From: Pseudomonadota bacterium
Lineage (GTDB): Bacteria > Desulfobacterota > Anaeroferrophillalia > Anaeroferrophillales > Tharpellaceae
DNA length: 48,487 nt
Direction: 5' to 3'
Assembly: GCA_011049115.1 (NCBI GenBank)
Contig: DSCM01000036.1
Location: forward strand, 1 to 48,487
Numbering within the stretch: the stretch's first letter is position 1; every line of letters starts with the position of its first letter. The translations under genes and the position numbers were made by a program. The notes beneath the pieces were generated by a model. It had not been told where the DNA came from and made no database searches. It saw only the letters and a program-made list of their open reading frames with translations. Of the stretch, positions 1 through 48,487 are shown one piece after another.

Positions 1-2
1 CC

Positions 3-581
3 GCAACCTTGCAGCTTCATCTTGATCAGGCGACCGAGAATATTCGTCAGCTGGAGACCCGCCTGGTTGAGGTCGAGAAAAAAGCCGGGACCGATTCCTT
101 GACCGGAATCAATAATCGTCACAGTTTTGAAAAATATCTTCAGGAAGTCTGTCGCAGTTGCAAACGTGAAGAACGGTTTGTCATGATCATGTTTGACATC
201 GATCATTTCAAACAGTTTAACGATAATTATGGTCATCGGGTCGGTGATCTGGTGATCAGAAATGTCGCTCAGTTGGTCGCGGCGGAATTGCCTGCCAAAG
301 GTTTTGTCGCTCGTTATGGGGGAGAGGAATTTGCGGTTATTTTAAAGGACCAGAACCTGGATGCGGGGCTGGCCGTCGCAGAGCATCTACGACAGATAGT
401 GGCATCGCGCGAGCTGCGACGCGGCCGAGACGGAAGTCGTCTCGGGCAGGTTACCATCAGTCTGGGAGTGGCCGCGGGGCAGGCCGGCGCTGATCCCGAA
501 ACCGTTGTCGAACGAGCGGATGCGGCACTCTATCGAGCTAAAGGCAATGGTCGGAATCGGGTTGAGGCCGCGTCCGCGTAA
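3..581 (+). CDS. GGDEF-domain diguanylate cyclase (C-terminal part)
   Basis: The reading frame is open to the left window edge, so the start lies outside; the TTG at 9 is probably internal. The visible part has a short coiled segment followed by a complete GGDEF domain. The seen motifs are DSLTGINNR near the domain start, the metal-binding FDIDHFK segment and the catalytic loop as RYGGEEF. By family knowledge this domain makes cyclic di-GMP from two GTP. The inhibitory I-site (RxxD five residues before the GGEEF loop) is absent here, where PAKG stands instead, so product inhibition may be lost. The sensor part that would set its signal is not in the window. The next gene follows after about 100 bases on the same strand. 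Confidence 0.9.
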   Translation, partial: ATLQLHLDQATENIRQLETRLVEVEKKAGTDSLTGINNRHSFEKYLQEVCRSCKREERFVMIMFDIDHFKQFNDNYGHRVGDLVIRNVAQLVAAELPAKGFVARYGGEEFAVILKDQNLDAGLAVAEHLRQIVASRELRRGRDGSRLGQVTISLGVAAGQAGADPETVVERADAALYRAKGNGRNRVEAASA

Positions 582-684
582 GGTAAGGTGTCGGCGCCAA
601 GGGTCGTCGGGTATACCTCTGATGGTTCCGCGGCAGTGGAAATCGTGGTTTGCGGTTAAGCGGCAAGCCATAAGCTGGGGGTTC

Positions 685-2181
685 ATGAAAAAAGGAAAGA
701 AGTCCGAACCGGAACCGCCTGTCAACGAACTCGGTTATCCGCGTCTTTTTCTTCTGCTCGGCGCTTTCTTCGGTCTGAGCATGCTTTTTTTGACCCCGCC
801 TTTTCAGGTTCCGGATGAGCATGATCATTTCTTTCGCGCGATGATGATTGCTTCCGGCCAGTTTGTCGCCCGCCCCTATGCTTTCAGTGAAGCGGAAAAA
901 AAACAGGCTCCGCTTAAATATCTGCAGGGCCGCGGCGGCATGGTTCCGGTCAGTGTTCCTTACACCACCCGAATGGTGAATCAGAACCTGCCTTTTCATC
1001 CTGAAAACAAGCAGGATTCCGGCATGCTCAAAAAAATGCTGGCTTTGCCGCTGCACCTGCCGGGGCAACCGAAGGTTTTCATCAATACCAGCGCCGCCGG
1101 CTATGCGCCCCTTCTCTATCTGCCGAGCGCTCTGACCCTGGCGGTCGGCAGCCGGTTCTCGCTTTCCCCCTTATGGTTGATGTACCTCGGTCGTCTCGCC
1201 AATCTGCTGCTTTATCTCGGGCTGGTTTACGGGGCCCTGAAAATCGTCCCGACCGGAAAGCTGATCTTCTTTCTTCTGGGGCTGATGCCGATGAGCCTGT
1301 TTCTGGCTCCTTCGCTTTCCATTGACGGGATCACCATCGCCGCGGTCCTGCTGCTGACTGCGGTTCTGCTCGAACTGGCGGTTCAGGAAACGGCGTCGAT
1401 CAAGTTTCGAACCTGGTTCATCGCGCCGGTCGCCTTAACCCTGCTGGCTCTGGGGAAACCCGTTTATTGTCCGCTGCTGCTGCTGTTTTTTTCCCCCCGG
1501 ACCTGTTTTTTTCAGAATCGCGGTCGTTTATACCTGTTTTTGGTCAGCCTGGGACTGGCCGGCGCCGCTTTTTTTATCTGGAGCCGGCTGCAAAATTCAG
1601 CTCCTCCCCTGACCGCGAGCCCAGTTCCCTTTGACTACACCAGTTTCCAGCTCAAAGACAGCTTGCTGCCCCTGCTTGATCACTCCCGGCAACTGCAGTT
1701 TCTGCGGGATTATCCTCAGACCGTGTTCACGATTCTGGGTCGGACTCTGCAGACTCAGGGGCGTCACGTTCTCGAATCCTTTGTTGGTCTCCTGGGATGG
1801 CTTGACACCAGCCTGCCGGCTTGGATTTATTTCAGTTATCCTCTTGCCCTGGTTGTCGGAGCCCTGAGCTGCCGTTCTGTCGGCAGAGAGGTCTGGTTTG
1901 AAAAAGCCCTGCTCGCCACAATCTCGATCCTGATCTGCGGGGCCATCCTGCTGGCGCTTTACCTGACCGCGACCCCGGTCGGCAACGCCGTTATCGGCGG
2001 TTTGCAGGGTCGCTATTTCATTCCGGCGGCGTTGCCTCTTCTGTTGCTCTTTCGCAACTCTCATTCCTTGATAAGCCCCCGGCATGTTGTCGCCGCATTG
2101 TTGGTCAGGTACGGGCCCGGCTTGTATGTCGGAGCTGTCCTGCTGGCGACACTTCACAGTCTTTGGCAACGCTATTACTGA
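685..2181 (+). CDS. DUF2142 family polytopic membrane protein
   Basis: This 498-residue protein has about ten to twelve hydrophobic segments. Directly after the first membrane helix (residues about 20-40) comes a conserved acidic loop, PPFQVPDEHDHFFRA, which is typical of DUF2142. That placement of acidic residues resembles GT-C type glycosyltransferases that use polyprenyl-phosphate sugars, but no function is proven for the family. The ATG at 685 was chosen because it follows a G-rich ribosome site and because the upstream in-frame extension (from 505) overlaps the previous gene and is not hydrophobic. It converges with a surface-polysaccharide operon, which fits a role in glycan assembly (inference). 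Confidence 0.8.
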   Translation: MKKGKKSEPEPPVNELGYPRLFLLLGAFFGLSMLFLTPPFQVPDEHDHFFRAMMIASGQFVARPYAFSEAEKKQAPLKYLQGRGGMVPVSVPYTTRMVNQNLPFHPENKQDSGMLKKMLALPLHLPGQPKVFINTSAAGYAPLLYLPSALTLAVGSRFSLSPLWLMYLGRLANLLLYLGLVYGALKIVPTGKLIFFLLGLMPMSLFLAPSLSIDGITIAAVLLLTAVLLELAVQETASIKFRTWFIAPVALTLLALGKPVYCPLLLLFFSPRTCFFQNRGRLYLFLVSLGLAGAAFFIWSRLQNSAPPLTASPVPFDYTSFQLKDSLLPLLDHSRQLQFLRDYPQTVFTILGRTLQTQGRHVLESFVGLLGWLDTSLPAWIYFSYPLALVVGALSCRSVGREVWFEKALLATISILICGAILLALYLTATPVGNAVIGGLQGRYFIPAALPLLLLFRNSHSLISPRHVVAALLVRYGPGLYVGAVLLATLHSLWQRYY

Positions 2182-2188
2182 TAAACTT

Positions 2189-2213
2189 GTAACCACGCCA
2201 CCGGCGTTGTTAC
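2189..2213. repeat. Imperfect hairpin between convergent genes
   Basis: Two 11-base arms, GTAACCACGCC and GGCGTTGTTAC, pair at 10 of 11 positions around a 3-base loop. The hairpin lies just after the DUF2142 stop and before the convergent glycosyltransferase stop. No T-run follows on either strand, so it is not a classic intrinsic terminator. It may still protect transcript ends or end transcription weakly. Confidence 0.5.
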
Positions 2214-2285
2214 GCTGCCATACCCGGTCAAGGACGGACGAGTGTTTCGGCGGCGTACTTCTTGACCCCTCATGCCGGGATTGTT

Positions 2286-3071
2286 TCAGATGACCTTTTT
2301 CAGGTGCAATCTGACCGCGAGCCCGTAGAGATAAAGCGCAGTTTTCCCCCGCCACAGTTTCAGCCTTTCAGCCACAGTCCATGAATGTTGTCCCTGATAT
2401 TTTCTGAGCACGGCACAAATTTCATGAATGTGAGGCCACATGCCGGCGATGGATTTGGCCTGCGGATGACAGGTTGCGCAGGCCAGCACCTCATTTAAAT
2501 AAGACACCTTTCGCGCCAGCGGAAACAGGCGCAGCCATAAATCAAGATCCATGGCCCAGTGCAGATGAATGTTCAGGCCGCCGGCCTCAAGAAACAACCG
2601 CCGTCTGAAAAAGAGGGCTGGTTGACAGATGCCGATGCCGGCGCGAAGCAGCATCTCCCTGGACGAAGTCATCTCTGAACTGCGGAAACGTCTGATGACC
2701 GCACCTTTACTGTCGACCAGGTTGCCATCGCCATGGATAATGTCAAGCGTAGGCTCCCGGCAGAATTTCTCCATGATATGGCTTAGCAAGCGGTGATCAG
2801 GATAATAGTCATCGGAGTTGATCCAGGCGATGATCTCTCCTCGAGCCTTGGCTATGCCTTTATTGACGGCGTCGGATTGACCCCGGTCGGGCTCGGAAAG
2901 CCACTGGATGCGGGAACCGTATGCAGACAGGAGGCTTTGGGTCTTGTCGGTCGAGGCGCCATCCATGACAATCACCTCACGCTCATGGGAGTCCAGGGCC
3001 AGACAGCTGTCAAGGCAGCGTTCGATAAAACCGGCCTGGTTGCGGCTGGGAATGACAAACGAGACCATCAT
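2286..3071 (-). CDS. Family 2 glycosyltransferase
   Basis: This is a GT-A fold transferase of 261 residues. The N-terminal nucleotide-sugar site is visible as VSFVIPSRN and VMDGAS, and the metal-binding acidic pair is in NSDD (residues 87-88). A downstream MDLDLWLR segment is typical of GT2 enzymes that add single sugars to lipid-linked glycans. I chose the ATG at 3071 because it overlaps the upstream gene's TGA in an ATGA junction; a TTG 14 codons upstream is less likely. It is the last gene of the polysaccharide operon. The sugar donor and acceptor cannot be read from the sequence. Confidence 0.85.
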   Translation of the reverse strand: MMVSFVIPSRNQAGFIERCLDSCLALDSHEREVIVMDGASTDKTQSLLSAYGSRIQWLSEPDRGQSDAVNKGIAKARGEIIAWINSDDYYPDHRLLSHIMEKFCREPTLDIIHGDGNLVDSKGAVIRRFRSSEMTSSREMLLRAGIGICQPALFFRRRLFLEAGGLNIHLHWAMDLDLWLRLFPLARKVSYLNEVLACATCHPQAKSIAGMWPHIHEICAVLRKYQGQHSWTVAERLKLWRGKTALYLYGLAVRLHLKKVI

Positions 3072-4255
3072 GGGTTTGTTTTTGAGTTGAAAAGGGTTAT
3101 CAGTTGATGGCAAACCGAGGCTATGCGGTCACCTGTTTGCTTCCAGGAAAAATCGGCGGCTCTTTTTCGACACAACAGCGCCGTTTGGGCGTCGTCCTGC
3201 TCCAGCAGGGCGATGGCGGCTTTACTCCACGCCATGGGGTCAAGGTTAGGCATCAAACGGCCTGTGTCCGGGGTGACAATTTCCAGAGGACCGCCGCTGG
3301 CGTGCGCCAGAACCGGACAGCCGCCGGCCAGGGCTTCGATCAAGGCCATGCCGAAAGCTTCCTCGACCCCGCCATGCATATAAAGCGCGGCGCCGGTGTA
3401 GAGTCGGACAATCTCCGAGTGGTGCAAACGGCCATGAAAATCAACCTGTCCGGCGATCTGCAAAGTGGTAGCGAATTGTTTCAGCGCGGTCATCTTTTCC
3501 CCGTCGCCGACAATCGCCAGGCGTAGATGCGGCTGTCTTTCAAGGATGCCGGCGAAAACCTGTAAAAGAAAATCGATGCGTTTGAAACCGGACAGATGCG
3601 CCACCGTCAGCAGCAAATTCGATCTGGCGGCTCGGCGCCCGGGAAAATCATCCAAGATGACCCCCGGATTGGCGATCGCCGCTACCTTCAAGTCGTAGAC
3701 CCGCTTGACCTGTTCGGCCGTGAAGCGGCTGTTGGCTACGACCGCATCCCCGTATTTTGACAGCCGCCGGTCGGCGTGCGCCAGAAAAGGACGCAGGCTG
3801 AGCGCCAGTCGGCTTTTCCAGACCGGCTGTAAAACCCGAATCCAGATTTCGGAATGAATAAACGCGCTCGGTTCATGGCAGACCCAGAGCAGGGGGATTT
3901 GCGGCAGCACGCGCTTTGCCAGCCATCCCCACCAATTGGAAGGGAAAACCTGGGAAATTAGAAGATCCGGGTTCCAGTTTCTGATCTTTCGAACTATCCA
4001 ATGCTGCCATACAGGCCAGCTCAGCCAGAAAGAAAGACTTGAAGTCAGCGGGCCGTGGGGGTGAGCGATGACTTCGATGGCGGCGGAAATCTGAATCTGC
4101 CGTGGCTCATGGCGGAGGGTTAAAATGGCGACCTCAGCTCCGCGTTGTTGGAGTTGCTCGGCGAGCCGCAGGGTATAAATCAGGGCGCCACCGGGAATCA
4201 CCAGGTGGGGAAAAAGGATCAGGACCCGTTTATTCTGAAGCTGATCGTGCTTCAT
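3068..4255 (-). CDS. Family 4 glycosyltransferase (GT-B fold)
   Basis: This 395-residue protein has two Rossmann-like halves. The N-terminal half has the glycine-rich acceptor motif IPGGA (residues about 20-25). The C-terminal half has the donor-site EEAFGMALIEALAGG segment with the E-x7-E spacing of GT4 enzymes, followed by GGPLEIV. Family knowledge says such enzymes move a sugar from a nucleotide donor with retention of configuration, on the cytoplasmic side of the membrane. The start ATG overlaps the upstream stop by four bases, so it is translationally coupled within the operon. Confidence 0.88.
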   Translation of the reverse strand: MKHDQLQNKRVLILFPHLVIPGGALIYTLRLAEQLQQRGAEVAILTLRHEPRQIQISAAIEVIAHPHGPLTSSLSFWLSWPVWQHWIVRKIRNWNPDLLISQVFPSNWWGWLAKRVLPQIPLLWVCHEPSAFIHSEIWIRVLQPVWKSRLALSLRPFLAHADRRLSKYGDAVVANSRFTAEQVKRVYDLKVAAIANPGVILDDFPGRRAARSNLLLTVAHLSGFKRIDFLLQVFAGILERQPHLRLAIVGDGEKMTALKQFATTLQIAGQVDFHGRLHHSEIVRLYTGAALYMHGGVEEAFGMALIEALAGGCPVLAHASGGPLEIVTPDTGRLMPNLDPMAWSKAAIALLEQDDAQTALLCRKRAADFSWKQTGDRIASVCHQLITLFNSKTNP

Positions 4256-5118
4256 CGGACAGTTCTCCGGCGCCGGTTTCTACCGTAGAGCCAGGCAAGT
4301 TCCGAATAATAAAAAAGATTTTGCTTGTAAACCAGCAGCGCGGAGCAGGGGTTTCGCCAGCCTCCCGCAAGGAATATCGTACCCAGAAAGAGAATTACGG
4401 CATTGAGGGGAAGCGCCATTTTGCCGTATCGCCGAATAACCTCCATGTGGGTCGGCCACCTGCCGCCGTCTTGCTGGGGCCGAAACGACGGCAGTTCCGT
4501 CAGTTCCCGCGTCAGGTTGTCGGCATGGACGGCAACCCATTTCCGATGTTTTTTCATGTAGGTTGAAAAACTTAGATTATTGTATTCCGGCTGATGTTCC
4601 AGACGGACCGGAAGCGGCCGTATGCCTCCGTCGACCGTTACCTCACTGTGCGGAAAACCGACATAATGCATTGCCGCTTTGCGAAAGATGCAGGGTTTGT
4701 AAGGCCATTCGGCAGTCAGGTAGCGCCGGCCGTTCCAGATCGGCCAGCGCAGGGAAAAGCCGTTGTCTTGGCCGGTTCGGCGCAGGCGGTTGCGAAGATA
4801 AAAGATGGCCGTAGCACTTAAAAATTCATCCGCGTCAAGCTGGAGTATCCATTCCCCCCGCGCCCGGGCAAAGGCGGCGGCGCGATGAAATTCAGGGGCT
4901 CCCCGGCGTTCGCCCTCCTGCGCGGTCGCTCCGAATTCCAGCGCGATGGCCAGGGTCTGATCGGAGCAGGGGCCGTCATGAATGACAATGATTTCATCGC
5001 AGAGGCTTCGAATACTCTTCAGACAGCGCCGGATCAGACGTTCCTCGTGGAAGACCACGAGGCAGGCCGATATGAAAACAGGCCTTTTGTTTTCGGGGGC
5101 GGAGTGACGGTTCGACAT
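4252..5118 (-). CDS. Family 2 glycosyltransferase, WaaE/KdtX-like
   Basis: This 288-residue protein begins with a GT2 core. It shows CLVVFHEE at residues 19-26, the HDGPCSDQT loop and a DxD-type site in LDADEF (Asp95, Asp97). The long C-terminal part (R/W-rich, then a hydrophobic stretch about 240-260) resembles the lipopolysaccharide-core glucosyltransferase WaaE/KdtX group. That similarity is from memory of the family and does not fix the sugar. It leads a three-gene block with overlapping stops and starts, after a 131-base gap from the flippase gene. Confidence 0.85.
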   Translation of the reverse strand: MSNRHSAPENKRPVFISACLVVFHEERLIRRCLKSIRSLCDEIIVIHDGPCSDQTLAIALEFGATAQEGERRGAPEFHRAAAFARARGEWILQLDADEFLSATAIFYLRNRLRRTGQDNGFSLRWPIWNGRRYLTAEWPYKPCIFRKAAMHYVGFPHSEVTVDGGIRPLPVRLEHQPEYNNLSFSTYMKKHRKWVAVHADNLTRELTELPSFRPQQDGGRWPTHMEVIRRYGKMALPLNAVILFLGTIFLAGGWRNPCSALLVYKQNLFYYSELAWLYGRNRRRRTVR

Positions 5119-5249
5119 TTTTAAAACACTCGTAAAAAGAGAACTTGGATTGAAGGCGATAAAACGCCGAAAACCAACGTCGGGCTTCCCGGCCGGCGGT
5201 AAAGGCGGACCGGGTGCTTTCTTTACGCGGACGATGCCCTGTTCAGGGG

Positions 5250-6713
5250 TCAGTTATTTTTCTGGGAGCGCCGGGAAACCAGTGTGGCGCCCAGCCAGAA
5301 AAGACCGATGGCGCCATATAAAAACCAGGCCGATAAACATTTCATCCAAGCGGCGGAGCCCTTCGGGGCAACCTTAAGATCAAAGAGCAGGGCCAATGGC
5401 AAGGGACACAGTATCAGGCTCAGCAAAGGCCTCCATGGTAGACGGAAAGCCAGTTTCCGCAACAGATAAAACCAGGCCCCCAGCGCGACCAGAAAATACG
5501 ACAGCAGGGTTGCCAAAGCGGCCCCCAAGGCTCCGAACCGGGGAATGAAAATCAGGTTGGCAAAGATATTGACGAGCAGGCCGAGCAGCGCGGCGCCGGC
5601 CGCGACCCGTGGTTGTTCCATGCCGCAGATGGTATTTAGGTAAAATTCAGCCAGCACCAGCAGCGGCATGCCGCTGCCCAGCGCCACCAGACTGGAAGCG
5701 GCCCAGCGATAACGTTCGTGGAAAAGCAGGGCCATCAGATTTCCCGCCTCGGGCAGCAACAGCAGAAAAGCCGCCCCCGAGCAAAAAGACATCAACAAGG
5801 TAATGAAACTACAGCTTTCCCGGAGCTGATGCAACTGATTTCGCTGCCAGAGACCGGCGGCGATCGGCATGAAGACGACCGGCAAAAAGATCAGGCTGCG
5901 GCCAATCTGGGCCAGGGGGAGGGCCACCTGATAACCGGCGACACTGGGCAGATCGCTCAGCCAGGTCAGCATCAAGGTATCAATATAGTTCATGGTTCCC
6001 AAAGCGACAACCGACAAGGTCAGCCAGCGTGCGTAAACCCAGGTCTCTGGCCAGGCCTTGCCCCAGGCGCGACGTTTCCAGATCACCCGTAAATTGTGGC
6101 GGCGGGCCAGATGGATGATGCCCGTCAAGAGAAAGATCGCCCCGGCGCAATACGCCAGGGCCGGGGCCAGGGTGTTGAAACGCTTGGTCAGGATAAAAAC
6201 CAGGGCCAGAACAATCGCGTAATAGATGGTCTGAAGCAGGGTGCGGGTACCGAAGTCCTGCATCGCCTCAAGACTTCCGATCGCCAGGCCGCCCAGGGTC
6301 TGCAAGGGAATAAAGAGGGCCAGGCAGCGCATGGTCGGCAATCCGCCCGGGAAAGAGAAATAATTCTGCACCAGGATGGGGCTCCAGAACCAGACCAGGA
6401 TGCCCACCAGCACACTGCTTGAAAGCTTGATGATAAATACAATCGAGAAAAAGAGATTGACGGTTTGCCGGTCCCCGCGCGCGGCGTATTTGGCCATCAG
6501 CACGGTGCCGGTCTTGGCCAGCCCCAGATCGACCACCGCCAGCCCCAGACTGACGAATGAGAAGGCTCCGTAGAAAAAGCCATATTCCTCGGGGCTGAGT
6601 TCCCGGGCCAGAATCCGGCGGGTCAGATAACTGATGATTCCGGCCGCAATCACGCCCGTGAGAGCAAGCGCGGCACCGCGGCTGAAACTTTTGTAAGCGG
6701 AAGCGGAGGGCAT
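5250..6713 (-). CDS. Wzx-like polysaccharide flippase
   Basis: This 487-residue protein is almost entirely membrane helices (about 12 to 14). The N-terminal region includes SRGAALALTGVIAAGIISYLT and LSPEEYGFFYGAFS, typical of the MOP-superfamily oligosaccharide flippases (Wzx/RfbX type). Such proteins turn lipid-linked repeat units from the cytoplasmic to the periplasmic face. Its place among five glycosyltransferases supports that role. No polymerase (Wzy) is recognised in the window, though the DUF2142 protein at the cluster's edge is a multi-helix protein of unknown role. Confidence 0.88.
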   Translation of the reverse strand: MPSASAYKSFSRGAALALTGVIAAGIISYLTRRILARELSPEEYGFFYGAFSFVSLGLAVVDLGLAKTGTVLMAKYAARGDRQTVNLFFSIVFIIKLSSSVLVGILVWFWSPILVQNYFSFPGGLPTMRCLALFIPLQTLGGLAIGSLEAMQDFGTRTLLQTIYYAIVLALVFILTKRFNTLAPALAYCAGAIFLLTGIIHLARRHNLRVIWKRRAWGKAWPETWVYARWLTLSVVALGTMNYIDTLMLTWLSDLPSVAGYQVALPLAQIGRSLIFLPVVFMPIAAGLWQRNQLHQLRESCSFITLLMSFCSGAAFLLLLPEAGNLMALLFHERYRWAASSLVALGSGMPLLVLAEFYLNTICGMEQPRVAAGAALLGLLVNIFANLIFIPRFGALGAALATLLSYFLVALGAWFYLLRKLAFRLPWRPLLSLILCPLPLALLFDLKVAPKGSAAWMKCLSAWFLYGAIGLFWLGATLVSRRSQKNN

Positions 6714-6717
6714 GGTT

Positions 6718-7566
6718 TCAGGGCCGACCGGCCAGGAGTTTATTTTTCAACTGGGACAGCTTGGCCAGACAGTGGTAGATGGTGACGATCTTGTAAGCGT
6801 TGAAACGATGCAGCTGGTAAACCAGGGGCGAGGCTTCCCTTTTACTGATCGACAGTTCTTCAGCAAATTGCCCGGCATAGCCCCGTTCGCTGATGGAAGC
6901 GGAATGGCGACGAAAAGAGGCCAGGTAATCAAATAGAACCAGAGGGGGTCCGCAGGCGGCGAAACGCAGCCACAGATCATAATCAAAAGCGGCTTGATAG
7001 CGTCGGTTAAGACCGCCGCAGCGCCGCCATAAGGTCATGCGCCAGAAGGTCGCCGGCTGATTGATGAAGTTTTCCGCCTGCAGTCGCCGGCGCGAAAAAC
7101 GGCGACCGAGAAGATTTTTGTACACGGTTATCCAGCGCCGGATTTCCTGCCCGCACTCATCGATAATGCGGCAGCGGCCGTAGAGCCAATCGTTTTCGGG
7201 GTGTTCGCCAAAGGCTTTAACCACCAGATCCAGGGCCCCGGCCGCCAACAAGTCATCGGCCCCCAGCCAGCCGGCAATCGCGCCCCGGGCCTGCGCCAGC
7301 GCGAAATTTATCGCTTCCTGCGGTCCGCCACCCGGCAGTTGTATAAGTCGGCAGTGGTCGCCGAATTCCTTAACGATGCTGAGTGTCGCATCCGTCGAAC
7401 CGCCGTCACAGATGATATATTCAAGGATGAAATTTCCTTTTTGTTCCAGCACGCTGCGGATGGTGCGGCGAATGAAACGGGCGCCGTTCAGCACCGGCGT
7501 AACCACGGTTACCAGGGGCGGGCCTTTATCTGTCGTCATGCGGCGGTCGCGGTGCGGCAAGCGCAT
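6718..7566 (-). CDS. Family 2 glycosyltransferase
   Basis: The protein (282 residues, or 273 if it starts at the internal ATG at 7539) has the GT2 landmarks VTVVTPVLNG, ICDGGSTD and an acidic motif in GADD. The C-terminal AAFDYDLWLRFA is the family's acceptor-side signature. The upstream start at 7566 has AGGA very close to it, while the start at 7539 reduces the overlap with the DUF2304 gene from 41 to 14 bases; the choice is open. The flippase starts only four bases after this gene ends, so the two are coupled. Confidence 0.85.
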   Translation of the reverse strand: MRLPHRDRRMTTDKGPPLVTVVTPVLNGARFIRRTIRSVLEQKGNFILEYIICDGGSTDATLSIVKEFGDHCRLIQLPGGGPQEAINFALAQARGAIAGWLGADDLLAAGALDLVVKAFGEHPENDWLYGRCRIIDECGQEIRRWITVYKNLLGRRFSRRRLQAENFINQPATFWRMTLWRRCGGLNRRYQAAFDYDLWLRFAACGPPLVLFDYLASFRRHSASISERGYAGQFAEELSISKREASPLVYQLHRFNAYKIVTIYHCLAKLSQLKNKLLAGRP

Positions 7567-7903
7567 CTTCCTGCTCGTTTTCCCATAGGGCCAGACGCTG
7601 GGTCAGAGCCTTGATCTGTTGCCTTTGCCGGGAGACGACCACGGAAAACTGCATCATGACCAGCAGCAGCCCGAGAATCAGGATCAGCAGCAGGGCCGCC
7701 GGTGGGTAGTAAATGCCAAGCATGCCGGCCAGCAGGTCGAGGGCTTTGCGCCAGACCGAAAAAAACAGAAAACAGCCGCCCCAGCCCAGCCAGAGCAGGG
7801 CGTAGCCCGCATCCAGCCGCCGCCGGCGAATCAATTCTCCAACCAGCAGGATAAAGGCCAGACTGGCCAGGGAGGCCACAAATAAAAGACGATCAAAAAT
7901 CAT
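7526..7903 (-). CDS. DUF2304 small membrane protein
   Basis: This 125-residue protein has three hydrophobic segments (about 4-22, 34-50 and 67-88) and a charged C-terminal tail that starts as a short coiled coil. The size and layout match DUF2304. Genes of this family often sit beside a polyprenyl-phosphate glycosyltransferase and may act as its membrane partner. Here the upstream transferase stop and this ATG overlap by one base, which supports a joint function (inference). Confidence 0.75.
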   Translation of the reverse strand: MIFDRLLFVASLASLAFILLVGELIRRRRLDAGYALLWLGWGGCFLFFSVWRKALDLLAGMLGIYYPPAALLLILILGLLLVMMQFSVVVSRQRQQIKALTQRLALWENEQEDALAAPRPPHDDR

Positions 7904-8649
7904 TATCTCTCGATCCTCAAGCGGCGAGCGGCCGAATCCTGTTTTCCGCCGCCGGCGGGGCGCAGGCAGCTGATCAGAATCGCCAAAAGAACCTTGGCCA
8001 TGTAATGAAAAGATCGCCCCAGGCCGATGGAAGAGGTTCCGGTTTGCCGCGGAGCCATGGTCACCGCCGTTTCCATGACCCTGAAGCCGTTACGGGCCAG
8101 CAGAACAACCTCTTCCGGTTCAGGGTAATCTATAGCCGGATAGTGCTGAGCCAGAAACTCAATCGCCTTGCGGTTGTAGGCGCGAAAACCCGAGGTGCTG
8201 TCAAGCATCGGCCGACCCAGAAGCAGGGAATTTATCCGGGCCAGCAGGCGAATCCCCAACCGGCGGCTGAAGGTTGATTTGTAGCCTCCAGCGGCATGAA
8301 AACGGGAGCCGATCACGACGTCGGCCCGATTCTCCCGCAAAGGCCGGAGCAGTGATTCAATCTCCGTGGCCAGATGCTGGCCGTCGCCGTCAAATTTGAT
8401 CGCGCTCTCAAACTGCTTGCGCAAAGCGTAGATGAAGCCGGTTTGCACCGCGCCCCCGATACCAAGATTGCAGGCCAGATCAAGAACCGTGGCTTGTCCG
8501 TTACGGCGAGCCTGGTTTCCTGTGTCATCGGCGGAGCCGTCGTTGACCACCAGGATTTCAAGCTCCTGGTTAAGCTCGGCCAACGAATCCACGACCGCGC
8601 CGATATTGCCGGCCTCGTTGTAAGCTGGAATTATAACCAGGGATCGCAT
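7903..8649 (-). CDS. DPM1-like polyprenyl-phosphate glycosyltransferase
   Basis: This 248-residue GT2 enzyme shows IIPAYNEAGNIG at the N-terminus, VVNDGSADDT, and the metal-binding FDGDGQH motif (residues 86-92). GSRF and the DSTSGFRAYNRKA segment follow; both are typical of dolichol/undecaprenyl-phosphate mannose or glucose synthases. The family loads a sugar from a nucleotide donor onto a polyprenyl phosphate at the inner membrane. It is the first gene of the operon and is coupled to the DUF2304 gene by a TAATG junction. Confidence 0.87.
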   Translation of the reverse strand: MRSLVIIPAYNEAGNIGAVVDSLAELNQELEILVVNDGSADDTGNQARRNGQATVLDLACNLGIGGAVQTGFIYALRKQFESAIKFDGDGQHLATEIESLLRPLRENRADVVIGSRFHAAGGYKSTFSRRLGIRLLARINSLLLGRPMLDSTSGFRAYNRKAIEFLAQHYPAIDYPEPEEVVLLARNGFRVMETAVTMAPRQTGTSSIGLGRSFHYMAKVLLAILISCLRPAGGGKQDSAARRLRIER

Positions 8650-8753
8650 AAAATCAGCTTTTCCCGCGGGGGGCTTTGGTGTGGCCCCGTTTGTGCCGGA
8701 TACGGTTCACTTTCGCTTTGAAAAAAAACTGAAACTGAACTGATGCAAAATCG

Positions 8754-9062
8754 TTATTTGCAGACCGAAAGGCCTCCTCCGGAGTGGCGGGGCTTTTCGC
8801 CTCTGCAATGATTCTGGTAAAAAGGTTGCGGCTCGGCGATGACCGCGTCCATCAGATTACTGCCGAGCTCCCATCTCTTAAGGATGGTTGGGGCGCAGCC
8901 ATTTTTTTCTGCAAATTCATACCAGCCCGGATTGAAGTAGACGAGGCTGTAATCCGGCCAGAGACCGTAGATGGTGCCTTGGCTGTGGGCGAAGCTGGTG
9001 AAATCATGTTTTTTCAGCAAGGACTTGAAACGCGGGTCCCATATTTCCGTATATCTCTTCAT
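8754..9062 (-). pseudogene. Truncated PAS-like protein
   Basis: The 102 codons from the ATG at 9062 encode a PAS-like start: IWDPRF, then FTSFAHSQGTIYGLW, YFNPGWYEFAEKNG and WELGSNLMD. I recall a family of about 150-170 residue PAS-like proteins in deltaproteobacteria with this opening. Here the frame stops soon after FYQ, and the last 20 residues (Arg/Gly-rich, ending SVCK) do not look like the rest of the domain. The gene is probably truncated or frameshifted. A GAGG about nine bases before the ATG could serve as ribosome site. It is divergent from carB. Confidence 0.5.
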
Positions 9063-9354
9063 GTCCTTTAGCCTCGTCAAGGAGCGGCGCGGAAAGGTTC
9101 CGGAACCGACAGCTAATGACGCGGATCTTCGGCTTATCAACCCGGCAGCTGGTTCCGGCAATTTTTTATAGGCGTCTTCACGAACCAAGGTGAGTCATGC
9201 TGTTCAGGGATGAATTTCTCAAACCCTGGCGCTGGCTTCGGTGCCGCTCCGATCAGCTTCTTTAACCGGAAAAAAAAAATAATGCAAGCGGCCAAAACCC
9301 ATGTGTTTTTATTCGAGTTCGGTTTCACGAGGTTTGCGGGCCGGTGGGAAAATA

Positions 9355-9383
9355 TTGACAAAAGCCGACTTTATCCTTATGCA
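9355..9383 (+). promoter_or_regulatory. Predicted sigma-70 promoter of carB
   Basis: A perfect TTGACA (9355-9360) is followed after 17 bases by TATGCA (9378-9383), a weak -10 box. It lies about 50 bases before the carB ATG. The rest of the 370-base gap between the PAS-like fragment and carB shows no gene I can support; no attenuator or PyrR/arginine box was recognised by eye. Confidence 0.4.
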
Positions 9384-9435
9384 GGAAGCTGTTTCGGCGG
9401 TTATCAATCCAATTTCAACGTTTGCGGGAGACATC

Positions 9436-12400
9436 ATGCCTAAAAGAGATGATATCAAGAAAATTCTGATTATCGGCTCCGGCCCGATAATTATCGGTCA
9501 GGCCTGTGAGTTTGACTATTCCGGAACCCAGGCCTGTAAAGCCCTGAAAGGTCTGGGCTATGAGATCGTGCTGGTCAACTCCAATCCGGCGACGATCATG
9601 ACTGATCCGGCGGTTGCCGATGTGACTTATATCGAGCCTTTGAACACGAAAATCTTAAGTGAAATTATTGCCAAGGAACGGCCGGACGCCCTGCTGCCGA
9701 ATCTGGGCGGGCAGACCGGTTTGAATCTGTCTTTTGCGCTGGCCCGTCAAGGGGTCCTGGCAAAGTACGGAGTGCAAGTGATCGGGGTTAATATTGATGC
9801 GATTGAACGGGGTGAGGATCGTCAGGAATTCAAACGGACCATGGCCCGGATCGGGCTCGAAGTGGCCCGCAGCGAGGTTGCCGGTAATCTGAAAGAGGCG
9901 GAAGCGATTGTCGGCGAAATGGGTTTTCCGGTGGTGATTCGTCCGGCCTATACGATGGGAGGCACCGGCGGTGGCTTTGCTTATAACAAGGATGAGTTTC
10001 AGTTGATCGCCGCCCGCGGCCTGGCCGCGAGTCCGGTCAGTCAGATTCTGATCGAGGAGTCGGTTCTGGGTTGGGAAGAACTGGAGCTTGAGGTGGTCCG
10101 CGACGCCAAAGGTCAGAAGATTACGGTTTGTTTTATTGAAAATGTGGACGCCATGGGGGTGCATACCGGAGATTCCTTCTGTACCGCGCCGATGTTGACC
10201 ATCGCGCCGGAGTTACAGGCGCGGCTTCAGGAATACTCCTACCGGATAGTCGATGCGATTGAAGTGATCGGCGGCACCAACGTTCAGTTCACCCACGACC
10301 CGCAAAGCGGCCGCGTGGTCGTGATCGAGATCAATCCCCGAACCTCGCGTTCCTCGGCCCTGGCTTCCAAGGCCACCGGTTTTCCAATCGCCCTGATTTC
10401 GGCCATGCTGGCCTGTGGTCTGACCCTGGATGAGATTCCCTACTGGCGTCTCGGCAGCCTGGAAAAATACAGCCCCTGCGGCGATTATGTCGTGGTTAAA
10501 TTCGCGCGCTGGGCTTTCGAGAAATTCAAGGGGGTGGAAGACCGTCTCGGCACGCAGATGCGGGCTGTCGGCGAGGTCATGAGTATCGGCAAGAATTACA
10601 AGGAAGCCTTGCAGAAGGCGATTCGCTCACTGGAGAACGGGCGTTCCGGCTTGGGTTTCGCCCGTAATTTCAATGCGAAAAGCCTGGATGAATTGCTGGA
10701 AATGTTGCATGAGCCGAGCAGTGAAAGACAGTTTATCCTGTACGAGGCCTTGCGTAAAGGCGCGGATATCGAGACCCTGGCGCAGCGCACCCATATCAAG
10801 GCCTGGTTTCTGGAGCAGATGCGTGAGTTGGTTGAACTTGAGGAAAAATTGCTGGTTTATCGCGGTGTTCTGCCGCCGGATGAGCTTTTGCGGCAGGCCA
10901 AGAAGGATGGTTTCGCCGATAAATACCTGGCTTTGATTCTCCGGTTGCCGGAGACGCTGATTCGGCGGAAACGTCTTGAGCTCGGTGTGGCCGAAGCCTG
11001 GGAACCGGTGCCGGTCAGCGGCGTTGAAAATGCGGCCTACTATTTTTCCACCTACAACGCCGTCGATCAGGTTAAGGTCAGCGACCGGCTGAAGATCATG
11101 ATCCTCGGCGGCGGGCCCAACCGAATCGGTCAGGGCATCGAATTTGACTATTGTTGCGTGCATGCCGCCTTTGCCCTGCGCGACGCTGGCTACGAGACGA
11201 TCATGGTCAACTGTAACCCGGAAACGGTCTCCACCGATTACGACACTTCCGACAGGCTCTATTTTGAGCCGCTGACGGTCGAGGACGTGCTCGCCATCTA
11301 CGCGAAAGAGCGTCCGCAGGGAGTGATCTGTCAGTTCGGCGGGCAGACGCCGTTGAACCTGGCCGCCGAACTCAAAGCGGCCGGAGTCAATGTCCTGGGC
11401 ACCTCTCCGGAAACCATCGATCTGGCCGAGGATCGCGACCAGTTTAACCGGGTCATGAAAAAACTCGGCATTCCTCAACCCGAGGCCGGTATGGCCCAAA
11501 ACCTTGACGAGGCCCTTAAGATTGCCGAAAGAATCGGTTATCCTTTGATTGTCCGTCCTTCATACGTGCTCGGCGGACGTGCCATGGAAGTGGTTCATGA
11601 CCAGGAGATGCTGCGGGAGTATGTTGAAAAAGCCGTCGAGATCAGCCCGGAAAAACCGATTCTGATCGATAAATTTCTGGAAAACGCGATTGAGGTTGAA
11701 GCCGACGCCATCGCCGACGGAGAAAACGCTTTTGTTCCGGCGGTGATGGAGCATATTGAACTGGCCGGAGTGCATTCCGGGGATTCGGCCTGCGTCATTC
11801 CCCCGATCAATATCCCCTTGCGTCATATCGACACGATTGAAGAATATACCCGTAAGATCGCCTTGGAAATGCAGGTTGTCGGTCTCATGAATATTCAGTA
11901 CGCCATCGCCGATGATCGGGTTTATATTCTCGAAGCCAATCCCCGGGCCAGCCGGACGGTGCCGCTGGTCAGCAAGGTCTGTAATATTTCGCTGGCCAGA
12001 ATCGCGACCGAGGTTATCTTGGGGCGTAAACTTGGCGAACTGGATTTAAAACGGCGGCCGATTACCCATTTTGGGGTCAAAGAGGCGGTTTTCCCCTTTA
12101 ATATGTTTCCGGAGGTTGATCCGTTGCTCGGGCCGGAGATGCGTTCCACCGGTGAGGTTCTGGGCCTGGCGGATAACTATGGCCTGGCCTTTTTCAAGGC
12201 TCAGGAAGCCACCGGCCAGGCGCTGCCGCTGCAGGGTTGTCTGCTGCTGACGGTCTCACCCCGGGATCGCCAGGGAGCTCTCGAAGTCGCCTCCCGTTTT
12301 ACCGAGCTCGGTTTTGTTATTAAGGCGACTCGGGGAACGGCCCAGTTTCTCAAGGAGAACGGAATCGAGAGCGAGTTGATTCTCAAGCGTCACGAAGGTC

Positions 12401-12636
12401 GTCCCAATATCGTCGATGCGATAACCAACAACGAGGTTCATCTGGTGGTCAATACGCCGAGCGGTAAGCTGGGTGCGGTTGACGATTCCTATATTCGCAA
12501 AACCGCGATCAAATATAAGGTTCCCTATATCACGACAACCGCTGCCGCCATTGCCGCCGCCAAGGGTATTGCGGCGACCCGGCAGGGACATGGCGAAGTC
12601 AAAAGTCTGCAGCGCTATCACGCGGATCTTGGTTGA
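9436..12636 (+). CDS. carB: Carbamoyl-phosphate synthase large subunit
   Basis: This 1066-residue protein is close to the usual 1070. It has the expected double architecture: two ATP-grasp halves, each opening with a glycine-rich segment (ILIIGSGPIIIGQACEFDYSG near residue 10 and ILGGGPNRIGQGIEFDY near 556). The first half makes carboxyphosphate, the second phosphorylates carbamate, and the C-terminal MGS-like domain (about 935-1066) binds effectors. The product feeds pyrimidine and arginine synthesis. The ATG at 9436 was chosen because of GGGAG five bases upstream and because homologues begin MPKR-DDIKKILIIG. The glutaminase subunit gene carA, often adjacent, is not in this window. Confidence 0.97.
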   Translation: MPKRDDIKKILIIGSGPIIIGQACEFDYSGTQACKALKGLGYEIVLVNSNPATIMTDPAVADVTYIEPLNTKILSEIIAKERPDALLPNLGGQTGLNLSFALARQGVLAKYGVQVIGVNIDAIERGEDRQEFKRTMARIGLEVARSEVAGNLKEAEAIVGEMGFPVVIRPAYTMGGTGGGFAYNKDEFQLIAARGLAASPVSQILIEESVLGWEELELEVVRDAKGQKITVCFIENVDAMGVHTGDSFCTAPMLTIAPELQARLQEYSYRIVDAIEVIGGTNVQFTHDPQSGRVVVIEINPRTSRSSALASKATGFPIALISAMLACGLTLDEIPYWRLGSLEKYSPCGDYVVVKFARWAFEKFKGVEDRLGTQMRAVGEVMSIGKNYKEALQKAIRSLENGRSGLGFARNFNAKSLDELLEMLHEPSSERQFILYEALRKGADIETLAQRTHIKAWFLEQMRELVELEEKLLVYRGVLPPDELLRQAKKDGFADKYLALILRLPETLIRRKRLELGVAEAWEPVPVSGVENAAYYFSTYNAVDQVKVSDRLKIMILGGGPNRIGQGIEFDYCCVHAAFALRDAGYETIMVNCNPETVSTDYDTSDRLYFEPLTVEDVLAIYAKERPQGVICQFGGQTPLNLAAELKAAGVNVLGTSPETIDLAEDRDQFNRVMKKLGIPQPEAGMAQNLDEALKIAERIGYPLIVRPSYVLGGRAMEVVHDQEMLREYVEKAVEISPEKPILIDKFLENAIEVEADAIADGENAFVPAVMEHIELAGVHSGDSACVIPPINIPLRHIDTIEEYTRKIALEMQVVGLMNIQYAIADDRVYILEANPRASRTVPLVSKVCNISLARIATEVILGRKLGELDLKRRPITHFGVKEAVFPFNMFPEVDPLLGPEMRSTGEVLGLADNYGLAFFKAQEATGQALPLQGCLLLTVSPRDRQGALEVASRFTELGFVIKATRGTAQFLKENGIESELILKRHEGRPNIVDAITNNEVHLVVNTPSGKLGAVDDSYIRKTAIKYKVPYITTTAAAIAAAKGIAATRQGHGEVKSLQRYHADLG

Positions 12637-12703
12637 GCTGGAGAATGGCTTCGGCAAGGCCGGCGAAAGTGGTCGCCCTAAGGTGAAGGCTCAAACAACA
12701 CAA

Positions 12704-12744
12704 GCCCCGGGGGTCGTAAGATCTTTTCGGGGTGGGTCTTTTTT
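12704..12744 (+). terminator. Possible intrinsic terminator after carB
   Basis: GCCCCG (12704-12709) can pair with CGGGGT (12728-12733), and a run of six T follows at 12739-12744. The loop is long and five bases separate stem and T-run, so it is only a weak candidate. The remaining bases up to the convergent gene at 12858 show nothing else. Confidence 0.35.
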
Positions 12745-12857
12745 GTGGTGGGGGGGCTGATGAAATGCGTAGCGCTGTGTGAGTCGCGGGAGACCTTAAG
12801 GTGCGGGCTCTGGGGACCTAAGGGCCGTGTCGATGTCGCGGGGCTTTCGACTCCGGA

Positions 12858-14150
12858 TTAGAAATTGCGGCGCAGGCCCAGGTAAATATTGCGGTTTTCT
12901 TCAAACTGGCCGAAGAAACTGTGCTCGGTGCGACCGTAAAACAGGTTGGCGCCGCCGATCAGCAGCCAGTCGTCGTTCAGTTTATAGCTGATCTGGGGCC
13001 GTAAATGAGCATCGTTGTCGCTGGGCGAATAGTAAATAAAGAGAGAGAACTTGAGATTCTGTTGCAGCATGAGCTTGGTCAGACGCAGGGTCAGAAGATG
13101 GCGCCACTCATCCCTGGCCTTAGCGCCGCGCGGCAGGCTGGCGCGGTAGTTTTCATAATCGTCCATGTATTCAAGATAGTATTGCAGGCCGCCGGTAAAG
13201 TCGGTCGCCAGCTCCTGTTCATAGCCCGCGAGAAAGCGCCACTCGCGGTTGCGGACCAGGGGGTCAGCACCGCTTTGGTCCTCGCGGGAGTCATAATAAC
13301 CGGCTTCACAATGAGCCAACCCCTGGCCCAGGTTGCCGCGCAGACTCAGACCGAAAACCCGCAGTCGGGGAAAGTACAGGCGGCCGTCGGGTTTCATGCC
13401 CTCCGGAGTTTTCCAGTAACCGTCGTAAAAGTAGACGGCGGCTTCGAGGCCGCTGAAATTACGATAGGCCCGCAAGGCGATTTCATCTTCGTTAAACCAG
13501 CGCTGGCGTTCATCGTCGACCAGCTTTGCTGCGCGACCGGCAATTTGTCCCAGCCGTGGAGACCAGTAGGAAAGGCGGTCGCCGTCGATATAACGTGAAG
13601 GGTTGAAACGGGGCATGTAGATGAGGTCGAGGTTCAGAGTTTTCAGGAAAATTCCCAGGCGGACGGCGTCGGCCGGAGCCTTGAGGTATTCATCATCGCG
13701 GCCGATGAAAAAGGCTTCCCAGTCTTTGGGAAAAAGATCGTTGATGAAGAGCAGGTCGCCGGTGCCCCAGGTCATGATCTGCCGTCCGATTTTAAGATCG
13801 GCGAACGGCAGGGGGCTGACCAGGAAAAAAGCCTCCCGCAGCCGGCCGCCGACAAAATCATCGACCGCGTCGCCGAACAGTTCGCCTTTGATCTTAAAGA
13901 GAAAGCTTTCCAGATCACCGTTGATTTCAAGCTGCAGGCGGCTTTCCGCGAGTGAGGTCGACTGTTCGTTCGCCGCCTCGACCAGCCTCCGGCCGCCCCG
14001 CAGGTCGATAAAACCCCGATAATCAATCCCGGCCCTCTCCAGACGCTCATTGATGACGGGGAAAAAAGCGGGTTCCAGGGCGCCGGCCGTCATACTCCAG
14101 AGCAGGAACAGGGTTCCGGCGCAGAACGCGGAAAATTTTCTCTGTTTCAT
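12858..14150 (-). CDS. Outer-membrane beta-barrel protein (DUF1302-like)
   Basis: This 430-residue protein has a signal peptide (residues 1-24, cleavage after AGA). Alternating hydrophobic strands follow, with many aromatic residues, and the protein ends in Phe (LGLRRNF), as outer-membrane barrels do. The region GRQIMTWGTGDLLFINDLF resembles DUF1302 and related porin-like families. It is the last gene of a three-gene operon with an RND exporter and a LolA-like protein, 61 bases after the latter. I infer that it is the outer-membrane part of an envelope lipid or hydrophobic-compound transport system; the substrate is unknown. Confidence 0.75.
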   Translation of the reverse strand: MKQRKFSAFCAGTLFLLWSMTAGALEPAFFPVINERLERAGIDYRGFIDLRGGRRLVEAANEQSTSLAESRLQLEINGDLESFLFKIKGELFGDAVDDFVGGRLREAFFLVSPLPFADLKIGRQIMTWGTGDLLFINDLFPKDWEAFFIGRDDEYLKAPADAVRLGIFLKTLNLDLIYMPRFNPSRYIDGDRLSYWSPRLGQIAGRAAKLVDDERQRWFNEDEIALRAYRNFSGLEAAVYFYDGYWKTPEGMKPDGRLYFPRLRVFGLSLRGNLGQGLAHCEAGYYDSREDQSGADPLVRNREWRFLAGYEQELATDFTGGLQYYLEYMDDYENYRASLPRGAKARDEWRHLLTLRLTKLMLQQNLKFSLFIYYSPSDNDAHLRPQISYKLNDDWLLIGGANLFYGRTEHSFFGQFEENRNIYLGLRRNF

Positions 14151-14211
14151 GCCTTTTCCTGTGCCTCTGAGGGCTCGGCTTCGGCTCGGTGCCTGGCCGA
14201 CTGCTGGCGGC

Positions 14212-15024
14212 TTATTTCCTGATCTCTCGGGGAGGCCGGCGGAGATAACGTTCGCTGAAAAGATCCTCTTTCAGGTCGATATCGTAGCTTATGTTACTAA
14301 AACGACTGATGGTCACGCTGCCGGTCGCAAGATTTTCGACCCGGGATTCAACCACGGTTGGATGTCCGCCGATGGTTTCAAGCTTGAGGGCTTCGACCCG
14401 GCGGTAGAGACGCTTCTCATGGTCCTGGTATTCGGCTTTTAACGGCATCATAGTTTGTTTGTCAATCCAGACTTTGTAGGAACTGAACTCAACCGCGGCC
14501 GGATCCCGCGGCCGACTTTCGATGACGTAATATTTTTCTGTGGTTTCCAGCAGGCGATGTTCGTCTTCGTCGGGACTGCGGCCCGAGACATCTTCGTAAA
14601 AGAAATCCGAACCCACGAAGCTGGTCCGTTTGTCGGCGGCGGCGATGCGACGGACCAGATCCAGGGCCGGCAGATAAAGCCAGCGGTCATCATCGCGGTC
14701 GATAAACTTGTGAACCATGAAGACCATGCCTTTAACGTCGCTGGGCTGTTTGAAATAAACATAGAATTTTTGTCGACCGCCGTCTTCCTGGTCAAATCTT
14801 AACATTGTAAATTCGCGCTCGCGGACGCGTTGCTGGGTATCGGCGATCGTCATTTTTACGGAAGCCCGGCCGTCGCGACCGGCATAGTAGGCGGCCAGGT
14901 TGGCCCGTGCAATGATGGTGTCGACCTCTGTAAGATCGTCACCGCCCGGAGTCTGCGCCTGCGCGCCGGGTCCGCTTTGCAGCAGAAAGATAGTCAGTAG
15001 GGCCATAAAGAATGCTTTACGCAT
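14212..15024 (-). CDS. LolA-like outer membrane lipoprotein-sorting protein
   Basis: This 270-residue protein has a signal peptide (about 1-23, ending AQA). The fold segments match the PF17131 group of LolA-like proteins: YVYFKQPSDVKGMVFMVHK, DDRWLYLPALDLVRRI and FVGSDFFYEDVSGR. This group usually lies beside MMPL/RND exporters and is thought to carry a lipid or lipid-like cargo across the periplasm. It starts 11 bases after the exporter stop, so it is surely in the same transcript. It is not classical LolA, which is smaller and has no RND partner. Confidence 0.85.
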   Translation of the reverse strand: MRKAFFMALLTIFLLQSGPGAQAQTPGGDDLTEVDTIIARANLAAYYAGRDGRASVKMTIADTQQRVREREFTMLRFDQEDGGRQKFYVYFKQPSDVKGMVFMVHKFIDRDDDRWLYLPALDLVRRIAAADKRTSFVGSDFFYEDVSGRSPDEDEHRLLETTEKYYVIESRPRDPAAVEFSSYKVWIDKQTMMPLKAEYQDHEKRLYRRVEALKLETIGGHPTVVESRVENLATGSVTISRFSNISYDIDLKEDLFSERYLRRPPREIRK

Positions 15025-15035
15025 GCGGAGTCTCC

Positions 15036-17657
15036 TTATTTGAGGTTGCGAAACAGAAACTTCTGTCCCAGGGTGAGCAGGGCCGGTAAGATCATGATGG
15101 TCGCCAGACCCGAAATCAGCATGATCGCAGCCAGGAAAAAACCCACGGTTTTATAGGGTAACAACGGCGCCAGCAGCAGTGGGGTGAAACCCACGGCGAT
15201 CACGATGATATTGCGGAAGATGGCCCGGGCCGGCTCCTCGAACATGATGTGCGCGGCTTTCGTCCAACTGCCGCACTGGCGGAAAGTCATGCGGGAACGC
15301 TCCAGAAAGTGAATCGCGAAATCGACTGCCAGACCCAGGGTGAGCGATGACAGTACGGCCACCGGCATGTCGTAATCCTTGCCGACCAGACCGATCAGGC
15401 CGTAAATGAAGGCGATGGTCACCGACAGCGGAATCATTGCGATCAGGCCCCAGATCGGAGAACGGAAGAGGATTGCCATCATGATCAGGACGATGACAAA
15501 ACTGCCCAACAGTGACTTGAACATGCCGGCCACCATCTTATCCTGCCAGACCACATTGATATAGGTCAGCCCGGCCCAGCGAAAGTCGAGCGGCAGAGGG
15601 GGCGGATTGTCTTTGATGAAACGTTTGACTACGCTGATCACAGCTTCCATGTCCTGGTTGTCCCCGGAATGGAGCTGAATCCAGAGATTAGCGCGCCGGT
15701 AGTCGGGGGTCACCAGATGCCAGAGGTCTTCGGGTTTATGACTGTTCTGAAAGGAAATCAGACACTGAGCGACTGCGGCCCGGCTGTCGGGCAGGCGAAA
15801 ATCATCGGGCTTGCCCGAGAGGAGTTCCTGATGGACCTTCTTGACGACGTCGGCCACCGAGTTGCTTTTGCCGACCAGCGGATGTTTTTTCAATTCCGCC
15901 TGGAGTTTTTCGAGATAGTCCAGGACCTCTGGGTCCTTGAAGATTTCTTGTTCCTGCGCCTGCTGCTCAAGCTGTTCAATCACCGGATTCCAGGCTTCAT
16001 AAAGCTCATTGTCGGAGACCTCTTCCTGGACCTGGCGCAATTCCTGGATTAAAAGCGAGAGCCGGTCCGGTTTGCTGCCGGCCGGCAGCGTCGCCAGGCT
16101 TGTCAGGGCCTGGCGGGAAGCCTCGCCGATCTCTTCGGCAAAGGGCCGCCCGCTTAAAACGGTATTGATTCGCTCGCTGATGTCTTGAACAAATTCCGGG
16201 CCCGAGAGGGCGGCGGCGTTTTCCAGCGGGTCAACGATCAGGTAGGCTTCGTAGGTGCCGCCGAAATGGTGGTTGAGAACCTGATCCGCCACCCGAATGG
16301 GATGACTTTTGGTAAACCATTTGACCGGGTTGTCATTGATCTTGATGCGACTGATGCCGTAGGCGGCAACCCCGACCAGAACAAGGCAGGCGCAGACGAT
16401 GAATTTGGCCCGGACCAGGGTGAAACGGCTCATCCAACCTAGAAAATGATGGGTCAGGCTGGCCTGAGTGGTCCTGGTCGACTGGCCGAAGCCGGCCAAA
16501 CTTTCTTCTTTGAGCAGCATGACATAGGCCGGGATGAACAGCATGGTCAGAAGCCAGGCCAGAAGAATGCCGAAGCCGACGAAGAGGCCGAAAACCCGCA
16601 CCGGTGGAATCGGGGTCATGGTCAGGGAGAGGAAGCCGGCGGCGGAAGTCAGTGAGGTGTAAAGCATGGGTGCGAAAAGTTTGTCGATGACCGCACGAAT
16701 AGTTTTTTCGCGGTTTCTGTTTTTCTGATAAAGATCAAAAAACTCCGAGAGAATATGCACGCTGTCAACCACGGCGATCGGCATCAGAAAAATAGGAATC
16801 ATCGAACTCATGATATGCAGGGTATTGCCGCTGCCGATCAAAAGCCCCATCGTGCAGAGGACGGAAACCATGGCGATGATCATCGGGGCGACAATCAGAT
16901 TCAGGCGGCGGAAGAAAAACAACATCAGAAGGAAGATCAGCAGCATGGCGAGCGGAGCTGAAATCGCCATCTGGATGAACATCTCGACGCCGAAGGTATC
17001 CTCGGCCACCGGCAGACCGGTGATGTGGTAGGCTTCGGGGCCGCTGAAGTCGGCAATTTTTTTCTCCAGCTCCTTTTTAACGCGATACGCCAGGTCCTTG
17101 CTGCTGATCGGAATATAAAGCGCCATGGCGCGGCCGTCTTCCGAGACCAGGGTGCCGTTCAGCAGCGGGTTGGCCTGGGCTAGACGGCGAATTTCGTGGG
17201 CTTCCTGCGGATTCTGGGGGGGCTCCCGCATGAGCCAGGAGAAACGGACTTCACCGGGACCGCCCTGGGCGATGCTGTCGACATTGTCCGGAGTAATCAG
17301 GTTGCGCTTGATCACCCCGATTTGTTTTTCCGGGTTTTCCGGATCGGCCCAGGTCAGGGTGCGGGCGAAGTCGCTTAGCTGGGCTACCCGTTTCAGGGTC
17401 TGGGGATTGAAAACTCCGTCCGGATCGCTTTCGTTGACAATCCCGAGAACGACTACGTCATGCAGGTCGAATTCCTGTTTTATCTGATTATGGAAGATCC
17501 TGACCCTTTCATGCTCGCTGAGCATATTTTCCGGGTCGGTATCGATTTTAACCAGGCCGATCAGCGAACTTAACAGCAAGGTCACCACCAGTATGGTGAT
17601 GGTAATGGTTTTCGGTTTTCTGACGGCAAGATTGATCAGGAAAGGGGCAAGGCGCAT
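15036..17657 (-). CDS. RND/MMPL-family exporter
   Basis: This 873-residue transporter has the duplicated RND layout: one membrane helix near 17-37, a large periplasmic loop, five helices around 225-385, then the same pattern again with the last five helices at about 710-870. The second periplasmic loop (about 480-690) holds a glutamine/glutamate-rich coiled region. Motifs such as MPIAVVDSVHILSEF and LTLGLAVDFAIHFLERSR are proton-relay helices of the MMPL/HpnN-type subgroup. With the LolA-like and barrel proteins it should move a hydrophobic compound from the inner membrane outward (inference). A palindrome just before its start suggests repressor control. Confidence 0.88.
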   Translation of the reverse strand: MRLAPFLINLAVRKPKTITITILVVTLLLSSLIGLVKIDTDPENMLSEHERVRIFHNQIKQEFDLHDVVVLGIVNESDPDGVFNPQTLKRVAQLSDFARTLTWADPENPEKQIGVIKRNLITPDNVDSIAQGGPGEVRFSWLMREPPQNPQEAHEIRRLAQANPLLNGTLVSEDGRAMALYIPISSKDLAYRVKKELEKKIADFSGPEAYHITGLPVAEDTFGVEMFIQMAISAPLAMLLIFLLMLFFFRRLNLIVAPMIIAMVSVLCTMGLLIGSGNTLHIMSSMIPIFLMPIAVVDSVHILSEFFDLYQKNRNREKTIRAVIDKLFAPMLYTSLTSAAGFLSLTMTPIPPVRVFGLFVGFGILLAWLLTMLFIPAYVMLLKEESLAGFGQSTRTTQASLTHHFLGWMSRFTLVRAKFIVCACLVLVGVAAYGISRIKINDNPVKWFTKSHPIRVADQVLNHHFGGTYEAYLIVDPLENAAALSGPEFVQDISERINTVLSGRPFAEEIGEASRQALTSLATLPAGSKPDRLSLLIQELRQVQEEVSDNELYEAWNPVIEQLEQQAQEQEIFKDPEVLDYLEKLQAELKKHPLVGKSNSVADVVKKVHQELLSGKPDDFRLPDSRAAVAQCLISFQNSHKPEDLWHLVTPDYRRANLWIQLHSGDNQDMEAVISVVKRFIKDNPPPLPLDFRWAGLTYINVVWQDKMVAGMFKSLLGSFVIVLIMMAILFRSPIWGLIAMIPLSVTIAFIYGLIGLVGKDYDMPVAVLSSLTLGLAVDFAIHFLERSRMTFRQCGSWTKAAHIMFEEPARAIFRNIIVIAVGFTPLLLAPLLPYKTVGFFLAAIMLISGLATIMILPALLTLGQKFLFRNLK

Positions 17658-17683
17658 GTTCCCTCGCGATTCACTAGAGTTGA

Positions 17684-17701
17684 TATTGATATATATCGAT
17701 A
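17684..17701. promoter_or_regulatory. Palindromic operator upstream of the RND operon
   Basis: The 18-base element TATTGATATATATCGATA matches its own reverse complement at 16 of 18 positions. It lies 27-44 bases before the exporter ATG and just downstream of the predicted promoter, a typical place for repressor binding. No regulator gene is adjacent, so the protein that binds is unknown. Confidence 0.5.
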
Positions 17702-17716
17702 ATTAAAAGTTCAGCC

Positions 17717-17745
17717 TAATTAATAAAAACCCGTAAGTTTGTCAA
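17717..17745 (-). promoter_or_regulatory. Predicted sigma-70 promoter of the RND operon
   Basis: On the minus strand TTGACA (17740-17745) is followed after 17 bases by TAATTA (17717-17722), a perfect -35 with a poor -10. It is about 60 bases upstream of the exporter start. The rest of the 253-base gap (17658-17910) holds the palindrome and no gene. Confidence 0.4.
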
Positions 17746-17910
17746 GTTTTTTCGAGCGGTTTGTTTTGGGCAATTATTCAGCTACCTTGTAATCTCGCGG
17801 GCGCACCGGTGGGGTTTATACTATGATTCGCGAGCTGTCGTCGTTTTTTCTTTGTTTACGGTCGCAGTCAGTTTCGTCAGGTTTTTCCGGCTGGCGGTGT
17901 TTGGCAAAGC

Positions 17911-19386
17911 CTAGCCTGAAATCTGGATGCTTGGGTTATCTTGAAGTGGAGGGAAGCTTGCGTCTTCGGGGGTGCAGATCTGGTTACGGCCGGCGTTTTT
18001 GGCCTTATACAGGCAAGCGTCGATTTGTTGGAGGAAGTTTTCCAGAGGCAGTTCTTCGTTGAATTCGCTGATTCCGAAACTGGCGCTGATGTGAACGTCT
18101 AACTGATCCCGGACCGTGAAGGGATGGTCCGCCAGTTTCTGTTTGAGACGAGAAGCGAGTTCAAAGGCTTGAGGCAAAGCGGTTTCCGGGAATAAAATCA
18201 GAAATTCCTCGCCGCCCCAGCGGCCGATTTCATCGGTACCGCGGAGGCTGGATCGCAAAAGATCGGCCAACTCGACCAGTATCCGGTCACCTGCGGGATG
18301 GCCGTAACTATCGTTGATCTCCTTGAAATAATCGATGTCGAGCATCAGGGCGCTGAACACGCTCGGTTTGCGTTTGCAGCGATAAATCTCCTGTTCCAGA
18401 CGCTGAACCATGGCCCGGCGATTCAGGAGAGAGGTCAGATAGTCGGTGCGGGCGGTAAGCGCCAATTCTTTTTCCACCAGCTCACGGCGTTGCATTTCCT
18501 CGCGCAGTTCCTGATTGGCCTGTTTCAGGTTTTCGGTTCTTTCGTTGATGCGATGTTCAAGATTCTCATTGGCGGCGACCAGTTTCTGTTGGGCCTCCAG
18601 GTTTTGCCGTCGGCTGGCTTCCAGGTTGTTGGCTATGCGATCGAAGGCCAGGGCCAGCAGGTCGAGTTCATCTTCGGTCGGGGAGAGAATGGGTTGAATG
18701 GTCTGATGCAGGTTTTCGTCCGCGATTTCACTGCAACGGTTGATCAGCGCGTTGATCTTGCCGGTGAAATGTCGGGCCAGGAAAAAACTGAAGCCGGCCG
18801 ACAGGAATAAAGACAATAACAGAAAAAAGAGCCCGGCCAGGCGGATGTAGAGAAACTTGCTTTTGACATCATCGGCCCGCATGTCGATACCGATCAGAAA
18901 TCTGCCTTGGCCGTTTTTCAAGGGGGAATATCCGGACAGGAAGCTGCCCCATTTGTCGGTATAGATTTTACTGTCCACGGCGGGGCGGATAAAACCCTCC
19001 AGCATCTCATTGACCTTCTCCGGGTAAATTTCGCCGGGAGGCACCGGGGTAGGGCCGGAATCAATGACGAAGCGCACCTGGTCACCGTCCTTGCGCATGA
19101 TGTAAATAAAAGCGATGTCGGGATTGGTCGCGACTATTTCTCTGAGTTTACGCAATTGTTTCCGGTAAAGCTCGCGGTCCGCGTCGGCAGGTTCACGCAA
19201 TTGATCCAGCTCCTCGACCTGGTAATCGCGACTGATCATAGCGGCGCTGTTTTTCAGGCGGGATTGCAGACTCTGCATGAGGTTCGTCAAGGCGCTCTGA
19301 TAAAAATAGGTGCCGATGCTGCCGGAAACCACAGCGATCGTCAGAAAGTGGGAGAGAAACAGTTTTAAACGGATTGAAAACCGCAT
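17911..19386 (-). CDS. Membrane-bound sensor diguanylate cyclase
   Basis: This 491-residue protein has a membrane helix at about 9-30 and a periplasmic sensor domain (about 31-180) with IAFIYIMRKDGD and a SGYSPLKN segment, as in Cache-type sensors. A second helix, a HAMP-like linker and a coiled coil follow, then a GGDEF domain. The catalytic loop is RWGGEEF and an RGTD I-site stands five residues before it, so product inhibition is expected. It should make cyclic di-GMP in response to an outside signal. The ATG at 19386 follows AGGG by a normal spacing; an in-frame extension to 19449 lacks support. Confidence 0.9.
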   Translation of the reverse strand: MRFSIRLKLFLSHFLTIAVVSGSIGTYFYQSALTNLMQSLQSRLKNSAAMISRDYQVEELDQLREPADADRELYRKQLRKLREIVATNPDIAFIYIMRKDGDQVRFVIDSGPTPVPPGEIYPEKVNEMLEGFIRPAVDSKIYTDKWGSFLSGYSPLKNGQGRFLIGIDMRADDVKSKFLYIRLAGLFFLLLSLFLSAGFSFFLARHFTGKINALINRCSEIADENLHQTIQPILSPTEDELDLLALAFDRIANNLEASRRQNLEAQQKLVAANENLEHRINERTENLKQANQELREEMQRRELVEKELALTARTDYLTSLLNRRAMVQRLEQEIYRCKRKPSVFSALMLDIDYFKEINDSYGHPAGDRILVELADLLRSSLRGTDEIGRWGGEEFLILFPETALPQAFELASRLKQKLADHPFTVRDQLDVHISASFGISEFNEELPLENFLQQIDACLYKAKNAGRNQICTPEDASFPPLQDNPSIQISG

Positions 19387-19571
19387 GTTTTTCCCTTGGT
19401 GATTGAATGAATAAGGCATAGTGATGTGATTAAGTCGGAAAATCGGCAACGCCCCAACTAGTAAATAATTTTTCCCCTGTCAAAGGGATTTTACGCCGAT
19501 AGGCAATGGGGGCATGCGGAAGATGGTCGCGAAGACCGTGAGGCCTGGCATGTGGACAAAAGCATTCCGGA

Positions 19572-20717
19572 CTATCTTGCGGGCTCCTGCAACGCGCCCA
19601 AAGCCCGATCGTAGCCGGTCATTTCCAGGTAGCCGTGACCGTTGGTTTCGCGGCCGACCGGATCCCTGCCGGTGACGCTGACCGCTCCCTCCCAGTAGTT
19701 GGTTTGAGTGGTCACGTCGGTCTGCATTTCCTGATCGGCCAGCAGGGCCTTAATCTGCAGTTGTAAAGGCCGTGGCTCAGTAAGTCTGATCTGCCAATGG
19801 AGCGGATATTCGGCTCCGCTTTTTGGGCTGCGCCAGGTTTTTCCCGGAATCAGGCTGAATTCCGCAGCGGTCAAGTGGTGCGAGCGTCCGTCGGCGAAAA
19901 TCCAGGTGCCGCTTGAGGTCGGATCCTGACCGCCTTTTTTCAGACGCATGCGATAGAGCATCAGGGCGCTGCCGTCATCGAAATGGAAGGCGAACCAGTC
20001 CCAGCCGGCTTGCTCCGGGCCCAGTTGGTTGGTGGCGAATTCCCGATCAAGCCAGCTCAGGCTGTGAACCGCCAGACTTCTTCCCGCCATTTCCAGCTTT
20101 CCTGTTCCCGTTAAACGCGGCCAGGAATAATAATGCGAAGCTTGTCCCGGTCTCGATCCCTTGGCGCTCAGACCGCGGTCGCCGTTTAAAATCGGCGGAT
20201 AGGTTGGTTTAAGTTCGAGGACCAGTTCATAGTCTGGGGTCAAAGCCCTTAATTCGAGCGCCTGTTTTTCTTCGCTCCAGGCTATTCGGCTGCCTTTGAG
20301 CCAGGTTTCCATGCCGTTTTCCCGGGCTCCGGCGAGTCCCGGTCCGGCCCGGCTGATGTCCTGGTGGGCATAGAATTTTTTTTCCTCGAGATCAGTCAAC
20401 CCGCAGTGGAGCATGTAGAGGTCGCGCAGTTGCCAGGGATTGGTCTCGGCCGGGTTCGGTTGTTCCGTGATTCCCTGGCGGAAAATAGTGAATTGATAAC
20501 CGAAATGACGGTCTTCCGGCGTCGTCAGGCGGCCGGTGACATACCACCATTCGGTCTGGTACTTAGGGTGACTGCCGTGATCCTCGGGGAAGGAAAAATT
20601 ATAAGGGCTCAGGGCCTTTTCCCAGGCGGTGAGAGGGACTGCGACAGTCAGGCCGAGCAGCAGCGTGGTCAAGGCTGAAAGCAGACGACGGATTAATCCA
20701 GCATAAGCCCTAGGCAT
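19572..20717 (-). CDS. AttH/CrtC-like lipocalin-fold protein
   Basis: This 381-residue protein has an N-terminal signal or anchor segment (about 10-30). The two lipocalin-like halves of the CrtC/AttH family (PF07143) follow. The seen motifs are HPKYQTEWWYVTGRL, FGYQFTIFR and WDWFAFHFDDGSALMLYRMR, the family's signature regions. CrtC enzymes hydrate carotenoids, but most bacterial members next to an ABC exporter are called AttH and have no proven reaction. The gene begins two bases after the permease stop, so it is part of the ABC operon and is likely its periplasmic partner. Confidence 0.85.
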   Translation of the reverse strand: MPRAYAGLIRRLLSALTTLLLGLTVAVPLTAWEKALSPYNFSFPEDHGSHPKYQTEWWYVTGRLTTPEDRHFGYQFTIFRQGITEQPNPAETNPWQLRDLYMLHCGLTDLEEKKFYAHQDISRAGPGLAGARENGMETWLKGSRIAWSEEKQALELRALTPDYELVLELKPTYPPILNGDRGLSAKGSRPGQASHYYSWPRLTGTGKLEMAGRSLAVHSLSWLDREFATNQLGPEQAGWDWFAFHFDDGSALMLYRMRLKKGGQDPTSSGTWIFADGRSHHLTAAEFSLIPGKTWRSPKSGAEYPLHWQIRLTEPRPLQLQIKALLADQEMQTDVTTQTNYWEGAVSVTGRDPVGRETNGHGYLEMTGYDRALGALQEPAR

Positions 20718-20719
20718 GT

Positions 20720-23248
20720 TCAGCGCTCCCGCATCTGGAATGAAGGCTGGGTTGAAGCAATGCGCCAGGCCGGGTAGAGACCGGCGGCCAGGGAGGCCAG
20801 GATGGTGATTGCGATTGTGGCCGGATAGAGTAGCAAATCGATGGAAAAATCAATACTCCAGCCGAAGGACTTGAGGTTGATGACCTTGATTAAAATCCAG
20901 GCCAGCAGCGGGCCGGTCAGAGCGGCGCCGATGGCGGCGAGCAGACCTAAAGTCAGGGAATGGCCGAGAGCAATGCCGAAAACCTCCTTGCGACTTAATC
21001 CTAGCGCCCGCAGAATGCCGTATTCCCGCTCGTTTTCCAGATAGATCGCGAGCAGGGCGCTGATGATGCCGAAAAAAGCCACAAAAATTGCGATCAGGCG
21101 AGTGCTGAGAGTAATCGCGAAACTGCGGTCGAAAATCTCCATGATCCGCTTTTTCAAATCATGATTGGCATAGACTTTACAACTGTAGAGAGCGATCTTT
21201 TTCTCTAAAACGGCGGTAAAATCGCGGCGGTCGCTTGTGGGGGCGAGAAAGAGGGCCAGGGAATTCACGCGGTCGTTTCCGATCAGTTCTTGCAGGTTGG
21301 CGAAATCCATTAAGATTACCCCGTGTTCGGTGACGTAGTCGCGGAACACGGCGGTCACCGTGAACTCACGGCGTTCGTTGAGACCATTCAAGGTCAGCCG
21401 TTGGCCGGGTTGCAACCGATGTTTGCGGGCCAGGGTTTCCGAAATCATGACCGCGCCCCGGCTGACTTCGAGCCAGGGATCGGGGCTGTTTTGCGCGCTG
21501 AAATGGTAGCTTGAGTATTTGCCCAGAACCTGGCTGTCGACTCCGGTCAGGCGAATCAGACGCTGGTTGAATTGATAGCGCAGGTTGCGGTAGCGGTTGG
21601 CGGCGACGACCTCGGGTAGCCGTGAAAGTTCACTGACCAGTTCTTGCTCAAGCAGGCTGGCATCATAATCACGGTCGCTGTCGGTGATGTAAAAATCACC
21701 CTGAATGCTGTGGTTGAACCAGTTGGTGACGGTCGCGCGAAAGGATCCGATCATCAGCGAAATCGCCAGTGACATTGAGAGCGCCACCATCAGGGCGGCG
21801 ACCGCCGGGGCGCTGCGGCTCAGGGAGCGGCGGACCGCCCCGACGGCCAGCCGCCATTTGAGATTGGGTAAATGCGGCCCGAGCCGGGACAAAGTCCGCT
21901 CTATGCCGTATGGCGTCAGCAGGGAAGAACCCAGGCAGATGCCAAAGGCCGCGGCGAAACCGAAATGGGGTGTTTCCCCGGGCAGATAGGCGATGGCCAG
22001 GGAGACTGTGATAATCAGCAGGCCCAGCCCGAAGTTAAGCTTGCGGCGGCGAAAGGTGCGGTCCTCGCCTCGTCGCCGGGAAAGCAGGGAAAGGATTGAA
22101 TTGCGGCGGATTTCCAGCAGGGGGAAAAAAGCGGCGGCCCAGGCGGAGCCGATGCCGATAGTGAGCCCTCGCAGATAAAAACTGAAGTTCAGCCGGGGCA
22201 GGGAGGAACGCAGGAAAAAATAAAGATCCGAGATGGTCTGGTTGATGATGTTGAGTGAATAGCCCGCCAGGACGTAACCCAGGCCAAGACCCAGAAGCGA
22301 ACCGAAGCCGGCGACCAGGCTGATTTCAATCAGCAGGGCGACGGTCAGCTGGTGGCGTGAAAAACCCAGGGTCAGCAGAACGCCGATTTCCCGGCGGCGT
22401 TGCAGCAGGGAAAAAAGAATGGTGTTGTAAACCAGGTAGAAGCCGACGAACAATGAGAGCAGGCTTAAGGCGGTCAGATTGAGATTGAAGGAATCGAGCA
22501 TGGCTGTATGAATGCGGGCCTGATCGCCGGTGGTGGTCAGCTGCACATGGGCGGGCAGGAGCTTTCTGAGCTCGGCCTCGGAAAACTGTCGGGCGGAGAC
22601 GGTTGGTAAGGGTGTTGCTTCCGGCAGGATCAATTCCAGTTTTTTGAGCAGGCCGGCTCCCTGAAGAAGCTCCTGGGTCCAGGAAAGGTCGCCGAAGACC
22701 ACGCGCTTTTCGGGGTTCTGATGCATGTCGACGGTGCCGAGCAGACGCAGGTTCAGTTCTCCCCCGGTCCGGCCGCCGTTGTCAAGCCGCAGACGGCCGT
22801 CGGCCGTGGCCAGGCGGGCGGCTGCCGGAGAGGCCAGGACCAGTCCCGGTTCGCTGATGAAACGCAGCAGCTCTTCAGGTTTGAGTTTGTTTTCTATCAG
22901 GGGATTGAGCTCGCGGGCGGCAAAGGGATCAATGCCGATCACGCTGAGAACCTGACCGTCAACACTCAGTTCGCCTTCCACCAGGGGGGCTATTTTCAGG
23001 CCGGGCAGTTTTTTGACCAGCTCAACATAAAGGTTCTCGTCGAGGCGGCCGGAGGCGGTAGAAATTTCGTGAGTGGCCCGGCCTGAGAGCACCCGGGTCG
23101 CACTGGTGAAGGAATTCAGGGCGGCTTGATTGGCCAGGTAGATTCCGGAAACCATGGTGACCCCGAGAGCGACTCCGAGAATCCAGAGCAGGGTCGGCAG
23201 TGGGCGCCGGCGATGGTGCCGAAGAAAGGCTATGAGGAGTTTAAACAT
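20720..23248 (-). CDS. FtsX-family ABC transporter permease (AttFG-like)
   Basis: This 842-residue permease joins two FtsX units in one chain. It has a first helix near 14-34, a large periplasmic domain, a helix group at about 255-370, a middle pair near 400-450, a second soluble part, and the last helix group at about 715-835. The [15 protein letters not shown] and [13 protein letters not shown] segments are the coupling-helix regions before FtsX cores. The ATG at 23248 was preferred over an in-frame ATG six codons upstream; it overlaps the ATPase stop by eight bases. In the LolCDE/MacB/Att class such proteins act on lipids or lipoproteins by mechanotransmission. Confidence 0.87.
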
Positions 23249-23921
23249 CGGGCAGCAGCCGGCCATCGATGATTTTTAGACGTCGACTGCAGACCGAAGC
23301 CGCTTCCCGGCTATGGGTGACCATTACGAGTGCGGTGTTGAAGCGGTCGCAGATTTCGTTCATCAGGCTAACGATATGCAGTCCGGTGTCGAGATCAAGG
23401 TTGCCGGTCGGTTCGTCGGCCAGAATCAGACGGGGTTTTTTGACCAGGGCCCGAATTACGGCGGCGCGTTGCTGCTCGCCGCCGGAAACTTCTTCCGGGT
23501 AACGGTCAAGCTGGTCGCAGATACCGGCTTCACGGCAAAGTTCCATCATCAGGCCGTGGTCGTCATGGCCGAGCAGTTCCATCGGCAGGCAGATGTTTTC
23601 CCTCAGGGTCAAGGTCGGTAAAAGGTTGAAAAACTGAAAAATAAAGCCGAGGTCGCGTCGCCGATAGCGGGTGGCGTCGTTTTCCGAGAAGTCTTCAGCC
23701 GCGCGGTCGTCGATGGTCAGGCGACCGCCGCTGGGCTTGTCGATCAGGGCCAGCAGGTTGAGCAGGGTTGATTTGCCGGAGCCGCTTTTGCCGAGCAGGG
23801 CCAAACGCTCGCCCGGCTTGATAACCAGATCTATTTGTGTGAGCGCGGTGACCGGCACGGCGCCTGGGTAGATTTTGGAAATCTTTTCCAGGGTGATCAT
23901 GGCGTTGTCTGCATCGTTCAT
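23241..23921 (-). CDS. ABC transporter ATPase, LolD/MacB-like
   Basis: This 226-residue ATPase has Walker A ([11 protein letters not shown]), the Q-loop region [13 protein letters not shown], the signature [12 protein letters not shown], Walker B ([10 protein letters not shown]) and the H-loop VMVTHS. This is the MacB/LolD subgroup, which drives FtsX-type permeases. It heads the three-gene operon with the permease and the AttH-like protein. A second possible start is the ATG at 23900; neither has a clear ribosome site. Confidence 0.92.
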
Positions 23922-23942
23922 GTTTGCTGGGCCCAGAGTGCG

Positions 23943-23977
23943 AAAAAAAGCCGGGTCGAGAGTTGCACTCGACCCGG
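23943..23977 (-). terminator. Rho-independent terminator after the seleno-peroxiredoxin gene
   Basis: A perfect 10-base stem (CCGGGTCGAG at 23951-23960 with CTCGACCCGG at 23968-23977) closes a 7-base loop. On the minus strand a run of seven T follows (23943-23949). It lies 10 bases after the peroxiredoxin stop and separates it from the ABC operon. Confidence 0.92.
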
Positions 23978-23987
23978 TCGGATGAGT

Positions 23988-24722
23988 TTAATCTTCAAAA
24001 GCCATACTGGTTTTCCAGACCTTCCAGACGTTGCCGACCAGATCGGGGCCTGGTTGCAGAGTTATTTTCCCGGGTTTCCAGCAGGCCGGAGTGGCTTCGC
24101 TGCCCCGGCTGGCCCGAATCAGCTGAAAAGCCTCAAGCTGGCGAAAGGTTTCAAGAATGTTGCGGCCGATCGGAGGCGTCAGAACTTCATAGCCCTGAAT
24201 GATGCCGTCGGGATCGATAATGAAACGGCCCCGGTTTTCGACTCCGGCCGCCTCGTCAAAAACGCCGTAAACGCGGCCGACCTGTCCGCCGGCATCGGAA
24301 AGCATGGGAAAAGGAATGCCGCCCTCGACCATTAAGGCGAGTTCCTTTTCGTCCCACATCTTGTGAACGAACATGCTGTCGATGCTCATGGTTAAAACCT
24401 CGACCCCCATTTTTTGCAGGGCGGCATATTTTTCGGCAACTGCCGAAAGCTCGGTGGCTCAGACAAAAGTGAAATCACCGGGATAGAAACAGAGCAGCAC
24501 CCATTTCCCCAGATAATCGGAGAGTTTGACGTTGACAAATTTCCCTTTTAAATATGCGGGGGCGACGAAATCTGGGGCTTTGCGACCTACTTGGAGCATG
24601 GGTTTGATCTCCTTTGCCGGGTTGGGGCTCTTGGGTTCATTTGTTGGTCTGACGGTTTCCTCGGCCTCGCCCACCGGTCCTCCGGTGGGCCGGGCGCAGC
24701 CGACGGCCATTTCTTCGGGCAT
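23988..24722 (-). CDS. Selenocysteine-containing peroxiredoxin (Prx1/AhpC type)
   Basis: Read through one in-frame TGA (24459-24461), the gene encodes 244 residues. The TGA is codon 88 and sits exactly at the peroxidatic Cys of peroxiredoxins: the protein reads PGDFTFV-U-ATELS, where homologues have FVC-P/A-TE. After it, the frame continues as a full Prx1 domain ([21 protein letters not shown]). A SECIS hairpin follows the TGA. The enzyme should reduce hydrogen peroxide or organic peroxides. I chose the ATG at 24722 because of a strong AGGAGG; the ATG at 24599 also has AAGGAG and would remove a 41-residue Pro/Glu-rich leader that I recall in related proteins. The usual resolving Cys motif VCP is absent; Cys214 lies three residues later (ATPACW). 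Confidence 0.93.
24431..24461 (-). promoter_or_regulatory. SECIS element of the peroxiredoxin gene
   Basis: Ten bases after the UGA, TTTCGGC (24442-24448) pairs perfectly with GCCGAAA (24431-24437) around the loop AGTT. This is a 7-base stem with a GU in its loop, placed where bacterial SelB needs it. It supports reading of the UGA as selenocysteine. Confidence 0.8.
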
Positions 24723-24750
24723 GATTTCCTCCTTGATTCTTATGGCGGAG

Positions 24751-24847
24751 CAGCTTGCTTTCGGGATTCGCTATGCGAATGAGAGCCAAAGTGCTCCATG
24801 GTTATTCTTTAAGCTGTAACTGAATGGCGCGCAATTTAAGCAAGCTG
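24751..24847. repeat. Inverted repeats upstream of the peroxiredoxin gene
   Basis: CAGCTTGCTT (24751-24760) and its exact reverse complement AAGCAAGCTG (24838-24847) flank 77 bases. Inside them a second inverted repeat, ATTCGC-TAT-GCGAAT (24766-24780), ends 44 bases before the ATG. The outer arms could fold the leader into a long-range stem; the inner one could be an operator. No clear promoter was seen in the 136-base gap after the yedE pair. Confidence 0.5.
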
Positions 24848-24858
24848 AATCGTGGTCA

Positions 24859-25383
24859 TCATAGTTTTTTCTTTTCAAAAAAGACGAACATGGCCAGGGT
24901 AAAGACGGCGAGGACGATGATTACCAGCCAGTGACTGACGCCGAGCAGCTGCGGCAGGGTGACCTTGCCGAAATTACCCAAGGGGATGATGTGGGTTTTC
25001 ATGAAGGGATAAACCAGGGCGTAGGCAAAGCCTCCGGCCAGCATGCCGAAAATCCCCCAGATGCCGTCAAGACGTCCTTCGCCCACTGCTCCGACCGCGG
25101 TTCCCGGACAATAGCCGAGCAGCGCCCAGCCGATTCCAAATAATGAACCACCGATGACCTGGGCTCCGATGGAGGTTCCCTTGAGACTCATCTTGATCTG
25201 GCCCAGGTCGTAAAGCAGATGAATGCCGATCGCGGCGACGATGATCGAAGTGAGCATGAATTTGAAAATCGTCATGTCGCGAAAACGCAGGGCTCCAACC
25301 TGTTTGTCGTAACTCAGAACCTGGGCTTTCTGCAGAAGAAAGCCGAAAATAATGCCGGTGATCAGGCCGGATAGCAGCGTCAT
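24859..25383 (-). CDS. YeeE/YedE family transporter, C-terminal-type half
   Basis: This 174-residue membrane protein has about five helices. Its conserved motif GYCPGT (Cys92) is the signature of the second half of YeeE/YedE proteins, which take up thiosulfate or related sulfur species through a chain of cysteines. In many bacteria, as here, the two halves are separate genes (PmpA/PmpB-like). Its ATG overlaps the TGA of the first half by four bases, so the two are made together. A link to selenium uptake (YedE is also named in selenium metabolism) is possible but not shown. Confidence 0.85.
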   Translation of the reverse strand: MTLLSGLITGIIFGFLLQKAQVLSYDKQVGALRFRDMTIFKFMLTSIIVAAIGIHLLYDLGQIKMSLKGTSIGAQVIGGSLFGIGWALLGYCPGTAVGAVGEGRLDGIWGIFGMLAGGFAYALVYPFMKTHIIPLGNFGKVTLPQLLGVSHWLVIIVLAVFTLAMFVFFEKKKL

Positions 25384-25916
25384 GAGCGCCCTCCTTCAGA
25401 AAAACCATAAATCAGGTTGGCAACCAAAGCGCCGATCAGAAAAAAACCGCCGAGAGCGATAAATCCGCTGATTGAAAGTTGAGCCAGACCGCTCAACCCG
25501 TGGCCGCTGGGTCAGCCTCCGGCCAGACGGGCGCCGACCATGCCGATGAGCCCGCCGACAAAGGCGACCAGCCCGCGCTGGCCGGCTCCGGGGCCGAATC
25601 GATGTCGCCACATGTCGGGAACCGCCTGAAGCTTGAACGCCCCTGAAAGTCTGGCCGCGATAAGAGCTCCAAGAAAAATTCCGATGACGAACATCAGTTG
25701 CCAGTCGGGCAGGGCGCCGGCGCCATACTTGCCGTTACTGGTGGTGAAGTATTCATAGTTCGAGGTCTCGATGCCGAGGCTTTCCATGATGGCTGCGCTC
25801 AGGCGGGGAAAGGTGGTCGAGGTGCCGAAAAATTTGCCGGTGAACAATGCCGATAAGATCAGCAGAATTCCGGCCAGAGCCCCGGCCAGGTAGGGATTCC
25901 AGGTTTTTCTGAACAT
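25380..25916 (-). CDS. YeeE/YedE family transporter first half, with in-frame Sec
   Basis: Read through a TGA at 25512-25514, the gene encodes 178 residues. Codon 135 is the TGA, and the protein reads RLAGG-U-PSGHGLSG. In ordinary YeeE/YedE proteins this place holds the essential Cys of the AGGC-x-SGHG motif. Downstream of the TGA the frame continues with a further helix (ISGFIALGGFFLIGALVANLIYG) and ends in a four-base overlap with the next half. A strong SECIS hairpin follows the TGA. The start has AGGAG six bases upstream. The Sec would sit in the substrate path that passes sulfur or selenium through the membrane (inference). Confidence 0.9.
25478..25514 (-). promoter_or_regulatory. SECIS element of the yedE-like gene
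   Basis: Fourteen bases after the UGA, GTTGAGC (25491-25497) pairs perfectly with GCTCAAC (25478-25484) around the loop GGTCTG. The stem can be lengthened by G-U pairs. The GGUCUG loop matches, as I recall it, the loop of the E. coli fdhF SECIS that SelB binds. Confidence 0.85.
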
Positions 25917-25972
25917 GACTTCTCCTTGATGGTTTCGGGTTGTTTCCTGGGGGCGGATGGCTTGTAACCGTT

Positions 25973-26000
25973 ATTATACAAGATAAAATTATTATTTCAA
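25973..26000 (-). promoter_or_regulatory. Strong sigma-70 promoter of the yedE pair
   Basis: TTGAAA (25995-26000) is followed after 16 bases by a perfect TATAAT (25973-25978) on the minus strand, about 55 bases before the ATG. Its spacer contains the near-palindrome AAATTATTATTT (25986-25997), which resembles the AT-rich element before the peroxidase gene and could be a PerR/Fur-type site. Confidence 0.65.
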
Positions 26001-26045
26001 ATAGTGACGGCTTTTAATATCGATTTTTCGAATAGGTAAGCGCTG

Positions 26046-26072
26046 AAAAAAAGTCAATCCGGGCACCGGATT
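26046..26072 (-). terminator. Rho-independent terminator after catalase
   Basis: AATCCGG (26056-26062) and CCGGATT (26066-26072) form a perfect 7-base stem with a 3-base loop. On the minus strand, three bases later, seven T follow (26046-26052). It is 13 bases after the catalase stop. Confidence 0.88.
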
Positions 26073-26084
26073 TCGTCAAATCTT

Positions 26085-27539
26085 CTATCTGACTTCCCTG
26101 AGCTCTATGTTCAGGGCGCGGGCGATGCCCGCGCCGTAAGCCGGGTCGGCTTTCAGGCAGTTGCCGAGATGACGCAATTGAATCATTTTCGGCGCATCCT
26201 GAATTGAGCGCGCCGTATTTGCAAATAGGGCCAGCTTTTGTTCCGTGCTCATCAGGCGAAAGAGTTTGCCCGGCTGTGAATAATAATCATCGTCTTCGCG
26301 CTGGTTCCAGTGGTCGGCGGCCCCTTCCAGGCTTAACGGAAGTTCGGCGTAATCCGGTTGCTCCCGCCATTCGCCATAGCTGTTGGGTTCGTAGGCCAGG
26401 GTACTGCCGTGGTTGCCGTCAACCCGCATCTGGCCGTCGCGATGATAGCTGTGGACCGGACAGCGTGGGGCGTTGACCGGGATCAGGTGATGGTTGACGC
26501 CCAGCCGATAACGCTGGGCGTCGCCATAGGAAAACAGGCGCCCCTGAAGCATCTTGTCGGGTGAAAAGCCGATACCTGGTACGATGCTGGCGGGATTGAA
26601 GGCCGCTTGTTCGACCTCGGCGAAATAATTTTCCGGATTGCGGTTCAGCTCAAAATAGCCGACCTCAATCATCGGGTAGTCTTCGTGAAACCAGACCTTG
26701 GTCAGGTCGAAAGGGTTGTAGGGGCAGGTCGCGGCCTCTTTTTCCGGCATCACCTGAATGAACATGGTCCAACGCGGAAAATCGCCATTTTCAATATTTT
26801 CATAAAGGTCGCGCTGATGGCTTTCCCGGCATTTGCCGACCACCATCTCGGCTTCGATATCGGTCAGGTTCTTGATGCCCTGCTGGGTTTTAAAATGAAA
26901 CTTGACCCAGTAGCGTTCGTTGGCGGCGTTGATCAGGCTGAAGGTATGACTGCCGAAACCGTGCATGTGGCGATAACTGGCCGGAATGCCCCGGTCGCTC
27001 ATAACGATTGTGACCTGATGCAGGGCTTCAGGCAGCGAGGTCCAGAAATCCCAGTTATTGCAGGCGCTGCGAAGATTGGTGCGAGGGTCGCGCTTGACGG
27101 CGTGGTTGAGGTCGGGAAATTTCAGCGGGTCCCGCAGAAAAAAGACCGGCGTGTTGTTGCCGACCAGATCCCAGTTGCCCTGTTCCGTGTAAAATTTAAG
27201 GGCAAAACCCCGAATGTCGCGTTCCGCATCGGCGGCTCCGCGCTCGCCGGCAACCGTCGAGAAGCGGGCGAAGAGCTCGGTTTGTTTGCCGATTTCAGAA
27301 AAGATGCGGGCTTTCGCGTAGCGGGTGATGTCGTGGGTGACGGTGAAACGGCCGTAGGCGCCGGAGCCTTTGGCGTGCATGCGCCGTTCCGGAATCACCT
27401 CACGGTCAAAATGCGCCAGTTTTTCAAGAAACCAGACATCCTGCAGAAGTTGCGGTCCCCGCCGGCCGGCGGTCATAACGTTCTGGTTGTCGGCAACCGG
27501 AGCGCCGGCGCTGGTGGTCAGTTTTTTCGGCTCAGTCAT
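26085..27539 (-). CDS. Monofunctional heme catalase (small-subunit type)
   Basis: This 484-residue protein has the whole catalase fold. It shows [12 protein letters not shown] with the distal His55, [11 protein letters not shown] with the distal Asn near 128, and [14 protein letters not shown] with the proximal heme-ligand Tyr. The last motif normally has Thr where Ala is found here. Length and lack of a C-terminal flavodoxin-like domain place it in the small-subunit clade. It splits hydrogen peroxide to water and oxygen. The ATG at 27539 has GGAG upstream at a good distance. It follows the cytochrome c peroxidase gene by 70 bases and is likely in the same transcript. Confidence 0.96.
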
Positions 27540-27609
27540 GTCGTTCTCCATGGATGGGGCGATGGTTTTTGATCATTATGAAATCTGGGTGGATCGCGGT
27601 GTATTTGTC

Positions 27610-28675
27610 TTAATGGGCGCTTTTCTCGCCCATCTGACCCAGGTACGGTTTGGGGGTGTTATCCCTGGGAGCGGGCAGAAGCGGATGTTTGACTTCCGGC
27701 TGCTTGCCGGTGGTGGTTTTCAGAAAAGCCGTAACCTGGGCGACCTCTTCCTGGCTTAAAACCGAATCCAGCTGAGCTGTGCTCATGATTTCAACCGCTT
27801 CCCGCAGGGACCAGATCACCCCGGAGTGAAAATAAGGGGTGGTCAGCTCGATGTTACGCAGGGATGGGGATTTGAAAACGAACCGGTCATCGTCTAGTGC
27901 GGTTACGCTGTAACGGCCCTTATCGCCGGCGAGGATTTTTTCGGCCGGGGTTTTGATCACGCCGAAACCATAACAGTCGTCGCCGCCCATGTTGACGCCG
28001 CTGTGACAATCGACGCAGCCCCTGTCGAGAAAAGCCTGCAGCCCTTTGCGCTCGGTATCGTTAAGAGCCTTGGTCTTGCCTTTGAGAAAAAGGTCAAAGA
28101 GCGAATCCGGAGTCAGCAGGGTGGCTTCGAAGACTTCTATCGCCTTGGCCATGTTATCGAAAGTAACCGGGTCTGTTTGGCCGGGAAAGGCTTTTTGGAA
28201 CAGCTCGACGTATTCAGGCATGCTTTTCAGGGTTTTAATGACACTTTCCGGCGTATTGTTCATTTCCACTCCGGCCTGCACCGGACCTTTGGCCTGTTCC
28301 GCCAGGTCCTTGGCCCGTCCATCCCAGAACTGAGCCACATTGAAGACCGAGTTTAAAACCGTCGGCGCGTTGCGCGGCCCCCGCTTCCAGCCATGGCCGG
28401 TAGAGGTTTCCTGATAATCAGCCCCGCCCAGGCCGACATTGTGACAGGTGTTGCAACTGATCAGGGCGCTGCTTGAAAGTCGGGGTTCAAAATAGAGCAT
28501 CGCCCCCAGTTCAAGCTTGGGCGGGTTGGCCGGGTTGCCGGCCAGCTGCGGAGGCGTGTCGGGAATCGGTTTGAAGTGGTCGCGGGCGTTTTCCATGAGC
28601 GTGTCACCGGCCTGGGCGCTGCCCAGGCAGAAAACGGTAAAAAAAGACTGAAAATCAGAAGCGCGTTTTTTTCAT
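27610..28675 (-). CDS. Di-heme cytochrome c peroxidase, signal peptide frameshifted
   Basis: The mature part is intact and carries two c-type heme sites, CNTCH and CVDCH, in the order of CcpA/MauG-type peroxidases that reduce hydrogen peroxide in the periplasm. The natural start appears to be the ATG at 28673-28675, which follows AAGGGAAG, but its own frame stops after six codons. A good signal peptide (LLIFSLFLPFSAWA) is read in a second frame and the mature protein in a third. At least one indel is needed, most simply in the run of seven A after the ATG; two if the best signal peptide is right. An ATG at 28596 would give a protein without a signal. Confidence 0.85.
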
Positions 28676-28837
28676 GATCTTTATCTTCCCTTGGTGGCAT
28701 GGTTGACAGTGATTGGCTTTTAAGGGTGCAAGTCGTTACTTGGAGGTCACAGAAATGATACGGTTACAGCTCCGGCTTGCAGTTACTTTCTGCGGTTAAA
28801 GAAGGCCCCTTAAAGCGGACCATTTAAATTTATCCGA

Positions 28838-28866
28838 TCTATAATTGTCCATGGCGCCAAAGTAAA
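28838..28866 (-). promoter_or_regulatory. Predicted promoter of the peroxidase-catalase unit
   Basis: TTTACT (28861-28866) and TATAGA (28838-28843) are separated by 17 bases on the minus strand; each matches four of six consensus bases. It lies about 165 bases before the peroxidase ATG. The AT-rich palindrome at 28872-28887 is directly upstream. Confidence 0.4.
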
Positions 28867-28871
28867 TAAAA

Positions 28872-28887
28872 ATTATTTAAAAATAAT
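28872..28887. promoter_or_regulatory. AT-rich palindrome, candidate PerR/Fur-family operator
   Basis: ATTATTT-AA-AAATAAT is a perfect 7+7 inverted repeat. Its base content and size recall PerR/Fur boxes, and a PerR-like gene lies 210 bases away on the same side. Apart from this site and the promoter, the 28676-29094 gap holds no gene I can support. Confidence 0.45.
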
Positions 28888-29094
28888 AAATCCTATTTAG
28901 CTTTTTCCAGTAGGTCGGCGCCGGTCTTGGTCCTGCACTCTTTTCTCTGATTGATTGAAAGATTCTGACAGCCTCGTTTCACGGCCGGACTTTCCGGGTG
29001 AGGCTTGTGGGGGCGAGGGGTTGTTTTTTACTTTACAAAACTTCTTAAGAAATTACTAAATAATAAAATTTACTGAAAGCTGAGTAAAAAAATT

Positions 29095-29526
29095 TCAGGA
29101 AGTCTTAAGACAATCCCGACAAATTCCGGTGATGGTCGCTTGTTTATAGAGCATCCGTCCCCAGGTCCGGTATTGCTCCGGAATTTCCAGCTGATCAAAG
29201 GTTGCCCAGGAAATATCCGTGATTTTATGACACGCGGTGCAGATCATGTGGTGGTGGGGCTCGATGTTACCTTCAAAACGGGCCTGGCTTTGGCCTGTAA
29301 CCACACGGCTGATCAGGCCGTGTTCTTCCATGGTGTGGAGATTGCGATAGATTGTGTCCAGGGAGATCGTCGGCATGTTTTTTCGCAGTTCGAGGTAAAG
29401 GGTTTCCGCCGTGGGATGATCTTTGCTGTTCACCAGGGTTTTAAAGATTTCCAGACGCTGCTGGGTCAGGCGTAAACCGTAACGCTGGAAAGTCTCTTCG
29501 AAATCTGCTAAACGATAAGTCGGCAT
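29095..29526 (-). CDS. Fur-family peroxide-type regulator (PerR-like)
   Basis: This 143-residue protein has an N-terminal winged helix (about 1-80) and a metal-binding dimer domain. His37, His91, His93 and Asp104 occupy the same numbered positions as the regulatory metal ligands of B. subtilis PerR, and Glu85 replaces the fifth, Asp85. The structural zinc site is CTAC (96, 99) with CRDC (136, 139). Asp rather than Glu at 104 is a PerR-like trait. I expect iron-dependent peroxide sensing by His oxidation and control of the adjacent peroxidase, catalase and seleno-peroxiredoxin genes (inference). The ATG at 29526 or 29532 fits; no clear ribosome site was seen. Confidence 0.88.
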   Translation of the reverse strand: MPTYRLADFEETFQRYGLRLTQQRLEIFKTLVNSKDHPTAETLYLELRKNMPTISLDTIYRNLHTMEEHGLISRVVTGQSQARFEGNIEPHHHMICTACHKITDISWATFDQLEIPEQYRTWGRMLYKQATITGICRDCLKTS

Positions 29527-29767
29527 AAGCATACGCGTTGGTTTCAGCGTTGTAAGAAATTGGATTGGATTAACAGAACATAAAAGATTTTGTTTGTCAA
29601 TATTATTTTCCCGGCGGCAACGAAAATCGGCAAAAGATTTGGTTTTTGGTTCGGGAACTTTGGGTTGGCAGAAGTTATTCTGATGGGGACGCAAAGCCCC
29701 GCAATCCCAATCCGGCCTTTAGGGCCATAAATAACGTGAATAAAAACAGATTTTTGGAGGCATCGCA

Positions 29768-30634
29768 ATGGCACTTAGGATCTTCATGGTTTATTGTTCT
29801 CCGGCCGGAACGACCCGGCTAGTTGGTCGAGTGCTGGAGAATTTCCTGCGTGAGCAAGGCCCGGTCGGGGTTTGCGAACTGGGTTGTAATCCGTCCGCCG
29901 AAGCTGATTTCCTTCGGGAGATCAAAGATGCCGCGGGCCGGAGACTGCTTTTTGTCGGTTCGCCGGTATATTCTTCTCATGCCCTGCCCCCGGTGATGGA
30001 ATTTATTGCGCGCCTGCCGGTCAAACCGGATGCCTGGGCCGTGCCCTTTGCTACCTGGGGGGGCGCGACCAGTGGTCTGGCTTTGGAGGAAATGGCGGAG
30101 GCTCTGGCGGCGCGCGGTTACAAGCTGGCGGGCGCGGCCAAGATTCTGGCGCTTCATTCCCTGATGTGGGAGGCGGCGGATCCGGTGGGTGCCGGACAGC
30201 CCGATGTCGCAGCCGAGCGGATGATGCTTGAGCTGGTGCGGGTGGTCACGGAGAACCTTCGGCGGGACCGACCGCCGGTGCTCTCTCAGGAACTTCTGCG
30301 CTATCAGTCGGCGGCGGCACGGGAGGATATGCGTAAACTTAATCTTCAGATCGCCCGCAAAATCCTGCCGTCCCGCGTGGTCGACGAACAACGCTGCAGC
30401 GGTTGCGGAGTCTGCGTCAACAGTTGCCCGGTGGCGGCGCTGTCGCTGCAACCTTTTCCGGTTTTCGGAGAAAACTGCATTCTCTGTTTTAACTGTGTCC
30501 GTCTGTGTCCGGAAAAAGCGCTCGTGGCAGATCTGCGCCCGATTCACGCGCGGGTTCGGGAACGAGCCGAAAGGTATGCTGAAACTCCAGCTACGCAAAT
30601 CTTTATCGAGCCGTTTGCTCGGGTGGAGCAATGA
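29768..30634 (+). CDS. EFR1-type flavodoxin/4Fe-4S ferredoxin fusion protein
   Basis: This 288-residue protein has an N-terminal flavodoxin-like domain (about 1-160) whose FMN-phosphate loop is YCSPAGTT, with VGSPVYSSHALP next. The C-terminus has two 4Fe-4S motifs, CSGCGVCVNSCP and CILCFNCVRLCP. The EFR1 group is known as an electron-transfer protein of anaerobes with unknown partner. TGGAGG seven bases before the ATG is a strong ribosome site. It diverges from perR and may serve reductive repair or peroxide defence, but only position suggests this. Confidence 0.88.
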   Translation: MALRIFMVYCSPAGTTRLVGRVLENFLREQGPVGVCELGCNPSAEADFLREIKDAAGRRLLFVGSPVYSSHALPPVMEFIARLPVKPDAWAVPFATWGGATSGLALEEMAEALAARGYKLAGAAKILALHSLMWEAADPVGAGQPDVAAERMMLELVRVVTENLRRDRPPVLSQELLRYQSAAAREDMRKLNLQIARKILPSRVVDEQRCSGCGVCVNSCPVAALSLQPFPVFGENCILCFNCVRLCPEKALVADLRPIHARVRERAERYAETPATQIFIEPFARVEQ

Positions 30635-30687
30635 ACCTGAAATACCGTTAATTAAAATTTGGTGGTTTCTTGGAAAAGGAGGCGAAA

Positions 30688-31512
30688 ATGGAAAGATATC
30701 TGGAAAAGGCGCTGGATCTGGCTATGCTTTACGGCATGAAAGTGGTTGCCGCCCTGGTTATTGTGGTCCTCGGTCGCTGGGCTGCTCAGATGGTCTGCGG
30801 TTTAATGGAAAAGGTTCTCAAAAAACAGAAAATCGATCAGACCATTATCTCGTTTGTCGGTAATCTGGCTTATTTTTCGATTCTGACTTTTGTCGTGATC
30901 GCCGCGCTTTCCAAACTTGGTCTGCAGACAACCTCCTTTATCGCGGTTCTCGGTGCGGCCGGTCTGGCCGTCGGTCTGGCGCTGCAGGGTTCGCTCGCCA
31001 ATTTTGCGGCGGGCGTCCTGATGATTGTCTTTCGCCCCTTTAAGGGCGGGGACTATATTGATGGCGGTGGGGTTTCCGGTTTGGTGGATGAAATCAATGT
31101 GTTTACGACCATTCTGAAAACCCCGGACAATAAAAAGGTGATTGTGCCTAATGCGACCATGATGGGCGGCAATATCGTCAATTACTCGGCTTTTCCTACC
31201 CGCCGGGTTGATCTGACGATCGGAGTCAGTTATGGCGATAATCTGAAAAAGGTGAAAAAGGTGCTGGCCGAGCTCGCGGCCGCGGACCGTCGGGTCTTGC
31301 CGCAACCGCTGCCTTTTGTCGCGGTTGCGGCCTTGGCGGACAGCAGTGTTGATCTGGTCATGCGCCTTTGGACCAGAACCGAAGACTATTGGAATCTGTA
31401 TTTCGACATGCTTGAGGCGATTAAGCTCAAATTCGACGAGGAAGGCATCAGCATCCCCTTTCCGCAGCAGGATGTCCACCTGTTCAATCCGCAGCCGGAA
31501 GAGAAAAGCTGA
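30688..31512 (+). CDS. MscS-family mechanosensitive channel
   Basis: This 274-residue protein has three membrane helices within the first 120 residues. The glycine/alanine-rich pore helix LGAAGLAVGLALQGSLANFAAGVLM is the MscS signature. The beta domain (FRPFKGGDYI) and the C-terminal alpha/beta domain with ISIPFPQQDVHL follow. It releases solutes when membrane tension rises. The ATG at 30688 was chosen for the GGAGG just upstream, rather than the in-frame TTG at 30670. Confidence 0.95.
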   Translation: MERYLEKALDLAMLYGMKVVAALVIVVLGRWAAQMVCGLMEKVLKKQKIDQTIISFVGNLAYFSILTFVVIAALSKLGLQTTSFIAVLGAAGLAVGLALQGSLANFAAGVLMIVFRPFKGGDYIDGGGVSGLVDEINVFTTILKTPDNKKVIVPNATMMGGNIVNYSAFPTRRVDLTIGVSYGDNLKKVKKVLAELAAADRRVLPQPLPFVAVAALADSSVDLVMRLWTRTEDYWNLYFDMLEAIKLKFDEEGISIPFPQQDVHLFNPQPEEKS

Positions 31513-31530
31513 GCTGTTGGCGACTGGTTT

Positions 31531-31887
31531 TTAACTTTCCCACAGACAGTAGACCTTGCCGCCGTTTTCAGGACGTCCTTTAAGCTTTTCCATGTGACGT
31601 AAGGCGGCTATGTCCCGTTCGATTTCCCGGGCCGACAGTTGTAATTCATTCTCAAGCAGGGACATGGGGGCACCGCCGGTCCGACTCAGGATGGCGAGTA
31701 TTTTTTTCTGGGTCGCGGTCAGTTCGGTCTGACCGGCGCCGCAGGACTTGGCGTGATGGACGGCCCAGGGGTCGCAGATACGGGTGGGCGAAAGGGTGTC
31801 CATATAACAGTCCTCGCAGAGATTCTGGCTGTTGCAGAGGGTTTCTTCACCGTCGCTTATAGTTGCGCCGCAGCGATCACAATGCAT
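31531..31887 (-). CDS. Small zinc-ribbon winged-helix protein
   Basis: This 118-residue protein has an N-terminal zinc ribbon (CDRC at 3-6 and CEDC at about 24-27), then a conserved YMDTLSPTRICDPWAV stretch. A winged-helix domain of about 60 residues follows, with LTATQKKILAILSRTGG as its first helix. I recall similar unnamed proteins in deltaproteobacteria. DNA binding is likely but its targets are unknown. AGGAG eight bases before the ATG at 31887 sets the start. It converges with the MscS gene. Confidence 0.75.
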   Translation of the reverse strand: MHCDRCGATISDGEETLCNSQNLCEDCYMDTLSPTRICDPWAVHHAKSCGAGQTELTATQKKILAILSRTGGAPMSLLENELQLSAREIERDIAALRHMEKLKGRPENGGKVYCLWES

Positions 31888-32065
31888 GTTCAGGGCTCCT
31901 GTAGAGTTTTTATCTGAGGTTAGCGTTTTCACCGTCGCCGCAGACCGGTCTTGCAACCGCACTTACCGACAGCTTCATCTGCGGGCAAAAGCAGGAATAA
32001 GCCCCGCCCGCGACAGGGAGGACACATGATACTTACAGAGCGCTATAACAATTACGCTAATTGCT

Positions 32066-32685
32066 TTATTTGCACAATTCGGGAAAATACTTCTTTTTGC
32101 AGTCGGGGCAGATGCCATGGCTGAAATCCGCTTGTGAATGCTGGCTGATATAGATTTCAACCTGACTCCAGTAGCCTTTGTCATCCCTGATTTTTTTACA
32201 GTACGAACAAATCGGCAGGATACCCTGCAGGACTTTGATATGCTGCAGGGCCTGACTCAATTCAGTAATGCGGGCCGCGGGTTTTTTCTGAATATCGAGC
32301 ATGCGCCGGCCGACCCGGAGCCGGGCCTTGAGCTCGCCGGCATCAAAAGGTTTGGAAAGATAATCATCGGCGCCGGCTTCCAAACCGGTGATGATATCGC
32401 CCTTTTCACCTTTGCCGGTCAGGATGATGATATAGAAAGGCAGAGGTGTGGCTTGGGCGCGGATGCGGCGGATCACTTCTATGCCGTCCATGACCGGCAT
32501 GACCTAGTCAAGAATGACCAGCTGCGGAGCCTCTGGTTGTTGCAGCATGGTCAAAAGGCTTGCCCGCCGTCAACCGCGATGAGGATGTCATATCCGGCCT
32601 TTTCCAACATGGCGGCCAGGATGGCGAGTGAGGTCGGATCATCGTCGGCGATTAAAATTTTATATTTTCCGTCCAGATCGTTCAT
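32066..32685 (-). pseudogene. Response regulator with zinc-finger-like tail, disrupted
   Basis: A receiver domain begins at the ATG at 32685 with KILIADDDPTS. The frame ends in TGA at 32551 after GGQAF; adding one T in the TTTT run restores the next segment, FLTMLQQPEAPQLVILD. There a TAG (32504-32506) stands where receiver domains usually have Trp or Met after the phospho-acceptor Asp (ILD-stop-VMPVMDG). The remaining domain (LTGKG, DDYLSKPF) and the tail with CSYCKKIRDDKGYW and CPDCKKKY are intact. Two independent lesions point to a decayed gene. It lies downstream of a broken hybrid kinase. Confidence 0.8.
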
Positions 32686-32832
32686 GTGATCAATTCCAAA
32701 TTGAGTAAATTCATTCGGCCCTGACTCGATCAGCGGCCGGAGCTGAAGCGCCACGAAATTCCAAGAACCAAAAAAATCTATCGGTCGTCGGGACCTTTGC
32801 CTTTCCTGGGCGGGGTTGGCGACACGGTACCT

Positions 32833-35800
32833 TCAGGTTTCTTGCTCTGGTAGTTTCCTGGCCTGCTTATCCTGGACAGCCCGGACTTCGTGGCGCAGTC
32901 TGACAAATTCCAGTTCAAGCGTCGCCGCCGACATTGGCGGCCGCCCCGGCGATGGTATGGGCCCGACGGGCACAGGCGGGGAGATCCCGCTTTTGCAGGC
33001 TGGCGGAAAGCTTTTCCAGTTGCCGGGGAAGGTCGGCGAAAAAAACTGCCATGATCGTCTCCGCCAGTTTTTCGTCATCCCGCAGCCGTTCCATTAAACC
33101 CGAGTGGTCCCAGGTCTGAGTCCGGGCTGCGGCTTCAACCTGAGCGGCGGTTTGGTTTTTTTTCGAAGGCGGTGAGGTTGATTCTTTGTTTTCGGGCAAC
33201 CATTTGGAAAGGGTGCTGTTCAATGCCGCCGGCGAAACTGGTTTGGAAACATAATCGTTCATCCCTGCCTGCAGGCACTGTTGGCGGTCTTCAGCCTGGG
33301 CGCGGGCGGTCATGGCGATTATCGGAATGGCGGGATTGAGAACCCCGGCGCCGGAGCGGATCTGCCGGGTAGCTTCCAGGCCGTCCATTTCCGGCATCTG
33401 GACATCCATCAGAACCAGATCGTAAGATGTCTTTTGCAGAGCGGTCAGCGCTGCGCGGCCATCAGCGACGGCATCGGCCTGAAAACCCAGGTTCCTGAGA
33501 ATCCCGAGGGCCACCATCTGATTGACGGGGTTGTCTTCGGCGACCAGTAAGCGCATGCCGGTTCGCATGCCGGAGACGTTTGTTTTTTGCTGGTCTTCGA
33601 TTGGTGCTGAAGTCTTGGGCTCGGTCTTCGGTGGCTCAGCAAGTGGGTCGGCGGCGTTCATCTGTTTGGTGAACACGGCGGTAAACCAGAACTCAGAACC
33701 CTGCCCGGCAACGCTTTTGACGCCGATGCGACCTCCCATCAGCTCGACCAGCTGTTTTGAAATCGCCAGCCCCAGGCCGGTGCCCCCGTAACGCCTGGTG
33801 GTCGAGGGGGCGACCTGGGAAAAAGACTGGAAAAGCCGATCAATTTTATCTTCAGGAATGCCGATGCCGTGGTCGCTTACGGTAAAATGTAAGGTCGCCT
33901 GTTCACGGTTTTCGTTTTCCAGGCCGACGCGAATGACGATCTTGCCTTTTTCCGTGAATTTGATGGCGTTATCAACCAGATTGGTCAGAATCTGGCGGAG
34001 ACGTCCCGGGTCGCCGCAAAGCCTGACCGGAAGTTGTGGGGCCAGAACGCAGAGAAGTTCGAGGCTTTTGCCCCGAGCCTGCAGGGCGAGGATGGAGGCC
34101 AGATCCTCAATCTCTTTGTCCAGCTCAAAATCGAGATTTTCAAGCTCGAGTTTATGAGCCTCGATTTTGGAAAAGTCCAGAATATCGTTGATCAGGCGGA
34201 GCAGCGCCGTGCCGCTGGCCTGGACGGTTTCCGCATAGCGGCGCTGGGTTTCATTCAGTTCGGTTGCCAACAAGAGGCCGGTCATGCCGATGACCCCGTT
34301 CATTGGGGTTCTGATTTCATGGCTCATGTTGGCCAGGAATTCGCTTTTGGCGAGGTTGGCCAGACCTGCTTCACAAGCCAACCGGTTGGCCCGGGCCGTG
34401 GTTTGTTCGAGTTCAACGACGGTTTTTTGTAGCTCGATTTCGGCTTTTTTACGCCGGGTGATGTCAAGCATGACGCCGAGCAGATATTTCTGTCCCTGAT
34501 TATGGATCACCTCACCCGAGAAAAGACCGTTTATGACCAGGTTGTTTTTCGTGCGCAGGCGCAGTTCGTGGTTAACGAAGCGTTTTCCGTTTAACAGGGA
34601 GTCGTTGAAATCGGCCTGCTCCTTCGCATCGCTGAACAACCCCAGTTCGCTTGCGGTTTTACCGATAATCTCCTCGCGGGAATAACCCAAAATTCTGATA
34701 AAGGTCTCATTGACATCCGTGAAAATTCTTTCCGGCCGCCGCGACAGGGACATCAGGGCCGGGTTGTTGCGAAATAACCGTTCAAAGCGTTGCTGGGCTT
34801 CCTGCTCGGCGCTGAGATCCTTGCTCACGCTGAAAATGCAGTCGGCCTGGTTCCACTTTCCGAACCAGACGCGGGTTTCAACCGGAATTGGTTTTCCCTC
34901 CTTGGTCGCCATCGGCAACTGGCAGCTCTGCTCTTCTCCCCGGAACATGGCGGTGAAGGCGGCTTCGGCTTCTTTCATTTCGTTGATGTCCAGGTGGATG
35001 CCGAACATTTTCAGAGGTCTGCCATCGGCATGCCATTTTGTGACGCGGCCGTGGTCAAGAATCCAGACCCAGTGACCAGTTTTATGGAGCATGCGAAAAC
35101 GGCATTCATAGAAAGCCAGTTCCCCGGCAAAATGACGGGCGAGCTGCATCCTGGTCGGTTCCAGATCGTCGGGGTGGATAAGATTCTCCCAGGTTTTAAT
35201 ACTGACCGGGCTGATTTCCGTCAGCGTATAGCCGATGATCTCGGCCCAGCGTTCATTGAATACCGCGGCTCCGCTGATGATATCCCATTCCCAGGTGCCG
35301 GCGTTGGTACCTTTGATAACATTGATCAGACGCTCCCGTTCGGTTGCCAGACGGTGTTCGGTGAAAAATTCTTTCCGTCTTTCCTGCTCGCGTCGGTGGC
35401 GCAGCATCAGGGCGATGGCGATCGTCAGAATCAGGGTCAGGCTGCAGCCGGTCAGGAAAACGATGGTGGAAGAATTCCAGGCCGAAGCTTCTCTGAAAGC
35501 AGAGGGTTCGTTAACGGTCAGAGCCAGGGTTTGATCGCCCACCAGCAAAGGCCTGGTCCAGGTGAATCCTGCGTCCGGTTTCGGCTTTCCTTTCCAGGTG
35601 TCGGCCAGTTTTTCGAAGCTGCCGTCCGGGTTGATCAGGGAGATCTCCAGGGGAAAGGCCGGGTTCGGAATGGTTCTCTCGAGAAAGGTCTGCAGTTTCA
35701 GAACGGCCACGGCAAAGCCGTTTTCGCCGGCGTCGGCAGCTTTTTCCGGAATTGACTGTAACAGCAGCAGTTCCATGTGCCGGGTATCTTCCTGCCTCAG

Positions 35801-36289
35801 AGCGGGAGCGGTGATGGCGATCGGTAATCCGGTTGCGGCGGCTTGCCAGAGTCTGAACTCGGTTAGACCCAGGGTTTGCTGTCGAACTTCAAAGGGAGTT
35901 TTTTCGGACGCCGCCAGCACCGGAATCCATTGCCAGGTGTAAATTTTCGGGTTGTGAGTAAGATGGAGGGTGAAATCGTTGAAGGCCGTGGGGGTGAGCT
36001 GGTCGCTTTTTTGGCAGAATCGGGCCAGTGATTCGAGCTCCGGCCCCCAGACTTGTCGCAGAGCCTGGTTGAGAGGTTCGGTTTTATCGGCCGCCAGTTG
36101 GGTGAAGGTCAGATGGTGGTCCCGAGTTTCATGCCAAAACAGCAGCCAGGTGGCGGTGAAGGTTAAAACCAGGCCGATGGCGACCGCCATGGCCGGCTCC
36201 AGATGGAACATCCAGGGCGAGGCTTTTGCCGCCAGGCGCCGGCGCTTGGCGAGTAACCGCGCGCCGGAGAACATTATCAGGACAAGCAA
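32833..36289 (-). pseudogene. Hybrid histidine kinase body (CHASE-PAS-HisKA-HATPase-REC-HPt), disrupted
   Basis: The long frame (32915-36289) has a membrane helix near 30-50, a CHASE-like periplasmic part, a helix near 275-295 and at least two PAS units. HisKA ([11 protein letters not shown]), a HATPase domain ([33 protein letters not shown]) and a receiver (VLMDVQMPEMDG) follow, then an HPt domain with RRAHTIAGAAANVG. Just after that phospho-His region the frame stops at 32915; a one-base shift restores about 25 further residues (TLELEFVRLRHEVR) ending at 32833. At the front it is cut from its sensor by an in-frame TAA at 36296-36298. It may still be made from an internal start, but without its first sensor. 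Confidence 0.85.
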
Positions 36290-36295
36290 CAGGTT

Positions 36296-36877
36296 TTACA
36301 GGATCGGAATCCAGGCGGCATGCTGCAGCGATTTGCGCCAGGCGTCGGCGTCAAGGCCGATAACCAGGGATGTGGCCGGTTTGTTCGTGTTGGCCAAGGG
36401 GGTCATGGCGGCGATAAAGGAACCCCGGCGATCGCTGAGGGGACCGGTGACCAACTCGGTTTCGCTGAGCAGGCCGTAGCGAAATTCGGGCGGGGCGTCG
36501 TCGTAAAGGCTGCCGGCCGGAATCACATTCGGGGCCGTGATAGCTTGGTCATCGATCAGGAAAATGATTTCGCCATCGGCCCGACTGCGCAGCAGATAGA
36601 TGAAGCGGCAATTCCGGTAGAGATGTTTAAGGGCGGCGAAGTGTTTTTTCAGACGTAGATATTCAGGTTTTACAAGATCGGCCTTGCTGCCGCTCAGGGC
36701 GTTTACCAGATTGCTCGGAATGGCCTGGGAGATCTGATCCGCCTGACGCAGAAAATCCTGGCGTAATTGACGGGCTCTTTCCCGTACCGCCCAGCCGGTC
36801 ATCAGGATTCCGGCCGCAAGCAGAATAATCCCGGCCAGGGCCAGAGGGTAATGTGGTTTTTTGGCCGCGGTTGCCAT
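36296..36877 (-). pseudogene. N-terminal sensor part of the hybrid kinase
   Basis: The 193 codons encode a membrane helix (about 12-28) and a periplasmic Cache-like sensor that ends GLDADAWRKSLQHAAWIPIL. A TAA then follows in exactly the same frame as the kinase body, whose next codons read NLLLVLIMFSGARLL. Together these make one complete second membrane helix, cut by the stop. The sensor resembles that of the GGDEF protein at 17911-19386 (FIY-x-LR/MR, LID/VID, PAG/PPG). One nonsense change is the simplest reading; two separate genes is the alternative. Confidence 0.75.
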
Positions 36878-37036
36878 TGTGTTTGATGCTTAAAGGTTAA
36901 AGGTCTTAACGGCGGTGAAAAAGCGCGGTGACAGAGATTGATAATCGGGCGGCGGAGCCTCGCCGGGCTTTGGAGCAGGCGGATTTCCGAAGGCGCTGGG
37001 TCGCTACCGGATGTGAACAGGACTGATGGATGACAT

Positions 37037-37064
37037 ATTATAATACTTTTGCCTGCGAGTGCAA
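37037..37064 (-). promoter_or_regulatory. Predicted promoter of the hybrid-kinase unit
   Basis: A perfect TATAAT (37037-37042, minus strand) is preceded by TTGCAC (37059-37064) at 16 bases. It lies about 160 bases before the sensor start. Its presence suggests that the broken genes were once, and may still be, transcribed. Confidence 0.4.
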
Positions 37065-37097
37065 CTAAAAGCGGGTTTGCTTGCCGAGCGGTCATTT

Positions 37098-37123
37098 TTT
37101 TGCCGTGGCCATTGACGGCAAAA
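37098..37123. repeat. Perfect hairpin after mltF
   Basis: TTTTGCCGT (37098-37106) and ACGGCAAAA (37115-37123) pair at all nine positions around an 8-base loop. It is about 48 bases after the mltF stop. On the minus strand an A-run, not a T-run, follows the stem, so it is not a normal terminator for mltF. Confidence 0.45.
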
Positions 37124-37170
37124 GTCAGGTTGTTTATTCGGATAACGGCAGCCGGTAGGACAGGGGCAGG

Positions 37171-38655
37171 TTATTTCCGCGCCAGCGGCGGCCCGGTGGT
37201 CGCGGTATCCGGTGGCGTATAAAGCCCCAGTTTTTTTTCCAGAATATGACGGTAGTTATTTATCCTTTTAACATACATAATGGGTTCGTCGCCGCGGGCA
37301 TAGCCATGTTTCAGGGCTTTATAATATTTCTCCTGGCGCAGAAGCGGGAGGAATTTTTCCAGGGTGGACCACTGGTTGGGGTTTTCGCCGGCCGCTCGGG
37401 CGAGCCTGCGGACATCATGAATATGGCCCATGCCGATGTTGTAGGCCGCCATGGCCACGTTGGCACGCTCATCCTCCCGAAACTCGGCCGGAATCTGGTC
37501 AAGCAGGCTTCGCAGGTAGGCTGCGCCGCCGCGAATACTTTCCTCCGCCGCGAGTCGGTTTGTAACTCCCATCTGGTCGGCCGTGGTCAAGGTCAGCATC
37601 ATGATGCCGCGGACTCCGGTCGGACTCTGAGCCAAAGGATCCCAGTGTGATTCCTGATAGGCCTTGGCGGCCAGCAGAGTCCAGGGAATCCGGTACTCAT
37701 GGCCGTACCTTTCAAAAAGCGCACGATATCGCGGCAGCCTGGTCTTGATGCGGCGGTTGAAAATTTTTATATCGACGTAATCGAAGATTTCAATATGACC
37801 GAAGTGGCGTTCCTTGAGATCTTTAAAACGGTTGCTTTGGACGAAATCCTGCATCCAGTGATTCAGCTTTTTTGCCAGGGCTCGGCGTTTCGGGTTGATA
37901 ATCCAGGCCAGAGGTTGTTTCTCTCCGATAGTAAAGGCGGCTTCCAGTTCCGGATAATAACGCCGATTGATCGCGAGCAGATTGGAGTCGGCAATGGTGC
38001 AATCGAGTTCTTTCCGCCAGATTTTTTCAAGCAGCTGATCGGTATTGTAATCATAGGTCGTTTGCCAGTTCAAGCCAGGCCATTGTTGACTTAACTCACG
38101 CAGTTGTTCGGCGGCGCTGCTGCGGGCTGGAATCGACAGGGCATAATTCTGTAGTTCGGCCAGGTTTTGGGGGTGGCGTTCATGCCTGCGATAAACGACC
38201 AGCTGGCTTACCATAAAATAGTCGGGACCGAAGACGAAGCGTTTTTCTCTTTCCGGGGTTCGGGTCAGTCCTCCGGCCGCCAGATCCGCCTGCTCGCCGG
38301 CCATGCCGGAGAGCAGCTCGCTGGCCGAGCCGGCCACCTTGATTTCCAGTTTGAGCCCCAGGTCTTCCGCGAAAGCTTTGACCAGGTCATACTCGAAGCC
38401 GGTTTCACCATCCGGTCCGAGATAATAGGCGGTCGGAATATTGCGGGTCAGGACCGTGAGTCTTCCCGGTTTGCCGGTCAATTCGCCGGAAAGTTTGAAT
38501 TCCTGAGGAAAATCGCAGCCGCCGAGAAGGGAAAGCGGCAGGATTATCAAAACGGCGACCCAGCCTTTTCGAAAAAGTGCGTTATTCCCCTGATAAAAGC
38601 GCGTTTTTCCGATCGGCCCGGTTTGCGGTGCGTGAGTCGTCAGTCCGGAATGCAT
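37171..38655 (-). CDS. mltF: Membrane-bound lytic murein transglycosylase F
   Basis: This 494-residue protein has a lipoprotein-type leader ending LSLLGGC (Cys47). A periplasmic solute-binding-like domain (about 60-290) with GFEYDLVKAFAEDLG follows, then a lytic transglycosylase domain with the catalytic Glu335 in KAYQESHWDP and the ATGVRG-type motif read here as SPTGVRGIMML. AYNIGMGHIHDVR is the last SLT motif. The enzyme cuts peptidoglycan with formation of anhydromuramic ends at the outer membrane. The N-terminal part before the hydrophobic core is unusually long (about 30 residues), so the true start could be later. It overlaps the end of the glycosylase gene by about 16 bases. Confidence 0.92.
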   Translation of the reverse strand: MHSGLTTHAPQTGPIGKTRFYQGNNALFRKGWVAVLIILPLSLLGGCDFPQEFKLSGELTGKPGRLTVLTRNIPTAYYLGPDGETGFEYDLVKAFAEDLGLKLEIKVAGSASELLSGMAGEQADLAAGGLTRTPEREKRFVFGPDYFMVSQLVVYRRHERHPQNLAELQNYALSIPARSSAAEQLRELSQQWPGLNWQTTYDYNTDQLLEKIWRKELDCTIADSNLLAINRRYYPELEAAFTIGEKQPLAWIINPKRRALAKKLNHWMQDFVQSNRFKDLKERHFGHIEIFDYVDIKIFNRRIKTRLPRYRALFERYGHEYRIPWTLLAAKAYQESHWDPLAQSPTGVRGIMMLTLTTADQMGVTNRLAAEESIRGGAAYLRSLLDQIPAEFREDERANVAMAAYNIGMGHIHDVRRLARAAGENPNQWSTLEKFLPLLRQEKYYKALKHGYARGDEPIMYVKRINNYRHILEKKLGLYTPPDTATTGPPLARK

Positions 38656-39253
38656 TTGTGAGTCCGCGTTCTGTTTTTCTCAGGGTAATTCGGCTGCAAA
38701 CCACCCTCGCTGTTGCTTTGCAGCGCCGCCGAGGACAGCAGCCATGGTTGCAGTTGTTGTTCCCAGAGCTTGTTTTTTGCAGGCGGCCGCAGGGCGGCAT
38801 GCGCCGGACTGGTGGACGGCAGATCTATCATGGTGATATTTTCCCAGAGGTTTCCGACGCTGCGCGTGCAATAGCGCGTAAAAAGCTGGCGCGCCTTGCG
38901 ACCGTTGAAAGCCACAGCTGCAAGTTCGGGGTGGCGATGGCGGAAATCATTCAGCCGGTTGGGGCTGGCGTCCTGAGCCCTGATGTGGTGGTCAAGGCTG
39001 CCCGGGCGGCGGCAGAGGGCGAGGACATCCCACAGGGAACCTTAAAGTTTCGCAGGGCGGCCAGACGCGCGCTATAGGGGGCGGTTTCCGGGAGTTCCAG
39101 CAGTTGATTCATAATCGACCAGAAGGCGTTGCGCGGATGCGCATAATACTGGCGCCGGGCTAGTGATTCCCGGCCCGGCATTGATTCCAGAATCAGCTGC
39201 CGGGAAACCGGCGCTTCGATCAGCGGCAGGCCGGTGAGGAGCTCGCTTGCCAT
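38640..39253 (-). pseudogene. DNA-deoxyinosine (hypoxanthine) glycosylase-like, frameshifted
   Basis: The frame from the ATG at 39253 reads ILESMPG and YYAHPRNAFWSIM, the opening of the UDG-superfamily hypoxanthine-DNA glycosylase group. After LAALRNFKV it leaves the family. A one-base shift near 39035-39041 restores SLWDVLALCRRPGSLD, then AFNGRKARQLF and LPSTSPAHA, up to the stop at 38640. All expected motifs are thus present in two frames. The enzyme group removes deaminated bases from DNA. The gene overlaps the transglutaminase-like gene by 34 bases upstream. Confidence 0.82.
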
Positions 39254-39891
39254 TTTTCCATGGTTTCCGGGCCGTAGATGCGGCTGAAAGTGGTCATGAT
39301 TTGAGCGAAAGGAATATCATGGTCCTCGCCCCGGTCCTTGACATATTCTACAAAAGGGTGTCCGAAGCGGTCGGTGCCCGGGAGCAGGGCGTCGTGCCGG
39401 CCGTCGAAATCGTTGGGCTCGACTTCTATTCGGAGAAACAGCTCGCGATTAAAAGTGGGGGCCGCCTTAACCCAGCGATTTTCCAGAAAAACGCCGCAAT
39501 AGCAGTGGTAAGCGAAAAAATTTCCCATGATTTCGGCAATTTTGGGTGGAGCTTTATGGTTTATGATATCGGCAAAATAAAATTTTGCCGGGATGTCACA
39601 GCTGCGCAGCAGGGCGGCGAAAAGTGAGGCCTTGGGAATGCAGAAGCCGGCGCCGCGCGCCATAATAACGCTGGCCCGGTAATCTTCCGGCCGTTTGAAC
39701 GAGGTATAAGGGTTATAGGTGATTTGGTCGCGTACGAAAAAAAAGAGGGCCCGGGCCTGGTCTGCGGGTTTTTCGAGATTGGCCGTCAGTTTGCGGGCTT
39801 GCGCTCGCAGTCTGGAATCGCTGAAATCAAGGAAGGCCGTCTCGCGCAGATATAAGTTCCGATCGAAGGTTGAATTCATCTCGTAGTCCAT
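39220..39891 (-). CDS. Transglutaminase-like domain protein
   Basis: This 223-residue protein (219 if started at the next ATG, 39879) has the transglutaminase-like core. The catalytic Cys is in the GAGFCIPKASLFAALLRSCDIPAKF region. The His is likely in YHCYCGVFLENRWVKAAP, and an Asp follows in NDFDGRHDALL. Family members act as proteases or amide-cleaving enzymes; the substrate is unknown. A GGA seven bases before the second ATG favours 39879 slightly. It is co-directional with the broken DNA glycosylase and mltF. Confidence 0.82.
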   Translation of the reverse strand: MDYEMNSTFDRNLYLRETAFLDFSDSRLRAQARKLTANLEKPADQARALFFFVRDQITYNPYTSFKRPEDYRASVIMARGAGFCIPKASLFAALLRSCDIPAKFYFADIINHKAPPKIAEIMGNFFAYHCYCGVFLENRWVKAAPTFNRELFLRIEVEPNDFDGRHDALLPGTDRFGHPFVEYVKDRGEDHDIPFAQIMTTFSRIYGPETMEKWQASSSPACR

Positions 39892-40290
39892 GGGAGGAGG
39901 ATTTTTGTCTCCTGTCTGGTAATGTTTGTGGGGCTGTGTTAATATGAAAAAAATGTGTCTATGAAGCTTCGGGTGCTGACGGTGATTTCCCTCTCCTGTC
40001 AACGCTGAAATTTCTGTTTTCCAGGGCTCGTTGCGCCCCTACCATGGTTTAGCTCACGCTCGCGCGCTCAAACCCCAGTAATTTTAATGGGTTTCATGCG
40101 CTGGGAAAAACGACGAAATTTCGCGAGGCCTTACGGAAATCCACCCGAGTCCCCCTCAACACTGAAAAATGGCTGAGCCGTCACAAAGGATTGAAGTTCT
40201 CTCCATAGCCGCAAACCTCTCTTCAGGTCAAGCGGAGAATGAATTGAGCCCAGAGCCCTTTATTAATGAATGCGAGGTTGGAGTTTTTCT
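39892..40290. other. Intergenic region without a recognised gene
   Basis: About 400 bases separate the divergent transglutaminase-like and MFS genes. I see a short stem, AAACCC with GGGTTT (around 40070-40096), and two loosely similar CAACxCTGAAA stretches near 40000 and 40158. No promoter with good boxes, RNA gene or coding frame is supported. Confidence 0.4.
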
Positions 40291-41597
40291 ATGGAAACGC
40301 TGCGGCGTGGCTATCCTTCGGCGTTACTCTCCTGGTCGATGTGGGGGCTGGGCGCAATTTTTTATCTGATCGGATTCTATCAGCGGGTGGGGCCCGCGGT
40401 CATGACCGGCGAGTTGATGCGGGATTTCGCGGTCGGTGCCGCCGGGCTGGGCAACCTGGCGGCTTTCTATTTTTACAGTTATGTCGCGATGCAGGTGTCG
40501 ACCGGAATTCTGGCGGACCGACTCGGGCCGCGGCGCTTATTGACCGCCGGGGCTCTGGTGGCCGGTTGCGGAGGCCTGCTTTTCGGCCTGGCGCCGAATC
40601 TGTTCTGGGCTTCCGCCGGGCGACTGCTGATCGGGGGCTCGGTAGCGGTGGCTTTTGCCGGCATGCTGAAACTTGCCGGTCACTGGTTTGCGCCCCGGCA
40701 GTTTGCCCTGGCCAGCGGCATGGCGCTTTTTTTCGGCATGATCGGAGCGGTTTTCGCGGGTCTGCCTTTGCGTTTGGTGGTTGATCTGGCGGGCTGGCGA
40801 CCGGTCATGCTGGCCGTGGCGCTGCTGACGTTGGCGGTTGCCCTGGTGATCTGGTTTATGGTGCGCGATGATCCGGCGGAAAAGGCTATCTCAGTTATGC
40901 TCCGGCGCTTTCCCGGGGTGAGGAAACGGTTGCTGTCCTGCCGACTTTAAAGGAGATTTTTCAATCCCGTAATACCTGGTTGCTTTGTCTGATTCCGGGC
41001 GGCGTGGTTGGTTGTATCCTGACCTTTTCCGGGCTCTGGGGGGTTCCCTTTCTGGTTACTCACTATGGTTTCAGCCCGGCCCGGGCGGCTACTCTTAATT
41101 CCGTCATGCTGGTGGCCTGGGCTCTGGGTGGTCCCCTGCTCGGGGCGCTTTCGGACCGGATTGGCCGCCGCAAACCCTTTTATATCGCTGGCAATCTGAT
41201 TCTGGTCGGGAGCTGGTCCCTGGTGCTCCTGGTGCCGGAGCTGCCCGTGGTTTTTTTGATTTTTCTGTTGCTGTTGATTGGGTTGGCCTCAGGCGGCATG
41301 ATTATCAGTTTCGCCTTTGTCAAGGAATCGGTGCCGGCTCATTTGGGGGGAACGGCCTCCGGGGTGGTTAATATGGGAGTGATGTCCGGGCCGATGCTGC
41401 TGCAGCCGGTGGTGGGGATGGTGCTTGATTACAACTGGAGAGGGGTTTTGCGCAATGGCGTTGAAGTCTATGATTTCGCCGCTTATCGGAGCGCTTTTTC
41501 GCCGATGCTGGGCTGGCTGGTGCTCAGCGCGGTCCTGATCTTTTTCACGCAGGAAACCGGTTGTCGTCAGACCGGCGGTAAGTCGGACCATGACTGA
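40291..41597 (+). pseudogene. MFS transporter, frameshifted
   Basis: The first part from the ATG at 40291 (GGAG seven bases upstream) has six membrane helices with the GILADRLGPRRLL loop 2-3 motif of the major facilitator superfamily. After VRDDPAEK the frame drifts off and stops at 40950. Adding one base near 40884 restores GYLSYAPALSRGEE and then continues without a break into the second half, with GALSDRIGRRKPF and five or six more helices. Together they form a normal transporter of about 435 residues. It overlaps the next gene by eight bases, so the pair was built as an operon. The substrate is unknown. Confidence 0.85.
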
Positions 41598-42909
41598 ACT
41601 TGCGGTGCTGCTTTTTACCCGTTATCCGGTTCCGGGGCGGACCAAAACCCGGCTGGTGCCAAAGCTGGGGGCGGATGGGGCGGCTTTGGCCCAGCAGGCC
41701 ATGACCGAGCAGGTTCTGGCCGAGGCCCGGCGTTTTGTCGATTCAGGGCCGGGTCGTCGCCTGGAGATCTTTTTTACCGGAGCCGGAATTCGGGAAATGG
41801 GGCTCTGGCTGGGTTTTTCCTGGTGCTTTCGGCCGCAGACGGAAGGCGATCTGGGCTTGCGTTTGTGGCGGGCGATCGGCGCCCCCCGGCCGGGACCCAA
41901 TCCGGCGGTGATCGTGATCGGCAGCGATTGTCCCGCTTTGTCCGCCGTCTACCTGGAGGAAGCCGCGGCGGCTCTGGCCCGTGGTTTTGATCTGGTAGTC
42001 GGACCGGCTTGGGATGGCGGTTATTGTCTGCTCGGTCTGCGCCGGGGCGAGGCTGCGCTTTTTCAGGGCATTGACTGGGGCGGCGCGACCGTGCTCAGGC
42101 AGACCCTGGAGGTCGCCGCCCGGTTGGGCTGGCGGGTTAGGGAACTGACCCCCCTGCCGGATATCGATCGGCCTGAAGATCTCGAGCTCTGGCGGGGTTT
42201 GGCAAAACCTCTGCTCAGTGTGGTGATTCCGGTTCTGAATGAATCGGCCAGTTTGCCCGCGACCCTGGCAGCCTTGGGGCTGGAGCGTTTTGGGGGAACG
42301 GTTGAAGTCATCGTCGTGGACGGTGGCAGCCATGATGACTCCGCCGCTTTGGCGGCCGCCGCAGGTTGCCGGGTGCTGGTTTGCCGACCTTCCGGTCGGG
42401 GAAGGCAGATGAATCTGGGGGCGGCGGCCGCCCGCGGGCGCTATTTGCTGTTTCTTCATGCCGACACCCGGATTCCAGACAACGCTTTTATCAAAATCTG
42501 TCGGAGCCTGGCCCGGCCGGGAGTCGCGCTCGGCGCTTTCAGCCTGGCTCTGGACGAGCCCGGAGTTCGTTTTCGCCTGCTCGAGAAACTGGTGCACTGG
42601 CGCAGTCGCTTTTGGGGTTTGCCCTATGGCGATCAGGGTTTTTTTGTTCGAGCTGAAACCTTTGCCGGGGTCGGTGGTTTTTGGTCGGAAGGGTTGCTTG
42701 AGGATGTCGATTTTCTGCGCCGCATCAAACCGACGGGACGGTTGGTTTTGTTGCCAGAGAAAATTCTGACCTCGGCGCGGCGCTGGCGGCGAAACGGGTT
42801 CTGGCGAGTAACCCTGGTCAATCAAATGATTTTGCTTGGTTATTGGCTGGGTGTGCCGCCGCATGTTCTCTTTCGTTTCTATTATGGCGGCGTTTCCGGC
42901 GGCGACTGA
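41590..42909 (+). CDS. Fused rSAM/selenodomain-associated transferases 1 and 2
   Basis: This 439-residue protein joins two nucleotide-sugar-transferase-like domains. Residues 1 to about 205 match the family I know as 'rSAM/selenodomain-associated transferase 1' (CofC-like fold: LLFTRYPVPGRTKTRL, VIGSDCPAL, WDGGYCLLGL). Residues about 208-439 match 'transferase 2', a GT2 enzyme (SVVIPVLNES, VVDGGSHDDS, FLHADTR, YGDQGFFVRAE). These families are named for co-occurrence with a radical-SAM protein that often has selenocysteine (ArsS, arsenosugar biosynthesis). They are usually separate genes; here they are one chain. No radical-SAM gene is in the window. It overlaps the MFS gene upstream. Confidence 0.88.
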   Translation: MTELAVLLFTRYPVPGRTKTRLVPKLGADGAALAQQAMTEQVLAEARRFVDSGPGRRLEIFFTGAGIREMGLWLGFSWCFRPQTEGDLGLRLWRAIGAPRPGPNPAVIVIGSDCPALSAVYLEEAAAALARGFDLVVGPAWDGGYCLLGLRRGEAALFQGIDWGGATVLRQTLEVAARLGWRVRELTPLPDIDRPEDLELWRGLAKPLLSVVIPVLNESASLPATLAALGLERFGGTVEVIVVDGGSHDDSAALAAAAGCRVLVCRPSGRGRQMNLGAAAARGRYLLFLHADTRIPDNAFIKICRSLARPGVALGAFSLALDEPGVRFRLLEKLVHWRSRFWGLPYGDQGFFVRAETFAGVGGFWSEGLLEDVDFLRRIKPTGRLVLLPEKILTSARRWRRNGFWRVTLVNQMILLGYWLGVPPHVLFRFYYGGVSGGD

Positions 42910-42967
42910 TTGATCGGGTCGAGGGCCTTGCCGAAGCGCGGTTGAAGCCGCGCCGGGCAACTAATGG

Positions 42968-42996
42968 TTGACATTTTTAGACTCTTTTTCTATAGT
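42968..42996 (+). promoter_or_regulatory. Strong sigma-70 promoter of dapB
   Basis: TTGACA (42968-42973) and TATAGT (42991-42996) are separated by exactly 17 bases, 11 of 12 consensus bases. The dapB ATG is about 50 bases downstream. gyrA follows dapB by 15 bases and may share this promoter. Confidence 0.75.
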
Positions 42997-43046
42997 TACA
43001 GGCTTTTTGTGCAACATTGTAAATGTTTGTTTTGTAAGGGAGAATC

Positions 43047-43856
43047 ATGATGCGCTCAGTTGTTGTCGCCGGGGCTGCCGGACGAATGGGAAAGCGGCTT
43101 GTGGCCTTGCTTGAAGCTCAGGCCGAAGTCTGTGTGGTCGGGGGGCTCGAACATGCGGAGCATCCCTTGCTGGGTAAGGATGTGGGTGAGGTGGCCGGAA
43201 TCGGTTGTCTGAACGTGCCGCTGGTCGGCAGTCCTGCCGCTCTCGACGGCAGTGGGGCTGAGGTGATGATTGATTTTACCGCGCCCGCGGCGACCTTGGC
43301 GAATCTTGAATGGGCGATTGAGCGGCAAGTCGCGATGGTAATCGGAACCACCGGTATGAGTGTTGGGGAACGGGAGCGGGTAGCCCGTGCGGCGGCCCGG
43401 GTGCCGATTGTTTTTGCCCCCAATATGAGTGTCGGGGTGAATGTGCTTTTTAAGGTAGTGGCCGATGTCGCGGCGATTTTGGGGGATGATTTCGATGTCG
43501 AAATCCTGGAAGCCCACCATCGCCTGAAAAAAGACGCGCCCAGCGGCACCGCCGTTCGTTTGGGAGAAATTGCGGCCGCGGCCCTGGGACGGGACTATCA
43601 GCGGGACGCGGTGTTTGCCCGGCAAGGTTTTACCGGGGAACGGACTCAGCGGGAGATCGGCATGCAGACTCTGCGGGCCGGTGATATTGTCGGTGAACAT
43701 ACGGTTATGTTCGGTGGCATGGGAGAACGGCTGGAAATTATTCATCGCGCCCATTCTCGGGATAATTTCGCCGCCGGAGCGGTGCGGGCGGCGCTTTGGC
43801 TTGGTGGTCGGGTTCCCGGTCTTTACGACATGCAGGACGTTCTGGGATTAAAGTAA
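43047..43856 (+). CDS. dapB: 4-hydroxy-tetrahydrodipicolinate reductase
   Basis: This 269-residue enzyme has the NAD(P)-binding GAAGRMGKRL motif at the start, VMIDFTAP and GTTGMS in the middle. The catalytic region EAHHRLKKDAPSGTA holds the active-site His and Lys, and GERTQREIGMQTLRAGDIVGEH follows. It reduces the dipicolinate precursor in lysine and diaminopimelate (cell-wall) synthesis. GGGAG just before the ATG is a good ribosome site; a second ATG follows immediately. Confidence 0.96.
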   Translation: MMRSVVVAGAAGRMGKRLVALLEAQAEVCVVGGLEHAEHPLLGKDVGEVAGIGCLNVPLVGSPAALDGSGAEVMIDFTAPAATLANLEWAIERQVAMVIGTTGMSVGERERVARAAARVPIVFAPNMSVGVNVLFKVVADVAAILGDDFDVEILEAHHRLKKDAPSGTAVRLGEIAAAALGRDYQRDAVFARQGFTGERTQREIGMQTLRAGDIVGEHTVMFGGMGERLEIIHRAHSRDNFAAGAVRAALWLGGRVPGLYDMQDVLGLK

Positions 43857-43871
43857 TTATGAAAAGGGGAA

Positions 43872-46496
43872 ATGTTTATGGAACCAACTGAGGTTCTGCT
43901 GCCGGATTCAATGCCGGTTAATATCGAGGATGAGATGAAGACCTCATACCTCGCGTATGCCATGAGTGTTATTATCGGTCGGGCCCTTCCCGATGTGCGT
44001 GACGGTTTGAAGCCGGTGCATCGTCGTGTGTTGTACGCCATGCATGATCTCGGCAATGTCTGGAATAAAGCTTACAAAAAATCGGCTCGGGTTGTCGGTG
44101 ATGTTATCGGTAAATATCATCCTCATGGCGACAGCGCGGTTTATGATACGATCGTTCGTATGGCCCAGGATTTTTCCCTGCGCTACCGGCTGGTTGACGG
44201 CCAGGGAAACTTCGGATCGGTTGACGGTGATGCTCCGGCGGCGATGCGTTACACGGAAATCCGCATGGAGCGTCTTGCCGGTGAGATGCTGGCCGATATC
44301 AACAAAGACACGGTGGATTTTGTCAATAACTATGATGAATCGCTGCAGGAACCCGTGGTTCTGCCGGCCCGTTTTCCCAATCTTCTGGTCAATGGCTCAA
44401 CCGGGATTGCGGTGGGGATGGCGACTAATATTCCGCCTCATAATCTTTCCGAGGTGGTCAGCGCCCTGATTGCCTGTATTAAGAACCCCGAGATCACGGT
44501 GCCGGAGCTGATGGCCCAACTGCCGGGCCCGGATTTCCCGACGGGTGGTTTTATCTATGGCCGCGAAGGCATTGCTTCGGCCTATATGACCGGGCGTGGA
44601 ATTATTCGTTTGCGGGCCCGGGCCGAGGTCGAGGTTGATCCTAAAAACGGGCGGGAACGCATTATTGTCACCGAGATTCCCTATCAGGTCAACAAAGCTC
44701 GCATGCTGGAGAAAATGGCGGAACTGGTGCGTCATAAGAAGCTGACCGGAATCTCTGATCTGCGTGACGAATCCGACCGTCAGGGGATGCGGGTTGTCAT
44801 TGAGATTAAACGCGATGCTCAGGGTGAGATTGTTCTGAATCAGCTTTTTAAACAGACCAGTCTGCAGACCTCCTTCGGGATTACCCTGCTGGCGATTGTT
44901 GAGCGCCGGCCGGTGGTTCTTAATCTCAAGGAAATGCTGATCTATTTTCTTGAACATCGCAAGGACGTGGTGCGCCGGCGGACGGCCTATGATCTGGCCC
45001 GGGCCTTGGAGCGTATTCATTTGCTGGATGGTTTCAAACACGCTCTCGATAACCTGGATGAGGTTATCGAACTGATCCGGGCGGCGCTTTCCCCGCAGGC
45101 GGCCAGGGAGGGTCTGGTGGCCCGTTTTGCTTTCAGTGAACGCCAGGCTCAGGCCATTCTGGATCTGCGCCTGCAGCGTCTGACCGGGATGGAACGGGAC
45201 AAGATTCTCCAGGAGCATGCCGAGGTGACCGCCCTGATCGCCCGGTTACGGGAAATCCTGGCCAGCGAGGCGCTGATTCTGGAAATTATCGTGCAGGAGC
45301 TGGAAGAAATTCGCGAAGTCTATGGCGACCCGCGGCGCTGCGAGATCGTCGACGACGGCAGTGATCTGCAGATCGAGGATCTGATTGAAGAAGAGGAAAT
45401 GGTGGTTACCGTTTCGCAGCATGGTTATATCAAACGGACCCCTTTGCACACCTATCGCAGTTATAATCGCGGTGCCGGCGGCCGTCTCGGCATGGAAACC
45501 CGGGAAGGTGATTTCGTGCAACAGATGTTTGTCGCTTCCACCCATGATTACCTGACCTTTTTTACCAATCAGGGGCGGGCCTATCGTCTCAAGGTTTATC
45601 AGGCGCCCGAAGGCGGGGCCACCTCGCGGGGGAAAGCCCTGGTCAATCTTCTCCAGTTGGACGAAGGGGAGCAGGTTTCGGCGGTGATGGCCCTGCGCGA
45701 GTTCACCGAAGACAGCTTTGTGATTATGGCGACCCGTTCCGGGCTGGTCAAGAAACTGGAGCTCGGATCCCTAGAGAGTATCCGGCGCAGCGGAATTCGT
45801 TGTATCACCTTACGTCCCGATGACGAGATGATCGCCGCCAAGATCGCCCGCGAGCAGGATTCAATCTTTCTGGGAACCAGCAAAGGGCAGGCGATTCATT
45901 TTCCGGCTTCCGAAATTCGTTCCACCGGCAGGCTTTCACAGGGTGTTATCGGGTGCCGGATGGCGGCCGATGATCGGGTAGTCGGCCTGGAAATCTTTAC
46001 CGACCAGACCGCGACGGTTCTGACCGTGACGGAAAACGGGTACGGCAAGCGCAGTCCGGTGGCGGATTATCCCATGCGTTCCCGCGGGGGTAAGGGGGTC
46101 ATCACGATCAAGGTCAATGACAGAAACGGCAACGTGGTCGCGGTTTTGCAGGCTACTGATGCCGATCAGATCATGATGATCACCGATGCCGGGAAGATTA
46201 CCCGCAATCGGGTTGCCGATATTTCGGTAGTGGGTCGTAACACCCAGGGGGTTCGGGTTTTCCGCATAGATCAGGAGAAGGAGCGTCTGGTTTCCGTGGC
46301 TCTGCTTCCGGAAGGCATGGAGATTGAGCGCAGTTTTCAGGAAAAAATGGATCGTGGTGAATCCTCGGACCGGGATGATTTATTTCCGGATCAGGGCAGC
46401 CAACTTGCGGACGACCTGGAGGCCACGAATCAAGCCCTGGATGATGATTCTGACGCCGGAGGATTTGAAGATGATCCGGGCGCAGATTTTGTGTAG
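43872..46496 (+). CDS. gyrA: DNA gyrase subunit A
   Basis: This protein of 874 residues has the winged-helix core with the catalytic Tyr127 in [10 protein letters not shown]. The quinolone-determining region [11 protein letters not shown] keeps Ser88 and Asp92, the common sensitive type. The coiled tower and a C-terminal beta-pinwheel follow, with a GyrA-box-like RGGKGV, so this is gyrase rather than ParC. An acidic tail (last about 40 residues) ends the protein, as in many GyrA. The second ATG (43878) has better spacing to AGGGG. The gene lies 15 bases after dapB and needs GyrB from elsewhere. Confidence 0.97.
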
Positions 46497-46541
46497 CAGA
46501 GTTTTGAACATTAACTAAATTCGACGCTGGAGCTTGAGGGT

Positions 46542-47273
46542 ATGGTTGAAAAGATAACCGATCCGGACGATTCGGAAAAACGCCGGCGGGCGATTCAGGA
46601 AATGTTTTCGCAGATTGCGCCGCGCTATGATTTTCTTAATCGGCTGTTGAGCCTGGGCATTGATCAGGGATGGCGTGAAACCCTGGTGCGGATGGTGCGA
46701 GCCGGCGAGCGGACGTCCATATTGGATGTGGCCTGCGGTACCGGAGATGTTTCTCTCGCCTTGCGCGAGAAGGCGCCGCGGGCCCGGATCGTGGGTCTTG
46801 ATTTCAGCCAGGCCATGCTTGATCTGGCGCGAATTAAAAGTGAACGGGCCGGGGCCGGGCTGGAACTGGCTTGCGCCTCGGCTGAAAACCTGCCTTTTGC
46901 CGAGCATGAATTTGATCTGGTGAGCATCGCTTTCGGCATTCGCAATGTTGTTGACCGGGAGAAAGCCCTGGCGGAGTTTTTTCGGGTTCTTAAACCGAAA
47001 GGGCGGCTGGCGGTGCTTGAATTTTCCCAGCCCCGGGTGCCCTGGTTGGGGGACCTGTATAACATTTATTTTTTTCAGATTCTGCCTTTAATTGGGGGTC
47101 TGTTCGCCCAGCGCAGCGCCTATCGTTACTTGCCTGAATCGGTGGCTCGTTTTCCTGCGCCGCAGGAATTTTCCGGCAGCCTGCGGGCTGCCGGTTTCGA
47201 GTCCTGTCGCTTGCATGCGCTGACTTTTGGTATCGCTACCCTGTACCTTGCCGATAAACCGGCTTTGTCTTAA
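46542..47273 (+). CDS. ubiE: Ubiquinone/menaquinone methyltransferase
   Basis: This 243-residue enzyme has the SAM-binding motif LDVACGTGDVSLAL and the UbiE opening MFSQIAPRYDFLNRLLSLGID. AFGIRNV and the VLEFSQP motif follow. It methylates the quinone ring in menaquinone (MenG) or ubiquinone synthesis; in an anaerobe of this type menaquinone is the likely product (inference). It follows gyrA by 45 bases. Confidence 0.94.
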   Translation: MVEKITDPDDSEKRRRAIQEMFSQIAPRYDFLNRLLSLGIDQGWRETLVRMVRAGERTSILDVACGTGDVSLALREKAPRARIVGLDFSQAMLDLARIKSERAGAGLELACASAENLPFAEHEFDLVSIAFGIRNVVDREKALAEFFRVLKPKGRLAVLEFSQPRVPWLGDLYNIYFFQILPLIGGLFAQRSAYRYLPESVARFPAPQEFSGSLRAAGFESCRLHALTFGIATLYLADKPALS

Positions 47274-47333
47274 GGGTAAGCAGGGTGGAAAGTCGTTATT
47301 TTAATTCGATAGAGACTTAAGGGAGGAAGGATC

Positions 47334-47990
47334 ATGCCTAGAATAGGGGTTTTGCTTTCCGGTTGCGGAGTCAATGACGGTTCTGAGATTCATGAGGCGG
47401 TGCTGACTATGCTAGCCCTGGATCGGCTCGGGGCGCAGCGTCTTTGCCTGGCGCCCAATATCTTGCAGCGGGATGTGGTTGATCATCTCCAAGGCAAGGT
47501 CGTGGGGGAAAAACGCAATGTTCTGGTTGAAGCCGCGCGGATCGCCCGGGGGGAAATCTCGGATCTGGCTGGGGTGAAGGCCGCCGACCTTGACGCCCTG
47601 ATTCTGCCGGGCGGTTTCGGCGCGGCTAAAAATCTGAGCGATTTCGCGGTGGCCGGAGCCGCGACCGTGGTCGAGTCCGAGGTGCGGCGTCTGCTGCGCG
47701 AGCTTCACCGATCGGGTAAGCCGTTGGGTGCCATCTGCATCGCCCCGGCAGTCTTGGCCCGGGCTCTGGGGGATTTTAAACCGTTGCTGACTATCGGTAA
47801 TGATTTGGCGACCGCCGAAATCCTGGAGTCTTTCGGAGCTCGGCATCAGAACTGTCCGGTCGATGGCATTGTTGTTGACGAGGTTAATCGCCTGGTGACG
47901 ACCCCGGCTTATATGCTGGGTCCGGGTCTGCGCGAGATTGCCCTGGGTATAGATAAACTGGTGGCGCAGGTGGTGGCCATGGCCGCTTAA
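47334..47990 (+). CDS. elbB: ElbB-like DJ-1/PfpI family glyoxalase
   Basis: This 218-residue protein has the opening IGVLLSGCGVNDGSEIHEAV typical of ElbB, then LILPGGFGAAKNLSDFA. The nucleophile Cys is in PLGAICIAPAVLA. The fold is class I glutamine-amidotransferase-like (DJ-1/PfpI). E. coli ElbB has glyoxalase activity and was linked to isoprenoid synthesis. The start has a strong GGAGGAAGG site. It stands 60 bases after ubiE. Confidence 0.92.
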   Translation: MPRIGVLLSGCGVNDGSEIHEAVLTMLALDRLGAQRLCLAPNILQRDVVDHLQGKVVGEKRNVLVEAARIARGEISDLAGVKAADLDALILPGGFGAAKNLSDFAVAGAATVVESEVRRLLRELHRSGKPLGAICIAPAVLARALGDFKPLLTIGNDLATAEILESFGARHQNCPVDGIVVDEVNRLVTTPAYMLGPGLREIALGIDKLVAQVVAMAA

Positions 47991-48050
47991 CAGGAGCTTG
48001 ACGATTCCTTTAACCGAGTTGCTTTTTTGGTTTTCGGTCCGGTTAAGAAC

Positions 48051-48079
48051 TTGACAAGGCGTTTAATATTTTGTATACC
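48051..48079 (+). promoter_or_regulatory. Sigma-70 promoter of the cytochrome gene
   Basis: TTGACA (48051-48056) is followed after exactly 17 bases by TATACC (48074-48079). The transcript would have a leader of about 85 bases. Just upstream, TTAACCG (48010-48016) and CGGTTAA (48040-48046) form an inverted repeat that spans the gap after elbB. Confidence 0.6.
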
Positions 48080-48173
48080 GCCACCGGTAGACGAAACATT
48101 TTTTGTATTATGTATGCTTTGGGTGGCAGTGATTTTCAGTTAAGTTAGTCAACAAGTCAATGGAGGAAATGTT

Positions 48174-48487
48174 ATGAAGAGATTGGTTGCGTTAATGGCG
48201 GTGGTGGCTTTTCTGGCCGTGGCGATGGTGGCTTTTGGAATGCCGGCGGCTCCGACCGGCGATATCGAAATTGTCAAGGCTGAGGGCGGCAGCAAGCCCC
48301 CGGTTAGTTTCAGTCACGTAAAACATGCGGCGGCCGTGCCCGACTGCGTGACCTGTCACCATACCTCTAAAGTTGGTGGCGCGATCGAGAAATGCAGTGC
48401 CTGTCACAAGGCGGAAAAGGATGGCAAGAAGCTGAGCAGTAAGGATGCTGCGCATAAAACCTGCCGCGGTTGCCATAAGAATATGAA
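48174..48487 (+). CDS. Class III multiheme cytochrome c (c3/c7-like), cut by window end
   Basis: The 104 visible codons encode a signal peptide (about 1-22) and three CxxCH heme sites: CVTCH (58-62), CSACH (74-78) and CRGCH (97-101). FSHVKH (His48, His51) and the His after the first heme site give extra axial ligands, as in cytochrome c3. The last part, HKNM, is usually followed by one more heme site in four-heme members, so the frame likely goes on past 48487. These periplasmic proteins carry electrons in sulfate and metal reducers. TGGAGG before the ATG is a strong ribosome site. Confidence 0.9.
   Translation, partial: MKRLVALMAVVAFLAVAMVAFGMPAAPTGDIEIVKAEGGSKPPVSFSHVKHAAAVPDCVTCHHTSKVGGAIEKCSACHKAEKDGKKLSSKDAAHKTCRGCHKNM

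Follow-up and report, generated by a model that had tools for sequence, protein, structure and literature searches.

Organization of the Locus

The window, that is, the whole stretch of 48,487 nucleotides that was analysed, carries on its minus strand two adjacent half-length genes of the YeeE/YedE family of transporters. The first, yeeE1 (25916-25380, minus), is a PmpA/YedE1-like half with a good ribosome site (AAGGAG) at its start; its frame is open except for a single TGA at codon 135 (25514-25512, minus), and it terminates at the TGA of 25382-25380. Read through the internal TGA as selenocysteine (Sec), it gives a membrane protein of 178 residues, Sec135 included, with the segment ...ARLAGG-U-PSGHGLSG..., in which Sec135 stands where homologues have the invariant Cys of their GGC-P-SGHG motif. 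The second, yeeE2 (25383-24859, minus), is a PmpB/YedE2-like half of 174 residues that overlaps yeeE1 in the four bases ATGA (25383-25380), as had already been noticed in a sequence-only reading of this DNA. Both products exceed the gathering cut-off of Pfam PF04143 (27 bits), with 83 bits for yeeE1 and 58.1 for yeeE2, and the yeeE1 match (E=3.6e-23) covers profile positions 172-308 of 310. Alone, yeeE1 does not amount to a full-length YeeE/YedE protein but to one half of it, the downstream yeeE2 supplying the remainder, and AlphaFold returned a poor model for the lone yeeE1 half (pLDDT 68).

A profile built from 22 relatives of yeeE1 matched the thiosulfate transporter StYeeE, whose structure is solved (6LEO and others), with E = 2.7e-13 and placed Sec135 on Cys293 of StYeeE/TsuA, while the yeeE2 profile matched the N-terminal half of StYeeE and placed Cys92 on Cys91. 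In StYeeE, where Cys293 and Cys91 are 8.6 angstrom apart, the relay runs from Cys293 to Cys91 and reaches the cytoplasmic side with Cys22 (PMC11073785), and the split halves PmpA and PmpB contain one key Cys each, at positions matching those of yeeE1 and yeeE2 (PMC11582611). The partner gene adjoins 97 of the 98 yeeE1 homologues; all 97 partners keep Cys92, and none of them has a Cys at the position of Cys22. The gene features of the split PmpAB/YedE1E2 systems, namely adjacent genes for the N- and C-terminal halves with one Sec or Cys in each (here Sec135 and Cys92), are found in the window, and yeeE1-yeeE2 very probably encode a split YeeE/YedE importer.

Gene Neighbourhood

Downstream of yeeE2 lies a peroxiredoxin gene (24722-23988, minus) in which TGA replaces the codon for the peroxidatic Cys (FTFV-U-ATE, residue 88; Sec codon 24459-24461, minus), the second selenoprotein of the cluster. 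It follows yeeE2 in seven loci, that of the window included, with the TGA retained in all seven, and a hairpin (TTTCGGC-AGTT-GCCGAAA) comes after the TGA. Upstream of yeeE1 are a catalase (26085-27551, minus; PF00199 E=1.6e-190), a di-haem cytochrome c peroxidase (27610-28596, minus; PF03150 E=1.2e-55, also assigned by synteny), and a Fur/PerR-family regulator (29095-29592, minus; PF01475 E=5e-29); a PerR-box scan returned no convincing site. The catalase is seen at the yeeE1 locus in the window only, and in other members of the window's family the cytochrome c peroxidase is directly upstream of yeeE1, the recurring order in the family being cytochrome c peroxidase, yeeE1(Sec), yeeE2, and Prx(Sec). 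Outside this family, the neighbours vary and yeeE2 stays, the peroxidase neighbourhood being limited to the window's family. No persulfide dioxygenase, rhodanese, or TusA gene was identified beside the pair in the window.

Two further observations concern these neighbours. In two other loci with Sec forms (L065 and L102), a flavin-disulfide-reductase-like gene, identified by eye, lies downstream. Moreover, an apparent frameshift occurs at ~28590-28690 (minus) in the signal peptide of the cytochrome c peroxidase, with MKKTRF and ...FFTVFCLGSAQAGDTLMENARD in different frames, where relatives read straight through; it may be an assembly error or real.

The SECIS Hairpin

A perfect 7-base hairpin with a GGTCTG loop starting 14 bases after the TGA had been proposed as a SECIS element from the sequence, and it is indeed present (25476-25499, minus): the stem GTTGAGC/GCTCAAC forms seven Watson-Crick pairs, extended by two G-U pairs to nine in all around the loop GGUCUG. 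The element shows G in the first loop positions of a hairpin just downstream of UGA, as expected of a bacterial SECIS. Folded singly, the window hairpin has an unremarkable energy (z = -0.84, not significant) and, thus, the argument rests on comparison. Among Sec genes, the hairpin takes two forms, one with an 8-pair stem and a GGUCUG loop, which is the form of the window, and another with a GGUUC loop and a stem with one bulged base. In the two hairpin sets of Sec members, 95.8% of the stem cells are paired in each, and compensatory cells amount to 10 and 15, values reached in none of 500 shuffles, although these counts are inflated by relatedness among the sequences. Since the hairpin region codes for a conserved motif, the Cys relatives serve as the control, and they mostly lack the stem. 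The synonymous Gly codon of the loop is GGT in 40 of 42 Sec genes versus 4 of 53 Cys genes (Fisher p ~1e-19, which ignores relatedness), and two neighbouring Gly codons exhibit no Sec/Cys bias. As a separate observation, a Cys-form yeeE1 (L051, in G135) retains a near-perfect SECIS hairpin of 8 pairs with a GGTTCG loop and apparently represents a recent Sec-to-Cys change.

Selenocysteine Machinery

The genome of the window (2.64 Mb, 97% complete), which belongs to an uncultured bacterium, contains selA, selB, and a tRNA-Sec whose anticodon is TCA, as well as selD on contig C104, apart from the contig of yeeE1; the sequence-only reading had made its proposal depend on such genes, and none of them is missing. 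The selD match (L117, G000:C104:8091-9026) holds one in-frame TGA and, therefore, SelD of this genome is probably itself a selenoprotein. Among 39 tested genomes carrying the TGA form, selA was found at cut-off in 36, and the remaining three have tRNA-Sec and selB, so that their selA gaps are probably assembly losses. Nevertheless, the result agrees with the Sec reading without discriminating, since almost every sampled genome has selA, which was found weak when tried as a marker to tell Sec from Cys genomes. One Cys-form genome, G034, has neither selA, selB, nor tRNA-Sec. Two genomes that are 98-99% complete (L068 in G069 and L064 in G272) combine tRNA-Sec, selB, and a Sec-form yeeE1 with no selA match, which may reflect an assembly gap or another Sec synthase.

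Codon 135 across the Phylum

Of 395 genomes searched across the phylum, 116 contained relatives. In the better-scoring regions, read at the codon aligned with residue 135, TGA was found in 43, TGC in 36, TGT in 19, and any other codon in none. The TGA form is present in about 40 sampled genomes from many families, in which the reading frame, the partner gene, and the SECIS are also preserved, and seven of these genomes, the window's included, belong to the window's own family. The in-frame TGA noticed in place of the essential Cys is one of 43 against 55 Cys codons, and the homologue search suggested at the time yielded the TGA together with a hairpin that accompanies the Sec forms. Cys forms are common within the same clades as Sec forms, and mapping of the Sec/Cys state on the tree gave ~10 changes, five of them forced by well supported branches. 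In a plasmid collection, a single, distant relative was detected. Several genomes hold two copies of the first half at separate sites, one with Sec and one with Cys, as for L088 (G007), L094 (G140), L063/L112 (G258), L069/L113 (G374), L049/L101 (G082), and L059/L080 (G232).

The TGA could, in principle, be a real stop, in a gene undergoing decay or a half that has been truncated, or else a sequencing error, as is formally possible for any single draft genome. However, its recurrence in so many families with the rest of the gene pair intact, and the lack of TAA, TAG, or other residues at codon 135 in any relative, render this explanation scarcely credible; a sequencing error is very unlikely because the TGA is common to ~40 sampled genomes, and the same sharing led to the rejection of the pseudogene. 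Given that the TGA is conserved and followed by a SECIS, that the Sec machinery is complete, and that Cys alone alternates with TGA, codon 135 of yeeE1 almost certainly encodes Sec, a conclusion for which the support is comparative. Gene callers that treat TGA as a stop would truncate yeeE1 in roughly one in ten of the genomes sampled from the phylum. Moreover, since Sec and Cys have interchanged repeatedly in otherwise similar proteins, these natural pairs could make the benefit of selenium over sulfur in sulfur transport directly measurable.

As for the substrate, zero-valent or sulfane sulfur is predicted to be the main one and is the likely choice, since, among characterised proteins, the split importers of zero-valent sulfur PmpAB/YedE1E2 are the nearest relatives. 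The same selenoprotein pair could instead transport thiosulfate in a TsuA-like manner, for sulfur assimilation or dissimilation, as suggested by the profile match to TsuA/YeeE and by the relay of thiosulfate past Cys293 and Cys91 in TsuA (PMC11073785). Nevertheless, the window pair reaches 32-51 bits against TsuA equivalog cut-offs of 400-645 (41.5 of 400 and 38.4 of 645 bits), it is split, it has no counterpart of Cys22, and no YeeD/TsuB gene was seen among the genes next to yeeE1-yeeE2, all of which makes thiosulfate rather improbable; full-length TsuA identity was ruled out by the score and the absent Cys22. A transporter dedicated to selenium, whose Sec site would bind selenide or Se0 and feed SelD, is less probable still. 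The sequence-only reading had inferred a selenium-dependent transporter, YedE proteins of other lineages have a connection with selenium metabolism according to two papers (PMC5322559, PMC11582611), and the window's genome makes several selenoproteins. However, the first half scores 53.6 of the 350 bits required by NF033796 and has no match to the TIGR04112 profile, the second half scores 27.6 of 200 bits for the latter, selD is located on another contig, and Cys forms abound in the same clades; the selenium-specific YedE label was ruled out by score. Of the earlier proposals, the Sec at the essential Cys is well supported, and the selenium-linked substrate is not supported.

Proposed Mechanism and Role

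Taking the split sulfur importer as the preferred reading, SelB and tRNA-Sec would insert Sec at the UGA under the direction of the hairpin that begins 14 bases further on, a step for which the comparative support is strong, and the two halves would probably pair into one TsuA-like pore. Sec135, in place of TsuA Cys293, would act as the first relay residue, on the outward side, and would pass zero-valent sulfur in the form of polysulfide or persulfide, and possibly thiosulfate, to the partner Cys92 (TsuA Cys91). Because the third cysteine (Cys22) is absent, the sulfur would probably pass to a small thiol, by analogy with published relatives and in line with what has been proposed for YedE1E2. 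Selenols have a lower pKa and a faster exchange and, on general chemical grounds, the Sec selenol would quicken sulfur capture and release and resist over-oxidation. The likely role would be to raise cellular persulfide or thiol reserves under oxidative or sulfide stress, as suggested by the clustering with cytochrome c peroxidase and Sec-peroxiredoxin in the family and by the catalase in the window.

As a whole, the pair probably constitutes a Sec-form PmpA/YedE1 half with its PmpB/YedE2 half, functioning as a sulfur importer with a role in stress. The stress role fits the window's family best because the neighbours differ outside it, and even there the chances of an antioxidant function are about evenly balanced. 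A broader proposal, that throughout the phylum Sec is the outward-side nucleophile of a sulfane-sulfur import relay and that in the window's family this relay is part of a peroxide-defence cluster together with a Sec-peroxiredoxin, is tentative and somewhat doubtful. If true, the cell would have a selenium-dependent route for making antioxidant persulfides from sulfur taken up from outside. Selenoproteins are mostly redox enzymes, and the presence of Sec along the substrate route of a multi-helix membrane importer is a hint that selenols may serve as transport relays, not catalysts.

Comparison with Known Systems

The earlier impression that this is not a well-described selenoprotein is not supported as to novelty, since YeeE/YedE (PF04143, WP_012471001.1) is already tabulated among predicted prokaryotic selenoproteins in a 2026 review (PMC13188914), where the motif is given as GUxSG, and also in a 2022 review (PMC9312934); the window protein, which belongs to the same family and has the same Sec motif (here GGUPSGHG), is thus another member of a known selenoprotein family. 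In the texts searched, the coverage amounts to a table row and one sentence, in which SECIS, operon, partner, and distribution do not appear. The prior claim rests on review tables, as the YeeE selenoprotein was not found in the main texts of the cited primary papers (PMC2398784, PMC5029168), whose supplements may hold it. In the main texts of open-licence papers, no experimental work on a Sec YeeE/YedE was found. Nor was any description found there of the comparative evidence for SECIS in two forms, the partner pattern, the phylum-wide spread, or the Sec-Sec antioxidant cluster; the roughly ten Sec/Cys switches are a new detail.

As regards the second selenoprotein of the cluster, PrxU of Eubacterium acidaminophilum is reportedly a selenocysteine peroxiredoxin too (2001). 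Unlike PrxU, the Sec peroxiredoxin of the window is co-clustered with a Sec transporter. The Prx selenoprotein family on the GOS list (PMC2398784) is likewise of this type.

Within the transporter superfamily, YedE/FdhT and seleno_YedE (NF033796, TIGR04112) are selenium-linked, whereas the window pair falls far under their curated cut-offs and is not located beside selD. TsuA/YeeE of Spirochaeta thermophila and E. coli share homologous halves and the Cys293 and Cys91 positions, but the window's transporter is split in two, lacks Cys22, and scores below the equivalog level. The closest resemblance is to PmpA/PmpB of Serratia and YedE1E2 of Cupriavidus, which are likewise encoded by adjacent half-length genes with one chalcogen residue per half, at the Cys293 and Cys91 positions, and no Cys22. 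Expressed in E. coli, the Cupriavidus YedE1E2 imports zero-valent sulfur, with both Cys essential, and leads to the formation of glutathione persulfide and lowered ROS (PMC10812762). In contrast to these systems, Sec replaces Cys in the first half here, the halves, with 178 and 174 residues, exceed those of PmpA/PmpB in length (~130), and the neighbours are peroxidases instead of the ArsR-type regulator or persulfide dioxygenase that accompany PmpAB/YedE1E2.
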